Assembly: GCA_026391835.1 (NCBI GenBank)
Contig: JAPLDF010000074.1
Coordinates: 62,001 to 126,000 of the forward strand
DNA length: 64,000 nt
Source: Bacteroidota bacterium
GTDB taxonomy: Bacteria > Bacteroidota > Bacteroidia > Bacteroidales > FEN-979
Direction of reading: 5' to 3'
Shown here: piece after piece, positions 1-64,000 of the stretch
How the letters are laid out: the number at the start of each line of letters is the position of its first letter
Position numbering within the stretch: position 1 is the first letter of the stretch
Notes under the pieces: generated by a model
Seen by the model: only the letters and a program-made list of their open reading frames with translations
What the model was told of the DNA's origin: nothing
Database searches by the model: none
Program-made: the position numbers and the translations under genes

Positions 1-1
1 A

Positions 2-2692
2 GTTTACAACAAAGGCCTTGCTACCCTGGTTATTTCTGTTTTGATGACAGTTACCGGGAACCACCCTGTGTATTCGCAACATGCTGAACCCTATAGGAAT
101 CCTTCCCTGCCTGTTGAGAAACGGGTTCAGGACCTCCTTGGCAGGATGTCGCCGGAAGAAAAGTTTTACCAGTTGTTTATGGTTCCCGGTGATTTGACCA
201 TCGGTAAGGACAAATTGAAACACGGGTTATTCGGACTGCAGGTGACCGCAAGCGGACAGACCTCTGATGGTGCCGGGCAGATGCTTACCTACAGTCAATC
301 AGCCTCAGCGGCAATGCTGGCCTCAAAAATCAATGATCTGCAAAGATTCTTTGTCGAAGAAACCAGGCTTGGAATTCCGATTATCCCGTTTGAGGAGGCA
401 TTGCACGGCCTGGTTTGCCGGGGAGCAACCGCTTTCCCGCAATCCATAGGGCTTGCCGCCTCCTTCGATGTTGAATTGATGCACAAGGTTGCCAAAGCCA
501 TCGCGGCAGAAACCAGGTCACGGGGCATCCGGCAGATCCTCTCCCCTGTGCTGAACATCGCCCGTGATGTACGATGGGGCCGGACCGAGGAAACATATGG
601 GGAAGATCCGTATCTCGTTTCCCGGATGGGGCTTTCATATATTTCGAAATTTGAAAAAGCCGGCATCATTGCCACCCCGAAACACTTTGCCATGAATGCG
701 GGTGATGGCGGCCGCGACAGCTACCCCATCCATTACAGCGAACGGCTGATGGAGGAGATCTACTTCCCGGCCTTTAAAACTGCAACCGGGCAGGCAGGCG
801 CCCGGTCATTGATGACGGCATACAACTCCTTCGACGGGAGCCCATGCAGTGCAAACAACTGGCTGCTGAATAAAAAACTTAAGCGCGAATGGGGATTTCA
901 GGGGTTTGTGATTTCCGATGCATGCGCAGTGGGCGGTGCCAATGTGCTTCATTTTACGGCCACCGGGTACGCTGAGGCAGGAAAACAAGCCATTGAGAAT
1001 GGCCTTGACGTGATATTTCAAACTGATATTAGCCATGCGGAACTGTTTTCCGAACCTTTTTTCAATGGGACGGTCCGCCAGGGAGCCATTGACAGTGCCG
1101 TAACCAGGGTGCTTCTGGCGAAATTCGAACTCGGCCTGTTCGAAAACCCCTGGGTGGATACTGCTGAATCAACAAGCCCCATTGCCTTGAAAGATCATCG
1201 GGAGACAGCCCTGCAGGCTGCAAGGGAATCAATCGTCCTCTTGAAAAATGACGGCAACATCCTGCCCGTTTCCCCCGGGATGAAAACAATTGCAGTCATC
1301 GGTACCGATGCTGCCGAAGCCAGGCTGGGCGGATACAGCAGTGAAGGGAACAACAAAATCTCCATCCTGGAAGGGATTCGGCAAGCCGCCCCGCGGGGAG
1401 TAAAAGTAATGTACAGCCCGGGATGCGGAAGGGCAACCCGGCAATATGTCATAGTGCCGGGGGAGAACCTATGCTCTTACCTGGATAACAAAAAATCGGC
1501 GGGACTCAGGGCAGAATATTTTAACAACATCAACCTGGAAGGAACAGCAAAGGTGACCCGGACCGATGCTACGGTTGACTTCGGATGGACACTTTACGGT
1601 CCCGATCCGGCTATCCCGGCCGACTGGTATTCGGCCAGGTGGACAGGAAAAATTACCGGGAGTGCCAATGGTAAATACAAGATCGGCATCGAAGGGAATG
1701 ACGGCTACCGCCTTTACCTGGATGGCAGGCTGGTCCTGGACAATTGGGTGAAAAAATCACACAATACACTGCTGACAGACTTTTCGTTTGTGAAAGGCCA
1801 GGAATATGATCTTCGGCTGGAGTATTTCGAATGTACCGGCAACGCACGTCTGAAACTTATTTGGAACGCAGGACTAACCGACACAATTGATGAGACGATT
1901 CGCAAGACGGCAGAAATGGCGGCACTTACAGATATTATCATCGTAGTTGCCGGCATTGAAGAGGGAGAATTCCGCGACCGGTCTTCACTTAAATTACCCG
2001 GAAAACAGGAAGATCTGATCCATTCACTTTCTGCGACCGGAAAGCCGGTGGTGGTCATCTTGGTCGGAGGCAGCGCTGTCACGATGAATAACTGGATTGC
2101 TGAGATTGCGGGGCTCGTCGATGCATGGTATCCCGGCGAAGCAGGAGGCATTGCCGTGGCTGATGTATTGTTTGGCCGTTTTAACCCGGCCGGCCGGTTA
2201 CCCGTCACCTTTCCCGTCTCCGAAGGGCAATTGCCCCTGGTATACAACCATAAACCAACCGGAAGAGGCGATGACTACAACGACCTCTCCGGCATGCCGC
2301 TCTTTCCGTTTGGGTACGGACTCAGCTATACAACCTTTGAATATAGCAATCTGCGATTTGACCAGGATACTATTGGCCCATCGGATTCCACAGTGGTCAG
2401 GTTCAAGGTAAAAAACACAGGAAAAATTGCCGGTGATGAAGTTTGCCAACTGTACATCCATGATGAATTGGCTTCGGTATCGCGCCCGGTGACGGAATTG
2501 AAGGGTTTTGACCGTATTCACCTCGAAGCAGGTGAAACAAAAGAGGTTGTTTTTTGTATTGCGCCAGATGCACTGTCAATGCTGAATGTCACCATGAAGC
2601 AGGTTGTAGAGCCCGGAAAGTTCAGGATTATGATTGGAACTTCATCAAAGGATATAAGGCTGAGAGGGTTTTTAACGGTTGACTGGGAATAA
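2..2692 (+). CDS. Beta-glucosidase-type glycoside hydrolase family 3 with PA14 insert, 5' end cut by the window
   Basis: Secreted retaining exo-glycosidase, most likely a beta-glucosidase or beta-xylosidase acting on plant or microbial oligosaccharides. Counting from the TTG at 41, the GH3 N-terminal barrel covers about residues 25-335. The nucleophile is the Asp of the GFVISDA motif (codon 917-919), and KHF and RDxRWGR substrate-site motifs lie upstream. The C-terminal sandwich domain starts near 390 and is interrupted by a PA14 domain at about 485-605 (AEYFNN start). It resumes with GEFRDR and LPGKQ and ends in a fibronectin-III-like domain from about 780. The frame is open to base 2, and codons before 41 read as a hydrophobic signal peptide (LATLVISVLMTV then VYSQ). 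The true start is therefore upstream, and TTG/ATG at 41-46 are unlikely starts. No SusC/SusD or other polysaccharide-utilisation genes follow. The exact sugar specificity cannot be read. Confidence 0.93.
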   Translation, partial: VYNKGLATLVISVLMTVTGNHPVYSQHAEPYRNPSLPVEKRVQDLLGRMSPEEKFYQLFMVPGDLTIGKDKLKHGLFGLQVTASGQTSDGAGQMLTYSQSASAAMLASKINDLQRFFVEETRLGIPIIPFEEALHGLVCRGATAFPQSIGLAASFDVELMHKVAKAIAAETRSRGIRQILSPVLNIARDVRWGRTEETYGEDPYLVSRMGLSYISKFEKAGIIATPKHFAMNAGDGGRDSYPIHYSERLMEEIYFPAFKTATGQAGARSLMTAYNSFDGSPCSANNWLLNKKLKREWGFQGFVISDACAVGGANVLHFTATGYAEAGKQAIENGLDVIFQTDISHAELFSEPFFNGTVRQGAIDSAVTRVLLAKFELGLFENPWVDTAESTSPIALKDHRETALQAARESIVLLKNDGNILPVSPGMKTIAVIGTDAAEARLGGYSSEGNNKISILEGIRQAAPRGVKVMYSPGCGRATRQYVIVPGENLCSYLDNKKSAGLRAEYFNNINLEGTAKVTRTDATVDFGWTLYGPDPAIPADWYSARWTGKITGSANGKYKIGIEGNDGYRLYLDGRLVLDNWVKKSHNTLLTDFSFVKGQEYDLRLEYFECTGNARLKLIWNAGLTDTIDETIRKTAEMAALTDIIIVVAGIEEGEFRDRSSLKLPGKQEDLIHSLSATGKPVVVILVGGSAVTMNNWIAEIAGLVDAWYPGEAGGIAVADVLFGRFNPAGRLPVTFPVSEGQLPLVYNHKPTGRGDDYNDLSGMPLFPFGYGLSYTTFEYSNLRFDQDTIGPSDSTVVRFKVKNTGKIAGDEVCQLYIHDELASVSRPVTELKGFDRIHLEAGETKEVVFCIAPDALSMLNVTMKQVVEPGKFRIMIGTSSKDIRLRGFLTVDWE

Positions 2693-2709
2693 TATCAATT
2701 ATTTTCTCA

Positions 2710-2717
2710 TACATTTG
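2710..2717 (+). promoter_or_regulatory. Candidate -7 box TACATTTG
   Basis: Exact match to the Bacteroidota -7 consensus TAnnTTTG, 45 bases ahead of the lipoprotein start at 2762. No convincing TTTG -33 element at the usual 19-21 base spacing was seen, so this is a motif match only. Confidence 0.35.
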
Positions 2718-2761
2718 CAACCAGATAATCCAACAGGAAACACCAATAAAAATAATTAATT

Positions 2762-3160
2762 ATGAAAAATACTTTTCGGATTGCCCTGACAGGAATCATA
2801 TTACTGGCAATGTTTATCGCAGTTGACGGATGCAAAAAGAAGACAGAAGATCCTGTTCCGACATTTACGATGTCGTATGATTCTGTACCGATCACCAGCG
2901 GTGGCAAAGGTCTCCAGTTTTTCGCAACCTGTACCAACAACGGGGTCACCATGGTTAAAGTTACCCTCACTACACCCCAGGATAGTCTTTACCTATACAA
3001 CTACTCCGGAGGAACTTATGCAAAAAATTCAGCGATTCCGATGCAGGGTTCCAACCAGGCCTATACCAAAATAAAAGGGACCTGGAAACTCAGCCTCGTG
3101 GGGAACAGTTCCGGTGGTACAGCCTTTACCTATGATGCAACAGTTGCCGTAAACAAATAA
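2762..3160 (+). CDS. Small lipoprotein of unknown function
   Basis: A 132-residue protein with a lipoprotein signal peptide: two basic or polar residues, a hydrophobic stretch ending AVDGC with the lipid-modified Cys at 24, then KKK. The rest is a compact beta-rich sequence (TMSYDSVPITSGGKG, then TPQDSLYLYN). No family was recognised with certainty; such small lipoproteins are common in Bacteroidota and sit in the periplasm or on the outer membrane. The ATG at 2762 follows a TAnnTTTG box by 45 bases. The OsmC-family gene begins 8 bases after its stop, so the two are probably co-transcribed. Function is unknown. Confidence 0.75.
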   Translation: MKNTFRIALTGIILLAMFIAVDGCKKKTEDPVPTFTMSYDSVPITSGGKGLQFFATCTNNGVTMVKVTLTTPQDSLYLYNYSGGTYAKNSAIPMQGSNQAYTKIKGTWKLSLVGNSSGGTAFTYDATVAVNK

Positions 3161-3168
3161 AATCCGAT

Positions 3169-3579
3169 ATGCCCGGCATCGAAACCATATACCTGGGCGA
3201 ACTTCGCACCGAAGCCACCCACCTGCTTTCAGGTAATAAACTGATTACCGATGCCCCACCCGATAACCAGGGCCGGGGCGAATACTTCTCTCCTACCGAC
3301 CTTGTGGCCACGGCCCTTGGAAGTTGCATGGTCACCGTGATGGGGATTGCCGCACGCACGCACAACTTCAATATCGACGGGACCAGGCTGACCATCACCA
3401 AGATCATGACGCAGGAGGCTCCGCGAAGGATTGCTGAGATTGTCATTGACCTGGACTTCCCGCATGAAGACTATCCTGAAAAAGTAAAGAAGATCATCGA
3501 ATACACTGTAAAGAATTGCCCTGTTGCATTGAGTCTTCACCCGGATGTAAAGCAGAATGTGACACTTCATTACCACTGA
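3169..3579 (+). CDS. OsmC/Ohr family protein
   Basis: A 136-residue OsmC-like protein. Members reduce organic hydroperoxides with a pair of cysteines and usually act in the cytoplasm during oxidative stress. The family landmarks are present: PTDLVATALGSCMVTVMG with the first Cys, and NCPVALSLHPDV with the second Cys near the C-terminus, plus the FSPTDL entry to the long central helix. The length is normal for the YhfA-like branch. It lies 8 bases behind a lipoprotein gene, so probably in one transcript. The substrate is not evident. Confidence 0.88.
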   Translation: MPGIETIYLGELRTEATHLLSGNKLITDAPPDNQGRGEYFSPTDLVATALGSCMVTVMGIAARTHNFNIDGTRLTITKIMTQEAPRRIAEIVIDLDFPHEDYPEKVKKIIEYTVKNCPVALSLHPDVKQNVTLHYH

Positions 3580-3806
3580 TGGCCAGGATAATTAATTCTT
3601 TCAATATTATACTTTATTTTACCTTTCCTGCGTTAAGTTACCTGTCAATGCCTCCGGCCTTTTAATGGAACCCGGAGGTGAAAGCAACTCACCCCGGCCA
3701 AAAAGCAGTAAATGAGCTAACTTTTACCCCCTGGGCAACCAGTCTGCAACATGGTTGTCTATTTTTTGGGAATAACTCATCCAAATACAAACCTAAACCC
3801 CCTACA
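3580..3806. other. Intergenic segment with a 7-bp inverted repeat
   Basis: AT-rich segment between the OsmC gene and the next lipoprotein gene. It holds an inverted repeat CCTCCGG (3651-3657) / CCGGAGG (3672-3678) with a 14-base loop and no T-run. It also holds a near match to a -7 box, TACCTTTC, at 3620-3627. Neither is strong alone; together they could be a promoter with a structured leader. Confidence 0.3.
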
Positions 3807-4637
3807 ATGAAAACTACCAGGATCATCACCGGATTAATGCTTATTGCAGGAATGACCTTCTTTTACACAAGTTGTAAGAAAGAGAGCACACCTGCAGCGA
3901 AACCCGACACAGCAACGGCCCAGAACAACTTCATGGCCGAAGCAGCTTTCGACAATGCCTCCCAGTGGTCCGACCAGGCGATGGCAGGCCATACCCTCAA
4001 ATCCACCCTCACCGATACGGTATTTATGGGAACCTGCGTACTGGCAACCCTTGACCTTACCACCTTGCCGTACAATCTTGTCATCGATTTCGGGCAAACC
4101 GACTGCCAGTGCAACGACAACCAGTACCGCCGCGGAAAGATCATCGTGCATTTCAACGGGAGTTACTGGGCCGCTGGTACGGTAATTACATATACCTTCG
4201 AAAATTACTTTATCAACGGCAACGAGATCAAGGGTATCAAAATTGTCACCAACAAAGGGCGCAATACAGCCAACCATCTCTGGTGGGAAACCGTCGTGAG
4301 TGGCTCAATGATCAAGGCCAACAATGGCGGAACATTCACATGGAACTCAACCCGGCAACATGAGTGGACCGAAGGAGAATCAACACAATTCCAATGGTGG
4401 GACGATGTCTATCTGATCACCGGCAATGCACATGGAACAAATACGGATGGCAAGGCATACAGCATCAACATCACCAGCCCTCTGAAGAAGAAACTGAATT
4501 GCGAGTGGATTGCAAGTGGTGTGCTGGAGATCCAGTTGCAGGACCAGCCGCTCATCACCCTGGATTATGGCAATGGCGACTGCGATAATGATGCAGTTGC
4601 AACATACAATGGCCAGGCATATACCATCCAGCTTTAA
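3807..4637 (+). CDS. Lipoprotein of unknown function
   Basis: A 276-residue predicted lipoprotein. The frame is open further upstream, but the ATG at 3807 is chosen because it directly begins a signal peptide (MKTTRIITGLMLIAG) ending in FYTSC with lipid Cys 23, then KKE. The upstream extension is not signal-like. The mature part is rich in Thr, Asn and aromatic residues, with an acidic, cysteine-containing segment DFGQTDCQCNDNQYRRG. It ends with DYGNGDCDNDAVATYNGQAYTIQL. Paired motifs of this kind (DFG...C.D...RRG and a closing DYG.G.CD) are seen in other hypothetical proteins of this phylum, but no function is known. A strong intrinsic terminator follows at 4657-4690. Confidence 0.78.
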   Translation: MKTTRIITGLMLIAGMTFFYTSCKKESTPAAKPDTATAQNNFMAEAAFDNASQWSDQAMAGHTLKSTLTDTVFMGTCVLATLDLTTLPYNLVIDFGQTDCQCNDNQYRRGKIIVHFNGSYWAAGTVITYTFENYFINGNEIKGIKIVTNKGRNTANHLWWETVVSGSMIKANNGGTFTWNSTRQHEWTEGESTQFQWWDDVYLITGNAHGTNTDGKAYSINITSPLKKKLNCEWIASGVLEIQLQDQPLITLDYGNGDCDNDAVATYNGQAYTIQL

Positions 4638-4656
4638 AGTTAATCGCCAAAATTCC

Positions 4657-4690
4657 ACCTCCCTGATTTTTTTTGAAGGGAGGTTTTTTT
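4657..4690 (+). terminator. Intrinsic terminator
   Basis: Perfect 8-bp stem ACCTCCCT (4657-4664) / AGGGAGGT (4677-4684), with a T-rich 12-base loop and a run of seven T to 4690. It lies 20 bases after the stop of the lipoprotein gene. Confidence 0.88.
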
Positions 4691-4875
4691 GTGCCGGTCT
4701 AAATCCGTGGAAACGAACCTTGTCTAAGCAAATTCAGCTACTCCATTCCTTTGTAAGGATGGGCTTTATAAAAGGCAGGAAACAAATTTCCAGGGGTTGA
4801 CCTGTATAATGATACCGTTTACCAAATACTGGACGGATAGCATACTTGTAAAATTATTTTGCAGTTATTCTAATA

Positions 4876-5862
4876 ATGAAATTATCAGCAACAAGTTCCC
4901 GTATGAAAACAGTTACAGCAGCCATAACAATCCTTGTCACCGGGTTTTTTCTTCTATTCCAGGCCGGCTTTTGCAGCGGGATTCCCGGTCCGGGAGACGG
5001 CAAGAAGGATTACCCTTCATTTTATACAACAACATTAAGAGTTGACGGAAACCCCTCGGAATGGCCCTCAAAGTTGTTTTTCAACAACAATGAAACCAAG
5101 GTATTGTATGCAGTGGCAAACGACAGCAACCACCTGTTTTTTTGCCTCGAAATGCTTGACCTGCCAGTCCAGATGTCCATTTTGCACGAGGGCATTGACA
5201 TCTGGATCGATCCTGCCGGAAAAAAGCGGAAAACTTGCTCAATTCACATATCAGCTAGACCATTATCCCAGGGAAACAGGAGCACGCCACCTGGTGGAGA
5301 ATATCCGTCAGCAATACCTCCACGCGAAACCAATGACCGGGGAGCAAATTCCAGGGGCCATCAGCGCATGAACCCAAAGCAAAAAACCACGCAGTTCACC
5401 TGTGAAATGAAAACCGGCGGGTTCCGGGAATCATTTAACGGGATCGCTGCTATGAGTGAAAATAATAATGGATTTCAGGCGGTGATCGCATACGACGCCG
5501 AAGGCGCTTTGGTCATTGAAGGCAGCATCCCGTTGCAGGCATTCATTGTAAACCCAATCCAGGCAAAATGTCTCTCCCTTGGTTTTGAGATTGAACAAAA
5601 CAGCTCCGGCCCCGAAGGGGGCGGTCAACAAGGTGGAATGCATGGCGAGGGCCCCCAGGGCGGCATGCAAGGGGGCGATCGGCCTGGCTCGGGGATGCCG
5701 GGAAGTGGCCAGGGAGGCGGAAACGAAATGGGTGGTGGCAGCAGCATGGGGGGCGGTAATGCAGGTGAAGGAGGTGGACGTGGCGGACCGCACGAAAAAA
5801 ATGATTCGCAAAACCAGTCGATACTTATCAAAATCTGGCATAAATTTTCGATTGCAAGGTAG
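4876..5862 (+). CDS. Secreted protein with N-terminal sugar-binding-like domain and Gly-rich tail, locally out of frame
   Basis: A 328-codon frame. A signal peptide is best started at Met10 (4903, MKTVTAAITILVTG), followed by LRVDGNPSEWP and DSNHLFFCLEML, the look of a CBM9/DOMON-like beta-sandwich. A later segment (GFQAVIAYDAEGALVIEGSIPLQAF) completes that fold. Residues about 244-315 are almost only Gly, Met, Gln, Ser and Glu. Between about 5222 and 5350 the annotated frame gives a Pro/Arg/Ser-rich stretch, while the next frame over the same bases reads as normal protein (KLAQFTYQLDHYPRET, then EQIPGAI) joining naturally at both ends. This suggests a +1 in the A6 run at 5220-5225 and a -1 near the GGGG run around 5351-5354. 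Function is unknown. Confidence 0.7.
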   Translation: MKLSATSSRMKTVTAAITILVTGFFLLFQAGFCSGIPGPGDGKKDYPSFYTTTLRVDGNPSEWPSKLFFNNNETKVLYAVANDSNHLFFCLEMLDLPVQMSILHEGIDIWIDPAGKKRKTCSIHISARPLSQGNRSTPPGGEYPSAIPPRETNDRGANSRGHQRMNPKQKTTQFTCEMKTGGFRESFNGIAAMSENNNGFQAVIAYDAEGALVIEGSIPLQAFIVNPIQAKCLSLGFEIEQNSSGPEGGGQQGGMHGEGPQGGMQGGDRPGSGMPGSGQGGGNEMGGGSSMGGGNAGEGGGRGGPHEKNDSQNQSILIKIWHKFSIAR

Positions 5863-5950
5863 ACTGTAAAGATGGCAAGATTACTGGCTGGTATGCATGA
5901 TTACAATTTATGACTATCAAACTACCGTTGGCTTCAGGTACTTTCCTTTT

Positions 5951-5983
5951 ATTGCAATAACCGGCTACTTTTCAATATCTTTG
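5951..5983 (+). promoter_or_regulatory. Candidate promoter of the metal-receptor operon
   Basis: -33 ATTG (5951-5954), a 21-base spacer, and -7 TATCTTTG (5976-5983), matching the Bacteroidota TTTG-N19-21-TAnnTTTG pattern well. Two short palindromes, ATTGCAAT and TTTGCAAA, overlap the two boxes and could be a repressor site. Transcription would begin near 5990. Confidence 0.55.
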
Positions 5984-5989
5984 CAAACT

Positions 5990-6304
5990 GTGTCAAAGAT
6001 AAACAAGCATCTTTCGTGGCTTCTTGTCGCCCTGTTCGGCTATGTGCTCACGCCGGCAGCATTGATCCATGAATTCCATGGGCATGAGGATACCCATTGC
6101 CTTCCGGGAAAGACCGCTGCAATCGACACACAACACATTCATTGTAAGTTTCTTCAAATTGAGGCACAGGTATTTACATCCCCTGTACCGATGCTTTTGG
6201 CAAATATTCCCGCATCCATGGCTCCCTGTTTCTTCTCGAGACAGGCAACGCCCTCCTGCGCGATGGTGATGTTTGCCTGCCTCAGGGCTCCTCCCCTGGT
6301 CTAG
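5990..6304 (+). CDS. Small membrane protein preceding a TonB receptor, with LRxPPL C-terminus
   Basis: A 104-residue protein if started at GTG 5990; the frame is open upstream to 5897, but that part overlaps the promoter. The N-terminus has one hydrophobic segment (LSWLLVALFGYVLTPAAL), followed by a His/Cys-rich stretch (HEFHGHEDTHC, then TQHIHC) suited to binding a metal ion. The C-terminus is CLRAPPLV. The protein at 13510-13878 has the same layout (one membrane segment, then a C-terminal LRGPPLS) and also precedes a TonB receptor operon. Start choice is uncertain: the best promoter implies a very short or absent leader. Function is unknown; a role in metal handling at the envelope is inferred from position and His content. 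Confidence 0.6.
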   Translation: MSKINKHLSWLLVALFGYVLTPAALIHEFHGHEDTHCLPGKTAAIDTQHIHCKFLQIEAQVFTSPVPMLLANIPASMAPCFFSRQATPSCAMVMFACLRAPPLV

Positions 6305-6445
6305 GTCAGTTTCGGCCTTATTTTATTCCAGGCTTCATTTAACGAAGATCAATCCGGGAGTTTCCTCCTGACACTGTTGTTCCCCTTTTCGGCTGCATGA
6401 TACCTGGCTGTTATCATACTTGTCTTTCAAAAAAACTTACTTTCC

Positions 6446-8779
6446 GTGAAAAACTTCAAATTCAAACACATATCACTAATAATCATTCTATTACAACTAT
6501 CATTTGCAACATTTGCCCAGGGTTCGCTAACCGGGATGATAACCGATGCAGCAACGGGCGAATCCCTGCCGGGAGCCACCCTTTTCATTCCCGATCTGAA
6601 GACAGGTGTTTCAGCCGACAAGGATGGCATTTACCACCTTACGAACCTGCCTGCAAGCACACTGCTTATCCAGGCTAGTTTCGTCGGTTATGGATCCAAA
6701 ACTGCCATGGTCGATTTAAAAACGACAACAACCTTGAACTTCCGGCTCGCTGAAAAGGCCATAGAAGCCCAGGAGGTCGTGATCACCGGCAGCGGTATCT
6801 CCACCGACAACAGCCGCAGTAGCATCACTATTACTCCCATCGGGAAAGCAGAACTGCTGACAACACCTTCCACCAATATCATCGACGCCATCTCAGCGGT
6901 GCCCGGCCTTTCAGAGATCACTACCGGAGGGGCGATTTCCAAGCCTGTGATCCGCGGCCTGGGTCACAACCATGTGGTGACACTCAATGAAGGAGTTCGC
7001 CAGGAAGGACAGCAGTGGGGAGATGAACATGGTGTTGAGATCGACCAGTTTTCGGCCGACCGGATTGAGGTCCTCAAAGGCCCAGCCAGCCTGTTCTACG
7101 GCTCCGATGCCATGGGGGGCGTGATCAACATCCTTGAACCGGTTCACGCCCCTATGAATACGATCCGCGGAGAGTTTGCCAGCCAGTTTGCAACCAACAA
7201 CATGATGACCAACAGCACTTTCATGATGGAAGGGAATCACAATGGCTTTACATGGCGTGCACGCGGAAGTTATAAAAATGCCGCATCCTATCGGTCTCCG
7301 CCTGAATATGTTTACAACTCATGTTTCAACGAGATGAATTACAGCGCCATGCTGGGGTTGAACAAAAAATGGGGCTATTCTCACCTTCATTTCAGCAGGT
7401 ATGATGCGAACATCGGCATGATTGAGGGTAAAAGAGACAGTGCTTCCGGCAGGTTTACTGACATGAATGGAGAGATCGTACCCGGATCCACTGTAAAAGG
7501 GAGGATCCCCGAACTGCCATACCAGAAGGTAAGTCATAACAAGATCACCTCGGTTTCGAACTTCATTTCGGGAGATAACCAGGTAAGGGTAAACCTTGGG
7601 TTCCAGAACAATGATCGCAGGGAATTCTCTTTAAGCCGGAAGGAACCCTCACTTTACATGCATCTTAATACGTTGACATATGACATTAAATACACCCGCC
7701 TTTTTAAAGGAGAAATTGAACTGGTCACCGGCTTGGGTGGTATTACCCAGTCGAATTCGAACAAGGGCACCGAGTACCTGATCCCTGCCTATAGCCTGCA
7801 GGATTTGGGAGCCTTTATATATGCAAAGAAATCCTGGAAAAAATGGACATTGGATGCAGGTGTTCGCTATGATGCGAGGTGGGTAGACGGGAAATCGCTC
7901 CTTCTCGATAGTCTTGGAATACCGGCAAAGGCAGGCGATACCATCTTTCCGGGTTTTAAAAGTCATTTTTCTGCCTTCAGTGGGTCAACAGGGTTTACTT
8001 TTGCCGCATCGGAAATTTTCAATTTCAAATTCAACCTCGGCTCTGGTTTCCGGTCACCAAACATAGCCGAACTGGGTTCAAATGGCGTACATGAAGGCAC
8101 TTTCCGCTATGAGATCGGAAATCCGCACCTGAAACCCGAAAACAGCCTCCAGGTGGATGGCGAGATTTCTGCAGGCTGGCATTGGATCAGGGCGACCTTC
8201 TGCGGGTATTATAATTATATCTACAATTACATTTACCAGCGGAACATCAATGGGGAGGCCATTGTCAGAAACGGTGACACTTTCAGGGTTTTCCGGTTTG
8301 TACAGGGTAATTCAGTCCTGAAAGGATTTGAGATTGAAATAGATATTCACCCGCTTGATCCGCTTCATTTCGACAACAGCATCGATTACGTGATGGGAAC
8401 CAATGAATCAACTGCTACTCCCCTGCCCCTCATCCCGGCCCTCCATTCTGTTCACAAACTGCGCTGGACGTTTAACACCGGCAAACTAAGCGTGTTCTCC
8501 GCTCCGTATGTTGAAATTGGCGGACAGGTCCATTTTGCCCAGAACCGTATCGATACCTTTGAGACTTCAACACCTGGTTATTTTATGCTGGATGCATCAG
8601 CAGGAACGCGCCTTCGCATCTCCAGGCAATGGTGGACGCTTTTCATCTCAGGCAATAACCTGACCAATACGAAGTACTTTGATCATCTCAGCAGGCTGAA
8701 GGAAATCGGGATCTACAACCCGGGATGGGGCGTTACAGTCGGGTTGGTGGTGCCTTTTGGGGTATATGAGAGAAAATAG
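6446..8779 (+). CDS. TonB-dependent outer-membrane receptor, metal type
   Basis: A 777-residue outer-membrane transporter that uses TonB/ExbBD energy to import a ligand into the periplasm. Signal peptide 1-25 (ending ATFAQ); CarboxypepD_reg-like domain about 27-105 (GMITDAATGESLPGATL); plug about 120-225 with GPASLFYGSDAMGGVINI; 22-strand barrel to the C-terminus. The plug segment GQQWGDEHGVEIDQF and the barrel motif NGVHEGTFRYEIGNPHLKPE resemble receptors of the ZnuD-like zinc/metal group rather than SusC. The start is GTG 6446; no ATG gives a complete signal peptide. A small His-rich membrane protein precedes it by 141 bases, probably in the same transcript. Zinc or another divalent metal, or a metallophore, is the likely substrate; this is inference. 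Confidence 0.88.
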   Translation: MKNFKFKHISLIIILLQLSFATFAQGSLTGMITDAATGESLPGATLFIPDLKTGVSADKDGIYHLTNLPASTLLIQASFVGYGSKTAMVDLKTTTTLNFRLAEKAIEAQEVVITGSGISTDNSRSSITITPIGKAELLTTPSTNIIDAISAVPGLSEITTGGAISKPVIRGLGHNHVVTLNEGVRQEGQQWGDEHGVEIDQFSADRIEVLKGPASLFYGSDAMGGVINILEPVHAPMNTIRGEFASQFATNNMMTNSTFMMEGNHNGFTWRARGSYKNAASYRSPPEYVYNSCFNEMNYSAMLGLNKKWGYSHLHFSRYDANIGMIEGKRDSASGRFTDMNGEIVPGSTVKGRIPELPYQKVSHNKITSVSNFISGDNQVRVNLGFQNNDRREFSLSRKEPSLYMHLNTLTYDIKYTRLFKGEIELVTGLGGITQSNSNKGTEYLIPAYSLQDLGAFIYAKKSWKKWTLDAGVRYDARWVDGKSLLLDSLGIPAKAGDTIFPGFKSHFSAFSGSTGFTFAASEIFNFKFNLGSGFRSPNIAELGSNGVHEGTFRYEIGNPHLKPENSLQVDGEISAGWHWIRATFCGYYNYIYNYIYQRNINGEAIVRNGDTFRVFRFVQGNSVLKGFEIEIDIHPLDPLHFDNSIDYVMGTNESTATPLPLIPALHSVHKLRWTFNTGKLSVFSAPYVEIGGQVHFAQNRIDTFETSTPGYFMLDASAGTRLRISRQWWTLFISGNNLTNTKYFDHLSRLKEIGIYNPGWGVTVGLVVPFGVYERK

Positions 8780-8803
8780 CGAAAGAGTGAAATGGAGAGC
8801 GTT

Positions 8804-9829
8804 CTACAGCCGCTGGTACTCGATCATCGGGTACCCCTTCAAACCATCTTTATTATAAAATCCGATAAACCGGAGCTTGAAATAGAACCCTGAAACACCA
8901 CGAATAACATAGCAGATGTCAGGCCTGATCGTATAAACACCCGTTTCAAAATTATACTCTTTCCATTCCCAGCCAATAGCATCCAATGCACGTGTGTAGT
9001 TCATCGTCCTCGCCTGGTCGCGTGTGATGGTAAAAAAATCATTTGTCGAATCGACAGCCACTCCCACCAGGTGACGGTTTAACAAAACGCCTGTAACAAG
9101 ATAAGGATAAGGTGTTTGCGTAATACCTGCCGGGGTTTGAACTCCTTTGAACAACAGGGTGGTATACTGGGTAAATAAAAGGTCATATGATTGCCTGGGA
9201 GGTTCAGTGGGTACTACCGTTCCTGTTTTAAGACTGAAAAACTTAAAATTAATACCAGGGTCCTTTGATACAACCCCACTCGAAACAGGTCCGCCACCAA
9301 GTAGTGCATACCTGAAATAGAATGACCTGTTTTTAAGGCTGTCAAAAACCACCTGGTAAAGCCCCAGCGGGTTGCCTGCTTCATCAAGGCCACGGCTGAC
9401 AGCATAGACATGATTATTTGAAACTGTATCTTTTCCTGTTATCGAAAACCACGTACCGATTGCCGTGGAATCAGGGTTCCCGTCCGATTTATCAAACCTC
9501 AGTTTCATGCCTGTGGTATCATACGCCTGCCCCAGTGTGACGTTCCCAAGGTCGGCAACCTTCATAAAATTGCTTGTATTGAGAATCACATGCCAGCCTT
9601 CCCCACTGCACTCAAATCCAAGGTCATACAACGTCTTGATATTCATGCTGACGATCTTGCCTGAATCAAGGCTGAAATAAATCTGGTACCGATAGTCCTG
9701 CGTCATGGGAATGGTATCCGTTAGCAGGTCTCCGACAGGATGGGGAGTGACCTTGTCGTCCTTTTTAAAACAGGATTGAAGTGAAAGGCATAGCAGAAAG
9801 ATGTAAACCGGGAGGGCTGTCCGCATCAT
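8804..9829 (-). CDS. HmuY-family heme-binding lipoprotein
   Basis: A 341-residue lipoprotein: signal peptide with lipobox SLQSC (lipid Cys about 20), then KKDDK. The body matches the HmuY family: YDLLFTQYTTLLF in the middle, DAIGWEWKEYNFETGVYTI, and the closing GFYFKLRFIGFYNKDG...GYP. HmuY proteins bind heme at the cell surface and pass it to a HmuR receptor. The ATG overlaps the stop of the receptor gene (shared ATGA at 9826-9829), indicating translational coupling. It is the last gene of a four-gene operon. Heme-ligating His or Met residues cannot be assigned by eye, so binding of heme itself is inferred from family and context. Confidence 0.85.
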   Translation of the reverse strand: MMRTALPVYIFLLCLSLQSCFKKDDKVTPHPVGDLLTDTIPMTQDYRYQIYFSLDSGKIVSMNIKTLYDLGFECSGEGWHVILNTSNFMKVADLGNVTLGQAYDTTGMKLRFDKSDGNPDSTAIGTWFSITGKDTVSNNHVYAVSRGLDEAGNPLGLYQVVFDSLKNRSFYFRYALLGGGPVSSGVVSKDPGINFKFFSLKTGTVVPTEPPRQSYDLLFTQYTTLLFKGVQTPAGITQTPYPYLVTGVLLNRHLVGVAVDSTNDFFTITRDQARTMNYTRALDAIGWEWKEYNFETGVYTIRPDICYVIRGVSGFYFKLRFIGFYNKDGLKGYPMIEYQRL

Positions 9830-12054
9830 TTGTATTTATTAAATTGGAAAGATAGCTTGATAAAAACGGTACGCCCCCAGCCAATGTTCGTGTTTCCATT
9901 TCCCCCGCTGTGCACGCCTCCGTTGCCCCCCGTTGAGGCGATGGTTGTTGTATTAAAAATGTTTTTAACACCTGCCGACAAGCGGATACGGCTATCCCAG
10001 AATCCCTTTCCGGCGGTAAAATCCATGGTATTATACGGGTCAACCCACCCCCAGCTCAGGACCTTTTCATTGAACTGAAGTTGTGGAGTTGATCCTGAAT
10101 ATTTATAATATAGAGAAAGTGTTATATCGGGCTTTATAAAACGATATGATGGACTGACGGTAATTTCGGAAGACCACTTGAAAGGCTGGTAGGCAACCGC
10201 TGCATCCGGGCTCCCGGTGATGCCGGTTTCCGCCAGTCCAAGCAGGAGTTTAAAAGCCGGGTAAACTGAATAGGAACAACCGATCTGAACACCGGCGCTT
10301 TTATAACGGCTTACATTCTCATAACTGTACTCCAGCGCACTGCCGGTTTGCGCAAGCAGGATGACATTTTCAATAAAATTATAAAAACCGGTCACATCCA
10401 TGGACCAGGCAACTTTATTTTTCTCGGCAGCCCAATTGAGATTGAGATTGAAATTGTTTGATTTTTCTGCTTTGAGATCAGGATTACCGTAAACATTATG
10501 ATTCACATCAACAAATACAAGGTAAAGCTCTTTGATCGATGGCGCCCTGAATCCCCGGGAGTATGAAAAACGCAGGTTAAGCGGCTCAACGAAATTCCAT
10601 TTTGCACTCAGTGCATATACAAGCGGTGCGGCGTAATGGGTATTGTATATCAGACGGAGGCCGGGTTGAATTGACAAGGTTTTTACAGGATCCCACTTAA
10701 CACTAAGGAAGCCTGCATAATCTCCTATTTCCCGGTTGTTCCCTGAAATCTTTTTACCTGCCCCTTGCTCAATGCTGATGTCGACACCAGCCTGGTAGTT
10801 GAATTTGCTGTCGGGATTGCTTTTGGCATACGTACCACGCGCAATGAGGTTGTTGATGGTGGTGGTATCCTGTGCCCATGACTGGGGTACCAGGTTTTCA
10901 TTCAACGTTGTCAGATTTTTGAAAAGGGTTTCCCTGATACGCGTATACCCCGACCATGAACCTAAAACATTGAGAAACCGGTTTTTCGGCAACTTGATTG
11001 ATGCGTCAGCACGCCCTGAATACCTTATGGTTGTGAAATGATTATCAAAAGCGGTTTCATCGTACATGTCAACGAACGGTCCTTTGTCGATCAGCAGTTC
11101 ATTGAAATAGTCACCGGTAAACTTGAGTTTCAGAATATTGGTGGTAAAGGAATAATAGCCATCAAAAAAGTACTGGCGCCTTGGTTTAAATGTCTGGATG
11201 CGGCTGGTATCAACGGGAGAATATCCCCCGAAGAAATTACGTCCGCCATCAATGGAAAAACCATGTTTGGCATGGTTGAGTGATACCGACGCATCGAGGT
11301 TGTATACCCCGACAGATTCAGTGTAGGCGCTTGCAGTCGCGTTAAGCAGGGAAGATTTATTTTCTTTTGTGATGATGTTTATTACCCCGGCAAGGGCATT
11401 GCTGCCATAAATTACCGACATGGGGCCTTCGATCAGTTCCACATGGTCAACATTGAAAAGATTGATCTGGTTCAGGTCAAAGTTCCCGTTCATCCGGCCA
11501 ATGAGCGGAACGCCGTCCTGCAGAAATTTGACATTTTCACCCGACATACCCTGAATACGCAGGCTGGTACCCAGAACGCCATCCTGGGTAACACGCATGG
11601 TGGACTGATCCTTAAGCAGGTCGGCCATGTTGGTGGCAGCCTTAAGCTCGATCTGCCGCGCATTGATTACCTCGACCTTGTATATTGATTTATCTGCCCG
11701 TTCGGGGGTATATTGTGCCGTAACAACCACTTCATCCATGTTCAGCACTTTGGGGCGCAGCTGGATTTCAAGAGATTGTCCCGGTTTGATTGTATCTGTA
11801 TAGGTCGCAAAACCTACATAACTGATCGCGATCTTGGAAATTTCACTCACATCATTGGAAACGGTCCCCTCTATGGAGGTGAGACTGTACCTGGGTGCAC
11901 CTGATTTCAACCCCTCAAAGCAAACATGTGCAAAAGCAACAGGCTCCCTGCTTTTCTGGTCAAAGACTTTTATAAAAGCCTTTTGGCCGTAACCCGAGGC
12001 TACGGCCAAAAGACTGAAAAGTCCGATGAGGAGACTTGATGGGCCTTTAATCAT
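9826..12054 (-). CDS. TonB-dependent heme receptor, HmuR-like
   Basis: A 742-residue outer-membrane receptor. Signal peptide 1-24 (ending GYGQ); a carboxypeptidase-regulatory-like domain about 26-105; plug about 115-230 (LRIQGMSGENVKFLQDGVPL, GPMSVIYGSNALAGVINI); barrel to the end. Near residues 500-522 it carries FRAP and NPDL with a histidine between them (VDVNHNVYGNPDL). This is the FRAP-His-NPxL signature of heme receptors such as HmuR and HemR. It lies two bases after the stop of a T9SS-sorted HmuY-like protein and overlaps the lipoprotein HmuY gene by four bases, so all three are clearly in one operon. It should carry heme or heme-protein-derived iron across the outer membrane. Confidence 0.92.
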   Translation of the reverse strand: MIKGPSSLLIGLFSLLAVASGYGQKAFIKVFDQKSREPVAFAHVCFEGLKSGAPRYSLTSIEGTVSNDVSEISKIAISYVGFATYTDTIKPGQSLEIQLRPKVLNMDEVVVTAQYTPERADKSIYKVEVINARQIELKAATNMADLLKDQSTMRVTQDGVLGTSLRIQGMSGENVKFLQDGVPLIGRMNGNFDLNQINLFNVDHVELIEGPMSVIYGSNALAGVINIITKENKSSLLNATASAYTESVGVYNLDASVSLNHAKHGFSIDGGRNFFGGYSPVDTSRIQTFKPRRQYFFDGYYSFTTNILKLKFTGDYFNELLIDKGPFVDMYDETAFDNHFTTIRYSGRADASIKLPKNRFLNVLGSWSGYTRIRETLFKNLTTLNENLVPQSWAQDTTTINNLIARGTYAKSNPDSKFNYQAGVDISIEQGAGKKISGNNREIGDYAGFLSVKWDPVKTLSIQPGLRLIYNTHYAAPLVYALSAKWNFVEPLNLRFSYSRGFRAPSIKELYLVFVDVNHNVYGNPDLKAEKSNNFNLNLNWAAEKNKVAWSMDVTGFYNFIENVILLAQTGSALEYSYENVSRYKSAGVQIGCSYSVYPAFKLLLGLAETGITGSPDAAVAYQPFKWSSEITVSPSYRFIKPDITLSLYYKYSGSTPQLQFNEKVLSWGWVDPYNTMDFTAGKGFWDSRIRLSAGVKNIFNTTTIASTGGNGGVHSGGNGNTNIGWGRTVFIKLSFQFNKYK

Positions 12055-12056
12055 GC

Positions 12057-13331
12057 CTAGCGGGATATAATTACCTTGGTCACCGATTTCGTCGCTGCGG
12101 TGGAAACGGTTACAAAGTAAATGCCGGGTTGCACCCCGGTTACATCCATTGAATAAGCATTGAGCCCATCAGTCAGTCCCGGACGATCTGCACGGAGTTG
12201 TCGGCCTGACAGATCTGTAAGAGAAATCAAAAGGTCTTCACCGGTTTTACCGGTCACTTGTATATTGATCCTGCCGGATGCAGGATTCGGAAAAACTGAA
12301 AAAGTCATGCCTTCACCGGGATTCTGAACCCCCATGCCGGTCATCTGCTGTGTCGTGAAGCCAATAAATCCGGTTTGAGAACCTCCGTACCCTGTAAAAT
12401 ACAGTTTGTAAACATGTTTGCTGAGGTCTTTCACAAAATACACACTGGAGTCAACAATTGAATAGGTAAATGTGCCCTGGTTGAATAGTTTCCAATTCCA
12501 TCCGATTGATGAACGGGTGGAATCCCATTTTCCGGCACCAAAATCATTATAGGAAAGATCAACCGGGTGAAAATTCTTGGTTCTCACACTGTCATTGGAC
12601 AGAACGCCAACAACAGGATAAGGAGAACCATCGGTTTGTACCGACATATATTTTGTGAACAGGATGTCCCAGCTATTTTTGTTAGGCTGGATAACCACCC
12701 GGGAGTTGGTTTGAAGCGAGTAACCTGAAAAATCGACAGATAAAAGACCGCTGATATCCTCGGATACATTTTGTTCTCCAGTTCCGTCAAGGTTTGCATA
12801 CCTGAAAACAAAGATATCCAGGGAGGCGAGTTTTTTAATGATCCAGATTTTTTTCAAACTGCCGTCACGCAATTTGATCACAAACAAAGAGTCGCCTATC
12901 AGGTTATGCGTCACATCGTTGTATTTGCACCATCCATAATCCGGGTGACCCTTTGCATTACGCGAAAATGCCCCGTTTTCCCAGTTTGTCGGATCGTTAT
13001 ACATTGGTTTCCAGGTATAAAACCCGGTAGTATCGAAGGAGTTCCATCCTGAAGTATCTGCTTTCGGATAGGTGTACAGCACCACACCTGACCCGTCATT
13101 GGTAAGTATAGACGAGCTGCGTTTCATGGTGCGGAAGGCAATATCCCATGTGCCCCTTTGAAAAGTTTGCACCATGCGGCTTTCAATACCGTAATAAACC
13201 TCATTGGCATAGCCGGCAGACATAACGGCTGAGTCTGGATGAACAGTCCCCTGCGCACGCATTGACAAGCTGACAAATGAACTTATTAACACTAAAATGC
13301 TGGCATACAATAATGTATAAATATTTTTCAT
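12057..13331 (-). CDS. HmuY-like protein with T9SS type A sorting domain
   Basis: A 424-residue secreted protein. Signal peptide about 1-27 (ending SMRAQG). The central part repeats the HmuY landmarks of the lipoprotein two genes downstream: WDILFTKYMSVQ, IGWNWKLFNQGTFTYSI and HVYKLYFTGYGG. From about residue 345 a T9SS type A C-terminal domain begins with FSVFPNPASGRINI and ends GIYFVTVSTAATKSVTKVIISR-type sequence. It would therefore be exported by the type IX system and attached to or released from the surface, unlike the lipid-anchored paralogue. It lies two bases ahead of the receptor gene. Its likely role is to capture heme outside the cell and deliver it to the receptor. Confidence 0.87.
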   Translation of the reverse strand: MKNIYTLLYASILVLISSFVSLSMRAQGTVHPDSAVMSAGYANEVYYGIESRMVQTFQRGTWDIAFRTMKRSSSILTNDGSGVVLYTYPKADTSGWNSFDTTGFYTWKPMYNDPTNWENGAFSRNAKGHPDYGWCKYNDVTHNLIGDSLFVIKLRDGSLKKIWIIKKLASLDIFVFRYANLDGTGEQNVSEDISGLLSVDFSGYSLQTNSRVVIQPNKNSWDILFTKYMSVQTDGSPYPVVGVLSNDSVRTKNFHPVDLSYNDFGAGKWDSTRSSIGWNWKLFNQGTFTYSIVDSSVYFVKDLSKHVYKLYFTGYGGSQTGFIGFTTQQMTGMGVQNPGEGMTFSVFPNPASGRINIQVTGKTGEDLLISLTDLSGRQLRADRPGLTDGLNAYSMDVTGVQPGIYFVTVSTAATKSVTKVIISR

Positions 13332-13509
13332 GATAGGATTTTTGGTTGGCAGAGGATTGGGTTATAAAATACTGGTAACTGGTGATGATGAAAACCTGGG
13401 AACAGGGGAACCGGGTAACGGGAACATGAAAATGAATGATCAGTTGCAAACAGAGCAATAGAACTGTTTAGTTCATTGACTCAGCGTGTTCTTGTTCACC
13501 GGCAAATAA

Positions 13510-13878
13510 TCAGGAAAGGGGCGGACCGCGCAGGCCGCAGGAGGAAATCCGGCTTAATGCCGGTGCATGTTGAGAAAGATCAAAGGAAATAACAGAACCG
13601 GATCTATACTGAACCGGGAGATTTTCAGTGGGAAGGTCACAGTCGTTGCCATGATAATCCTGCTGGAGTTGCTGGTTGTTGCGTGAAAGTTTCGAAAAGG
13701 ATAATGTTTTGGAATATTTTTCGATATCGCGCTTGTAGCCAACGAAATTGGGGATCAATGGTTTTCCCCAGATCTTATACTGGTGAAAATTTATCAGCGA
13801 TCCAAGGCAGATAATCGCCACAGCCATAGCCTGAAAGCAGAGAAAAAAGATTACACTATTTCTGTGGCGGCGGATCAT
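13510..13878 (-). CDS. Small membrane protein at the head of the heme operon, with LRGPPLS C-terminus
   Basis: A 122-residue protein with one N-terminal membrane segment (SVIFFLCFQAMAVAIICLG) and a polar, Asn/Gln/Lys-rich body, ending SCGLRGPPLS. No family was recognised. The architecture and C-terminal LRxPPL motif match the small protein at 5990-6304, which precedes the other TonB receptor of this window. Here the next gene, HmuY-like with a T9SS domain, starts 178 bases downstream on the same strand. A TAATTTTG -7 box lies 26-33 bases ahead of the start codon, so this is probably the first gene of the transcript. A function in receptor regulation or ligand handling is inferred only from position. 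Confidence 0.6.
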   Translation of the reverse strand: MIRRHRNSVIFFLCFQAMAVAIICLGSLINFHQYKIWGKPLIPNFVGYKRDIEKYSKTLSFSKLSRNNQQLQQDYHGNDCDLPTENLPVQYRSGSVISFDLSQHAPALSRISSCGLRGPPLS

Positions 13879-13903
13879 CTACTGATAAAAATTTAACAGG
13901 TGG

Positions 13904-13911
13904 CAAAATTA
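13904..13911 (-). promoter_or_regulatory. Candidate -7 box of the heme operon (TAATTTTG)
   Basis: Exact TAnnTTTG match on the minus strand, just upstream of the small membrane protein gene. It overlaps an imperfect palindrome (AAAAT...ATTTT, 13905-13921) that could bind a repressor. No good -33 box was seen. Confidence 0.4.
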
Positions 13912-13958
13912 CACAATATTTTCAAACCGGGACGCACGTCGGCTATTTTTTTATAAAC

Positions 13959-13981
13959 TTTATCAACAAGGTGTTGATAAA
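13959..13981. repeat. Perfect 10-bp inverted repeat, 3-base loop
   Basis: TTTATCAACA (13959-13968), AGG, TGTTGATAAA (13972-13981). It lies between the sigma factor stop and the heme operon promoter, about 100 bases past the sigma stop. There is no T-run on either strand, so it could be a sigma gene terminator of the U-poor kind or an operator. Confidence 0.6.
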
Positions 13982-14080
13982 ATAAATAACCAACAGGGCA
14001 CAGAGAAAATCCAGAATCACAAAAACAACACTTGTTCCGCGTGTTTCTGAGTTTTCCCGGTGACCCGTTGGTGCTGCTCC

Positions 14081-14941
14081 TTAACCCATATAAGATTTCA
14101 GCAGTTTGCTCCGCGATGAGTGTTTTAGCCTGCGTAAGGCTTTTTCCTTGATCTGCCGAACCCTTTCACGTGTCAGGTCAAACACCGATCCGATCTCATC
14201 CAGTGTGTAACTGTGAGGCACACCGATGCCGTAAAACATGTTGATGATCTCACGCTCTTTTTCGGCAAGTGTCGACAGTGACCGTTGTACCTCCTTAGCC
14301 AGTGATTCCCTGATCAGGTTTTCATCAGTCCCTGGCGAGTCGTTCACAAACACATCCACCAGTCTTATTTCCTCATCCTGGTCGATGGGTGCATCCATGG
14401 ATACCATCCGGGTTGAAATCCTGATCGTTTCAGCAACTTTGTGTTCCGGTATTTCCAGTTCTATCGAGAGTTCATTGATTGAGGGTGGGCGTTCAAAACG
14501 TTGTTCAAGTTTGATGGTTGCCTTCGACATTTTGCTCAGCGAACCAACCTGGTTCAGGGGCAACCGCACACTCCGCGACTGTTCTGCAAGCGACTGCAGA
14601 ATAGATTGCCTGATCCACCACACAGCATAGGAGATGAACTTGAAGCCCCTCGTTTCATCAAACCGGCGGGCGGCTTTGATCAATCCCACATTTCCCTCAT
14701 TGATCAGGTCGGGCAGCGACAGTCCCTGGTTCTGGTATTGCTTTGCCACTGAAACAACAAACCTGAGGTTTGCCTTGCATAACTTCTCAAGCGCGGCCTG
14801 GTCGCCGAGTTTGATGCGTTGTGCCAGGTGAACCTCCTCATCGGCAGAGATCAACTCCTCTTTGGCAATATCAGAGAGGTATCTGTCGAGAGATGCGGTT
14901 TCACGGTTGGTGATCGATTTTGATATTTTTAATTGTCTCAT
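14081..14941 (-). CDS. rpoD: Primary-type RNA polymerase sigma factor
   Basis: A 286-residue sigma-70 factor of the short primary type found in Bacteroidota, lacking the long region 1.1. Region 1.2 about 15-50 ([19 protein letters not shown]). Region 2 about 55-125, with the core-binding and -10 helix [35 protein letters not shown] and [15 protein letters not shown]. Region 3 about 135-200. Region 4 about 215-280, with the helix-turn-helix [20 protein letters not shown]. It should direct housekeeping transcription from TTTG/TAnnTTTG promoters like those marked in this window. Its ATG overlaps the stop of the upstream DegQ-type protease gene by four bases (14938-14941), so translation is probably coupled. 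Confidence 0.95.
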
Positions 14942-16374
14942 AGTCCGATTCCATAATATGCCCGCAAACCATTCGGGTAAAGGCCTTCAATGAGGACCCC
15001 TCCCTGGCGGTTCGAAAGCGTTTCTCTTAAATCCTGAGTTGAACGCAATGGTTTGCGATCAACCGATAACAAAATAAACCCTGCACTGATCCCGGCACTT
15101 TTCAGTTTCCCGTTGGCCAGTGAAGTAATTTTAAAGCCATAATCGACATTCAGCCTGGCTTTTTCATTTGAAGAAAGGGCCTCAAAAGTAGCACCCTGGA
15201 TAATTATTTTATTGCCTTTTTCGGCAATCAACTTAGAATCTTCGCTTTGCATGGTGAGCGCCATCTCATATTCCTTGCCATCACGCATCACGATCATTGT
15301 AACTTTGTCACCGGGATTTTTCTGGCCGATCATCTCCATCAGTTCAGCCTTGCCATTCACCGGGTTGTTGTCGATGCGGATAATGACATCTCCGCTTTTC
15401 ACCCCTGCAAGCGAAGCCGGTCCGCTCTCCACGACATCATCAATATAGATGCCCCGGAGGTCGGTAAATCCCTTTTCCTTGGCAAACTGGTCATCGATCT
15501 CACGATAAAACACACCGAGGTAGGCACGCTGGATTTTACCAAACTTCATGAAATCACCCACAACTTTTCTTACAATGTTCACCGGGATCGCAAAACTATA
15601 CCCGGTATAATAACCCGTTCCGGATGCAATCGCGGCATTGATCCCGACAAGTTCGCCGCGTGTATTCACAAGTGCACCACCGCTGTTGCCGGGGTTAACG
15701 GCTGCATCGGTCTGAATGAATGATTCAATGGCTCCCTGTGAACCCAGGATATTGATGTTACGTGCTTTTGCACTGACAATTCCCGCAGTAACCGTAGAGG
15801 TAAGATTGAACGGGTTTCCGACGGCCAGCACCCACTCCCCTATTTTAACCTCGTCAGAATTGCCGTAGGTCAGAAATGGCAGCCCCTGCTCGTCAATTTT
15901 TATCAAAGCCAGGTCTGTACTCGGATCAGTGCCGATGATCGTTGCTTTATACTCGCGTTTATCATTCAGCGTGATGGTGACGTCAGTAGCTTCCTGCACC
16001 ACGTGATTGTTTGTAACGATATAACCATCCTGTGAAACAATCACCCCTGAACCCATCGCTGAATATGGCGTACTGTACTCACGTGGCTGCGGACGTCCCC
16101 CGAAATTGAAAAATTCAAAAAAATCATCATACACAAGGCTTTTCTTCTGGAACTCCGATTTGATATGCACCACAGCATGTATCGAAACAGCTGCCGCAGC
16201 TTCAAAATCAGGTTGATTGAACGCGGCACTTGGATTATAACCAACCTGCCTGATGGGTATACCATCGGGACGGGAACTAAACGAATACTGTTTCTTTTCA
16301 ATGGCCTTATAAAGTCCCAGCGAAACAGCTCCTCCAATCATTGCAATTAATAAAATTCCTGCAATCCTCTTCAT
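14938..16374 (-). CDS. Do-family periplasmic serine protease (DegQ/HtrA)
   Basis: A 478-residue trypsin-like protease and chaperone of the HtrA family, acting on misfolded envelope proteins. N-terminal membrane or signal segment about 3-22. The protease domain is about 100-270, with the catalytic triad visible as His124 (TNNHVVQ), Asp154 (STDLALIKI) and Ser231 (NPGNSGGAL). PDZ1 is about 280-370 ([22 protein letters not shown]). PDZ2 is about 390-475 ([25 protein letters not shown] in register). The length and two PDZ domains fit DegP/DegQ rather than DegS. The gene ends inside the start of the sigma factor gene. The 240-base upstream gap is shared with the divergent EEP-family gene. Confidence 0.94.
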
Positions 16375-16614
16375 AGCGCTAATTTTCTTTTGTTTTTAAC
16401 CTGGTTTAACTGACAAAATTGAAAATGGTTTAATTCAGATTCCGTTAAAAAACGATGCATTGAACCTGATATTTTCACATCTGTTGTTAATTTCTGTTAA
16501 TCTCCTGTTAAAAAAAAGTTAAAGAAAATGCTGTTTTTACATATTACCTTTTGGTCTTTACTCCGATTAAGAGACAATATAAATCATTAAAAGTTGCATC
16601 CAAAATGAAAAAAT

Positions 16615-17703
16615 ATGAAAAATCTATTCATTATCATGCTGTTAACTTTTTTATTGAACAGTGCATTGTTATCACAAGCGAACCAATACTACAGCGAAAA
16701 TCGTGCCAATTTAGATTCGATAAAAATAAAAAGCCAACCTGTCAGGGTTGTTTTCTGGAACGTGGAGAATTTGTATGATCCCTATGATGATACTACAAAG
16801 CTGGATGATGAGTTCACTTCAGCCGGCTCCAGGCACTGGAACTGGACAAAATTCAGAACCAAAATGAATCATGTGGCAAAAACCCTGCTGGCCATCGGCG
16901 AATGGGCACCGCCTGCTGTCGTTGGATTGTGTGAGGTTGAAAACCCCTATGTCCTGAACAAACTGATTTATGATACACCCTTAAAACCATGGAAGTATAA
17001 ATTTATCCACCACGAATCACCCGATCTCAGGGGGGTAGATGTAGCGATGCTTTACCGGCCTGCCGTTTTTAAAATAGTTTCAAGCCAAAGTACAATGATC
17101 CGGTTTCCATTCGATACACTTGCGCAAACCAGGGAGATACTGCTGGTGCATGGCATTCTGTTTAACCACGACACCATCAGGATTGTGATAAACCACTGGC
17201 CGTCGCGCCGGGGCGGTTATCTTGGCTCACAGCCGCGGCGCAATTATGTAGCCTCCGTGGTGCGACGCCTCGTCGATTCCGTTCTACAAAGAGCGCCCAC
17301 CGCAAACATCCTGCTAATGGGAGATTTCAATGATGAGCCTGAAAATGAAAGCCTCCTGGAGGTATTGATGGCTCATACCAGCCCCCTACCCTATTTTGAC
17401 ACATCGCTTTACAACCTGATGGGTATCAGGAATAAAATATGCAGGGAAGGCACCCTGAAATATCGTGACCAGTGGAGTACATTCGACCAGTTCGTAGTAT
17501 CAGGAGTGCTTTTACAGGGATGTTCAGGCTTAAAAGCGGCTGCCGGAAGTGTTAAAATTTTCAGACCGTCATTTCTGCTTGAAGAAGACAACACCTGGTT
17601 CGGTGATAAGTTGAACCGTACCTATTCGGGACCAAAATACCATGGCGGTTTTTCGGACCATCTTCCCATAATGCTGGAAATAAATAAAATCGGGGAACAT
17701 TAA
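16615..17703 (+). CDS. Secreted endonuclease/exonuclease/phosphatase family protein
   Basis: A 362-residue metal-dependent hydrolase of the EEP superfamily. Signal peptide about 1-22 (MKNLFIIMLLTFLLNSALLS). Family motifs in order: VVFWNVENLYDP (Asn metal ligand), GLCEVEN (Glu), INHWPSRRGG (His/Arg), LLMGDFNDEP (Asp/Asn) and GGFSDHLPIML (closing catalytic Asp-His). The ligand set is complete, so it should be active. With an export signal, the substrate could be extracellular nucleic acid, a nucleotide or a phospholipid-like phosphodiester; the sequence does not decide. The ATG at 16615 is preferred over ATG 16604, which is in another frame. A hairpin terminator overlaps its stop codon. Confidence 0.88.
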   Translation: MKNLFIIMLLTFLLNSALLSQANQYYSENRANLDSIKIKSQPVRVVFWNVENLYDPYDDTTKLDDEFTSAGSRHWNWTKFRTKMNHVAKTLLAIGEWAPPAVVGLCEVENPYVLNKLIYDTPLKPWKYKFIHHESPDLRGVDVAMLYRPAVFKIVSSQSTMIRFPFDTLAQTREILLVHGILFNHDTIRIVINHWPSRRGGYLGSQPRRNYVASVVRRLVDSVLQRAPTANILLMGDFNDEPENESLLEVLMAHTSPLPYFDTSLYNLMGIRNKICREGTLKYRDQWSTFDQFVVSGVLLQGCSGLKAAAGSVKIFRPSFLLEEDNTWFGDKLNRTYSGPKYHGGFSDHLPIMLEINKIGEH

Positions 17704-17719
17704 AACCATGTTGGTTTTT
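17702..17719 (+). terminator. Hairpin terminator after the EEP gene
   Basis: AAAACCA (17702-17708), TGT, TGGTTTT (17712-17718) and one further T. The 7-bp stem starts within the stop codon. The gap to the convergent radical SAM gene is 151 bases. Confidence 0.6.
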
Positions 17720-17854
17720 CAACCTGATCCCGCATTTTTGCGCAGATACCAAGGCAAATATACGCGAAAATGATTGGTCGTGAACCCGGATCATCAGCCG
17801 TCCAAAAAACAGACGCACATAAAGATCGAAAGTTTGAATACTACGGTGAGACGA

Positions 17855-19027
17855 TCAACTCCATACTCCTGCAATCTTTGTATTGCAGAATTTACATGCA
17901 TCGTGGTTCATGTTTTTCGACATTATTGCAAAGCCCCGCCGTTCGATCACTATCTTTTTGCATTTGGGGCAATAGGTATTTTCAGCAGTGGTGCCGGGCA
18001 CATTGCCGATATACACATAATGAATCCCGGTTTTCAGGGCGATGTTGCGTGCCTTCTCAAGGATATCCAATGGTGTGCAGGGCAGGCTGGTGAGTTTGTA
18101 CAATGGCTGGAACCGGCTGAAATGCAATGGATTATCTGCAAATCCATTGATCACAAGCCATTCGCACATTTCCCTGATCATGTTCAGGTCGTCGGTCCAG
18201 CCGGGAACGATAAGGTTGGTGATTTCAAGCCACACACCTTCCTCCTTCAATATTTTAAGGGTGTTGAGGATGGGTTGTAAACTGCCGCCGTTGAGTTTTG
18301 CATAGGTCTCCTCATTGAATGATTTCAGGTTGATGTTGGCGGCATTGAGGTATTTGCTTAAATCACGCAACGGCTTTTCGTTGATATAACCATTGGAAAT
18401 GAGCAGGTTCGCAATACCATGGGCTTTGGCAAGCCGGGCGGTATCAAACATATATTCATAAAAGGCGATTGGTTCCGAATAGGTATAGGCGATTGAGCTG
18501 CACCTGTTTTTCAGGGCTTCTTCTACTACCTTTTGAGGAAACAACTCAACATTCATTGTATCCTTCGGACTTTGCTGGGAGATTTCCCAGTTCTGGCAGT
18601 TGAGGCATGCAAAATTACAGCCGGCCGTGGCTATTGAAAAACTTGAAGAGGCCGGAAGATAATGAAACAGCGGTTTTTTTTCAACCGGATCGATATGTAC
18701 CGAGCAGGGATTCCCATAGGCGATGGTGTAGAGTTTGCCATCTTTCACAACATGGGTGCGGCAGATGCTGTCGAGCCCTTCCTTCAGGATGCAGTTGTTT
18801 GGACAAATCTGGCATTTGACACCTTTCGGAGTTGTTACTGCATAGGGTGATTCTTTGCTGAATTTCCCGAGGTTGCCCGGCAGGGAAATATTTGTAGTTC
18901 CCATATTGATGAGTGTTTTGGCAAATCCATCAACATTTTGCAATCCGGCAGCCGTGGCTCCAATGACCACCAGGCCCGACCGGATGAATTGACGCTTAGA
19001 AATCTTTTTCAACATTTGCAATTCCAT
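17855..19027 (-). CDS. amrS: AmmeMemoRadiSam system radical SAM enzyme
   Basis: A 390-residue radical SAM protein of the AmrS/PflA-like family. The 4Fe-4S cluster motif is CNFACLNC (Cys137, 141, 144). Ahead of it is a Cys-rich segment (KCQICPNNCI, then SICRTH) typical of AmrS, and near the end CPKC and CKFC form a probable second metal site. Family motifs YTYSEPIAFYEY and SNGYINEKPL are intact. The N-terminus MLKKISKRQFIRSGLVVIGATAAG looks like a Tat signal, with KR in place of RR, as if the enzyme were exported after folding. Met5 (19015) is an equally good start. The Memo-AMMECR1 partner lies 2.3 kb away, beyond a membrane spermidine-synthase-like gene. The reaction of the system is not established. 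Confidence 0.92.
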   Translation of the reverse strand: MELQMLKKISKRQFIRSGLVVIGATAAGLQNVDGFAKTLINMGTTNISLPGNLGKFSKESPYAVTTPKGVKCQICPNNCILKEGLDSICRTHVVKDGKLYTIAYGNPCSVHIDPVEKKPLFHYLPASSSFSIATAGCNFACLNCQNWEISQQSPKDTMNVELFPQKVVEEALKNRCSSIAYTYSEPIAFYEYMFDTARLAKAHGIANLLISNGYINEKPLRDLSKYLNAANINLKSFNEETYAKLNGGSLQPILNTLKILKEEGVWLEITNLIVPGWTDDLNMIREMCEWLVINGFADNPLHFSRFQPLYKLTSLPCTPLDILEKARNIALKTGIHYVYIGNVPGTTAENTYCPKCKKIVIERRGFAIMSKNMNHDACKFCNTKIAGVWS

Positions 19028-19158
19028 TGGCAGGGTGAATGCTGAATCCGACTATCACAAATTTACAAAAAAACTGGTTATTTTAAAGCAATATATGGTT
19101 CAGACACAATTTTACTGAGGTGAAAAATCAATTGAAAGCGGAGAATTAGTGCTTGTCA

Positions 19159-21291
19159 TCATCTTATACGAAACAGATACGACATGGCGACAGTTGCCAT
19201 ATTCAATCCCGCCAGGAAAATGCCTGTGTTTACCATGCCAATGCCGGGAATAAGGAATACAGCAGCAAAGGCTCCTGCTGCAGAACCGAACATTTCGGCA
19301 GAATAGTTGCCTGCAACAGTACGTTTAAGTGTATCATGTGACAATAAGGCAGCAAGCCTGTATTCCATACCCACGATAAATGCAGCACCAAAAGCCAGCA
19401 GTCCGAATTCCATCCAGATCAGCCAGTCGCCCCGGGCTGAACCGTTCATCCATTGAAAAATGAACGGGATTGAAAGTGACATGATAGCCAGCAATACCTG
19501 CAGTCCCCTGAGCAAATGAAGGGCCTTCGTTCCTTTAACATTCACCATCAGGCCAGAGCCCGCAGCCAGTCCAACCATGAAAACCATAATGATTGACCCT
19601 ATAACCTGGAAAATGAATCCGGATAAAACCTGTACCCCGAAAACAAGCATGATCTCCAGGGTTGTCAGGGTAAATCCGCCTGAAAAAAGTCCGGCGCTCA
19701 GGGGATTCAAGGTTGTCATCGTTACGGCAATGATGACAGTGAAAATTGTCAAGATCAGTGCTGTGGTTACATTAAACTGGCTCAGCCACCATGATAGATG
19801 GTACCAGACGGCCAGCGGTGAATAATCACTGTTTACCAACCCCGGGGGGCGTGTAGTCCCTGACAGGGTGGCAGATGCGGTTACACTGGCTGACCGCTCT
19901 TTCAATTGCGCCGCATCCAGGTAAAATTTGTTGACGTAACCGGTTTCGATCCCTCGTGAATCAATCAAACCAGGGATGTCTGCCGAAAGCGATGAATCAG
20001 ATGCCAGGAAATAATTCCGGCCCGCGGGAATGATCAGAATGCTGTCAAAGCATTGTTTCAACGTATTCAAGAGCACTGCATTCAGCCTGCTTCCGAGCTC
20101 ACTCACATACTCCCCGGCAGTGGGGAGACTGTATGCCATGATTCCGCCAGGACTCATTTTCTGCTTGACCTCCTTTAAAAATTCTACAGAATAGTACCTG
20201 TTGAGTTGGAGGGTAACGGGAGCAGGAAGGTTCACAAGGACAACATCATAGATTTTTGCTGTAGTACGGATAAATCTCCGGGCATCCATTTCATGGACAT
20301 GGATGGAAGGATGCCAGGTCTGACGGGTATAGCGGCATGCAATCCCAATCAACGAAGGATTCAATTCAACATAGTCGACACAGGCTGGATGATATTTCAG
20401 AATTTCGGCAAGTGTACCGGCAAAGCCACCCGAAATTAACAGCACATTTACGGGATTTATATGCTGGACCATCGCATAATGGACATTTTCTTCATTGCTT
20501 ACCTGGTTTCCGGACGAAAATAAAAGCATCCCGTTTTCAAAAAAATTAAACTGGTTCGCACTTTTGGTAACCACCACCTGTCCATAAGGGGTTTCCTTGT
20601 TTGAAATCACCTGCTGCGACGGGTAAAGTATCCTGCCTGTCAATGCCCTGAAATCATAATAACCGGTAACGACCATAAAGGCAAGGAAGACAAACAGAAC
20701 AGCCACGACATGTTTTTTCCGGTAAACCAGGTTAATAAACATGATAACCAGCAGGAAATAAATGCCGGAAAGTATCATCAGGCCTTGAAACGGGCCAACA
20801 TATGACAGGAAGATAAAATTTACCAGGACGCCTGATGCCATGCTTCCAAGCGATTCCCATGCATAAGACTTACCCGGGAGACGATCTGCTGCGGAAGCGC
20901 TCAGAAATGAGAACTGGAATCCATTCAACAGGCAAAATGGCAGCTGCACCAGGATGCAGGCCAGTGTAACCTGCTCCAAATCAGCAAGGCTCCCATAAGG
21001 AACGATCACAACTTTCAGGATATCAATACCGGCGACCATTGCCGGAGGCAAAATACCGGTAAGCACCATCAAAAAAATGATAAAACCGGGTTTCCTCTCC
21101 ACCATGGAACTGTACTTTCCAAGGAAAGAACCAACTCCGGTAATCATCATCCAGGTTGCCAGTACAATCCCTATAACCAATTCATTGTCGCTGAATACCA
21201 TCATGAATTCGCGGACGAGGTATACCTGGGTTCCTATCGAAAGGAAGCCAAGGGCAAAAAGTGCGGTACGCGTTGCATTTTTTGGATGCAT
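19159..21291 (-). CDS. Membrane spermidine-synthase-like protein
   Basis: A 710-residue protein with about seven N-terminal membrane segments (FALGFLSIGTQVYLVREF and following), a central Rossmann SAM-binding domain of spermidine-synthase type, and about six C-terminal segments. The central domain has the acidic loop VDYVELNPSLI, the second acidic site HEMDARRF and VVLVNLPAPVT at about 300-380. In true spermidine synthases the catalytic Asp lies in a D-x-x-D loop around the last of these; here it reads LVNLP, so ordinary aminopropyl transfer is doubtful. Similar fused proteins occur widely with no known reaction. It is flanked by the radical SAM gene, same strand 131 bases downstream, and by the divergent Memo-AMMECR1 gene, 42 bases away. 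Confidence 0.82.
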   Translation of the reverse strand: MHPKNATRTALFALGFLSIGTQVYLVREFMMVFSDNELVIGIVLATWMMITGVGSFLGKYSSMVERKPGFIIFLMVLTGILPPAMVAGIDILKVVIVPYGSLADLEQVTLACILVQLPFCLLNGFQFSFLSASAADRLPGKSYAWESLGSMASGVLVNFIFLSYVGPFQGLMILSGIYFLLVIMFINLVYRKKHVVAVLFVFLAFMVVTGYYDFRALTGRILYPSQQVISNKETPYGQVVVTKSANQFNFFENGMLLFSSGNQVSNEENVHYAMVQHINPVNVLLISGGFAGTLAEILKYHPACVDYVELNPSLIGIACRYTRQTWHPSIHVHEMDARRFIRTTAKIYDVVLVNLPAPVTLQLNRYYSVEFLKEVKQKMSPGGIMAYSLPTAGEYVSELGSRLNAVLLNTLKQCFDSILIIPAGRNYFLASDSSLSADIPGLIDSRGIETGYVNKFYLDAAQLKERSASVTASATLSGTTRPPGLVNSDYSPLAVWYHLSWWLSQFNVTTALILTIFTVIIAVTMTTLNPLSAGLFSGGFTLTTLEIMLVFGVQVLSGFIFQVIGSIIMVFMVGLAAGSGLMVNVKGTKALHLLRGLQVLLAIMSLSIPFIFQWMNGSARGDWLIWMEFGLLAFGAAFIVGMEYRLAALLSHDTLKRTVAGNYSAEMFGSAAGAFAAVFLIPGIGMVNTGIFLAGLNMATVAMSYLFRIR

Positions 21292-21295
21292 GTTG

Positions 21296-21324
21296 TATCT
21301 TTACAATGAAATTATTCAAAGTTA
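21296..21324. promoter_or_regulatory. Overlapping divergent promoter boxes
   Basis: The 42-base gap between two divergent genes holds TAACTTTG on the minus strand (21324-21317, exact TAnnTTTG) for the spermidine-synthase-like gene. It also holds TATCTTTA on the plus strand (21296-21303, one mismatch) for the Memo-AMMECR1 gene. The predicted start points of the two transcripts nearly coincide. Confidence 0.4.
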
Positions 21325-21333
21325 ATAAAAACA

Positions 21334-22842
21334 ATGCGTTACTATTTCCGGAGCCTGCTGTTTATGGGACTATTTTTAAATTTCAACCAGGGATGTTCAT
21401 CACAGGAGACACCCTCAGGGGTCGACCGGCAACCCGCCGCCGCCGGGCGGTTTTACCCGGCTGATGCCAAAGAACTGAAAAGCACCCTGGCAAGCCTGTT
21501 CGCCAGGGCAAAGCCGCAGGCAAACCAGCATGTGACGGGCCTCGTGTGCCCCCATGCGGGATACGTTTTTTCGGGCCAGGTGGCTGCCAGCGGTTACAAC
21601 CAGGTAGATCCGGACATGCCGTTTGACAATGTTTTTGTCATAGCATCGAGCCACCAGGTATCATTTCCGGGTGCTTCCATTTATAACCAGGGTGATTATT
21701 TAACCCCACTGGGCAAGGTCCAGGTGAACATCGACCTGGCCAACAAACTCATCAAAGAGAACAAGGTATTCACCTTTAATCCCGATGCCGACCGCACCGA
21801 GCACAGCCTTGAAGTTCAGGTTCCCTTCCTCCAGTACCACCTGAAAAAGGACTTCAAGATTGTTCCGATCGTCATTGGCACCCAGTCGGAAGAGATCTGC
21901 AGCAAAATCGCAACAGCCTTGAAACCCTGGTTCAATGAGCGGAACCTGTTCGTTTTCAGTACAGATTTTTCACACTACCCTTCCTATTCCGATGCCGCAG
22001 CTACAGACAAGGCAACATGCGATGCCATCGTATCCGGTTCGCCGGAAGAACTGGTGAAAGTACTGGACGATTACCGGAAAAAAAAGATTCCCAACCTTGC
22101 CACCAGCCTGTGCGGCTGGACTTCTGTCCTTGTCATGCTCAACCTGGCTGCCATGAGCCCTGGGATCAAAATCGTTCCCGTGCACTATATGAATTCAGGA
22201 GATTCAAAGTACGGTGATAAAAATGAGGTTGTCGGATACTGGTCCCTCGCTTTAACCTCGGCTGTCCAAGGATTTGATTTCACCCGGGAAGAAAAAGCCG
22301 TGCTGCTGAAAATAGCAAGGAACACCATCGAAACATATATTCGTGAAAGGCGCATACCAGAAGATAATCCGACAAATTACAGCGACAAGCTGAAAATTCA
22401 GGCCGGGGCATTTGTGACATTGAAGGAAAACGGAGCCCTTCGCGGCTGCATAGGAAGGTTTTCGGCAGATATTCCCCTGTACAAACTGATCAGGGAGATG
22501 GCTGTGGCTTCATCCACCGAGGACACGCGCTTCGAACCGGTAAATGCAAATGAGATCGGCGACCTCGAGATTGAGATCTCGGTACTCTCTCCCTTAAAAA
22601 AGATCAGTTCTCCTGATGAGATCATCCTCGGAAAACATGGCATTTATATTAAACAGGGATATTCTTCCGGCACATTTTTACCACAGGTTGCTACTGAATC
22701 CGGGTGGACCCTCGACGAATTCCTTGGACATTGCTCCCGCGATAAAGCCGGGATCGGATGGAATGGATGGAAAATCGCAGAACTGTATATTTACGAAGCC
22801 TGCGTGTTTTCAGAGAAAGACCTCAACGCCCGCAAAGATTGA
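21334..22842 (+). CDS. AmmeMemoRadiSam AmrB-AmrA fusion (Memo-AMMECR1), lipoprotein signal
   Basis: A 502-residue fusion of the two non-radical-SAM parts of the AmmeMemoRadiSam system. Residues 1-21 form a lipoprotein signal ending NQGC (lipid Cys21). The Memo domain covers about 34-300, with its active-site-like residues visible: PHAGYVFSG, SSHQVSFPG, EHSLEVQVPF, STDFSHYP and LCGWTSVLVM. The AMMECR1 domain covers about 312-498, with LRGCIGRF, FEPVNANEI and LPQVATESGWTLDEFLGHC. Memo proteins resemble LigB-type dioxygenases and AMMECR1 is a small alpha-beta protein; the joint role with the radical SAM enzyme is unknown. A lipid anchor places it in the envelope. Its last 20 bases overlap the convergent AddB-like gene. 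Confidence 0.92.
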   Translation: MRYYFRSLLFMGLFLNFNQGCSSQETPSGVDRQPAAAGRFYPADAKELKSTLASLFARAKPQANQHVTGLVCPHAGYVFSGQVAASGYNQVDPDMPFDNVFVIASSHQVSFPGASIYNQGDYLTPLGKVQVNIDLANKLIKENKVFTFNPDADRTEHSLEVQVPFLQYHLKKDFKIVPIVIGTQSEEICSKIATALKPWFNERNLFVFSTDFSHYPSYSDAAATDKATCDAIVSGSPEELVKVLDDYRKKKIPNLATSLCGWTSVLVMLNLAAMSPGIKIVPVHYMNSGDSKYGDKNEVVGYWSLALTSAVQGFDFTREEKAVLLKIARNTIETYIRERRIPEDNPTNYSDKLKIQAGAFVTLKENGALRGCIGRFSADIPLYKLIREMAVASSTEDTRFEPVNANEIGDLEIEISVLSPLKKISSPDEIILGKHGIYIKQGYSSGTFLPQVATESGWTLDEFLGHCSRDKAGIGWNGWKIAELYIYEACVFSEKDLNARKD

Positions 22843-25684
22843 TGTATGGGCAGCGTTTGCAAATGTCCAGGTTGCCTGTTTGGCTGAATGGTTTTTCCAG
22901 GTTATAAACATCTTTCAAGATTGCCATCACTACCTGCTCAAAACGGCCGACGGATGCTTCATCCAGGGTTGCCGAAAATTTCCCCGGCTCACTTCCCGGC
23001 ACCGACACTGTCGTAAATCCTGCGTTGACCTTCTTAAGAGATATTATCCCCGCGCTGGAAATGACTGGACTGTTGAACCTTTTAGCTAAAAGGTAGGCAT
23101 ACATCAGCAATTGAAAACCAATATTCAAATCGGGATTCTGAATCAAATCATCCCAATCTTTCACCTTAACCTGTTTTGAATCAGTGATCCCGGTCTTATA
23201 GTCAATAATTTTCCACCACCCGTCCATTTTATCAACACGGTCGATAAACCCTTTTAACCGGATTTTGAGATCCTTGTCGCCACATGGGATTAGAACGGAG
23301 GTTTCGACAAATTGCTCAAGGAATGCCACGGTCCAGCTTTTTCCCGATTTTGCGAATTCATCCAGTTGTTCCGCTTCAAAGTGCAGAAACCGCTTTATCA
23401 TCAGTTTTGCCACACTGACCAGCAACAGGTTTTTGCCATAGGTGATGTCGGAACCCTTGAATTTCTTTTCAAACGCCATGTCAACAGTATCTTCCAGGAC
23501 CTTGTCCATAGCCGCCAGGTTTTCTTTCGCCAGAGGCTGGTCGACAAACGGCTTGTAGAGTTTGTTGAGCGCATCGTGAACGGCACTGCCAAGCACGGCA
23601 GGATCTATAGTATCATCCACATCCTCAGGCTCTTTTATATTGGCAACCTCGGAATAGTAGAATTTCAGGGTACAATTGCGATAGGAATTCAACGAGCTTG
23701 CCGAAAAACCTTTTATGGCTTTTTCTTCCAATGCAGCGAGGGTGACGCCGGTTTTGGGGATTTCAATCACAGGCAGCAGTTCACCCATCAAAAGCGGGGT
23801 TGCCAGGATTGATTCCCTGATGATGATGCGGGAGTTGAAAGCCGGCAATTCAGTGGCGATTTGCCGAAGGAACCTGCTCCGGTCGCCTCCTCCAAGCTGA
23901 TCAGGCTCGGTATTGTACAATATCCAGATGTGCCTTGCCCGCTGGATCAGGCGGTAAAAATGGTATGCATACACCGAATCCTTGTGCCGGTAGGTGGGAA
24001 GTTCAAAATCTCTTTTAATATCGAACGGGATAAAGGATGGACTGATCTTGCCGCTGGGCAGTAAGTCTTCGTTGCATGACAGCACTATAAGATTCTCAAA
24101 ATCAAGCGTCCGTGTTTCGAGCATCCCCATCAGCTGAACTCCTTTCAGAGGTTCACCATAAAACGGCAGACTGGTCCCTGCAATAACCTGCTGGTATAAT
24201 TCGTACAATGCCGGGATTTTCAAATCAGGTTGAAAATCAGTTAGCAGGTTCCCCAACTGATGTACAATTTTGGAAAATGCAAAGAGGTACTCCAGTTCCA
24301 TGGGTTGTCCTGCCCCTGAGCGGATTGTTTCGATCATGGCATTAAAACAGGTCAGTGCATCGGCCGGTTTAGACCAATGCGAGAACATTGCTTCCAGGAA
24401 TGTAAGGTTGGCTGAGAACAGGTCGGAACTTTGTAACACAACATCCTCGATCCCGATAAAAATCTGGTGTCCAAGCCTGATCCTGTCAATGGTTTCATCA
24501 AAAACAAACCGGTTTCCACTCACCGAAGCCTGGGCCATCCGGTGAACATAGGGATGCTGAAGGAGTTTCAGGACATCCTTATAGTAATACTTTTTTATCC
24601 CTTTCGAAACAAGATAGGTGAATTGAACTGTATGCATGTGGAGCTGGAAAACAGTCTCAAAGAGGCTGGCCAGGGGTGTATGTTTCAATGGCAGGCCTGC
24701 TGTAATGTTCAGCGCATCAACCTCGCCCGGAATGGAGTTGAGCAGTGGAATCAACAGTCCCTCATCCAGCAGGACCACGGCCGTCTTTTCATCAGCCCTG
24801 CCCAGCAAAGCCAGCTCCTGCAAAAGATTTCCACAATATTTCACCTGTCCGACGGGATCGGGTGAGCCGATGATCTCAATTTCCTTGTCGGCAGTGGCAA
24901 AATCATCGGATACCCAGTGTGGCTCCTTTACCGGCCATTTGTGCATCCATTCGCGCAAAAAATCACCGGCCTCCTGCTGTTTGTTGCCAAGGTAATACTT
25001 GTCGGCATCCCAAAGCAAAGTGGCTTTTCCATCATTCCTCAGCGTGCCGATAATTTTCTCTTCAGCTTTTGTCAACGCGTTGAACCCTGCAAAAACAATA
25101 TGGCGCCATGGCAAGGTGTTTTTTGTTGTATCAATGTTCTCGGCAGCTTGCCTGAAACTCAGCCCCTGGTATGCCCGATTTTTGGCGAGCAGCCGAACGG
25201 TAAGCTTTTCGTAATAACCAATCAGAGACTGATAAAACTGAAGATATTTTTTTTCGAAATCAGTAAGTGGCTGTCCGTCAAGATTCCAAAGACTGATGGC
25301 CCTCGCTTCGCTGAGCGTGGAAAACAGCTCTCCAGCATCGGCCAGGTACCTGTCGATTTCATTGAAATCGCTCAGCAGCTGGGGTGCCCATCGCAAAAAT
25401 TCCTCGTATGTCTGGGCATTCGTCAATTCAATTTCACGGTGAACCTCATAAAGCTCGAAAAGCAGGTGCAGGTTTTCAACCTCCTGCAAGCCGCTGATCT
25501 CTGCAATAAAATCCTCAATGGAAAAAATGGCAGGAGCCCAGGTAACCTTGCCCACCTCAGCTGCCAGGTATTTTCTCAGGAATAATCCACCCCGTCGGTT
25601 CGGAAGCACAATACACAAATCGGCAAAGTCATCATTAAAGGTAGAGACCAGGTACTGAGCGGTTTTTTGGAGAAAAGGAAGCAT
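22823..25684 (-). CDS. AddB-like PD-(D/E)XK nuclease/inactive helicase
   Basis: A 953-residue protein corresponding to AddB of the AddAB (RecBCD-equivalent) double-strand-break resection complex. The N-terminal part is helicase-like without a clear Walker A, as in AddB of other phyla. The C-terminal nuclease shows GFIDRVDKMDGWWKIIDYKTG (PD-(D/E)XK core). The iron-sulfur staple of AddB is complete: one Cys in YRNCTLKFYY (near 669) and three at the very C-terminus, Cys942, 945 and 951 (CKRCPYINLC). The likely partner, the AddA-like gene, is on the same strand but about 6 kb upstream, with four unrelated genes between. The start is ATG 25684. Confidence 0.85.
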   Translation of the reverse strand: MLPFLQKTAQYLVSTFNDDFADLCIVLPNRRGGLFLRKYLAAEVGKVTWAPAIFSIEDFIAEISGLQEVENLHLLFELYEVHREIELTNAQTYEEFLRWAPQLLSDFNEIDRYLADAGELFSTLSEARAISLWNLDGQPLTDFEKKYLQFYQSLIGYYEKLTVRLLAKNRAYQGLSFRQAAENIDTTKNTLPWRHIVFAGFNALTKAEEKIIGTLRNDGKATLLWDADKYYLGNKQQEAGDFLREWMHKWPVKEPHWVSDDFATADKEIEIIGSPDPVGQVKYCGNLLQELALLGRADEKTAVVLLDEGLLIPLLNSIPGEVDALNITAGLPLKHTPLASLFETVFQLHMHTVQFTYLVSKGIKKYYYKDVLKLLQHPYVHRMAQASVSGNRFVFDETIDRIRLGHQIFIGIEDVVLQSSDLFSANLTFLEAMFSHWSKPADALTCFNAMIETIRSGAGQPMELEYLFAFSKIVHQLGNLLTDFQPDLKIPALYELYQQVIAGTSLPFYGEPLKGVQLMGMLETRTLDFENLIVLSCNEDLLPSGKISPSFIPFDIKRDFELPTYRHKDSVYAYHFYRLIQRARHIWILYNTEPDQLGGGDRSRFLRQIATELPAFNSRIIIRESILATPLLMGELLPVIEIPKTGVTLAALEEKAIKGFSASSLNSYRNCTLKFYYSEVANIKEPEDVDDTIDPAVLGSAVHDALNKLYKPFVDQPLAKENLAAMDKVLEDTVDMAFEKKFKGSDITYGKNLLLVSVAKLMIKRFLHFEAEQLDEFAKSGKSWTVAFLEQFVETSVLIPCGDKDLKIRLKGFIDRVDKMDGWWKIIDYKTGITDSKQVKVKDWDDLIQNPDLNIGFQLLMYAYLLAKRFNSPVISSAGIISLKKVNAGFTTVSVPGSEPGKFSATLDEASVGRFEQVVMAILKDVYNLEKPFSQTGNLDICKRCPYINLCGR

Positions 25685-25731
25685 TGGTCAACAGTGTTAT
25701 GCTGACAAATGTAGCGATTAATACCCGAAGA

Positions 25732-25768
25732 TTAAACCTTGCAGGTCTTAAAAACCCGGAAGGTTTAA
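25732..25768. repeat. Inverted repeat upstream of the OYE gene
   Basis: TTAAACCTT (25732-25740) and AAGGTTTAA (25760-25768) pair perfectly over 9 bp. Inside them GCAGGT and ACCCGG extend the pairing with mismatches. It ends 15 bases before the TACCTTTG box. It could be an operator or a copy of a dispersed palindromic element. Confidence 0.55.
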
Positions 25769-25782
25769 TAATACAGATTCCC

Positions 25783-25790
25783 TACCTTTG
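25783..25790 (+). promoter_or_regulatory. Candidate -7 box TACCTTTG of the OYE gene
   Basis: Exact TAnnTTTG match, 81 bases ahead of the ATG at 25872 and just after a strong inverted repeat. No clear -33 box was seen. Confidence 0.4.
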
Positions 25791-25871
25791 ATGCGGAAAA
25801 TCAACCAATTTTTCAAACCTCTGTTTGCAACCTTAAATCGAAAATAGTAAATCATAAATCGAAAATTCCCA

Positions 25872-26936
25872 ATGTCTTCACTTTTCACCGAATTTATCCT
25901 AAAAAAGCTGCCAGTAAAAAACCGTATCGTTTTTCCTCCGGTAGTTTGTTTCCATTATGCCGGGGCAGATGGAATTGTTACCACCAGAAACACACAGCAT
26001 TATCAGGAGATTGCAACAGGTGGGGCCGGAATTATCATCACTGAGGCCACGGCAGTGTGCAAAGATGGGCGTCTGGCGCCCTTCCAGCTTGGGATATGGT
26101 CCGATGAACATATCCCGGGCATGGGGCAAATTGCTGCGACTGTAAAGGGGAAAGGGGCAGTTTCACTTCTTCAGATTCATCATGCCGGGTTAATTACAAA
26201 CGACCAGGTTTCAGAATTTGCCAGGGGGCCTTCGGTTTCGTCGAACAATCCCAGGTCGGCTGCATTGACCATTGAAGAAATTGAAGAGATAAGAAATGCG
26301 TTTATTGAAGCTGCACGCAGGGCACAAAAAGCAGGATACCAGGGTGTTGAACTCCATGGTGCCCACGGCTATTTATTAAACCAGTTCGCATCATCCTTTT
26401 TCAATAAAAGGGAGGATGATTATGGCGGAACGCTGGTCAACAACCTCAGGCTTGCCACTGATATCATTCACGGGATCAGGCAGAAATGCGGGGATGATTT
26501 CATTATTGGATACAGGCTGGGCGCAAATTCACCAACGCTTGAGGATGGGATCGCGATCGCCCTGCACCTGGAACAGGCAGGGGTCGACCTGCTCCATGTT
26601 TCCCATGGCGGCAGTTTGCTGAACCTTCCCCGGACTCCTGCTGGTTTTAACTACAACTGGATCATATTCAGCGGTACGGTTATTAAACAGCACTCAGGCA
26701 TCCCTGTCATCGTGGTGAATGAAATAAAAACCGCTGAACGGGCCGAATGGCTCATCGGGAACAACCTGGCGGATTTTGTCGCACTCGGGAGGCCCCAGCT
26801 GGCTGATCCGGATTGGGTGAACCATATTAAAAACAACGAAGCAATCAATCAATGCCTGGGTTGTAAACCCAGGTGCAGGTGGTATGAGGACAGCAAACTT
26901 TGCCCGGCCAGGATAAAAGCGACTAAAGATTCGTAA
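25872..26936 (+). CDS. Single-domain NADH:flavin oxidoreductase (old yellow enzyme family)
   Basis: A 354-residue FMN-binding TIM-barrel ene-reductase. Family motifs: KNRIVFPPV near the start, ITEATAV, LLQIHHAG, GVELHGAHGYLLNQFAS with FFNKREDDYGG, and a closing phosphate-binding segment VALGRPQLADPDW. It ends just after NQCLGCKPRCRWYEDSKLCPARI. This looks like the 4Fe-4S site (C-x2-C-x3-C-x8-C) that in dienoyl-CoA reductases and related enzymes links the barrel to an FAD/NAD(P)H domain, but here no such domain follows. It would reduce an activated C=C bond; the substrate is unknown. It is a single gene between two minus-strand genes; its stop lies 11 bases from the next gene's stop. Confidence 0.9.
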   Translation: MSSLFTEFILKKLPVKNRIVFPPVVCFHYAGADGIVTTRNTQHYQEIATGGAGIIITEATAVCKDGRLAPFQLGIWSDEHIPGMGQIAATVKGKGAVSLLQIHHAGLITNDQVSEFARGPSVSSNNPRSAALTIEEIEEIRNAFIEAARRAQKAGYQGVELHGAHGYLLNQFASSFFNKREDDYGGTLVNNLRLATDIIHGIRQKCGDDFIIGYRLGANSPTLEDGIAIALHLEQAGVDLLHVSHGGSLLNLPRTPAGFNYNWIIFSGTVIKQHSGIPVIVVNEIKTAERAEWLIGNNLADFVALGRPQLADPDWVNHIKNNEAINQCLGCKPRCRWYEDSKLCPARIKATKDS

Positions 26937-26947
26937 ATTACTGCACC

Positions 26948-28984
26948 TTAATGTTTAATAATTTTCACAGAAAGAGGTTGCCGCTTTGAAAAGATCCTGA
27001 GCAGGTAAATTCCGCTGGCCCTGTCGGCAAGTGATAAGGTATGTTTTTGAGATGCGGCAAATTTTCGTGAAAGCACCATTTCACCCTGCATGCTGTATAT
27101 TTCCACCTGGAGCGGCCCGGGTTCCTCCATTTTTATCAAATCCAGTGTAAAAAGTCCATCTGTGGGGTTGGGATAAACCCTGAAAAATCCTTCAACCGGT
27201 TTTTCCTGTGGTGAGCAGCCTCGTTGCCCGGGCTCATCCACAGCCTTGGCCTGTAAAGTTTTCAGGTCATTGCAAAACTGGCCATCCAATGAGATGTAGC
27301 CATGCAGGAATCCTCCTCCAAATACCAATGCTCCCGGTAAGAGACTAATTTTTTGACCGGCGACCAGGTCAACACTGCCCCCGTTTCCTACCACGAATGA
27401 AGATCCATCACCCGCAATGATGAGGTTTTGTATGGCATCAAAACATGTGCTTAAGCCATTTTCGATTTCCAGTCCCTGCAACACGGTGACACAATTCGTT
27501 GTGCCAGCAGGTATGGTAAATGTCTCACTGGCAAAACAGTAATGCTGATCTGTGATGGTCACTGTATAATCACCGGCCTCAAGATTGTCAATGCTCATCG
27601 TAGTGACTCCTGTATTCCAGGCAGTTGAATAAGGAGGCAGGCCTCCGGAGGCCACAAGGCCAATGCTCCCGTCATTCCCCCCGGTACAGCTCACGGGAGT
27701 CAGGGAACCTGAAATGGCAAGCGCCGGAGGTTGTGTTACCATCCACGATTTTGTGACGAAACAGTGGTATGTATCTGTCACAGTAACATGATATAGTCCT
27801 GCTGCTACCCCGGATATACTGCCTGTTGTATTGCCATTGCACCACTGGTAAGCATATTGCCCCCCGTTACCCGGGACTGCCAGGCTGATGACACCATCGG
27901 AGGCGCCGTAACATTGAACATCATGTTGTGAAGGTGTAATTCCGATGGAATCCCGGAGTGAGATCATATATGAACCCGATGAACAACCTCCCGGGGGAGG
28001 GTCGAATTGTACATGAAGGAAGAATGTGTCTGTCTGGTATCCCGGGGTGCCAGGCAGAATGACCGGGTTTGCTTCCTCTGATGTCCATGAACCGCTTGAA
28101 TTTGTCCAGAGATAGGTTGCACCCGGCACTTCACATCCCGATAAGTTGCAAAGGAGATAAACCGGCGCCCCGTAACATATGGGCTCGACGGCATCAGAGA
28201 CCATCCAGCTGCCTGACAGGGGGCAATCATTTGCATCAGAAATGGTTACAGTGTATATTCCCGGAATGAGGGAACTAATATCCTCCGTATTTTCACCGTT
28301 ACTCCATAAATAACTGTAAGGAGCGGTTCCTCCGTTCACAGAAAGATTGATTGCCCCGCTCTGACAGCCCAAACACAGCACATTGGTTACCACAGATGAA
28401 CTTATCTCAAGTGGAGCCATTGGTCCTGTAATTTCATAGGAGGCAATGTTCGAACAGTTAAAACAGTCTGTCACTGTTACCGTATATGTCCCGCAACTTA
28501 GCCCGGTTTGGTTGCGCAAAACTGAACCGTTGCTCCATTGATAGCTGTATGGAATTCCACCCCCGGAAGCAGTGATGCTGATCGCACCTGCATCGGATCC
28601 GAAGCATTTGTTATTGACTGTCGTTCCGGAAATATAAAACTGCGGCAGTACATTTACGATGGTGGTTCCTTCGTAGAATCCCCCTGTTGGCGGGAAAAAC
28701 TCAACAACAAGGTAGAACATGTCTGTTGCATATCCCGGGGTCCCCGGAAAAATGATGGGGTTTGCTTCTCCTGATGTCCATGAACCACTCAGATTGGACC
28801 AGAGAAATGTCGCCCCCGGCACATCACAACCGTTTGATGCGCAGTAGAGGTTTATGGGTTCGCCGTAGCACACCGGGTTGGGTGAGCAATACTGAGATCT
28901 GGCTGTATTTGCTATCACAATCATTGAGAATATGATAGCAGGAATTGTCCTGTTAATTACCTTCGACGTTTTCATAGCGGTCAT
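26948..28984 (-). CDS. SprB-repeat surface protein with T9SS type A sorting domain
   Basis: A 678-residue secreted protein. The signal peptide is best read from Met4 (28975): KTSKVINRTIPAIIFSMIVI, ending ARSQ. The body carries at least four SprB-type modules of about 65-75 residues with the pattern C.G...G.I.....GG..PY.Y.WSNG....(10) L..G.YTVT(V/I)TD...C. There are also two copies of a different module (PGATFLWSNLSGSWTSGEANP and PGATYLWTNSSGSWTSEEANP). Around 525-560 a segment resembles Bacteroidota long-strand 'VGNGGSVDLVAGQKI' surface domains. The last 80 residues are a T9SS sorting domain (FRVYPNPTDGLFTL, ending LLRIFSKRQPLSVKIIKH). SprB-like repeats occur in adhesins and in the gliding motility protein SprB. 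The exact role is unknown. Confidence 0.85.
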   Translation of the reverse strand: MTAMKTSKVINRTIPAIIFSMIVIANTARSQYCSPNPVCYGEPINLYCASNGCDVPGATFLWSNLSGSWTSGEANPIIFPGTPGYATDMFYLVVEFFPPTGGFYEGTTIVNVLPQFYISGTTVNNKCFGSDAGAISITASGGGIPYSYQWSNGSVLRNQTGLSCGTYTVTVTDCFNCSNIASYEITGPMAPLEISSSVVTNVLCLGCQSGAINLSVNGGTAPYSYLWSNGENTEDISSLIPGIYTVTISDANDCPLSGSWMVSDAVEPICYGAPVYLLCNLSGCEVPGATYLWTNSSGSWTSEEANPVILPGTPGYQTDTFFLHVQFDPPPGGCSSGSYMISLRDSIGITPSQHDVQCYGASDGVISLAVPGNGGQYAYQWCNGNTTGSISGVAAGLYHVTVTDTYHCFVTKSWMVTQPPALAISGSLTPVSCTGGNDGSIGLVASGGLPPYSTAWNTGVTTMSIDNLEAGDYTVTITDQHYCFASETFTIPAGTTNCVTVLQGLEIENGLSTCFDAIQNLIIAGDGSSFVVGNGGSVDLVAGQKISLLPGALVFGGGFLHGYISLDGQFCNDLKTLQAKAVDEPGQRGCSPQEKPVEGFFRVYPNPTDGLFTLDLIKMEEPGPLQVEIYSMQGEMVLSRKFAASQKHTLSLADRASGIYLLRIFSKRQPLSVKIIKH

Positions 28985-29224
28985 TTTAAAATTACCTGGT
29001 TAACCAGAATGGAATCAACTGCCCCCGGAAATTACTGTAAATCGAAATCCATTCAGGTGTAAAGTATTTCATTTTATGATAACTTAAACCATTTTTTCTA
29101 GGTATTTTTTATGTCTATTAAATATATTTTACCGATTTGTTGATTCAAATTTCATACCATAGTATATATGTAATTGATTATTATACATATATCAAATATT
29201 GTTCATCTTATTCCATTTCGAAAT

Positions 29225-29242
29225 ATGCCCGGTTCCGGGCAT
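29225..29242. repeat. GC-rich hairpin 1
   Basis: ATGCCCGG (29225-29232), TT, CCGGGCAT (29235-29242): perfect 8-bp palindrome with a two-base centre; as RNA it would probably open to a 4-base loop. It lies about 130 bases beyond the MurU-like stop. Confidence 0.65.
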
Positions 29243-29280
29243 GTTTTCAATTGATAATAAGGTTATTGTTGTGTTTAATG

Positions 29281-29306
29281 AATACTGTCCGGAAACGGAC
29301 AGTATT
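29281..29306. repeat. Perfect 11-bp hairpin with GAAA loop
   Basis: AATACTGTCCG (29281-29291), GAAA, CGGACAGTATT (29296-29306). In RNA read from the plus strand the loop is a GNRA tetraloop. It lies 65 bases beyond the MurU-like gene stop on the minus strand and may end that transcript, although no T-run follows. Confidence 0.75.
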
Positions 29307-29370
29307 ATTCAGGGGCAAATCACGGGAATGACTTTTCTGCGTGGGATTTCCAAAGTTATTCTCCCGAATT

Positions 29371-30057
29371 CTACTCGCTTCTCCCTGCGTCTCTCCATAT
29401 AACTCCGTCTTCCACATAGCCGGCAATTGTTTGTTCGGCCGCAAGTCGCAGGTAGAGATTGGTCAGTGAAAATTTTCCGTCTTCGAAGATCAGGGGAAAA
29501 ATCGCCGGGTTGACAACTTGTATTCCACTGAATGCAAATGCCTTAAGTTTTGCAGGGGTGCGCAGCAGCAGCCGCTCGCCACTTTTCCGGTTTTCCCAGC
29601 CGCACAAGTGCATCTGGTCATCAAAGAGAAAGTACCTGGATGTTTCACGATTGCGCACCGCCAGGGTGACAAGAGCTCCCGAACTTAAATGAACCTTTGC
29701 CATCTTCACAAGGTCAAGATCGGAGAGGATATCTACATTTCGGATGATGGCACAATCGCAATCATTGAAAAACCAGGCAGCTTTTTTAACGCCCCCGCCG
29801 GTCTCCAGCAGTTGACCTGTCTCATCGGAAATTGAAATATTTAACCCAAAGCTATTGTTCAATTTGATAAATTCAATGATCTGATCTGCAAAATGATGAA
29901 CATTGACAATTACGTCATCTATTCCTGCTGATTTCAGGTGGTTCAACGCATGTTCGAGCAATGTTTTCCCGTCAACACAAAACAAGGCCTTGGGATGAGA
30001 ATCGGTAAAAGGTTTCAGCCGCGTGCCGAGGCCGGCGGCCAGGATCATTGCTTTCAT
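29371..30057 (-). CDS. Sugar-phosphate nucleotidyltransferase, MurU-like
   Basis: A 228-residue nucleotidyltransferase of the NTP_transferase family. The N-terminal signature ILAAGLGTRLKPFTDSHPKAL is complete, followed by VNVHHFADQIIEF, ETGQLLETGGGVKKA and NVDILSDLDL (metal-binding Asp). The short length without a left-handed helix domain fits MurU, which makes UDP-MurNAc from MurNAc-1-phosphate, rather than GlmU or RmlA. The gene 25 bases upstream encodes an AmgK-like sugar kinase fused to a RapZ C-terminal domain; AmgK supplies the substrate of MurU in the cell-wall recycling route. Together they would return MurNAc/GlcNAc from peptidoglycan turnover to precursor synthesis. Substrate identity is inferred from the pairing. 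Confidence 0.85.
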   Translation of the reverse strand: MKAMILAAGLGTRLKPFTDSHPKALFCVDGKTLLEHALNHLKSAGIDDVIVNVHHFADQIIEFIKLNNSFGLNISISDETGQLLETGGGVKKAAWFFNDCDCAIIRNVDILSDLDLVKMAKVHLSSGALVTLAVRNRETSRYFLFDDQMHLCGWENRKSGERLLLRTPAKLKAFAFSGIQVVNPAIFPLIFEDGKFSLTNLYLRLAAEQTIAGYVEDGVIWRDAGRSE

Positions 30058-30082
30058 AGGCTAAGTGAGGATGGCTGATGCG

Positions 30083-31636
30083 TTACTGCACGGTTGCTGC
30101 TCCCTGGTTTTCCTGTTCGTCATGGAATAGATTGACCGTTATTTTATATTTGTTTTTCAGGTGGTTGGCCAGTTTTTCGGCACAGTATACCGATCGGTGC
30201 TGACCACCCGTACAGCCAAACGAGACCATCAGGTTATCGAACCCGCGTCCGGCGTATGTTGTTACACTTTGATCAACCAGTGAAATGACATGGCCGAGAA
30301 ACTCTTCTACTGCAGATTCCTTTGCCAGGAAGTCGATTACAGGTTGGTCTTTGCCATTGAGTTTCCTGAATTCCTCATATCTCCCGGGGTTCGGCAGGGC
30401 ACGGCAGTCAAAAACGAAGCCCCCCCCGTTGGCAGTTTTATCTACAGGAATTACTTTTTTATATGAGAAACTATGAATGGTGACGGCCAGTTTTTTTTCG
30501 GCTGGTTCGTCATTATTTTCAATATGTAATTTATTGTTTTTGTTATAAATAGCAGTGTTTAGCTCAACAATTTGTTGACTATACAGTGCTGGGTTATCAA
30601 TCATCAGGTCGATAACGGACATAAGGGTATTGAGCCCGAAACCAATCAGGTTGTTTGCGCGGAGAAATTTGAGATTATGCAGGGCAAAAGGGATACTCTG
30701 CAGGAAATGAGGTTTGTTCTCATAATAGCCTCTGAACCCATAGGCACCCAATGCCTGGAGGATGCGGATCAGTGCAAATCCCTGGTACAGTTCAAGAAAT
30801 TTGCGCCGGTCAACCGGGTAGATCTTTTCAAGTGAATCTAGGTAGAAATCAAGCAACTCCTGCCTTACCCCCATTGGAATGTTAGCCTTGCCATCGGTCA
30901 GCAATGAAGCAACATCATATTGAAGGGCTCCTTTCCTCCCGCCTTGGTAGTCAATAAACCATGGTTCCCCGTTCAAGACCATGATGTTCCTGGACTGAAA
31001 ATCACGAAAAAGAAAAAAATCCGCATCTGCAGCGAGCAGGAGATCACATAAACCGGCAAAATCGTCCTCCAGCGCCTGCTCATCAAAAGGGACCTTAGCA
31101 AGTTTAAGAAAATAGTATTTGAAATAGTTCAGATCCCACATCATCGATTGGCGGTCGAAGGCCGCACGGGGATAACATACGGAATAATCCAGCATCGCAC
31201 CTGCCTTCACCTGGAAAGCAGGAAGCCAGCCAATGGCCTTTTTATAGACCTCCAGCACCTCCCGGGGAAACAGGGCGTCTACCTCACCCTGGGGCAAAGA
31301 GACGCGTTCCCGGGCTTCCCGGGCCCGGTTTTGAACAAGCATCTGGTAGAGGGTTGTGTCCCCCAGGTCGGTTATCAGGTAGGTGCGGTTCTCGCGATCG
31401 GTTGCAAGTATTTCGGGTACAGGCAGACCTTGCTTCCGGAAATGGCTGGTAAAGGCGATAAATGCATCATTTTCTCGGATATCGTCGTTGTGTGCGCCTA
31501 TTACCGTCTCACTCCCCGCCTGCAGCCGGTAATAGCTGCGGTATGATCCGGAACCTGGCAATTTCATCACCGAAACCGGTACCTTGCCGCTCCAGCCTTT
31601 AAACAGGTTTATCAAATGTTGTTCGATGTTTGGCAT
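30083..31636 (-). CDS. AmgK-like amino-sugar kinase fused to a RapZ C-terminal domain
   Basis: A 517-residue two-part protein. Residues about 1-340 are an aminoglycoside-phosphotransferase-fold kinase: PGSGSYRSYYR near the start, LITDLGDTTLY hinge, FLFRDFQSRNIMV catalytic loop (Asp, Asn) and FIDYQGGRKGALQYDVASLL metal-binding loop. This is the AmgK pattern, a MurNAc/GlcNAc anomeric kinase. After a charged linker (about 355-382), residues about 383-505 match the C-terminal domain of RapZ: HSFSYKKV, FVFDCRALPNPGRY, YAGRGFDNLMVSFGCTGGQHRSVY. In Escherichia coli the RapZ C-terminal domain senses glucosamine-6-phosphate and binds small RNA. The Walker-type N-terminal domain of RapZ is absent. It is followed after 25 bases by the MurU-like gene. 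Confidence 0.88.
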   Translation of the reverse strand: MPNIEQHLINLFKGWSGKVPVSVMKLPGSGSYRSYYRLQAGSETVIGAHNDDIRENDAFIAFTSHFRKQGLPVPEILATDRENRTYLITDLGDTTLYQMLVQNRAREARERVSLPQGEVDALFPREVLEVYKKAIGWLPAFQVKAGAMLDYSVCYPRAAFDRQSMMWDLNYFKYYFLKLAKVPFDEQALEDDFAGLCDLLLAADADFFLFRDFQSRNIMVLNGEPWFIDYQGGRKGALQYDVASLLTDGKANIPMGVRQELLDFYLDSLEKIYPVDRRKFLELYQGFALIRILQALGAYGFRGYYENKPHFLQSIPFALHNLKFLRANNLIGFGLNTLMSVIDLMIDNPALYSQQIVELNTAIYNKNNKLHIENNDEPAEKKLAVTIHSFSYKKVIPVDKTANGGGFVFDCRALPNPGRYEEFRKLNGKDQPVIDFLAKESAVEEFLGHVISLVDQSVTTYAGRGFDNLMVSFGCTGGQHRSVYCAEKLANHLKNKYKITVNLFHDEQENQGAATVQ

Positions 31637-31665
31637 AATCCTTAAATCTTTGGTTCTCAGGTAAA

Positions 31666-34600
31666 CTAAATATCAATTACTTTCACTTGGGGTTCAAGGT
31701 AAACCAATGCCCTGTGAATCTTTTTATACCCCATCGCTTCAATGTACCCGGCATACCTGATCAGCTGTTCGCCATGTCTGGGATTTGGTTTTCCACTTTT
31801 ATAATCGAGGATCGTCACCACGCCGTTGTCGAATACAACACGGTCGGGACGATAAAATGATCCTTCGGGCAGGAGTATTTCCGCTTCTGTTTTCACCTGT
31901 ACCTGGTCGCTGAAAAGCCTGGCAAGCAATGGATTGGTTACAACAGACACCATGATTTCTTCAACACTCCCGAGCTCACTATTTTCAATCAGCCCGGCCA
32001 GTGAAGCTTTTTCCATGACCCTGCCAATATCATTTCCTGTGGTCAGCCACGACAAAAGGGTGTGGATCCTGTTACCCCACTGCGATTTCTGAACCGGATC
32101 CCCGGTATCCCACATTTGTGGCGCTCTCATGCCTATCCGGATTTTCTGCCGCCAGTCGGAACTGATAACGTTGTGTTGCGTGATTGTCTGCATTTCTTGC
32201 TTTACAAGCTTTCTTACATGATCTGACTTCAACCCAAACATGTATTGAGTCTGCCCCTCCATCCAGATGCGCTCCTGCTGCAGGAAGAGTTTGAAGAAGC
32301 CTGGCAGGGAACTTACCTCATCCTGGTTCTTCGGGGGGAAGGCGGTGAGGATAAAGAGCCGTTCTTCAGGCCTTGTCATGGAGACATATAGCAGGTTGAG
32401 GAGGTCGAGCATCGATTTTTGCCGTTCATCCATGAACAAATCCTTATAAACTGTTGATTCCATCTCCTTGTCGCTCCGAAGGATCGCCGTCTCCATCCCG
32501 GCGGCTATTTCCTTTTCAAGATCAACCCACAGGTATGTTTTTGTATTCTTACGTGATTCCGTGGCAAAGGGAAGGATGACAAGCGGAAACTCCAAACCCT
32601 TGGCTTTGTGTATTGTCATCACCCTTACTGCATCCAATTCTTCAGGTACGATGATGGATAGTTTTTTCTTATTTTTCTCCCACCAGTCAAGAAATTCAAC
32701 CGCCCCTGCCGAGATCTTAACAGTAAATTTCAGAACGGCATCGAGGAAAAACTGAAGATAGGGATCCGGGGAGGTAGTGAGCTGATAGTAGCGGATGAGT
32801 GCTTCACACAGATCATAAACCGGCATCATGGTATACTCTTCACGGGTTGATTCCGGTTTTATACCTTCCGTAAAATCAGCTTGTTGCATGAATTGCCTGA
32901 TTTCCGCGATCACAATATCGTTGCGGGGCTGGAAGAGGAATTTCAGGTATGCAACCAGGAACCGGACTTTCGGGGAATTTGAAATAAGCAATGATTCGGC
33001 GGATACAACATCAATGCCCTTCCCCAGCAGGAACCTGGCTATTGCGCTGGCGTTTTTATTGCTCCGGCACAAAATCGCCATATCACGGAGGTCAAACTGT
33101 TCCTGCAGAGCTTCAAGGATGACCGATTCGATCCGGCTGAGTGTTATTGATTCATAATCCTGTTCAACCTCATTATGTTCCAGGAATTCCAGGCTGATAA
33201 ACCCGCCGGTTTTCAATGGATCAAATTGCTGTTCAAGTCCTTCAAAAATCTTCTCTTTGCCGTCGGTCAGCACCTGGTCGGCAACCTTCCTGAAAAACCG
33301 GTTATTAAAATCAACGATTTCTGATTTTGACCGGAAGTTCTGCTCCAGGTTCACCCGGGTAAAATGGCGTGTCAAAACCTGCTCCCGTTGTTTCAGAAGG
33401 TTGTTCTCACCGCTTCCGCGAAGTGCAGGCAAAGCGTTGAATTGTTCCACTTCCCCGCCCCGCCACCGGTAAATCGCCTGCTTTCCATCGCCTACTACCA
33501 AGTTAAAATGTCCGCCGGCGAGGGAATTTTCGATCAGCGGAACAAAATTCATCCATTGAAGGGCTGAGGTATCCTGAAACTCATCGATGAGGATATGCTG
33601 GTATTTTTCGCCCAGGCGTTCATAAATAAAGGGGACCGGTTCATTCATCACAATCCCGGCAATTCTCGCGTTGAACTCTGAAATATGGACCAGGTTGTTC
33701 CGGCGTTTGAAATCGTCAAGCACCTTTTCGATCTCATGAAGTACAGCCAGCGGGTAGATGGTTTTGGCAAGCAACTTCCGGAGATAATAGTCTGCTTTGT
33801 GCTGTTCAATCTCTTTCTGCAACCTTTCGTAAATATCAAGGAGCCTGGGTTTTACAGCAGAAATCGCGTCGCGGGCTGATGTGGATGCCTTCCCCGAAAA
33901 CCATTTATCCTCTTCAACCATTGTGATTACATAAGAATTGGGTTCCAGTTTGTCTGTCTTCCCTGCTGCAAGGACCATAAAGTACTTCCAGATCCCGCGG
34001 TCGCCCTGAAAAAAGTCGGAGGAAGAAAAACCGCCGTCTGCCAACACTTTTGAGCCTTCCTTCGAAATCTCCCGGATACTGTTCGCGAACTGCCTGATCC
34101 TGGCATACAGATATTCAGAAATCGTTTGAAAATTTTCCAGAGAGAGGTTCCTTAACCGGCTGATCCTGCTTTGTCCCTCTTCATCAAGCAATATCCGGGC
34201 AAATTCTGTCAGGATCAGGTCGATATTCCATCCTTTGTCCTCCTCCATCCGTGTTTCGAGAAAGGTCACAAGCAGCCTGGTAAGCGCTTTGTCATCGCCT
34301 ACCCTGTCGAGCAGCAGGGCTACCGCAGTCGACAGCAGTTCATCGGCGTCGAGTTCGACATTGAAATTCACCGGTAACCCGAAGTCGTGTGCAAATGTGC
34401 GGATGAGCCTGTGCGAAAAACTGTCGATGGTACCGATGGCGAAATCAGCATAGTTGTGAAGGATCATTTCAAGTGCCCTTGCTGCGTTCTGCGCTATTTC
34501 GCGGGCGGCCAGCCCGGTCTCTGCCATCAGCAGCGGCAGCATGGTGCCCCTGATCATCCGATCGTTTGACTGGTCCCCTTTCAGCAATTCACCAAGGGCT

Positions 34601-34764
34601 TTCAGGACGCGCTCCTTCATCTCATTCGCAGCCTTGTTGGTGAAGGTAATGGCCAGTATATGACGGAAGTCGCCAGGGCCTACCAGGATGATCTTGACAT
34701 ACTCCTTTACGAGTGTGAAGGTTTTTCCCGAGCCGGCGGAAGAACGATAGACTGTGAAGGACAT
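31666..34764 (-). CDS. AddA-like UvrD-family helicase-nuclease
   Basis: A 1032-residue superfamily 1A helicase with a C-terminal nuclease, equivalent to AddA/RecB in double-strand-break resection. Walker A is at residues 9-15 (SAGSGKT), motif Ia ILAITFTNKAANEMKER, motif II ILIDEFQDTSALQW, motif III GDGKQAIYRWRGG, motif IV LEQNFRSKSEIV, then VRVMTIHKAKGLEFPLVILP (motif V) and LLYVSMTRPEERLFIL (motif VI). The C-terminal PD-(D/E)XK core is DRVVFDNGVVTILDYKSGKP, followed by QLIRYAGYIEAMGY. The likely partner AddB-like gene is at 22823-25684. Here the gene sits between a T9SS protein (62 bases upstream) and the AmgK-RapZ gene (29 bases downstream). Confidence 0.9.
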   Translation of the reverse strand: MSFTVYRSSAGSGKTFTLVKEYVKIILVGPGDFRHILAITFTNKAANEMKERVLKALGELLKGDQSNDRMIRGTMLPLLMAETGLAAREIAQNAARALEMILHNYADFAIGTIDSFSHRLIRTFAHDFGLPVNFNVELDADELLSTAVALLLDRVGDDKALTRLLVTFLETRMEEDKGWNIDLILTEFARILLDEEGQSRISRLRNLSLENFQTISEYLYARIRQFANSIREISKEGSKVLADGGFSSSDFFQGDRGIWKYFMVLAAGKTDKLEPNSYVITMVEEDKWFSGKASTSARDAISAVKPRLLDIYERLQKEIEQHKADYYLRKLLAKTIYPLAVLHEIEKVLDDFKRRNNLVHISEFNARIAGIVMNEPVPFIYERLGEKYQHILIDEFQDTSALQWMNFVPLIENSLAGGHFNLVVGDGKQAIYRWRGGEVEQFNALPALRGSGENNLLKQREQVLTRHFTRVNLEQNFRSKSEIVDFNNRFFRKVADQVLTDGKEKIFEGLEQQFDPLKTGGFISLEFLEHNEVEQDYESITLSRIESVILEALQEQFDLRDMAILCRSNKNASAIARFLLGKGIDVVSAESLLISNSPKVRFLVAYLKFLFQPRNDIVIAEIRQFMQQADFTEGIKPESTREEYTMMPVYDLCEALIRYYQLTTSPDPYLQFFLDAVLKFTVKISAGAVEFLDWWEKNKKKLSIIVPEELDAVRVMTIHKAKGLEFPLVILPFATESRKNTKTYLWVDLEKEIAAGMETAILRSDKEMESTVYKDLFMDERQKSMLDLLNLLYVSMTRPEERLFILTAFPPKNQDEVSSLPGFFKLFLQQERIWMEGQTQYMFGLKSDHVRKLVKQEMQTITQHNVISSDWRQKIRIGMRAPQMWDTGDPVQKSQWGNRIHTLLSWLTTGNDIGRVMEKASLAGLIENSELGSVEEIMVSVVTNPLLARLFSDQVQVKTEAEILLPEGSFYRPDRVVFDNGVVTILDYKSGKPNPRHGEQLIRYAGYIEAMGYKKIHRALVYLEPQVKVIDI

Positions 34765-34826
34765 GTCAATGTATAAATATTATAATTTACTGGTTTATTG
34801 GAATTAAACCCGGGTAATCTACTTAA

Positions 34827-36110
34827 TCACTTTATAATATTGATTTTGACGGAAAGAGAGTAACCTGTGGTGGTAATGCGGAGAAAGTACATTCCATCCG
34901 GCAAACCAGAAAGATCAACACTTTGTTCACCCGAGGCCGGAACAATGGTGCGCGAACAGGCAACCTTTCCTTGGGGGGTGAACACCTGCATAGCAGCAGT
35001 TGTGTTATTGCCGGGCAGTGTAAAATGTACCCGCCCGGTTGTTGGGTTTGGATAGCAATTAAGTTGTGCTGCAGGATACTCTTCAATGCCCGGCGGATAT
35101 TTAATTGAGACAACTTTCCGCCCTGTGCCAAAGTTCTGCAGGGCATCCATCACGAAAACGGAATAGGTCGTTATATCCTGGACGGTAACCGTGAGGGCGC
35201 TGCCGGTATCCATCGTACTCCAGACAACCTGGAATGGAGGTGTTCCTCCCGACACACTGGCATGGAGGGTTAGAACTGTCCCCTGTAATACTGCCGTATC
35301 CGGTCCAAGTGAAACGGACAATGCCTGTGCCGGCATCCGGTAAATATCGCGGTATGTTGCTGTTACAAGATTCTGCTCCTCGCTGATCTCAAGAACGGGT
35401 ATCCCCTTGCCCTTGGCAAGCCATTTGTATTCGGTGACATTGCGGTTGACTGAAAACCCTGTACCCACAGAGTCGAGATAGATGCTGTCGTGTATTGCCA
35501 GTGTCGATTTAACCCGCATTGTTTGAAATGTACCATAGGGCGTGGTAAGGGCTCCCCATCCATCAACAATGTTTGAACGATTCCTCTGTGTGCTGTATGA
35601 TCCCATACCCGGCAAAGTGATTGCAAATGTAGAATTGGAAGACCATGCAAGGCCGGGTGTCATGGGAAATTGATACTGTTTATCCGGAACATCATACTTC
35701 GCCGGCAAGGGCAGTCCCTGGATGGTATAGGCAGATCCCAGGTCGCTATATGATGTCGCGCTGTTTTTAAAAAACGTAAAGCCCTGAGAAACAGGTAACC
35801 CGGGAATAGGTAGCGCACTTCTTGGCGATGCCAGATTGGCCCCGCCCTGTAACACAAAGAAAAACTGATATAAAGCCGGCGTTGAGCCCGCACCGACAAA
35901 GGTATCTACCCGCTGGGTCAACGCCTGCAGAAGGGCAAAATTCCAGGCCGTATCCATTGCAGTTTTTGCGAACCCGGCCGGAACAACATTCGTGATACTC
36001 ACCCTCAGCGTATCCCCGGCAACCGGCATATCGGATTCGTTAACGATGATCTGAGAAAACAAGGATGTAATCCAGAATAAGGATATTATAAAAAATATTG
36101 ACCTTTTCAT
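34827..36110 (-). CDS. Secreted protein with T9SS type A sorting domain
   Basis: A 427-residue protein of unknown function. Signal peptide about 1-19 (MKRSIFFIISLFWITSLFS). The middle (about 20-270) is a beta-rich domain with no recognised family (DTAWNFALLQALTQRVDTF, WGALTTPYGTFQTMRVKSTL). A short PKD/Ig-like stretch follows (LGPDTAVLQGTVLTLHASVSGGTPPF in register, about 270-340). The last 75 residues are a T9SS type A domain (LNCYPNPTTGRVHFTL, closing SLSVKINIIK). It starts 18 bases after the TamB stop, so it is probably co-transcribed with TamB, and the AddA-like gene follows after 62 bases. Confidence 0.8.
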   Translation of the reverse strand: MKRSIFFIISLFWITSLFSQIIVNESDMPVAGDTLRVSITNVVPAGFAKTAMDTAWNFALLQALTQRVDTFVGAGSTPALYQFFFVLQGGANLASPRSALPIPGLPVSQGFTFFKNSATSYSDLGSAYTIQGLPLPAKYDVPDKQYQFPMTPGLAWSSNSTFAITLPGMGSYSTQRNRSNIVDGWGALTTPYGTFQTMRVKSTLAIHDSIYLDSVGTGFSVNRNVTEYKWLAKGKGIPVLEISEEQNLVTATYRDIYRMPAQALSVSLGPDTAVLQGTVLTLHASVSGGTPPFQVVWSTMDTGSALTVTVQDITTYSVFVMDALQNFGTGRKVVSIKYPPGIEEYPAAQLNCYPNPTTGRVHFTLPGNNTTAAMQVFTPQGKVACSRTIVPASGEQSVDLSGLPDGMYFLRITTTGYSLSVKINIIK

Positions 36111-36128
36111 ACATTCACTTTTTACGTA

Positions 36129-39100
36129 TTATTTAGTGCCATCCTTTTTACGGAACCCGAAAACTTCCCTGAAATTGGTAAAATCCCGCTGATATTTTAT
36201 CCCGATACCTTGTGTATAAGGTGCATTGTTATTCAAAATATTCAAGGTATTCGTCCTGTTAAACGCCCGTGCTCTCCAGCGCCTGTTGGTTGTCAGAATG
36301 TACTCCACATTGATATCTCCCACGAATGTGCTGGTTTGCTGGACTGTTGCATTGGTATACGAGTTCATGCCGAAGGTTCCATCGATCAGCAACCGGTCGT
36401 TGAAGAGTTGCGTGGAAATTCCTACATCAAACTCCTGCTGGGTTGTACTTGACGCGGGTTTATAATTCATATTTAAATTCACGTTCGAACTTATCCTCGA
36501 CAACATGCTGTTGATCTGGTTCGTGACCAGCGACCAGGAAGTGGCGCCAACGTCAACCGTTGAGCCTGAACTTGCCACCACGGGCTTGAACTGGTTCATG
36601 ACCATTAGATAGATTGTCTGTTCCGTCACAGTGGCAGCATTGTTTGTATCAATGACTGAAAAAACCTCGTTTTTAAGACTTTCTTCAACATTTGGCAAGG
36701 CGATAGCAAACGAGATATCGGGATTCAGCAATTTACCACCCAACCTGATAATACACTCTACCGGTATCCGGATCCCCTCCTCTTCAGGGTTGGTGGTTAG
36801 TCCTTTCATCGGAGCTTTTGTTTTATAGACCGCGCTGATGGAAATATTTGCATCAGCGGCATCGCCGGTCCAGCTGATGGTGCTTCCTTCTTTGATCGAC
36901 ATCGGCAACCGCAACAGGCTTTTAAACTGGAACAGGAAGAACCCTTTCGACAGGGTATATGTTCCCGACAATGAGAATGGCGAGGATGGTGTCATGCTCA
37001 TTAAAAGATTCCCTGTCCCGCTTGCCTTCAGGTTTCCCAGCTGGTCGGGTAAAAAGACCTCCACCTCTGCCTCCTGGTTTACCCGCAAACCAAGATCCAG
37101 TGAAAGTCCGGTAGGATTTACCTGCGATTTTGCCTGCACTTTTTCGAGAGAGTCTGCGCCATGATCCACAAAAATTATATAGTCGGCCTGTCCTACCGAC
37201 CGGGTAAGGTCGATCGGGATTACCACATGCGTTTTACCTCCATTTGTGGCTCTGACCGTGATGTTGATATTTTCGGGCGGGCCGGTGATGGTCGCTGTGC
37301 CCGAGGCCCTTGCCTTGCCGTAAAAGAGGCTGTTCTGCACCCTGCTGTTGTTAAACGCAGCGAAATCATCCATATCAACCCTGAGATCAAGCCGGAGGTC
37401 CTTAAAATGGCGATGGGTGATCCTGCCGTTCAACACCGATTTATGTCCCAGTGAATCGTACAGGGTGATCTTGTCGAAGATAAATGCGTTGCTGTCGATC
37501 GTTACCACATCGGCAAAGGAGTAAGGTACATTCAGGTAGTTGATTTTAAATTCGGTCCGCATCATCTTCAGCTGCCCACTGATTTCAGGATGTTCGAGAG
37601 ATCCCTTGATGTTCACTTCTCCTGTTGCCAGCCCGTTTACTCCGGACATGAAATCAGAAACAAATGGCCCCAGCATTTTCAAATTCAGGTTTTTAAGGGA
37701 GAGGTCAAAATTAAAATGAGGATTCTTTTTATCCATAAAATAGGAACCGTTGAGTGAAAACGGGATATTGGTCCCAACGTTTCCCGTATAGATGATCTGC
37801 GACAACACATCAAACTGGGAAGCCTCCGCATCATACTTCACCTTGAAGGTAGCATCGCCAAGCAGTTCCTTGTTGAATTTGAACTTGCTGATGCGCAGGT
37901 CAGAAACCACCTTGATGTTCCTGTAGATATCTGCCAGTTTGAAATTGCCGCTAAGGATCCCATCCACGTCAACCTGGTTACTTCCCAGAACCTGGTCTAC
38001 CTTTGAGATATCGAGTTTGTTAAAACTGATGGTCAGCGTGTCTGAAGGTTTGACCGATAAGTTGCCATTCACCTTCAGATACTGGTCGCCCGAAAAAAAA
38101 GCAAGATTCGAAACCTTGACGGAAGATGTATCAATCGTGACATAGTTTTCAGGACTGACTGACCAGTACCTTTCATTTAAAAAGACATTGAATTTTTTCA
38201 GCCGTAGCTCTATCAGCGGACTATTTCTGAAGCTGGCATAGCCATCAAATTCGCTGGGACTGGCATTGGCTTTCCAGCTCACCTGGTACCGTATGCTGTC
38301 GTGCCTGATATTTGAAACCATCTGAAAAGAATCAATTTTCACTTCCAGGGAATCTTTTTTACTGGCCTTTTTCAGGTAGACACGTGCACATCCTGTCCTG
38401 ATCGACAAATCATCAAATTTGTTTTCAGCATCCAGGTACCAGTCGGTCATTTCAATGTTCTTAATAAACAACGCGGGAGATTTCCCCTTCATGACTAGGC
38501 TTCCCAGGTCTTCATTGTAATATCCGTTCAGGACTGTATTCGGTGAAATTCGCAGGAAGGGCAGAAACACGCTTGTGACTTCATCTGATTCCTTGAAATT
38601 CAATTCATAGTTCATTTTCTGGTTTGACTGGATCTGGCTCAGGTCAACAAGGGAATCATTCATATTGAATGAAGCCAGGTAGTTCTGGATGAATACACTC
38701 AACGACGGGATCAGGGCTTTAAACGAAAAGTCGCCGGTCACATCGGCATCCACAAAATCTGACTGCAGGTGGTAGCTTTTCCCGGATGCCGTGTCCTGTC
38801 GTGTAAGGAGTGACAGATGATCCATGGTAATCAGCTTGTTGCCTTCAGAATATACCGTACTGTCAAAATGGATTGAGCCATCGATATTGTCAAGGTTCGT
38901 ACCTTTGAAGTTGACATTCATGCGGGTTGCAAAATTCTCAATTGAATCGCGTTTCAGCAGTTGCAAGCTAAATAATTGTGCGTGATGGATCTGCATTGCA
39001 AAATCAAGATCCGGCAATGAATCACGCAAATCGATGCCCCCGTTGAAATCGAGGCCCAGGTTCGGATCCTCAACCTTCAGAATTCCATTAAATTTTTTTT

Positions 39101-40646
39101 CAGCCAAAGATCCGGTGATATCCAGGTTCTTGTAGTTATATTGATGAAGGAACACTGAATCAATACGAACCTTCATGTTGAGGTCGGCATCCCTGAGGCT
39201 AAATCCTTTACCGTTTAAATCGGCGCGCAGGGTAACCCGTCCCAGTTCTTTTGTGTTTCCGGTAAGTTTGCCAATGTCAAATCCGCCGACATTGAGCTGG
39301 CCGTTATAACCGATCAGCGCTCCATCTTTCTGTTTTTTCAGGGAGAGATCGGTTCCGATCATGCCGATACTTGTACTCAGGTGCGCAGTGGCGGCAAAAT
39401 CGTTGTAAAAGCCCGTAAAATGGCCGGTAAGCCCAACCACGCCAAGATTACCAAGGATGACGGGCAACTCAATATGACGAAGGTCGCCGGGGAGCAGCAG
39501 TGATTCAACATCCTCCTTACTGGTTTTCATCGCTTTGATATTCAAATCGATAAAGGTCTCCTCCACATCAGGCAGTCCCAGCGCGCTGATGTCGCCCTGG
39601 AACATGGTGTTTTTTCCGAACGCAAATTTCAGGTTCCGTGCTTTGAAATTGCTCACTGTGCCCTTGATATTTCCGGAAAGGCGAATCCGGTCTTTCATAA
39701 CAGCCAGTTCCGGGGCAAAATACCCGATATCCTGAATATCAAGCGCAGATGGCTCTATCTTTGCATGAATTACGACTTCGTTGAGAAAGTCGTTGAATGC
39801 ACCCCAGTGCTCGTAAAGAAAATCGAAGGTCAGAGACACATCAGAATGGTCGGTCAATATCTTGAGGTGGTGTGCTTTCAGGAATTTTGGGCCAACACGA
39901 AACTCGCCACTGAGGTTGTGAAGGACAATCCCGCTCCGTTCCCTGGCGGCAAGATGCGGAATGTTGCCTACGATGGTGTCGCCTTCGAAAGCCACATCGG
40001 TCACATCCAGGTTTATACCGGATACATCAATGTTTGAATAATCCATCCCCGAAGGAACAGGCTTTTCATTCTCATCCTGGAAATGGAAACGGGTGTCACG
40101 AAGGTTTACTGAGGATATTGAAATATGCCATGGGACCGCCGGAGTTGTATCGGTCTTTTTTCCGGTGTCCTTTGAAGCGAAATAATCGACGATAAACTGC
40201 AGGCTAAGCGCACTGTCGCCCCGATGCGTTAGCAACTGCACAACGCCCTTTTCGATGAGCACTTTGCTCACATTAAGTTTACGGGTTTTTAAGGAAAGCC
40301 CGCCGGGCCGCACACCGAGTTTATGTGCTGAAAAGATAATTTCCTTCTGGCGATCGAGTACGGTGATATCTTCGACCATCAGGCCGTTTTTGAAGGACAA
40401 GTTAAACCCCCTGATCCGGATATCGGTCTTGAGTTCCCTGGAAAAATAATCAGCTGCCAGACGCACCAACAGCGTTTGAACTACATCACTCCTGAAGACC
40501 AGGTAGATGGTCATCAGCAGGGCGATGACCACAGTAACGATATAAAGCAGTATTTTTGCGGCTGTTTTTATAGTTATCTTGTATTTACTTATGCAGCATC
40601 TAATTCTCGGTATTGAATCATCGTGTGACGACACTTCGGCTGCCAT
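36129..40646 (-). CDS. tamB: TamB-type translocation and assembly module protein
   Basis: A very large (about 1505 residues) inner-membrane-anchored periplasmic protein of the TamB/AsmA-like family, which bridges the periplasm and supports outer-membrane protein or lipid transport. One N-terminal membrane segment at about 31-51 (KILLYIVTVVIALLMTIYLV), a long series of beta-rich repeats (many 'D.(x)L.LNG' strands), and the conserved TamB C-terminal domain over about the last 430 residues (GKARASGTATITGPPENINI, LGGKLLNPDISFAIALP, and the closing LRNK-like NRRWRARAFNRTN...GIGIKYQRDF). The start is uncertain: the membrane segment needs its basic flank, and the nearest ATG (40646) lies inside the divergent tsaD gene. 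This order with TsaD is familiar in Bacteroidota. Confidence 0.88.
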   Translation of the reverse strand: MAAEVSSHDDSIPRIRCCISKYKITIKTAAKILLYIVTVVIALLMTIYLVFRSDVVQTLLVRLAADYFSRELKTDIRIRGFNLSFKNGLMVEDITVLDRQKEIIFSAHKLGVRPGGLSLKTRKLNVSKVLIEKGVVQLLTHRGDSALSLQFIVDYFASKDTGKKTDTTPAVPWHISISSVNLRDTRFHFQDENEKPVPSGMDYSNIDVSGINLDVTDVAFEGDTIVGNIPHLAARERSGIVLHNLSGEFRVGPKFLKAHHLKILTDHSDVSLTFDFLYEHWGAFNDFLNEVVIHAKIEPSALDIQDIGYFAPELAVMKDRIRLSGNIKGTVSNFKARNLKFAFGKNTMFQGDISALGLPDVEETFIDLNIKAMKTSKEDVESLLLPGDLRHIELPVILGNLGVVGLTGHFTGFYNDFAATAHLSTSIGMIGTDLSLKKQKDGALIGYNGQLNVGGFDIGKLTGNTKELGRVTLRADLNGKGFSLRDADLNMKVRIDSVFLHQYNYKNLDITGSLAEKKFNGILKVEDPNLGLDFNGGIDLRDSLPDLDFAMQIHHAQLFSLQLLKRDSIENFATRMNVNFKGTNLDNIDGSIHFDSTVYSEGNKLITMDHLSLLTRQDTASGKSYHLQSDFVDADVTGDFSFKALIPSLSVFIQNYLASFNMNDSLVDLSQIQSNQKMNYELNFKESDEVTSVFLPFLRISPNTVLNGYYNEDLGSLVMKGKSPALFIKNIEMTDWYLDAENKFDDLSIRTGCARVYLKKASKKDSLEVKIDSFQMVSNIRHDSIRYQVSWKANASPSEFDGYASFRNSPLIELRLKKFNVFLNERYWSVSPENYVTIDTSSVKVSNLAFFSGDQYLKVNGNLSVKPSDTLTISFNKLDISKVDQVLGSNQVDVDGILSGNFKLADIYRNIKVVSDLRISKFKFNKELLGDATFKVKYDAEASQFDVLSQIIYTGNVGTNIPFSLNGSYFMDKKNPHFNFDLSLKNLNLKMLGPFVSDFMSGVNGLATGEVNIKGSLEHPEISGQLKMMRTEFKINYLNVPYSFADVVTIDSNAFIFDKITLYDSLGHKSVLNGRITHRHFKDLRLDLRVDMDDFAAFNNSRVQNSLFYGKARASGTATITGPPENINITVRATNGGKTHVVIPIDLTRSVGQADYIIFVDHGADSLEKVQAKSQVNPTGLSLDLGLRVNQEAEVEVFLPDQLGNLKASGTGNLLMSMTPSSPFSLSGTYTLSKGFFLFQFKSLLRLPMSIKEGSTISWTGDAADANISISAVYKTKAPMKGLTTNPEEEGIRIPVECIIRLGGKLLNPDISFAIALPNVEESLKNEVFSVIDTNNAATVTEQTIYLMVMNQFKPVVASSGSTVDVGATSWSLVTNQINSMLSRISSNVNLNMNYKPASSTTQQEFDVGISTQLFNDRLLIDGTFGMNSYTNATVQQTSTFVGDINVEYILTTNRRWRARAFNRTNTLNILNNNAPYTQGIGIKYQRDFTNFREVFGFRKKDGTK

Positions 40647-41610
40647 TATCCGGAATGATGTCATTCTTTCGAATGTCACTGCAGGTCAGGATGTTCACCG
40701 GAGTTTTGGCGGTGTTGTTCCTGAACTGGCCTCACGTGCACATCAGCAAAACATCATCCCGGTTATTGATACAGCCATCCAAAAGGCAAATATAGGCAAA
40801 AATCAACTTTCAGCCATTGCATTTACACAAGGGCCCGGCCTTTTGGGGTCGCTGCTGGTCGGAACTTCCTTTGCAAAAGCATTCTCGCTCGGGCTAAACA
40901 TCCCGCTTATCGAAGTTGATCATTTGCAGGCCCATATCCTGAGCCATTTTATCAGGAATGCAGACCGTACGAACCCTGTTCCGGCATTCCCTTTTTTGTG
41001 CCTGACAGTGTCGGGCGGGCATACCCAGTTTGTGATGATCCGTGACTATTTTGACATGGAAACAATCGGCCAGACCATTGACGACGCAGCCGGTGAAGCT
41101 TTCGACAAGGCAGCAAAGATCATGGGCCTCCCCTATCCGGGCGGCCCGATGATCGACAAACTTGCCCAGCTTGGCGATCCGAAACGGTTTACGTTCTCCA
41201 AGCCCAATATCCCCGGGCTCAACTTCAGTTTCAGCGGGTTAAAAACATCCTTTCTTTACTTTTTGCGCGATGCGTTAAAAAAAGATCCTGAATTCATTGA
41301 AAACAACAAACATGACCTTTGCGCCTCGATACAGTCGACGATCGTAGAGATGCTTATGACGAAACTCGCAATGGCGATGGAGAGTTGCCCGGTGTTGCCT
41401 GACGTGGCCATCGCCGGCGGTGTATCGGCCAATTCCGGATTGCGGAAAGCGCTCGAAGATGCACGTGACCAGAAGGGCTGGAATATTTTCATCCCGCCAT
41501 TGCAATATTCAACAGACAATGCAGCCATGATCGCCGTTGCAGGATATTTTAAATTCCTAAAAGGGGAATTCAGCTGCCAGTCTGCCACACCCTACGCCCG
41601 TGCCCATTGA
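40591..41610 (+). CDS. tsaD: tRNA N6-threonylcarbamoyladenosine transferase subunit TsaD
   Basis: A 339-residue Kae1/TsaD ASKHA-fold protein that, with TsaB and TsaE, transfers the threonylcarbamoyl group to A37 of tRNAs reading ANN codons. It is cytoplasmic and essential in most bacteria. Motifs: LGIESSCDDTSAAI at the start, VPELASRAHQ, metal ligands His111 and His115 in VDHLQAHILSHF, SGGHTQFV, DDAAGEAFDKAAKI, FSFSGLKTSF and AIAGGVSANSGLR. The start is placed at ATG 40591, not at 40579, because it begins directly with the conserved MQHLILGIESS. The gene is divergent from tamB, whose probable start lies inside tsaD. Confidence 0.96.
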   Translation: MQHLILGIESSCDDTSAAIIRNDVILSNVTAGQDVHRSFGGVVPELASRAHQQNIIPVIDTAIQKANIGKNQLSAIAFTQGPGLLGSLLVGTSFAKAFSLGLNIPLIEVDHLQAHILSHFIRNADRTNPVPAFPFLCLTVSGGHTQFVMIRDYFDMETIGQTIDDAAGEAFDKAAKIMGLPYPGGPMIDKLAQLGDPKRFTFSKPNIPGLNFSFSGLKTSFLYFLRDALKKDPEFIENNKHDLCASIQSTIVEMLMTKLAMAMESCPVLPDVAIAGGVSANSGLRKALEDARDQKGWNIFIPPLQYSTDNAAMIAVAGYFKFLKGEFSCQSATPYARAH

Positions 41611-41719
41611 ATGTTTCATTGGTTACGTATCAGGAGGAATTTCTGGAGGAAAGTAGCAAAGCATAATTCAGAGGAAGGAATGAATAATAAAACCCGAGAA
41701 GTTGACGGCACGAGAAGTA

Positions 41720-42568
41720 TCATTTTGGTTCCAATACTTCCAACCGGTCTTCATAAGCGGGAACGAGGCTTTGCCTGTTGCGGTTGTAATGGTAATAATC
41801 CTCCATATCCAATCCTTCGGGCATGTGTTTTGCGATATACTGATTCAGAAAAAAGTCATAGAGATACCCTGCATGCTTTTTTCCCAGGTAGGTTGCCATT
41901 TCATAAACATCCTTGATCCTGAGGGAATCGATGGTATATTTATAACGTACTGTTCCTGAGAATGGATCATTGAAAAACCGGCCATCGAACGTATCATAGG
42001 CCGTATTGGAGGTATAGAGCAGGGTCTTCCTGCCGCCCCCCGTACCGGCCTTGCTCAGGTTGAACCAGCAACTGTAATCTACCGCATTGATATTGAATTT
42101 CTTAAGATAAACAGTATCCAGGAATGCATCCTCATCTTCAAGCGGATAGTAGTACTCGTCAAGCTGCATCTGCGAAACATCAATTACATATGACTGGTGT
42201 TTTACAGTCATGAATGAGTCGATGGAATTGTTCAGATAAACATTAAACCCCAGAAGACGCAATTCATCGATGTAGTTGTTCATGTAGGTTTCAAGCAGGA
42301 TACTGTCGTTGATATACTGCATGTACCTGCTGTGTTCCCAAAGCAAAGAATCCTGCTGTTGTTGTGTAAGTGAATCAAACCCGTCAATTTCCTCCCCTTT
42401 GTGGTTATATTTGAATACCTGGTCGGGTGGATTTACAAGCAAACTGATCATATGCGGCGACTTGATAAACAGGTTGGCGACCTGGCGCTCAGGCACACAG
42501 GAGTGCAGAGCTGCAATCCCGACCAGGATGGCCGGGATTAAAAATAGGGAGTATCTGTTGAGGTTCAC
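41720..42568 (-). CDS. Lipoprotein of unknown function
   Basis: A 282-residue protein when started at GTG 42568. The longer frame runs into the flavodiiron gene, while this GTG begins a proper lipoprotein signal (MNLNRYSLFLIPAILVGIAA, lipid Cys24 in LHSC). The mature part is rich in Tyr and Asp: PDQVFKYN, NNYIDELRLLGFNVYL, SYVIDVSQMQLDEYYYPLEDED, and a closing region about fixed residues YLGKKHAGYLYDFFLNQYI. Homologous lipoproteins seem familiar in this phylum, but no function is known. The 46-base gap to the flavodiiron gene upstream suggests co-transcription. Confidence 0.68.
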   Translation of the reverse strand: MNLNRYSLFLIPAILVGIAALHSCVPERQVANLFIKSPHMISLLVNPPDQVFKYNHKGEEIDGFDSLTQQQQDSLLWEHSRYMQYINDSILLETYMNNYIDELRLLGFNVYLNNSIDSFMTVKHQSYVIDVSQMQLDEYYYPLEDEDAFLDTVYLKKFNINAVDYSCWFNLSKAGTGGGRKTLLYTSNTAYDTFDGRFFNDPFSGTVRYKYTIDSLRIKDVYEMATYLGKKHAGYLYDFFLNQYIAKHMPEGLDMEDYYHYNRNRQSLVPAYEDRLEVLEPK

Positions 42569-42614
42569 CGAAGGTACTGTAACATTAAAAAAAGTAAACT
42601 GATAAAATGCAAAT

Positions 42615-43847
42615 TTATTGTAAAATCTGTGCCGGCTGGAGCCGTTGTTCGGCAATCATCTGCCTTCCGAATTTCCTGCCATATTCCACACATTTTTCCT
42701 GCACCTCGCTGTGGGGTGTGAATTTTATCATCAAACCATCGTCCATCACCTTGAGTTTCAAGTTATTCATTGCCGAGGTCATGATCTTTGCACCTTCGCC
42801 GCTCCAGCCATAAGAACCAAATGCTGCAGCCAGTTTATTACGGTCGCGGATGGGATTGATCAGGGCAAATACCTGGTATATAGGCATCAGGATGTTCTGG
42901 CTAAAAGTAGGGCAACCCAGGATGATGGCGGAAGCCTGGCTGATTTTTTGTTCAATGGTGGCCAGGTCCATCTTCTCAATGTCGCACAGGTCCACTTCGG
43001 TATTGCCAGCTTCTTTGATCCCTCTTGCGATCATTTCCGCGATGATCCCGGTATTCTGGTAAGCCGACACATAACCGAGGAAGACACGGTTTGGTTTCTG
43101 CCCGGTAAGTGCCTCTTTTGCATATTGTTCGGAAAGATCGACATATTTCTTCCAGTTTTTCCGCAATACTGCTCCATGCCCCGGTAATATAGCTGCAATA
43201 TCCAAAGGCCTGATCCTCTGGATTGCCTGCAACATGAACCTGCTGTATGGCTTCATGATCACATCATAGTAGTACCGGAAAGCATCATCAAAATCGCCAA
43301 CCGCATCATCGAACACCCCTTCATCGCAAAAATGTTCCCCGAAAATATCGCAGGTAAACAACAACTTGTCTTCCTGAAGGTATGTCATGATGGAATCGGG
43401 CCAGTGCAGGTTCGCGGCAGCTACAAACTGCAGGGTTTTATTTCCAAGGTCGAGTGTCTGGCCGTCTTTGACAACCAGGTGGGGGATTTCAAAACCAAGC
43501 AGGTCCCTCAGGTAACGGATTGCATTGCCGCTGCCTACAACCTGTGCACGGGGAGCTATTTCTAATAAACGCGACAGACACCCGGAATGGTCCGGTTCGG
43601 TATGGTTCAATACGATATATTCGATCTCTGCCGGGTTGCAGACCATTTGAAGTTTGGCGAGGTAGGTATCCCAGAATTTCTCCTTCACCGTTTCCACCAC
43701 TGTTTTTTTCGTGGCATTGATAAAATAAGAGTTGTAGGATGTGCCGTGCTTTGTCTCCATCACCACATCAAAGGTCACGATGTCGTGATCAAGAACCCCT
43801 ATCCAACTAACGTCGTCAGTGATTTTTAATACTTTATTGTCAATCAT
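42615..43847 (-). CDS. Flavodiiron protein (FprA family A-type flavoprotein)
   Basis: A 410-residue cytoplasmic O2- or NO-reducing enzyme that protects anaerobes. The metallo-beta-lactamase-like domain (about 1-250) has the diiron ligands His82, Glu84, Asp86 and His87 (NHTEPDH), then His in AANLHWPDS, Asp in FTCDIFGEHF and His in LPGHGAV. The flavodoxin domain (about 255-400) has FLGYVSAYQNTGIIAEMIA, GCPTFSQN and FGSYGWSGEGAK. There is no extra rubredoxin or flavin-reductase domain, so it is class A and needs a separate electron donor. Its presence suggests an anaerobic or microaerobic lifestyle. A downstream lipoprotein gene is probably co-transcribed; an octamer tandem repeat lies just upstream. 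Confidence 0.95.
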   Translation of the reverse strand: MIDNKVLKITDDVSWIGVLDHDIVTFDVVMETKHGTSYNSYFINATKKTVVETVKEKFWDTYLAKLQMVCNPAEIEYIVLNHTEPDHSGCLSRLLEIAPRAQVVGSGNAIRYLRDLLGFEIPHLVVKDGQTLDLGNKTLQFVAAANLHWPDSIMTYLQEDKLLFTCDIFGEHFCDEGVFDDAVGDFDDAFRYYYDVIMKPYSRFMLQAIQRIRPLDIAAILPGHGAVLRKNWKKYVDLSEQYAKEALTGQKPNRVFLGYVSAYQNTGIIAEMIARGIKEAGNTEVDLCDIEKMDLATIEQKISQASAIILGCPTFSQNILMPIYQVFALINPIRDRNKLAAAFGSYGWSGEGAKIMTSAMNNLKLKVMDDGLMIKFTPHSEVQEKCVEYGRKFGRQMIAEQRLQPAQILQ

Positions 43848-43876
43848 TGGTCAGGTATTTTGGGGGTAATAATTCA

Positions 43877-43932
43877 GGTAACAGGGTAACAGGGTAACAG
43901 GGTAACAAGGTAACAGGGTGACAGGGTAACAG
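43877..43932. repeat. Seven-copy 8-base tandem repeat, GGTAACAG
   Basis: Seven consecutive 8-base units: five GGTAACAG, one GGTAACAA (unit 4) and one GGTGACAG (unit 6). It fills most of the 93-base gap between the flavodiiron start and the response regulator stop. A related array of GGTGACAG lies at 46622-46653, also between signalling genes. Confidence 0.9.
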
Positions 43933-43940
43933 CAGGATTA

Positions 43941-44393
43941 TCAGCCATTCACTTTGGGTGGGACATTCAATTGCAGCCAGTATAAGCCTGTGGTGCTGAT
44001 GGCATGAATAAATGAATCAAAATCAACAGGTTTCACAATATAACTGTTTGCGCCCAGCGCGTAAGCTTCCTGGATATCAGGATCCTCTTTGGATGAGGTG
44101 ATGATGACCACGGGAAGCATTTTGGTTGATTCGGTTGATTTCACTACTTTAAGCACCTCCAACCCACTGACCTTTGGCAGTTTAAGATCCAGAAAGATGA
44201 CTTTGAGTGTTTTTGATTTATCACGTTCCGAAAATTTCCCACGGCTGAAAATGAAATCAAGGGCCTCTTCTCCATTTTCTGCGACAAAAATATGGTTTGC
44301 AAGGTTGCCTTTTTTCATGGCCCTTATGGTCAACTCTGCATCGCTTGGATTATCCTCAACAATCAAAATATCAATAGGATCAAAAGGTTTCAT
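43941..44393 (-). CDS. Single-domain response regulator (Rcp1-like)
   Basis: A 150-residue stand-alone receiver domain. Phosphoacceptor Asp69 in VIFLDLKLP, acidic pair in LIVEDNPSDAE near the start, Thr in VVIITSSKED and the Lys of YIVKPVDF. The long loop before the phosphorylation site (FSRGKFSERDKSKTL) and the spacing match Rcp1-type regulators, which are often encoded next to PAS or phytochrome histidine kinases and lack an output domain. ATG 44393 is chosen because the longer frame starts at a TTG within the kinase gene. It lies 34 bases after the kinase stop. It probably relays phosphate within this signalling locus. Confidence 0.88.
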   Translation of the reverse strand: MKPFDPIDILIVEDNPSDAELTIRAMKKGNLANHIFVAENGEEALDFIFSRGKFSERDKSKTLKVIFLDLKLPKVSGLEVLKVVKSTESTKMLPVVIITSSKEDPDIQEAYALGANSYIVKPVDFDSFIHAISTTGLYWLQLNVPPKVNG

Positions 44394-44427
44394 GCTTTTC
44401 GCTTTATTGTTTGGGTGACCTGGCTGG

Positions 44428-46602
44428 TCATCCCTCGTTTTCAACTTTCAAAGGTAGCGAAAAATAAAATGAGGCGCCCTTATCAATTTCTCCTTTCGCC
44501 CATACTTTTCCCCCGTGACGGTGAATGATGCGCTGAACTATCGCCAGCCCGATCCCTGTGCCGTCGAACTCCTTTACACTGTGAAGGCGCTGAAATGCAC
44601 CGAAAAGTTTATCCAGGTACTTCATATCGAAGCCGGCGCCATTGTCGGCGATACAATAGACAACCATGTCCTGCTGGATTTCGGACGACAGGGTAATCAC
44701 GGCTTGTTCCCGCTGCGACGAAAATTTAATCGCATTGCCTATCAGGTTCACAACCACCTGCCTTACCAGCACATTATCGCCCATTGAAGAGTGGACATTG
44801 GAGACATTAAAACTGGTTCGTAGTTTCTCCTCCGGGCTGGTTATCTCGGCGTATACAACTTTGGCCAGGTTTTCCATGTTTATCCTGGCCAGGTGGAGGT
44901 CGGAACGGTTAAGCCGGGACAAAGCAAGCAGGTCATCAATAAGCTGCCCCATCCTGACGGCATTTTCCTGGATAACTGAGCATACCCGTTTACCTTCATC
45001 GTCAAGCAACGGTTTATAATCTTCAAAAAGGATGCGGGTAAAACCGTCAATTGCTCTCAGCGGCGCCCTAAGGTCATGGGAAACTGAATAGGAAAATGCC
45101 TCCAGCTCCTTATTTGCCGCTTCCAGCTGTGCCGTGCGCTCCGACACCCGGTTTTCAAGCTCATCATTTAATTTTTTTATTGCCTCTTCGGCAGCACGGC
45201 GAACGGATATATCTTCGATGTAACCTTCCAGATAGAGTATATCCCCGTTGTCATTGTAAATTCCCCGGCATCTTTCCCACACCCATTTGGTTTTGCCTGT
45301 TGCTGTTTTTATGGGGTACTCACCTTCGAACATCTCTCCCCTGACCAGGACATCCTGCCACTTTTTCCAGACGGTTTCGCGGTATTCCTCTAAAATAATA
45401 TCGTTGAATAAAACTGTTTCGTTTTCAATGAAATCCTCCCTGGGATATCCTGTTACCGCCATGCAGCCATCACTTACAAACAACATTTTACCATCATAGC
45501 CATCCTTGCAGCGATAGACCATCCCCGGAAGGTTGCTGACAAGGGTAGACAACTGCTGTTCACTTTGTGCCAGCTGTTTGGACATTTCCCGCTCACTGGT
45601 ACTGTCCTGGGCGCTCCCCACCGTCCCTATCATCTTGCCGTTGAGGTCGTACAGGGGTGATTTCCTGACATCCAGGAAAAGAAACTTCCCTTTAACATTG
45701 CCAAATTCATCAAACTGTCCGGGTTTGCCTGACTCAATTACGACCTGGTCGGAATCTATGCAAAGTTCACCGAAGGTGTGCCAAACAGGATTATCGGGAT
45801 GCAGTTCACGCTGCCTGTTTGCAAAGAACATGTCTCCTTTCCCAATGGGTTCATCCGTATCCGTGGCAACCAGCAGGTTATCACAAACCGACTTGTTAGC
45901 AAAGATGAATTTCTTGTCAAGGTCCTTTGCCCATAGCATGTCGGTCATGTTGTCGCTGATGGAACGAAACATAATGGACAACTCCATAAATTTCTGCTGG
46001 CTTTCCTTTAACGTCTCTTCGGAGCGTTTTCGCTGATCAACCTCCGCCTTCAGGTCCTCCATCAGGTTGAGACTTGCCTGTTTGGTGGTTTCAAGCGCTT
46101 CATAGGATTTTTTAAGTTCCCGGTCGGCAGTTTTCAAATCCTCCAGCTGCAACTGGAGAACCCTGGTTCTTTCAACAATGGTTTGCTCCAGCAGCTGTTT
46201 TTCCTTGTGAACAATATCTTCGGATTGTTTGACGCGGACCATTGTAGTGACAACGGCAATCAACTCAGCCTCAACGATCGGTTTGGAAAGAAACGAATCA
46301 GCTCCGAGCTGAAGAGCCCTTATCCTGCTTGAAGAATCAGTTTTCTCGGCAGTAAGTATGATCACCGGGATTCTTTGTAAAGCAGGATCCGATTTAAGAA
46401 TTCTGCAGGTTTCAAAACCATCCAGACCAGGCATAACCAGGTCAAGGAGAATCAGGTCGGGTTTTTCAAAACCGGCTTTTTCAATTCCCTCTTTGCCCGA
46501 ACGTGCCGAACAATAAATAACACCAGGGAAGGAGATGGTAAGCATTGCCTGCAGAACCACAAGATTGTCATTGTTATCGTCGATTGCAAGAATTTTGATC
46601 AT
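44428..46602 (-). CDS. Receiver-PAS-PAS sensor histidine kinase
   Basis: A 724-residue soluble histidine kinase with no membrane segment. N-terminal receiver about 1-120 with Asp54 (LILLDLVMPGLDGFE). Coiled coil about 125-200. PAS1 about 205-335, with FVANKSV-like ligand pocket (KKFIFANKSVCDNLL). PAS2 about 340-465 (GMVYRCKDG, PAC LYLEGYIEDISVRR). HisKA about 490-560 with phosphorylated His509 (SVSHDLRAPLRAI). HATPase about 600-720 with N, G1 and G2 boxes (LIGNAIKF, DNGAGFDMKY, GTGIGLAIVQRI). The N-terminal receiver suggests that it is itself a target of another kinase, such as the hybrid kinase encoded just upstream. It is followed by a single-domain regulator. Confidence 0.92.
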   Translation of the reverse strand: MIKILAIDDNNDNLVVLQAMLTISFPGVIYCSARSGKEGIEKAGFEKPDLILLDLVMPGLDGFETCRILKSDPALQRIPVIILTAEKTDSSSRIRALQLGADSFLSKPIVEAELIAVVTTMVRVKQSEDIVHKEKQLLEQTIVERTRVLQLQLEDLKTADRELKKSYEALETTKQASLNLMEDLKAEVDQRKRSEETLKESQQKFMELSIMFRSISDNMTDMLWAKDLDKKFIFANKSVCDNLLVATDTDEPIGKGDMFFANRQRELHPDNPVWHTFGELCIDSDQVVIESGKPGQFDEFGNVKGKFLFLDVRKSPLYDLNGKMIGTVGSAQDSTSEREMSKQLAQSEQQLSTLVSNLPGMVYRCKDGYDGKMLFVSDGCMAVTGYPREDFIENETVLFNDIILEEYRETVWKKWQDVLVRGEMFEGEYPIKTATGKTKWVWERCRGIYNDNGDILYLEGYIEDISVRRAAEEAIKKLNDELENRVSERTAQLEAANKELEAFSYSVSHDLRAPLRAIDGFTRILFEDYKPLLDDEGKRVCSVIQENAVRMGQLIDDLLALSRLNRSDLHLARINMENLAKVVYAEITSPEEKLRTSFNVSNVHSSMGDNVLVRQVVVNLIGNAIKFSSQREQAVITLSSEIQQDMVVYCIADNGAGFDMKYLDKLFGAFQRLHSVKEFDGTGIGLAIVQRIIHRHGGKVWAKGEIDKGASFYFSLPLKVENEG

Positions 46603-46621
46603 AGTTTTGGGGTTGAGTCAG

Positions 46622-46653
46622 CGTCACAGGGTGACAGGGTGACAGGGTGACAG
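46622..46653. repeat. Short 8-base tandem array, GGTGACAG
   Basis: Three exact units GGTGACAG (46630-46653), preceded by a degenerate unit CGTCACAG (46622-46629), in the 78-base gap between the two kinase genes. The unit differs by one base from the array at 43877-43932, and its variant unit 6 there is identical. Confidence 0.85.
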
Positions 46654-46680
46654 AGTTACAAAGTTAGCAGAAAAACGGAT

Positions 46681-49653
46681 TTAAGTTATCCATTTGTTGA
46701 TTGTTTCCTCAAAAACAGCCACATCGATCGGTTTGGAGATATAGCCATCAAATCCGTGGGCGAGGATCTGTTCGCGGTCGCCTTTCATCGCTTTGGCCGT
46801 TACTGCGATGACGGGTATTTGCCGGAGGAGATCATTTTTCCTGATCTCATCAAAAACCCTGAAACCATCCATCCCGGGAAGTGAAATATCGAGAAGGATC
46901 ATATCAGGCTTCTGGTTGCCGGCAGCAGCGACTCCTTCGGGTCCGTTGGTGGCTGTTATTATGGTATGTTTATCCTGCAGCAGCACTTTTATGGTTGTTT
47001 CGTTGTCGGGATTGTCGTCGATGATCAGTATCCTGGCAGGCGCCTTTGTTTTCTGACGGGTTGTCTGTGCCGGAATAATTCCAGGCACAGGTTCCTGGTT
47101 CGGGAACATCATCTGCCTGACAATCGAAAGAAGTGCGATTTTATTGATATCTCCCTTTTGAACAAGCTGATGGATGTTGTTTCTCGTAAGGCGGGTGAGA
47201 TCGGAAGCATCCAGGTACATGGCTGTAAGAATGAGTACGGGGATGTTTGCGGTTTCACTATTGCCCCTGATCTTTTCCAGAACTTCGAAACCATCGATTC
47301 CCGGCATCATCAGATCGAGGATGATGGCATCGGGAATTTTCACTTTAACTGCTTCGAGTGCTTCGAAACCATTCCTCGCGATATCGACCTGGTAACCTTG
47401 CTCCCGTAGAATCCAGGATAGCTGGACGATGGCCGGTTCGCTGTCTTCAACAATAAGAATGGTCTTTTCGGATGCCTGGGATTTTTTCAGTTCCGAAAGC
47501 TGCGCTTCCGGCCTATATGAACTGCTGAGCCCGGGATGAGCCATTGACAATGGTTTTCCTGAAGGCGGTTCGATGGGAAAAATGACCGTAAATGCCGATC
47601 CCTTTCCAGGTTCACTCTCGACATCAATCCTGGCGCTCAGTTTCATGGCAAATTTCTCTGCAATGGCCAGCCCGAGACCTGTTCCTCCATATTGCCTTGA
47701 TGTGGTTCCGTCAACCTGGCGGAATTCATTAAAAATAAAGGGCAACTGATTTGCAGGAATTCCGATGCCGGTGTCCTTTACTGTCAATGCAATCTCTGAA
47801 CCGTTCGATTTTGCTGACACTTCAACCGAGCCGGCATTGGTGAATTTCACGGCATTGGTGATAATATTTTGCAGGATATGATGGCACTTGTCGCGGTCGC
47901 TGGTAAGCATGGGAATTTCAGTGCCGATCAGGTTCTTCACTTCAAGATTCTTTTCCCTGATCTGCATCTGCAGCGATGCCAGGATATGATGCACGATCTC
48001 ATTCACAGGGAAAGTCTCATATTGAATTTCCGTTTTGCCGGATTCAATGCGCGAAAGGTCAAGAATATCATTGATCAGTGCAAGCAGGTTTTTACCATTG
48101 CGCTCAATGATCTCGAGGTAGCTGTATTCTTCGGATGAAATCTGGTTTTTCAACCGCTTGTACAACACACCTGAAAGTGCTATTACCGAGTTCAGCGGGG
48201 TCCTCAGTTCATGGCTCATGCTCGACAGAAACTGGCTTTTCAGCTTGTTTGCCTCATCAATCTGATGCTTTTGAATTTCCAGCTCCGTGTTTTGCTCAAC
48301 CAGTTCACGGGTTTGTACCTGGAGTTCTTTTGCCTGTATGCTCAGTTTTTCATTCTGCCTGTCAAGCACCGCCGCATTTTCCCTGATGCGTTCAAATGCA
48401 AGAATTGCATTGACACTCATGTTCAGGTTTTTCTCAGTCTGCCTCACAATCTCATGCGCTTCGGCGGTAAAGGCCGAAATGCTTGCCAGTGATACAATTG
48501 CAATGACCTTCTCACGCCTGATCACCGGGATGGATATGATTTCAGCCGGCCTCACTGAGCCGGCCACCGTTGAAAAAGTAAAAACAGAATCGGCAGGAAT
48601 CTGTGTTATTTTAATGAGTTTCGCGCCAAGAAGCACCTTCCCGAACTCACCTTCATTGGTTTCTGCAGAAAATGACCTTAGATTTTCCCTGGAGAAACCA
48701 CAGGAAAAATAGGGTTCAAACATGTCGCTATCTTCGTTTAACAGGTAGAAAGCACCAAGGCTGGAATTTGTTTTTTCCATGAGCAGATTCAGGACAGAAC
48801 TGCAAAATGCAGGCAGGTCGTCATTCGCCAGCATGGCATCAGCAATTTGCAGGGTGCCGTTTTTCACATTCATTTCAAACTGGACCGTTTCAGCAAGCTT
48901 GTTCATGGAGGCTGCCAGGGTACCAAATTCGTTTGTTGACTGATAATCATTGCGTACATGATATTGGCCTTCCCCGTAATTTTCCGAGAAACTGACCAAT
49001 CCCTGCAGCGGTTTTGAAATTCCACGCAGGATAAATATGATGATAGCCATAGATCCTGCAAAAATCAGGATGACAACCAGCCACAGTTGAAGGTATAAGA
49101 GATTTCGTCCCTTTTCGGCAGACTGATAAAAACTTTGTGCCCGGTTGAGTGCAAATTCCTTCAAAATCTCAACCTTTTTCATTGCCAATGCCACATGAAT
49201 TTCCCCGATGGTCTTTGTCCGCATGATCGCCTCCCGCTTTTGCCCGGCCTGGCTCAGCCTGATGGTCTCATCTCTTACCGGTTTCCAGTCTTTAATGGCA
49301 CTTAAGGCACTATCCACCGAACTTTTTTTCCCCAGGTAACTAAGATAAATCGTATCAAACAATCGATAGACCTCGGATTCTCTTATGTTGATGTCATGAA
49401 CAGCTGCGTTCAGTTCTTCCTGGTTTTCAGACAAAGCCACATTTTTCATACTTCGCTGGATCGCCATGATATTGGTCTCAATCTCGCGTACTGCTATATT
49501 CACCTTGAAGGGATGCTGGTATAGATAATCGGTATTTTGCCAGATCACCCCGGAGTGCCAGAAAGCCATACCCCCCAATAGCAGTACCATCGAAAGGACG
49601 GCACCGAAGCCGATCAGCAGCCTGGTTTTGATTTTTAAATTTTTGGCCTGCAT
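46681..49653 (-). CDS. Membrane hybrid histidine kinase with GAF and two receivers
   Basis: A 990-residue membrane sensor kinase. TM1 about 10-32; extracytoplasmic four-helix-bundle sensor about 35-185, of the kind found in chemoreceptors (EIETNIMAIQRSMKN); TM2 about 188-212. HAMP about 213-265 (GISKPLQGLVSFSENYGEGQY). GAF about 280-425 (LGAFYLLNEDSDMF). Coiled coil about 430-470. HisKA with His481 (SMSHELRTPLNSV). HATPase about 580-710 (NIITNAVKF, DTGIGIPANQ, GTGLGLAIAEKF). Receiver 1 with Asp780 (AIILDLMMPGIDGFE) and receiver 2 with Asp922 (MILLDISLPGMDGF). It resembles the GAF-containing hybrid kinases of multi-sensor relay loci. It lies between the CheR-type gene and the REC-PAS kinase. 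Confidence 0.92.
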   Translation of the reverse strand: MQAKNLKIKTRLLIGFGAVLSMVLLLGGMAFWHSGVIWQNTDYLYQHPFKVNIAVREIETNIMAIQRSMKNVALSENQEELNAAVHDINIRESEVYRLFDTIYLSYLGKKSSVDSALSAIKDWKPVRDETIRLSQAGQKREAIMRTKTIGEIHVALAMKKVEILKEFALNRAQSFYQSAEKGRNLLYLQLWLVVILIFAGSMAIIIFILRGISKPLQGLVSFSENYGEGQYHVRNDYQSTNEFGTLAASMNKLAETVQFEMNVKNGTLQIADAMLANDDLPAFCSSVLNLLMEKTNSSLGAFYLLNEDSDMFEPYFSCGFSRENLRSFSAETNEGEFGKVLLGAKLIKITQIPADSVFTFSTVAGSVRPAEIISIPVIRREKVIAIVSLASISAFTAEAHEIVRQTEKNLNMSVNAILAFERIRENAAVLDRQNEKLSIQAKELQVQTRELVEQNTELEIQKHQIDEANKLKSQFLSSMSHELRTPLNSVIALSGVLYKRLKNQISSEEYSYLEIIERNGKNLLALINDILDLSRIESGKTEIQYETFPVNEIVHHILASLQMQIREKNLEVKNLIGTEIPMLTSDRDKCHHILQNIITNAVKFTNAGSVEVSAKSNGSEIALTVKDTGIGIPANQLPFIFNEFRQVDGTTSRQYGGTGLGLAIAEKFAMKLSARIDVESEPGKGSAFTVIFPIEPPSGKPLSMAHPGLSSSYRPEAQLSELKKSQASEKTILIVEDSEPAIVQLSWILREQGYQVDIARNGFEALEAVKVKIPDAIILDLMMPGIDGFEVLEKIRGNSETANIPVLILTAMYLDASDLTRLTRNNIHQLVQKGDINKIALLSIVRQMMFPNQEPVPGIIPAQTTRQKTKAPARILIIDDNPDNETTIKVLLQDKHTIITATNGPEGVAAAGNQKPDMILLDISLPGMDGFRVFDEIRKNDLLRQIPVIAVTAKAMKGDREQILAHGFDGYISKPIDVAVFEETINKWIT

Positions 49654-49693
49654 AGTATCCTCATTTTTTTTGTGTCATTCAATTATTCAATGG

Positions 49694-50515
49694 CTAATGT
49701 TTTACAAAAACATTTCCATATGGAGAAAACTGGTGAAATTTACCGGACTGTTCAACAATAAGCTGCTCTGATTCACCAACCAGCAAGTACCCGTTCCGGC
49801 TTATTGACTGGTAAAGTTTTTCAAGGATCATCTGCTGAATATCGTGGTTATAGTATATCATCAGGTTGCAACAGGACACCAGGTCAAAATCTGCAAAAAT
49901 ACCTGCAGGCGGCGACGAATAACCGGGGTCGGTGATATCGCCCTGTGAAAAATCAACAAGGCTCCTGATGCGATCATTGACTGAATATGTTGATTTTTTC
50001 CTGGTGAAATACCGGTCGATGTAGGACAATCTGACCTGCTGGACCATATTCGCATCATACATTCCCAGGCGTGCTTTTGCAAGGGCTGCAAGTGAAATAT
50101 CGGTGCCAAATACCATGACCGATGCATGGTAATTACGGTCACTGATCACCTTATCTGAAAGCATGGCCAGGGTATATGCTTCAGGACCGTCGGCACAGCC
50201 AACCGACCAGATCCTGAGGGTATCAGAATTATTTTTCTGCCTTGACTGGATCAGGCCGGGCAGGATAAATTCCTCAACAAGAGATAAGTCGATCGAACTT
50301 CTGAAAAATATTGTGTAGCATATATTCAGGGTTTCAGACAGTTCTGCCAATTCACCGTGATCACCCGAGATGTAATCCAGGTACCCTGCCAGGTTCACAA
50401 CATTGACCTCGTCCATCCTGCGGGCGAGTGTCTTCTTCAGAAATGTTTCGGAATATACGGACAAACCCTTCCCAAAGGTGAACTCAACTGCTTCGATAAA
50501 CTGGCGGGTTGTCAT
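49694..50515 (-). CDS. CheR-type protein methyltransferase
   Basis: A 273-residue protein of the CheR family, which uses SAM to methylate glutamates on chemoreceptor-type helices. All-alpha N-terminal part about 1-75 (FGKGLSVYSETFLKKTLARRMDE). SAM domain from about 80: CYTIFFRSSIDLSLVEEF, motif I IWSVGCADGPEAYTLAML, ATDIS-like FGTDISLAALAKARLG, and a closing VSCCNLMIYYNHDIQQMILEKL with LVGESEQL. In typical CheR the last motif reads CRN-hydrophobic-IYF; here the Arg is Cys. ATG 50515 is chosen, since the longer frame overlaps the sensor gene upstream. No CheB, CheA, CheW or chemoreceptor gene is in the window; the only four-helix-bundle partner is the hybrid kinase next to it. Confidence 0.87.
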   Translation of the reverse strand: MTTRQFIEAVEFTFGKGLSVYSETFLKKTLARRMDEVNVVNLAGYLDYISGDHGELAELSETLNICYTIFFRSSIDLSLVEEFILPGLIQSRQKNNSDTLRIWSVGCADGPEAYTLAMLSDKVISDRNYHASVMVFGTDISLAALAKARLGMYDANMVQQVRLSYIDRYFTRKKSTYSVNDRIRSLVDFSQGDITDPGYSSPPAGIFADFDLVSCCNLMIYYNHDIQQMILEKLYQSISRNGYLLVGESEQLIVEQSGKFHQFSPYGNVFVKH

Positions 50516-50525
50516 TATTGCGCTA

Positions 50526-53500
50526 TTAACCGTGTACTTTGTATTTTTCGGGCTTGTTGTCGTGAACAAGCAATTCATTGATCTCCTTTTTAAGTTCGAT
50601 CATTTTCAACTCCCTCCCGATCATCAGGCTGTTAAACCGTTCCAGTTCCATTGCTTTTTCTTTTAACGCCTCTTCGGATAATTTCCTGTCGGTGATGTCC
50701 CTCGTTACGCCATGAATCCCGATCCACTCACCATTCTCCCCAAGGTATGGCGTCATCAGCAGTTCACCCCATTTGGTACCACCGTTTTTACAGACATACT
50801 CCAGGCATTGCGTGTTGCTGTATCCATTCAATTTTTCCGGCTCTGCCATTAATCTCGGCAATTCATTCCTGAAGAGGTGCTGTACAAGTACAACTGAGTC
50901 CGGGGCAAACCGGTCTTCTGCTGTTTGCTCCAGGTACTCTTCGATGCTGAACCCTGAAAACTGTTCCACCGATTTGGATACAAATGTGCTCTTTCCGTTC
51001 AGGTCAAGCAACCATACAACATCGGTCATTTTATCGGTTATCAGTTTATACAGTTCCCTGCTTTCCTGAAGTGCCTTCTCTGCTTTAATTTGCTCTGTGA
51101 TATCATGAAATATGGACTGGTACGTCCCATCAGGCATCATTTTGGTGTGCATCTCCACTGGGATTCTTGCACCATGGGGCTGGCAGACCACCCTGCGGCT
51201 TACAACCATGTCGCCCTTTTCAAGTAAATCATACCTTAGCGGGACATCATTGAGTGAATCAGCATTGAACAGTACATCGATCTGCATCCCGGCCAGGTCT
51301 TCCATATCCCTGCCTGCCAGGGTTTGCATGTATGAATTTGCCCCTGTGATAAATCCCTCTTTCGAACCCAGGAGAATTCCATCGACGGCCGACTCAACCA
51401 GTTCCCTGTATTTCACCTCACTCACATGGAGGGCCTGTAACGTTTGCAGCGTTTTGGCCTCACTCCTCCTGCGTTCAGTAATCTCAATTTCAAGTGCCCT
51501 GTTTGATTTTCGCTGAAGAACGATCTTTACGAAACTGAAAATAATGACACAGATTGTCAGAAAAATGAGCAGGATGAACCACCATGACTGGTAAACAGGA
51601 GAATTAATGGTAATGGTTCCCGATTTTGAAACCTCCGACCATTTACCGGCGTCGTTCCTCGCCTGTACAACAAACTGATAATTGCCTGGATGTATCCCGG
51701 CATACTTAACTTTATCCAGGTTTGCCTGTTTCACGAATTGCCATTCCTGGTCGAATCCTTCCAGTTTATACCGGTAGATGAGCAAGTCTTCATTTACGAA
51801 GGAGATTCCCCTGAAATGGAAAAACAGGGTATTGTCATAAAACCCGATGGTGCTTTTTTCTCCCAACGGGTAGCGAACGCCCCTGTTGTCTTCGAGATCA
51901 AGTAATTTAACAACCGGAGTCCTGGCTTTTAACTTTGAGAACCCGGGCAAAAAGCAGGAAAGTCCCATGTCGGTTCCAACCCAAACTTTTCCATGAGAAT
52001 CGACAAGACCGGCCGAACGGTTTGTCTCCCTGCCGGCAAGTCCGTTTTGCAGACTGAATTTTTCCAGCCTGTTTTTCCCGTCCCATTGGTACAGGCCATT
52101 GTCTGAGCCAAGCCAATAATTATCATCATGGTCCTGGAAAATGAAATAAACAGGGCTGTCGATGCTGATCCCGTTTTTGGTAAATTTACGGATCCGGTCA
52201 TTTTCCAGCACGCACAGCCCGTTCAACGTACCGACAAATTCCGTCCCTTCCTTGTTCCTGTAATATGAAAAAACACTCTGTGTCTTGACTTCATCGTCTA
52301 AGAGTATTCTCTTTACCCCATCACTGTAAATTTTAAACAGGCCATACAATGATGTCCCGACGATCTCGCCGGGTACCGACGCAAATATTTTCCTGAATGG
52401 GCAGTTGATTTTTTCATTGTGTTCGTATGGTATAAACTTGCCTTTGTCCAGATAATAAAGCTTCCGGTTGGTTCCCAGCCAGATCTTCCCGAGGGCATCC
52501 TGATGAATTGTCGCAGCCATCTCCGTCGAATCAACGCGGTACCATTTGACAGTCCCGTCAGGTTTCAGCTGTCCAAATCCAAGACTGGCTGAGGCAAACC
52601 AGACATTTCCCAGGTTGTCCTGCATCATGTTGAGAACCCTTCCCAGGTTGATATCTGAACCCGGAAACCTGATCCTCTTGTATGAATGCTGATCATATAC
52701 TGTCAGCCCGGTATTGTGCCCCAGCACTATTTTACCATCTTTTAATTCAACAATCGCAGTAACCTCATTGTCAAGCAATCCATCGTTCTCAAAATAATTC
52801 ATCTGGAGCACGTTGTTTATTTTATCGATGCCCCGGGTATCTGTAAACCAGATATTTTGTTCCCGGTCAACAAAGACTGATGTAGCCCCGTTTGAAGAGA
52901 AACCATTCCTGACCATTAACGGAGCAGCCGCATCACGGTTGCCACTGATAAAATATTTTGCCCAGTTGTTTCCAAAGAAAATGTTTCTGTTTTCATCAAT
53001 GGCCAGGTATGCGTCGATGGAAATATCCGGCGCAGGGAGGGAAAACCCATCCTGGAAAAGTGTCATCTTCCCGAATTGCCGGTATGAGAGCCGGTTGTGG
53101 TTTAATATCCAGAGTTTTTCCTCTGGTTTGCCGGGGTGTTCAAATTTTATTGCAAGGATTGCTTGTCCTTCACACTTAAAAAAAATTTTCAGAATCCAGT
53201 GCTTTTGTTCCATCACCGCGATGCTTACACCGAATTTGGTGAGGATATAAAACTTCCCGTTGATTGCGGTCACGGATAAAATGATATTGTTTCTATAATC
53301 GTCCGATAAAGTGATATGGTTCCAGCGGCCGTTTTGGTAGATGTCAATCCCGCAATTGCTCCCGACACAAATGACCGGATTGTCATCAACATAGATGATG
53401 TCAAATGAAGTTGCCTCTATATCCTTCCTGGTGGTGGCAGGAAGGATACGCTCCCATTTGTCATTTTTACGGAACACGATTGTATCAAGCAACCAGGCGG

Positions 53501-53789
53501 GAACACCCCAGATAGTTCCCCTTTCATCACATTTCACTTTCAGGAAATTCTGTTGGGGCAACCCCCTGGATGGATCATAATTTGTAAAACTGAAACCATC
53601 AAAGGAAGAGATGCCCCTGTGGGTAGCAAACCACATGTCCCCGCTGCCATCCTGGCACACATCATTGACAACCCGCGTGGGCAACCCATTTTCAATTGTG
53701 TACGATTTCGTAAAATAGTGCTGGGAGTAACCGGTTTGAGGGTACAGCAAACCTGCAACAACGAGGAGTAACAAGTTTATTTTATTCAT
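50526..53789 (-). CDS. Beta-propeller/Y_Y_Y membrane sensor with two PAS domains and C-terminal tail, no kinase
   Basis: A 1087-residue sensor. Signal peptide about 1-22. A two-component-type periplasmic propeller spans about 25-640 with repeats such as DMWFATHRGISSFDG, NVWFASASLGFGQL, KIWLGTNRKLYYLD and KVWVGTDMGLSCF. Y_Y_Y domain about 650-730 (LIYRYKLEGFDQEW, GNYQFVVQARND). One membrane segment about 733-755. Cytoplasmic PAS1 about 790-905 and PAS2 about 909-1035. A tail of about 45 residues (RELKMIELKKEINELL) ends the protein. In classical hybrid two-component systems a histidine kinase and AraC-type output follow Y_Y_Y; here both are absent. The tail is shared with the two upstream neighbours. 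Its stop is 10 bases before the CheR-type gene. Confidence 0.9.
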   Translation of the reverse strand: MNKINLLLLVVAGLLYPQTGYSQHYFTKSYTIENGLPTRVVNDVCQDGSGDMWFATHRGISSFDGFSFTNYDPSRGLPQQNFLKVKCDERGTIWGVPAWLLDTIVFRKNDKWERILPATTRKDIEATSFDIIYVDDNPVICVGSNCGIDIYQNGRWNHITLSDDYRNNIILSVTAINGKFYILTKFGVSIAVMEQKHWILKIFFKCEGQAILAIKFEHPGKPEEKLWILNHNRLSYRQFGKMTLFQDGFSLPAPDISIDAYLAIDENRNIFFGNNWAKYFISGNRDAAAPLMVRNGFSSNGATSVFVDREQNIWFTDTRGIDKINNVLQMNYFENDGLLDNEVTAIVELKDGKIVLGHNTGLTVYDQHSYKRIRFPGSDINLGRVLNMMQDNLGNVWFASASLGFGQLKPDGTVKWYRVDSTEMAATIHQDALGKIWLGTNRKLYYLDKGKFIPYEHNEKINCPFRKIFASVPGEIVGTSLYGLFKIYSDGVKRILLDDEVKTQSVFSYYRNKEGTEFVGTLNGLCVLENDRIRKFTKNGISIDSPVYFIFQDHDDNYWLGSDNGLYQWDGKNRLEKFSLQNGLAGRETNRSAGLVDSHGKVWVGTDMGLSCFLPGFSKLKARTPVVKLLDLEDNRGVRYPLGEKSTIGFYDNTLFFHFRGISFVNEDLLIYRYKLEGFDQEWQFVKQANLDKVKYAGIHPGNYQFVVQARNDAGKWSEVSKSGTITINSPVYQSWWFILLIFLTICVIIFSFVKIVLQRKSNRALEIEITERRRSEAKTLQTLQALHVSEVKYRELVESAVDGILLGSKEGFITGANSYMQTLAGRDMEDLAGMQIDVLFNADSLNDVPLRYDLLEKGDMVVSRRVVCQPHGARIPVEMHTKMMPDGTYQSIFHDITEQIKAEKALQESRELYKLITDKMTDVVWLLDLNGKSTFVSKSVEQFSGFSIEEYLEQTAEDRFAPDSVVLVQHLFRNELPRLMAEPEKLNGYSNTQCLEYVCKNGGTKWGELLMTPYLGENGEWIGIHGVTRDITDRKLSEEALKEKAMELERFNSLMIGRELKMIELKKEINELLVHDNKPEKYKVHG

Positions 53790-54879
53790 GGATAATATAT
53801 TTGTTTTCTTTTCCCATGCTGAGAAGCAGAGAGTTAATCTCTTTCTTCAATTCAATCATTTTCAGTTCCCTCCCAACCATCAGGGTGTTAAAGCGCTCAA
53901 GTTCGGCGGCCTTTTCTTTCAGAGCCTCTACTGCACGTTTACGTTCGGTGATGTCAATGGCAATACCGCCCAGCAAGGGTTCTTTCCCTTCACGGGGGAT
54001 GATAAATTTTTGCGTTTCATAATTACGCTCTTCCCCGTCTATTCCGGTGACAGTTTCTTCAATTTTAATAAAGCCAGCCTCCATCGCCTTCTGGTCGTCG
54101 GTAAGTAGTTTTTCACCGAATTCGCCCGGGAAAAATTCCGGGGGTGTCAACCCCAGCCATTCAGAAGCGCCCAGCACTTCATCCATGTTTTTATTGATAA
54201 AAATGGATCTGTAACTGCTATCCTTGATGAAAGTAAATGCAGGTAAATGGTCCATGAACAGTGCAAACTTGTCTTCACTCTCCTTCAGTGCATTTTCAGC
54301 TTGCCGGCGACCGGTGCTGTGCGCCTGGTCACTCAATATTTTCCCGATCAGCAGGGTGGCAAGGGGATAAATCCCAAGAATGGTAAGTGAGATTGTTTTA
54401 AAAGTGAACATTCTCAATGGCGCCGGGATCAGAAACGTAAGCAGGACCATCACTACATGCACCAATAACCCGATACCATATAAAAAGAACGCATTTGACA
54501 CGTAATGCGACATTTTTGGGTGATGGTGAAAAAGCACCCCGATCAGGGTTGACGATAAAATAACCGATACACCCATGTATATACCGGCACCGCCAAGGCA
54601 GATCCGGTAAACCAGTGCAATGGAAGCTGCAATAAGACCGGCAACAGGTCCGAAAAACAGCCCGCAGAGACTGAGTACGACACTTCGCCCGTCAAAAAAG
54701 ACCCCTGGTGTAAGCACAAAGGGATCAAGCATGCCAAGCATGGCAACCAGGCCGAACAAGGTTCCCTGCAACAGTACCCCCCTGGTCGTATTTCGTTTCC
54801 ACCGGTTGTCGATAAACCCGGATAACACGCTCACCGAAACCAGCAGGGCAAGATTGAAGATTAATTCAACGATGATCAT
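53782..54879 (-). CDS. LytS-type membrane sensor with PAS domain and C-terminal tail, no kinase
   Basis: A 365-residue protein. Five to six membrane segments about 1-175 of the 5TM-5TMR_LYT type (FGLVAMLGMLDPFVLTPGVFFDGRSVVLSLCGLFFGPV-like segment, read in pieces at about 45-85), the receptor module of LytS-like sensors. PAS domain about 195-315 (LPAFTFIKDSSYRSIFINKN, PAC GIAIDITERKRA). A final helical tail (RELKMIELKKEINSLL, then KYIIHE) is nearly identical to the tails of its two neighbours. No histidine kinase, GGDEF or HTH domain is present. The start overlaps the upstream gene's end by four bases, and its end overlaps the propeller sensor start by eight bases, so the three are tightly coupled. 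Confidence 0.88.
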   Translation of the reverse strand: MIIVELIFNLALLVSVSVLSGFIDNRWKRNTTRGVLLQGTLFGLVAMLGMLDPFVLTPGVFFDGRSVVLSLCGLFFGPVAGLIAASIALVYRICLGGAGIYMGVSVILSSTLIGVLFHHHPKMSHYVSNAFFLYGIGLLVHVVMVLLTFLIPAPLRMFTFKTISLTILGIYPLATLLIGKILSDQAHSTGRRQAENALKESEDKFALFMDHLPAFTFIKDSSYRSIFINKNMDEVLGASEWLGLTPPEFFPGEFGEKLLTDDQKAMEAGFIKIEETVTGIDGEERNYETQKFIIPREGKEPLLGGIAIDITERKRAVEALKEKAAELERFNTLMVGRELKMIELKKEINSLLLSMGKENKYIIHE

Positions 54880-56804
54880 GAGGAGTGGGGTTTTTGATGA
54901 ATTACATACTTATCTTCTTCTCCAAGCCTGTTTAACAACACATTTATCTCCTTCTTCAGGTCGATCATTTTCAATTCCCGGTCAACCATCATATGGTTGA
55001 ACCATTCCAATTCATCGATTTTCTTTTTAAGTGCCTCCTCAACTTTCTTCCGGTCGGTAATATCCCGGGCGATGGCGGTTATCTCATCCGGGCCGTTGGG
55101 AACCATCCTGGCTTCGAAATCACGCATACCTGTTCCAGGCGTTGGCAGCTGGTATTCAAACAGCACCAGTTTCCCGTGATCCAGGGTCGACTTAATTTTT
55201 TCTTCAATAAGGTCGGCAAACCATGAAGGGGTAAGATCCCTGTTATTCTTTCCAATTATGGAAGCTGACTGGTAATAAAGGTCCTCCTTCCCGGCCTTAT
55301 AATCAAGGTATGTTCCATCCCTGGTCATGCGGAAAATCAAATCAGGAATTGCATCAAGCAGGGCCCTGGCATACTGTTCGCTTTTAAAGAGAGCCTCTTC
55401 AAAGCGTTTACTGATAATGTATTCCCAGGCAAGATTGGCCAACTGGGTTACTACGTCGACATCATTGTTGTCATAATCAATGGGTTTATTGCCAACCCCA
55501 AGAATTGCAACAACTTTGCCGGCCCGGATGATCGGAACCGTCAGCTCTCGTACAACTGTCGCATGCCCTTCAGGCAATCCCTTGCGTCCCGGGGTGTTTG
55601 CATAGTCATTGTGGATAACCGGCCGCCGCTCGCGCAGGCTGTCGGCCCAGATTCCGGCAAGTTCGATCGGGTAATGCATTCCATTGCCTTCAGCAGCGCA
55701 GAAATTTTTCAGGGTATTGGTTGACCAGGCCTGGAGCGAAATTTTCGTTTCATCTTCATCCACAAAGTGGAAGAATGCTATTTTGCTGTCGGTGAGAATT
55801 TCAGCCTTATCAATGGCCATCGTAACAAGGTGGTTCAGCGGTTGCTTCAGGGCAAATTCACCAAGGGCCAGGTTTTCGGCCATCAGCTGCTCTTTTTTCT
55901 TGCGGATGGTGATATCCCTGGCAACATGCACCGTACCTGTAAGTTTCCCTTTTTCATCAAATATCGGGGTGGTGGTAACATCGTAGATTTCTCCACGTTT
56001 ATATGCCATTACCTCAGAATTTTCTTCCTTTCCGCTCCTCATTGACCTGCTGTGCGGACAAAAATCCGGAATCGACGGAAGACCATGTACAATATCAAAA
56101 CACTGGCGGCCTGTCAGATCTTCAACCCGGTGACCCAGTTTCGCAGCCATGGCCTTATTTGCCTTGACAATGCGGTGATCCGTGTCAATGATCGCAATAA
56201 GATCGGGAATGGCATCGAACGTTGATTCCCAGTCATCAAGCACGCGGATAAGTCGTTTCTCAACCTGTTCCTGCTTTTTTATCCGGTCGAGGTTCGTCAG
56301 TGCAAGCCCCAGGTCTTCAGAAATATCAGTAAACAACTCAACCTCCTCGCTGTTTTCGGCCATCGATCCCGGGGCTGTCACCGTGAGGTAGCCCCAGTGG
56401 CTTTGCTTGTACCTGATCCTGGTTGACAGGATATAATTTTCGGGATATGCCTCCCGTAACAAACAATCGCCGCAGTCGTGACCGGTATGTCTTACCTGGC
56501 ATGCATCAAGGCCCTCTTCGAGGCACCTGACACAATCGGGGCGGAATCCCCCCTGCAATGCGGTACTAAAACGGTTGGAATCCATTTTCAATCCTGCAGA
56601 AACGAATTCCCTGAATGTCCCGTCTTCATTGATCAGTATTATCCAGGCGCCGGAATACATCCGGGTGGAGATCAACGTCTCACATGCTTTTTGCGTTAAT
56701 TCCGCTGCATTGTCGACACTTACAATAAGCTGATTGATCCTGCGAATCGCTTTCAGGACTGTAATTCTTTCATCTTCAACATGCAATACATTCGGTTTAT
56801 TCAT
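54876..56804 (-). CDS. GAF-PAS-GAF-PAS cytoplasmic sensor with C-terminal tail, no kinase
   Basis: A 642-residue soluble sensor, first gene of the signalling locus. GAF1 about 20-180, with a Cys-rich insert (DCVRCLEEGLDACQVRH, then DCGDCLLRE) that could hold a metal or redox site. PAS1 about 190-310 (FDAIPDLIAIIDTDHRIVKA). GAF2 about 315-470 (SKIAFFHFVDEDETKISLQA, GKVVAILGVGNK). PAS2 about 475-595 (LDAIPDLIFRMTRDGTYLDY). Tail from about 597, with RELKMIDLKKEINVLL and KYVIHQ. No catalytic output domain is present. The stop overlaps the LytS-type gene by four bases. The Cys pattern in GAF1 (C-x2-C and C-x2-C) is directly visible; ligand identity is unknown. Confidence 0.88.
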   Translation of the reverse strand: MNKPNVLHVEDERITVLKAIRRINQLIVSVDNAAELTQKACETLISTRMYSGAWIILINEDGTFREFVSAGLKMDSNRFSTALQGGFRPDCVRCLEEGLDACQVRHTGHDCGDCLLREAYPENYILSTRIRYKQSHWGYLTVTAPGSMAENSEEVELFTDISEDLGLALTNLDRIKKQEQVEKRLIRVLDDWESTFDAIPDLIAIIDTDHRIVKANKAMAAKLGHRVEDLTGRQCFDIVHGLPSIPDFCPHSRSMRSGKEENSEVMAYKRGEIYDVTTTPIFDEKGKLTGTVHVARDITIRKKKEQLMAENLALGEFALKQPLNHLVTMAIDKAEILTDSKIAFFHFVDEDETKISLQAWSTNTLKNFCAAEGNGMHYPIELAGIWADSLRERRPVIHNDYANTPGRKGLPEGHATVVRELTVPIIRAGKVVAILGVGNKPIDYDNNDVDVVTQLANLAWEYIISKRFEEALFKSEQYARALLDAIPDLIFRMTRDGTYLDYKAGKEDLYYQSASIIGKNNRDLTPSWFADLIEEKIKSTLDHGKLVLFEYQLPTPGTGMRDFEARMVPNGPDEITAIARDITDRKKVEEALKKKIDELEWFNHMMVDRELKMIDLKKEINVLLNRLGEEDKYVIHQKPHSS

Positions 56805-57033
56805 TTTTTCACAAGTTAAAAGCCGCTGCCTGTTTGCTGATAAAAATAGCCGGAAGGTGGATGTTGCTGATCCCTAACATTTTAATTTTCGTGTTAGGCT
56901 TCCCCGGGAATTATTGACGAAAGGTAATCAAATTAATGATTGAATGACAATAATTTATGAAGAAAAAGATTACCGCGAATCTGTTTTCCTTCTCAACTGT
57001 TATGCCAAATCTGAAATAGTTCGTATTTTCTTA
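56805..57033 (-). promoter_or_regulatory. Leader region of the signalling locus
   Basis: This gap between the topoisomerase stop and the first sensor gene holds a possible minus-strand promoter. It comprises -33 ATTG (56951-56948), a 21-base spacer and -7 TACCTTTC (56926-56919, one mismatch to TAnnTTTG). Downstream, in the predicted leader, lies an inverted repeat CCTAACA (56873-56879) / TGTTAGG (56892-56898) that could be an operator or a hairpin. Confidence 0.35.
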
Positions 57034-59892
57034 TCAGAGCGGCAGTTCCATCTGACCTGCCTTTCCCGGATCGTCTGACTCTTTTGCGTCAGCAGGTCCT
57101 TCGGTTCTCTTTTTCCGGGTCAGCTTTTTGGGGATGATGGCGGGGGCCTGCTGCTCCGGGACGATCAGGGGCGCAACGGCACCTGGCAGGTCAACATGCA
57201 ATATATCGGGTGTGATGTGCAGCATCTCCTTTACAGGCTTTTCATTGTCTTTTTCTGCAGGATCCGGCGGTGAGTCTACTCTAACCGGGAGATCTTGTTC
57301 ATCCTCAACCGAATCCACCCTAAAAGGAAACGGGGCGGGATCTTCGCCTGTAAGCCCGGCCGGTTCGGTCTCAGGTTCTTCGACCTGGATTGGTTCCAGC
57401 CACGCGATTTTCTTCAGGGCATGGACAGAGAGCCGTTTGCCTTTTGCTTTGTAACCTTTGACACCGATGAATTCATGCACGAGGACCTCTTCTTCCTCCG
57501 TACCCTTGGTTTTCAGTTTCATATCGAAATGAAGCTCCAGCCTTGGGTAAACATCCTCCGAAAACAGGACGAGTTTGTCAGGGTCTTCTACAAATTCGAC
57601 TTTCTTGTCGGTCAGTTCTGCCTTGAAGCGTTTGATGAAGTAATGCTTCGTTTCATGTTCCTGGTAAACAACGGTGTATATTTTTTCGGGATCGTATTTT
57701 TGAATCAGGATCATATCTTCATCAAAGTGCGTTGAGAGGTCGAAGGAGGTAAGCCGGTATTGTCCCGACTGCATCAGGATAATTATGCGGTCGGAGCCTG
57801 AGAAAGCACCAAGCAGCACACCCCGGTCATCGGTATTCAGACGTTGCACGGTTTCATCGTACCAGATGTTCAGCGAACCCAGGGTGGAGATCCCCTCCTG
57901 GCGCTGTTCGATTTTCCTCACGGCAAATTTTGTCAGGGTGTTCCCTATCGAACTCCTGCCCTTGATCGCGATCTCCGCAAAATTGAAATCAAACGAGGTC
58001 TTCTTCAGCCTTGGCTTGGGTTTAAGTTCCACGCGGATTCCTTCGGCTTCACCGTTCGGGTTGGCCGTGAAATATAAAACTTTTGAGCCCGGGGTTCCTT
58101 TTGTGGCCACATACTCCTTGTCGCGGGTTACACCCAGCACACTGAACCGCTTCACCATGATCTTGCCGTTTTTGCCGTCACGGTAGATCATGTTGTACAC
58201 GGTGCGGTTGTCATTTTTATTGAAAACGGCGATGTGGATCACGTTTTGTCCCACAAAGGTCTTGTTCGTAACCTTCACCACGACAAAGGTTCCGTCGTCG
58301 CGAAACACGATGATGTCATCGATATCGGAGCAATCGCACACGAACTCATCCTTTTTGAGGCTGGTGCCTGCAAATCCCTCCTCACGGTTTACGTATAGCT
58401 TCTCGTTTGCAGCAGCCACCTTTGCCGCTTCAATGTTGTCGAAACTGCGGATCTCGGCGCGTCGGTCGCGGTTCTTGCCGTATTTTTTGCGGATCTGCCT
58501 GAAGTATTCAATGGCATAATCGATCAGGTGGGCAAGGTGGTTGTCCACCTCTTCCATTTCCAGGTTTACAGAGGCCATTGCTTCATCAGCCTTTGCGGAG
58601 TTGTACCTGGATATCCGTTCAATAGGTATCTTGCGGAGCCGGTGAACATCATCCTCCGACACCGGCCGGATGATCTGTTTGGCAAATGGTTTTAGTCCAC
58701 CGAAGATGGCCCTGTCTATCTCTTCGGTCGTTTTGCACTTCTTGATGCCTTCGTATATCTCATTTTCGATGAATATCTTTTCAAGGGAGATGTAATGAAG
58801 CTGGTCAAGCAACTCCTGCCTGCGGATATCGAGTTCCAGTTTCAGCAGGTCGACCGTGCGTTGCGTGTTCACCCTCAGTATCTCTGAAACACCCATGAAG
58901 CGAGGCTTTCCCTTTTCGATCACACATGCGTTGGGAGATATGGAAACTTCACATTCGGTGAAAGCATAAAGGGCATCCATCGTCGTATCGGGCGACACCC
59001 CGGGGGCGAGATGGATCAGAATTTCGACATCGGCAGCGGTATTGTCATCGATCTTGCGGATCTTGATTTTCCCCTTGTCATTGGCTGTGAGAATTGAGTC
59101 GATGATGGACCCGGTGGTAGTGCCATAGGGGATTTCACGGATGACAAGGGTTTTCTTGTCTTCGAGGATGATCTTTGCCCGCAACCGGATCTTGCCCCCC
59201 CTGAGGCCATCGTTGTAGCGCGACACATCGACCATTCCCCCCGTGAGGAAATCGGGATAAAGCTCAAATTCCTTCTCCTGTAGGATCTTGATGGAGGCAT
59301 CCAGCAATTCGTTGAAGTTGTGCGGAAGTATTTTCGAGGCAAGGCCCACGGCGATCCCTTCCACCCCCTGGGCGAGCAGCAACGGAAACTTTGCAGGCAG
59401 CGAAACGGGCTCTTTGTTCCGGCCATCGTAGGAGGCCTGCCAGGTGGTCGTTTTTGCGTTGAACAGGACTTCGTGTGCAAATTTGGAGGGGCGGGCCTCA
59501 ATATACCGCGGGGCGGCGGCACTGTCGCCGGTGAGGATGTTGCCCCAGTTTCCCTGGCAATCGATCAGCAGATCTTTCTGCCCAAGTTGCACCAGCGCAT
59601 CGCCGATGGAGGCGTCGCCGTGCGGATGGTACTTCATGGTATGGCCGATGATGTTGGCCACTTTGTTGTACCGGCCATCGTCCAGCTCTTTCATGGCATG
59701 GAGGATGCGCCGCTGGACCGGTTTCAGACCATCGGTGATTTCAGGCACAGCACGCTCAAGGATTACATACGAAGCGTAATCCAGGAACCAACTCTGGTAC
59801 ATCTGTGAAAGATGAACCGTCTCCTTCAAAGTTCCCGATTCGAGTTCGGGGTTATCGCCGTTATTTATTTCGTCGGTGGACATTGTTTTCAT
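57034..59892 (-). CDS. parC: DNA topoisomerase IV subunit A
   Basis: A 952-residue type IIA topoisomerase subunit with the catalytic Tyr130 in AAAPRYIEAR and the surrounding quinolone-site helix HPHGDASIGDAL (about 89-100). The winged-helix entry is ITDGLKPVQRRIL. A beta-pinwheel C-terminal domain covers about 510-800, with irregular blades (TKFAVRKIEQRQEGISTL, GVLLGAFSGSDRIIILM) and no clear GyrA-box. A long acidic, Pro/Glu-rich tail of about 130 residues follows (EEPETEPAGLTGEDPAPFPF in part) and ends in a basic-then-acidic stretch. The missing GyrA-box and the order of blades favour ParC over GyrA. It should decatenate daughter chromosomes with ParE, which is not in the window. The start overlaps the isochorismatase stop (ATGA at 59889-59892). 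Confidence 0.88.
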   Translation of the reverse strand: MKTMSTDEINNGDNPELESGTLKETVHLSQMYQSWFLDYASYVILERAVPEITDGLKPVQRRILHAMKELDDGRYNKVANIIGHTMKYHPHGDASIGDALVQLGQKDLLIDCQGNWGNILTGDSAAAPRYIEARPSKFAHEVLFNAKTTTWQASYDGRNKEPVSLPAKFPLLLAQGVEGIAVGLASKILPHNFNELLDASIKILQEKEFELYPDFLTGGMVDVSRYNDGLRGGKIRLRAKIILEDKKTLVIREIPYGTTTGSIIDSILTANDKGKIKIRKIDDNTAADVEILIHLAPGVSPDTTMDALYAFTECEVSISPNACVIEKGKPRFMGVSEILRVNTQRTVDLLKLELDIRRQELLDQLHYISLEKIFIENEIYEGIKKCKTTEEIDRAIFGGLKPFAKQIIRPVSEDDVHRLRKIPIERISRYNSAKADEAMASVNLEMEEVDNHLAHLIDYAIEYFRQIRKKYGKNRDRRAEIRSFDNIEAAKVAAANEKLYVNREEGFAGTSLKKDEFVCDCSDIDDIIVFRDDGTFVVVKVTNKTFVGQNVIHIAVFNKNDNRTVYNMIYRDGKNGKIMVKRFSVLGVTRDKEYVATKGTPGSKVLYFTANPNGEAEGIRVELKPKPRLKKTSFDFNFAEIAIKGRSSIGNTLTKFAVRKIEQRQEGISTLGSLNIWYDETVQRLNTDDRGVLLGAFSGSDRIIILMQSGQYRLTSFDLSTHFDEDMILIQKYDPEKIYTVVYQEHETKHYFIKRFKAELTDKKVEFVEDPDKLVLFSEDVYPRLELHFDMKLKTKGTEEEEVLVHEFIGVKGYKAKGKRLSVHALKKIAWLEPIQVEEPETEPAGLTGEDPAPFPFRVDSVEDEQDLPVRVDSPPDPAEKDNEKPVKEMLHITPDILHVDLPGAVAPLIVPEQQAPAIIPKKLTRKKRTEGPADAKESDDPGKAGQMELPL

Positions 59893-60431
59893 TTAACCAA
59901 CCTGGAGATGGCCTTGAAGGTCTCCCCTCCCGAGTACCGCAGCAGTTCGAACAGGATCGCTTCGTAGGTGGTGATGGTCGCACCTTCTTTGCGCATCCTT
60001 TCGAGGGCAATCAGTTTGTCGTTTGGTTTCCGGGATGAGATGCAATCTTCAACCACCACCGGGTGGTACCCGTTCTGCAGCAGGTCGATCACGGTTTGCA
60101 ACACACAAACATGGCTTTCGATGCCTGCAATGATAACATAATCTCTCCCCGAAGATGCAAGGTGCATCATGAAGCCGGGTTCATCGCAGCAGCTGAACGA
60201 TGCCTTTTCGATACGTTCAATTCCAACGATCTTTTCGGCAATCTCCGGGATGGTCGGTCCAAGCCCTTTCACATACTGCTCAGTTACAATCACCGGCACC
60301 TCAAGAACCTTCAACCCCGCGATCAGCAGGGGAACATTTTTCGACAGTTGCTCATGCCCGTGAATCGCAGGGAAAATCCGCTCCTGGAAATCAATTACCA
60401 CGAGTACTGCCTTATCTTTCAGGATCCGCAT
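59889..60431 (-). CDS. Isochorismatase-family cysteine hydrolase
   Basis: A 180-residue cytoplasmic hydrolase of the isochorismatase/nicotinamidase fold, close to YcaC-like members. Catalytic triad read as Asp14 (LVVIDFQERIF), Lys76 (ERIEKASFSC) and Cys109 (AGIESHVCVLQT), with the cis-peptide bond context intact. The substrate is not predictable from sequence; members cleave amides or vinyl ethers. Its stop overlaps the topoisomerase start by four bases. A -7 box TAAATTTG lies just upstream, so the two genes probably form one transcript. No siderophore genes are nearby, so isochorismate is unlikely. Confidence 0.88.
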   Translation of the reverse strand: MRILKDKAVLVVIDFQERIFPAIHGHEQLSKNVPLLIAGLKVLEVPVIVTEQYVKGLGPTIPEIAEKIVGIERIEKASFSCCDEPGFMMHLASSGRDYVIIAGIESHVCVLQTVIDLLQNGYHPVVVEDCISSRKPNDKLIALERMRKEGATITTYEAILFELLRYSGGETFKAISRLVK

Positions 60432-60452
60432 AAAAATCTTGCTTTAATGCTA

Positions 60453-60460
60453 CAAATTTA
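60453..60460 (-). promoter_or_regulatory. Candidate -7 box TAAATTTG of the isochorismatase-topoisomerase operon
   Basis: Exact TAnnTTTG match on the minus strand, about 22 bases ahead of the ATG at 60431. No -33 box at the normal spacing was seen. Confidence 0.4.
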
Positions 60461-60623
60461 AGATTTCAATTGATAACAGCCTCGATTTGTTCAAAACTTA
60501 ATATCCTTGCTTCACCAAAATACTTATTATTCACAACAGGATCGTTTTCGATTTCCGGGCGGAACGAGTAAACATTTTATAACTGCTGAAGAAATTCCCG
60601 GTAACTAAAATATTTTATTTTGA

Positions 60624-60657
60624 TTTGGTCTAAATAGTAAACAATGTTATATATTTG
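60624..60657 (+). promoter_or_regulatory. Candidate promoter of the small secreted protein gene
   Basis: -33 TTTG (60624-60627), a 22-base spacer (slightly longer than usual), and -7 TATATTTG (60650-60657, exact TAnnTTTG). The predicted leader is about 80 bases long and contains the hairpin at 60672-60702. Confidence 0.5.
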
Positions 60658-60671
60658 TATGGCAATTGACA

Positions 60672-60702
60672 ACTGCAGGGTTAGTGGCGGTTGACCTGCA
60701 GT
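60672..60702 (+). promoter_or_regulatory. Leader hairpin with perfect 8-bp stem
   Basis: ACTGCAGG (60672-60679), a 15-base loop, then CCTGCAGT (60695-60702), located in the predicted 5' leader of the gene at 60745. It could be an operator palindrome at the start of transcription or a leader structure. Confidence 0.45.
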
Positions 60703-60744
60703 GCATTATCTTTAACTGCCTTACCAATATAAATACTTTACAAC

Positions 60745-61182
60745 ATGAAAAAAGTTATCACACTTATATTGTTTGCATTTGCTTTGTCATTCAGTTCAAC
60801 GCTTTCTGCCCAGGATAAATCCTACAGGGACGGTTCGGTGTGGCAGGTAGGATTTATCAAATTAAACGCCAACATGACGGTTGACTATCTCAACAATCTT
60901 AAGAACAACTGGCGGGCGATCCATGAAGAGGCAGTAAAGCAGGGAGTTATTGTTTCCTATAAGATTCTTTACGGGGCGGCTGCCAATCCCGAGGACTGGG
61001 ATGTCATGCTGATGACGGAATATAAAAGCCTTGCGGCGATAGAAGGTGCTGATGAAAAATATGAAGCAATCAGTAAAAAAATTGTTGGCGGCGAGGATGC
61101 TGTCAAAAAGCTGAACGAAAGCAGGGTCAGCATGAGAACCATCTATGGCGGCAAATTGCTCAAAGAGGTTGTTTACAAATAA
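60745..61182 (+). CDS. Small secreted protein of unknown function
   Basis: A 145-residue protein with a cleavable signal peptide (MKKVITLILFAFALSFSSTLSA, cut after residue 22). The mature part, about 120 residues, is an alpha-beta sequence: SVWQVGFIKLNANMTVDYLNNLKNNW, then VIVSYKILYGAAANPEDWDVMLMTEYKSLAAIE. This pattern resembles a dimeric alpha-beta (ferredoxin-like) barrel of the NIPSNAP/antibiotic-monooxygenase kind, but assignment is uncertain and no catalytic residues are clear. It stands alone with its own promoter and a strong downstream hairpin. Confidence 0.75.
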   Translation: MKKVITLILFAFALSFSSTLSAQDKSYRDGSVWQVGFIKLNANMTVDYLNNLKNNWRAIHEEAVKQGVIVSYKILYGAAANPEDWDVMLMTEYKSLAAIEGADEKYEAISKKIVGGEDAVKKLNESRVSMRTIYGGKLLKEVVYK

Positions 61183-61198
61183 ATTAAAGCGAACCGAA

Positions 61199-61233
61199 GC
61201 TGTTCCGGATATGAACACTCATTCCGGAACAGC
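61199..61233. terminator. Hairpin terminator between convergent genes
   Basis: GCTGTTCCGGA (61199-61209) and TCCGGAACAGC (61223-61233) form a perfect 11-bp stem with a 13-base loop, 17 bases after the small secreted protein stop and 54 bases from the end of the convergent gene. It is followed by CTTTC, a weak T-run. It could serve both transcripts. Confidence 0.78.
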
Positions 61234-61286
61234 CTTTCAGGTTTGCCTATCCTATAGCGGCTCATGTGGGGTGAGGCCAAAACATG

Positions 61287-62666
61287 CTATAATTTGCATT
61301 TCACAAGTTTCCGCTTATCATTTGAACCATCGCTCTTTACAAGAAAACAGGCTTCACCTTTGTATATTTCGATTTTTTCGGGGAACGGGTAAGGCAATAC
61401 TGTTCCGGTATTCAACTGCCCGGTTTCAAGATCGATCTTTTGCACTTTGACCATCCCGTTTCTCAGGAAGATGGTATAAACATCATGCGAATATTCATCA
61501 GCCAGGATCATACTTGCCCAGCGCCAGCCGGCATTCGACAACCTGACTGAATGACCGGTATCAGCCTTCACTTTTGATTCCTTATGAAATGTAATGGGGG
61601 TTGCTCCCGAGATGTTGCCATTTTTATCCATCAGTTCGAGGGTGTCGCGGGCAAAATTAAAGAAGGCAATATTGTCATCCGCTGTTTTGACAACAGGGTA
61701 AATCATATTGTAAAATTCAAATTGATGGGCCCTTGCTTCATTTTTACCAAATGCGCCACCCTCGGTACGTGACAGTGAAAAATCGAAAGCCAGGTCACTT
61801 TCAATATCATCCATCGCCAGCAGATAACTTGCACCCTGGGCCGTGTTCCATTTGTCGTAAAATTTCCGGTCATCAGCGCTTTCCGATATTTTTCCTTCAT
61901 TGAGGAAATTTCTGATATATTTTTTGCCGGCTCCCTTTTCATAAAATCCAAAGGCTGTTCCGAAGCCGGATGCCACTTTTTCCTGGAAATACAGCCGGTC
62001 GCCCATTTTGAAAATAAACGGTTTTACAAACAAATGCAATGAATCAACTGTGGTCTTTTTGAAAAAACCGATGCTGCCATCCTGTTCGTTGTAAAAGCAC
62101 TGGTATGAATTATTCGCCCTGGTGAAGTAATGAACATTGAAAAGGAAATCTTTATAAAGCCGCGACGGCGGTTTTTCCGGCAAATCTGAAATGGCCAGCG
62201 TATCACCGCTCCTGTTCATTAAAACAAGTTGAGATTGATTCAACTGGTACCTGTATACAAGTAACAGGACATTGTCGCCCGCTATTTCATAATCAAGCAC
62301 CGAATAATTATTGTCTTTAAACAGGAAGGTATATCTCTTCGAGGAGATATCGACCTCACCGAGCATGTATGATTTTGGCTGAAGCAGGAAGTCAATGGTT
62401 GCATGAGAAGTGCCTGTAACATTATACGTTGCAACTTCATAACCGATGCAGGTGAATACCAGGGTTGCAGGAAACTTGCTCAATTTTAATGAAAAATTTC
62501 CGGCCTGACCCGTCGATGTTCCCTGGGTCGTTCCATAAACTTTAACATTGGCATCCCGAATGGGCCTCAGGGTTTGTTCATCCTTTATAATCCCTTTAAA
62601 AAGAACTGTTTGGGAACAAATAACTGAATGCAGGATGAATAACAGCAATGAGAAGAAAGATTTCAT
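61287..62666 (-). CDS. Secreted protein with N-terminal carboxypeptidase-regulatory-like domain
   Basis: A 459-residue protein when started at ATG 62666, which begins a signal peptide (MKSFFSLLLFILHSVICSQ). The longer frame to 62747 adds a non-signal stretch. A CarboxypepD_reg-like beta-sandwich follows at about 23-105 (FKGIIKDEQTLRPIRDANVKVYG, ATLVFTCIGYEVATYNV). The remaining 350 residues are repetitive beta strands of possible propeller type (NVLLLVYRYQLNQSQLVLM, NIAFFNFARDTLELMDKNGN, DVYTIFLRNGMVKVQKIDLE). No TonB plug or barrel is present, so this is not a receptor. Function is unknown; it probably acts in the periplasm or at the surface. Confidence 0.75.
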   Translation of the reverse strand: MKSFFSLLLFILHSVICSQTVLFKGIIKDEQTLRPIRDANVKVYGTTQGTSTGQAGNFSLKLSKFPATLVFTCIGYEVATYNVTGTSHATIDFLLQPKSYMLGEVDISSKRYTFLFKDNNYSVLDYEIAGDNVLLLVYRYQLNQSQLVLMNRSGDTLAISDLPEKPPSRLYKDFLFNVHYFTRANNSYQCFYNEQDGSIGFFKKTTVDSLHLFVKPFIFKMGDRLYFQEKVASGFGTAFGFYEKGAGKKYIRNFLNEGKISESADDRKFYDKWNTAQGASYLLAMDDIESDLAFDFSLSRTEGGAFGKNEARAHQFEFYNMIYPVVKTADDNIAFFNFARDTLELMDKNGNISGATPITFHKESKVKADTGHSVRLSNAGWRWASMILADEYSHDVYTIFLRNGMVKVQKIDLETGQLNTGTVLPYPFPEKIEIYKGEACFLVKSDGSNDKRKLVKCKL

Positions 62667-62731
62667 ACCGGTTATTCGATTATTGTCATTTAATGGAGTT
62701 TTAAATGAATTGCCTGGCTGCCAGCCACCTT

Positions 62732-64000
62732 TCAATCCCGAAGGCACCTCACCGGGAACGCATTTCCCCTTGCGCCTTCATACCTTGAAACACTCAGGTT
62801 GAAATCATTGATGCCCCTGGCAACCGCGCGTGTTGTGCCCGAGGGGGTGGAGGTCCAGTACATCGACCCGGCAGTTGGCCCGGTGGTAAAGCTCCACACT
62901 TTGTTCAGGTAGAAAATGCCATATTGTTCTGACTGAAAGCCATTGGAGAGCAGCATGTCCTTCAGGGTGCCGCCGGCAAGTCCCGCACCGTCGTTGAATG
63001 AGAGCAATTGATCCCACTCGGCGGCTGTTGGCACATGCCAGCCGGGTGGGCAGATCCCCTGGGAGGATTGGGCGGGGGTGTAACGCATGAGTTCGTCCCA
63101 CTGGTAGAATATTGAATATTGATCAACGAATTTTGAATTCCGGAAGTAATGTTCTGCTACACAGTTGTCGGTTTGCTGTAATAATTCCGAAATCCCAAAT
63201 CCGAAATCCAGATTCGCCTGCATCCAGCATTGAGTGCCGATCTGAACGGTTGGGTAAGTTTTGTTGTCGCGGATGTCGGTGAGCAGCCTTCCGCATGTGA
63301 AGGAGGTAACCGCGAGGTTTTCAATGTTCACGGTGGCAGTTTTGGTGCAGGAATATGTGTTCGTATAGCTGTAGGTAACCGGTTGCGTCCCGATGCCGGC
63401 AATGGCAGGATCAAAGACGCCGGTGAATGAATTTACGCCCGGTCCGCTGTAGGTTCCACCCGGTGGCAAGCCTCCTTTTAATTTGAAAGGTTTGGCATTG
63501 GTGGTGGTGATATTGTCAAAACAAATGCCGAAGGAAACATCGGGTACCGGGTAGGTCGATACCAGGATAGTTCCTGAAGTGGCGGGATTGTTGCTCACAC
63601 ACGCCAGGCCTGAACTCAACATGCAGGACACCAGGTCGCCGGTAATGGGCGTATAAACAAACACCGCATCATTTGAACCGGTAATGCCACCGCTGACCAT
63701 CCACTGGTAACCGGGCGCAGGCCCCCCGTTCACAGGTGTTGCAGTAAAGGTAACTGAAGTTCCTGCACATACGGGGTTCGCTGACGCAGCAATGGAAATG
63801 CTCACCGGCAATAATGGATTTACCGACATCACCACCAAATTTGAGGTGGCCGGGTTTCCGCTGGAGCATGATTCATTGGAAGTCAGCATACATTCGATGG
63901 TATTGCCATTGGCAGGAACAAACGAGTAGGTTAAATTGGTAGCACCGGGGACAATCGCTCCGTTTACCATCCATTGGTACAAAGGAGTGGTTCCGCCATT
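62732..64000 (-). CDS. Surface protein with Ig-like repeats and FISUMP domain, N-terminus beyond the window
   Basis: The frame is open to the last base of the window, so the gene begins to the right. The visible part has at least two Ig-like/PKD repeats of about 85 residues, with YQWMVNGAIVPGATN and YQWMVSGGITGSND, each ending C.LSS...C...NPATS. A GG-rich link (PPGGTYSGPGVNSFTGVFDP) follows. From about residue 235 of the visible frame comes a FISUMP (Fibrobacter succinogenes major paralogous) domain: DIRDNKTYPTVQIGTQCWMQ, ICPPGWHVPTAAEWDQLL, YWTSTPS and the closing AFPVRCLRD. Proteins of this build are large secreted surface proteins of Bacteroidota and Fibrobacteres. No T9SS domain is at the C-terminus. 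Function is unknown. Confidence 0.85.
   Translation of the reverse strand, partial: NGGTTPLYQWMVNGAIVPGATNLTYSFVPANGNTIECMLTSNESCSSGNPATSNLVVMSVNPLLPVSISIAASANPVCAGTSVTFTATPVNGGPAPGYQWMVSGGITGSNDAVFVYTPITGDLVSCMLSSGLACVSNNPATSGTILVSTYPVPDVSFGICFDNITTTNAKPFKLKGGLPPGGTYSGPGVNSFTGVFDPAIAGIGTQPVTYSYTNTYSCTKTATVNIENLAVTSFTCGRLLTDIRDNKTYPTVQIGTQCWMQANLDFGFGISELLQQTDNCVAEHYFRNSKFVDQYSIFYQWDELMRYTPAQSSQGICPPGWHVPTAAEWDQLLSFNDGAGLAGGTLKDMLLSNGFQSEQYGIFYLNKVWSFTTGPTAGSMYWTSTPSGTTRAVARGINDFNLSVSRYEGARGNAFPVRCLRD

Follow-up and report, generated by a model that had tools for sequence, protein, structure and literature searches.

The window analysed here is a 64,000-nucleotide stretch of contig JAPLDF010000074.1 from a Bacteroidota bacterium, and a cluster of signalling genes was found on its minus strand. 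Three consecutive sensor ORFs, which overlap their neighbours by 4 and 8 bases, are encoded at 54876..56804 (sensor 1, 642 aa, GAF/PAS), 53782..54879 (sensor 2, 365 aa, 5TM-5TMR_LYT membrane module and PAS_4) and 50526..53789 (sensor 3, 1087 aa, the two-component-regulator propeller Reg_prop, Y_Y_Y and two PAS domains). The ORFs lie at the positions first given for them, and no kinase, GGDEF, EAL or HTH domain was found by Pfam in any of the three sensors. Sensors without any output domain are encoded in many genomes. The same strand also encodes a CheR-type methyltransferase (49694..50578), a hybrid kinase with 4HB_MCP, HAMP, GAF, HisKA, HATPase and two REC domains (46681..49653), a REC-PAS-PAS-HisKA-HATPase kinase (44428..46602) and a single-domain REC protein (43941..44444).

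The three sensors share a C-terminal helix, here named TAIL, with the common core LExxNxLMVGRELKMIELKKEIxxL. It lies at 54879..55019 in sensor 1 (the MVDRELKMIDLKKEIN core, then KYVIHQKPHSS), at 53785..53919 in sensor 2, where it is predicted as a single unbroken helix after the PAS domain, and at 50529..50666 in sensor 3. The alignment has gaps at its ends only, with 65% and 59% identity to the first tail and 33 invariant columns, in line with the nearly identical tails noticed at the outset. The K-Y-x-(I/V)-H ending, which had been counted as part of the pattern, extends the tail locally and occurs chiefly in Bacteroidota rows. Over 60 aligned codons, differences between the window tails number 34-35 at third positions, 19-26 at first and 10-14 at second positions; since third-position differences outnumber those at first and second positions, the codon pattern argues against fresh copying and indicates that protein-level selection maintains the similarity.

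Three further TAIL-like ends were found in the same genome outside the cluster; two are canonical, and the third lacks the RE core. The profile search for proteins ending in the tail, which had been proposed as a check, recovered TAIL as the terminal segment of PAS, GAF, REC and membrane sensors from archaea and a number of bacterial phyla (with inferred phylum names for the groups reached via loci L035 and L017). The additional ends in the same genome and the recurrence across phyla argue that the likeness is not due to chance. The R-E core was invariant in 70/70 aligned rows from bacteria and archaea, and 224 of 267 unique TAIL cores lay within 60 residues of the C-terminus. TAIL had no match in Pfam, NCBIfam or PDB, and no solved homologue was found for it or for its proposed partner motif. 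In a plasmid search with 82 records, the five matches listed reach query residue 311, covering the membrane and PAS parts, and are therefore silent on TAIL.

A second helix, MED (LExxxxAxLNxLEDLxxEK), was found on output enzymes encoded beside TAIL genes, where it is placed upstream of the catalytic part, either between domains or before the output. In the window it occurs as LETTKQASLNLMEDLKAEVDQRKRSEE at 46000..46113, between the REC and the first PAS domain of the kinase at 44428..46602, and this box was the sole match in the genome at E<=1e-5; the hybrid kinase was also searched and no MED was found in it. The original prediction had placed the common partner of the sensors downstream, in either of these two kinases. 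Because the MED helix is present on the first and none was found in the second, the REC-PAS-PAS kinase is the likely partner of the three TAILs and the hybrid kinase was set aside. Single-chain prediction gave one long helix for TAIL, as had been expected from the sequence, and MED is likewise predicted to be helical; heptad analysis identified a heptad core plus an additional hydrophobic stripe within the motif. Tandem MED boxes are spaced by exactly 21 residues.

Genome-wide profile searches (TAIL E<=1e-6, MED E<=1e-5) found TAIL in 128/866 genomes and MED in 70/866. TAIL was also present in 68 of the 70 MED genomes (Fisher 2.5e-62), a value to be read with the MED model built from TAIL loci, some of them from counted genomes, and with genomes that are not independent (one family supplies 22 of the 28 Bacteroidota TAIL genomes). 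In Patescibacteria, all 21 MED genomes carried TAIL. The CHASE-domain control was mildly enriched only (10/27, odds ratio 4.0, p 0.004). At the cut-off used, 60 of the 128 TAIL genomes had no MED match, with a model that misses divergent MEDs, as seen in aligned fused kinases. In 72/80 cases a MED match had a TAIL match no more than 10 kb away; five of the other 8 were inspected, and a weaker TAIL was found near G434 only. These data show a strong genetic link between TAIL and MED.

Gene order points in the same direction. A same-strand kinase was the next gene after TAIL in 27/85 cases and the second next in 19/73, falling to 1/63 at +4 and 1/52 at +5, while the two upstream positions gave 5/74 and 4/64. 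The expected linkage of the tail to kinases was thus recovered; linkage to CheR, which had been proposed for counting alongside it, was not general. In the fetched loci, MED was found in 59/76 kinases up to three genes downstream of TAIL, versus 8/32 other kinases, counting genes with both HisKA and HATPase matches and keeping separate seven kinases whose own chain includes TAIL. Two of these seven had a MED match, and by eye at least those of L240, L263 and L264 contain a MED-like stretch. Inspection found no MED in three kinases near TAIL (L019, L237 and L265), and some archaeal TAIL genes had no neighbouring kinase, the genome-wide MED search having covered bacteria. MED was also found beside TAIL genes upstream of HD-GYP, GGDEF-EAL and SpoIIE domains, so the idea of a kinase as partner, likely for the window, does not extend to all loci.

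Natural fusions were found in a family (f18) that we take to be Chlorobi. TAIL occurs in 22 f18 genomes, and 19 of these supplied the 19 aligned kinases, in each of which a single chain runs from PAS through TAIL, a variable linker and MED to HisKA. The linker measures 51-83 residues in 17 of them, and the other two values (105 and 198) look mis-anchored. TAIL and MED are kept in these kinases and the linker between them is not. Gene order, co-occurrence with MED and these fusions support the docking or coupling role first suggested for the tail, and TAIL and MED probably make up a connector that joins sensors to outputs on separate proteins, with one half on each side; we infer that the halves touch.

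As contact evidence for TAIL and MED is all indirect, the two could also work in one complex without touching, with TAIL resting on another kinase surface (PAS, DHp or catalytic domain) or on an adaptor and MED doing something else, for instance making the kinase helix more rigid. Covariation leaves room for this arrangement. The 152 unique pairs were reduced to 116 at 80% identity, and in the 74 of these with a recognised H-box 1/837 TAIL-MED cells exceeded z>4 (top 4.3), while the TAIL-HisKA control gave 6/756 (top 7.0). TAIL-MED coupling is thus not above the control and was rejected as proof of contact; what covariation there is could come from co-inheritance, since permutation within broad groups leaves descent in. 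The no-contact arrangement is nevertheless unlikely, because MED is common to partners as unlike as kinases, HD-GYP, GGDEF-EAL and SpoIIE proteins, and a site on the kinase core would therefore not serve all of them.

The same permutation limit, together with the close neighbourhood and joint travel of TAIL and MED genes, would also suit a TAIL that is a mere dimerising cap or coiled-coil leftover, its co-occurrence with MED reflecting operon spread by descent and transfer with no function in trans. This is less probable still, as an R-E core invariant from bacteria to archaea goes beyond the needs of a plain coiled coil, and the fused kinases retain both motifs but not the linker. RsbM is a CheR-like protein. 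That the tail is chiefly a methylation substrate of the cluster CheR, serving adaptation, is very improbable: the CheR gene sits between those for sensors and kinases in the window, L012, L014 and L231, and the hybrid kinase RsbK is reported to be methylated by RsbM on its signalling helix (PMC4574943), but CheR genes were found in few TAIL loci (besides the window, L012 and L014 in the first locus set and L228, L231, L265 and L268 in the second).

The proposed TAIL-MED connector was compared with known systems. The S-helix, of about 40 residues, joins sensory domains to kinase, HD-GYP, EAL, PP2C and cyclase outputs; it bears an ERT signature and is nearly always flanked by two domains of the same protein (PMC1592074). 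MED holds a similar place, between two signalling domains or before the output, whereas TAIL is mostly the last segment of its protein, and ERT is absent from both cores (motif half of 0/70 TAIL rows, anywhere in 5/70; 2/63 MED rows). The missing signature and the C-terminal position do not suit an S-helix, and TAIL was rejected as one. LvrB consists of REC-DHp-CA only, with the upstream kinase LvrA (PMC13269768); the window kinase likewise has an N-terminal REC followed by a helix, with DHp and catalytic domain in the same chain and a hybrid kinase gene adjoining, but it also has MED, a PAS pair and three separate sensors. NCBIfam gave a partial LvrA match in the window, far under its cut-off. 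The window kinase is a relative of the LvrB type, its layout not being identical because of the extra PAS domains. CheA3 and CheA4 similarly spread one kinase function over two proteins (PMC3591291), split there between ATP binding and phosphotransfer and in the proposed TAIL/MED pair between sensor and kinase.

Searches of open-licence literature gave no match to the motif strings, and topic searches found no title or abstract describing the pair among the matches listed; the proposed connector would be widespread and is apparently undescribed so far. Separate sensor proteins control a kinase in trans in chemoreceptor-CheW-CheA, H-NOX/HnoK and NosP/NahK, and no TAIL/MED pair is known to us in these systems.

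In the proposed mechanism, sensor and enzyme are both dimers; the TAIL helices, two per sensor dimer, would pack against the enzyme's pair of MED helices, and this bundle would transmit to the enzyme the change that the PAS, GAF, REC or membrane input produces, standing in for the covalent coiled coil of ordinary sensor kinases. In the window, the three sensors would act on the REC-PAS-PAS kinase via its MED box. By analogy, its REC domain may receive input from the hybrid kinase, and the cluster's output is likely to be the single REC protein; at a guess, CheR may tune the helices through methylation. Counting the rest of the genome, the single MED kinase found would serve at least five sensors, encoded at three places. 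We regard it as evenly balanced whether TAIL and MED serve prokaryotic signalling generally as plug and socket, across archaea and bacteria including Patescibacteria. Such a system would connect PAS, GAF, REC, membrane and periplasmic sensors to histidine kinases, HD-GYP, GGDEF-EAL and SpoIIE phosphatase outputs encoded by separate genes, with TAIL-MED-TAIL proteins acting as relays and enzymes of up to five MED boxes offering multiple sockets. If TAIL and MED are indeed a docking pair, two short motifs would predict sensor-enzyme partners from sequence, account for operons with several sensors and for some of the kinases that lack one, and supply a connector ready for use in constructed sensor circuits.

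Three sensor ORFs on the minus strand (54876-56804, 53782-54879, here sensor 2, and 50526-53789) carry different input modules and, in the domain search, no output domain, and their tails share 33 invariant alignment columns, which upholds the original prediction of sensors with unlike inputs, no output and one common C-terminal helix (TAIL). Third positions of the tail codons differ in 34-35 of 60. Neighbouring ORFs overlap by a few bases, as had been described. ORF and domain searches placed four more genes after the sensors: those of a CheR-type methyltransferase (49694-50578), of two kinases, one hybrid (46681-49653) and one REC-PAS-PAS (44428-46602), and of a single REC protein (43941-44444).

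The tail matched no family model in family-model searches. Beyond the window, two PAS proteins of the same genome (356 and 540 aa) have canonical TAILs. Another of its proteins, with PAS repeats (L230:4881-8371), has a degenerate TAIL in which the RE core is missing, and a photolyase-like gene comes directly after it. Scanning genome contigs for the motif pattern gave at least 72 TAIL loci, and those listed included Bacteroidota, Delongbacteria, Omnitrophota, Deltaproteobacteria, many Patescibacteria, several archaea and others. The 70-row TAIL alignment, in which R-E is invariant, was the basis of the search in genome sets. This tail model, searched across genomes as had been proposed, matched well beyond Bacteroidota (28 of 247 genomes, 22 of them from one family), including Patescibacteria (28/221), archaea (10/23) and the phyla of loci L035 (32/198) and L017 (40/200). 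Among 267 unique cores from the fetched loci, the distance to the C-terminus was at most 60 residues in 224 and 61-100 residues in 3; the other 40 were internal. A REC domain is the input of some TAIL proteins (L231, L246). In one archaeal protein (L020:1196-4987) the kinase core is close to the N-terminus, several PAS domains follow and a TAIL forms the C-terminal end; the product of the next gene also has a terminal TAIL.

Around 86 TAIL genes in the first locus set, same-strand kinases were counted by position. The next gene was a kinase in 27/85 cases and the second next in 19/73, with only 5/74 and 4/64 at the nearest and second upstream positions, 1/63 at +4 and 1/52 at +5. By eye, several other next genes resembled kinases cut by the contig end, and in several cases a substrate-binding or hemerythrin-like protein came next, then a kinase. 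A second locus set showed the TAIL-then-kinase order in many loci. The predicted tail-kinase linkage thus held in the gene-neighbour count, but not throughout, since some archaeal TAIL genes (in L243-L247) had no adjoining kinase. The archaeal genomes G250, G475 and G476 (L241-L247) encode six to eight TAIL proteins each, several without an adjoining kinase. In five loci (L022, L040, L049, L065, L080) a substrate-binding-like gene lies directly 3' of the TAIL gene, with a MED kinase (see below) next in four; such proteins may supply a periplasmic signal.

Short kinases adjoining TAIL genes carry a second conserved helix, MED, N-terminal to HisKA; in its 63-row alignment an Ala and an Asp are invariant and an Asn is nearly so. 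A MED match was obtained in 59/76 kinases encoded up to three genes 3' of TAIL vs 8/32 other kinases of the fetched loci (Fisher 5.9e-7). On inspection, 14 of the 17 near-TAIL kinases lacking a match were the second kinase of a MED locus or had a divergent MED-like stretch; those of L019, L237 and L265 showed neither. For the kinase partner predicted downstream of the window sensors, the outcome was divided: the REC-PAS-PAS kinase has MED (KQASLNLMEDLKAEVDQ), but a search of the hybrid kinase did not find it. Kinase N-termini in four loci bear tandem MED boxes (five in L336, three in L284, four in L153, two in L079) spaced by exactly 21 residues, or three heptads, and possibly forming several sockets on one enzyme; the three-, four- and five-box proteins come from three genomes.

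Both helices also occur in single chains. In family f18, 19 kinases (19 of its 22 TAIL genomes) combine PAS, TAIL, MED and HisKA, with an unconserved linker between TAIL and MED, and a proteobacterial fusion (L263) adds PocR. L253, L255 and L259 each have two TAILs with a MED-like stretch between them (E 0.08, 0.2 and 0.001, respectively). Other outputs follow MED, namely HD-GYP in six proteins (L272, L275, L248, L023 and two in L269, one weak), GGDEF-EAL in L274 (E 0.005) and SpoIIE in two phosphatase proteins (L271:501-6746). The latter adjoin a substrate-binding/PAS protein whose TAIL precedes a V4R domain.

MED was searched in the same genome draws as TAIL (247, 198, 200 and 221 genomes), giving 6, 23, 20 and 21 positive genomes, of which 6, 21, 20 and 21 also had TAIL; this is 68/70 MED genomes vs 128/866 overall (Fisher 2.5e-62). 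The counted genomes are not independent, and the MED model was built from TAIL loci, some of which lie within them. Patescibacteria are the cleanest set because the scan that supplied their MED rows was an earlier one, though G251, the genome of L028, is among them. Signalling-rich genomes account for part of the co-occurrence, because the unrelated sensor domain CHASE, used as control, was also enriched with TAIL (10/27 CHASE genomes of the 198-genome set; odds ratio 4.0, p 0.004). Against pairing count the 60/128 TAIL genomes without a MED match; 18 of these are f18, and most examined f18 kinases have a MED stretch visible by eye. In favour of pairing, 72/80 MED matches lay within 10 kb of a TAIL match. 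Five of the other eight were inspected: G434 (L352:3226-7278), counted as MED-only, has a same-strand TAIL gene near the MED gene, just under the TAIL cut-off, and the other four showed no nearby TAIL in the fetched stretch.

The predicted structures are consistent with a coiled-coil-type tail, as originally proposed: AF2 modelled sensor 2 (51 sequences; mean pLDDT 96.2, pTM 0.77) as a PAS fold and a single helix (117-160) spanning the tail, and the heptad core of TAIL, in which one position is Arg, is joined inside the motif by an added hydrophobic stripe. In a fused kinase (19 sequences; mean pLDDT 75.5, pTM 0.35), TAIL lies within helix 115-158, linker 181-203 has confidence <50, and helix 206-279 starts with MED and continues into the phospho-accepting helix. 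A structure search returned no solved structure similar to TAIL or MED.

Among 116 non-redundant pairs, the strongest coupling was between TAIL R+5 and MED A+3 (z 9.8, against a maximum of 7.6 over 300 shuffles made within broad groups). TAIL R+5 was non-hydrophobic in 17/18 pairs with aromatic A+3 and hydrophobic in 85/96 with Asn or Asp, two further pairs being split. In 74 pairs with a recognised H-box, summed coupling was z 5.7 for TAIL-MED and z 3.9 for TAIL-HisKA, and the top single cells were TAIL-HisKA, not TAIL-MED. As a sign of TAIL-MED contact, this sequence covariation is suggestive at most.

TAIL and MED very probably belong to one coupling system, and direct contact between them in a helix bundle is likely. 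In the window cluster, the hybrid kinase (46681-49653) may act as donor by analogy with the Lvr system (PMC13269768), and CheR could have a role by analogy with RsbM/RsbK (PMC4574943). A text search of open-licence literature found no description of TAIL or MED. Separate sensors acting on a kinase are a known principle, and there is a real chance that TAIL/MED is a new kind of connector.
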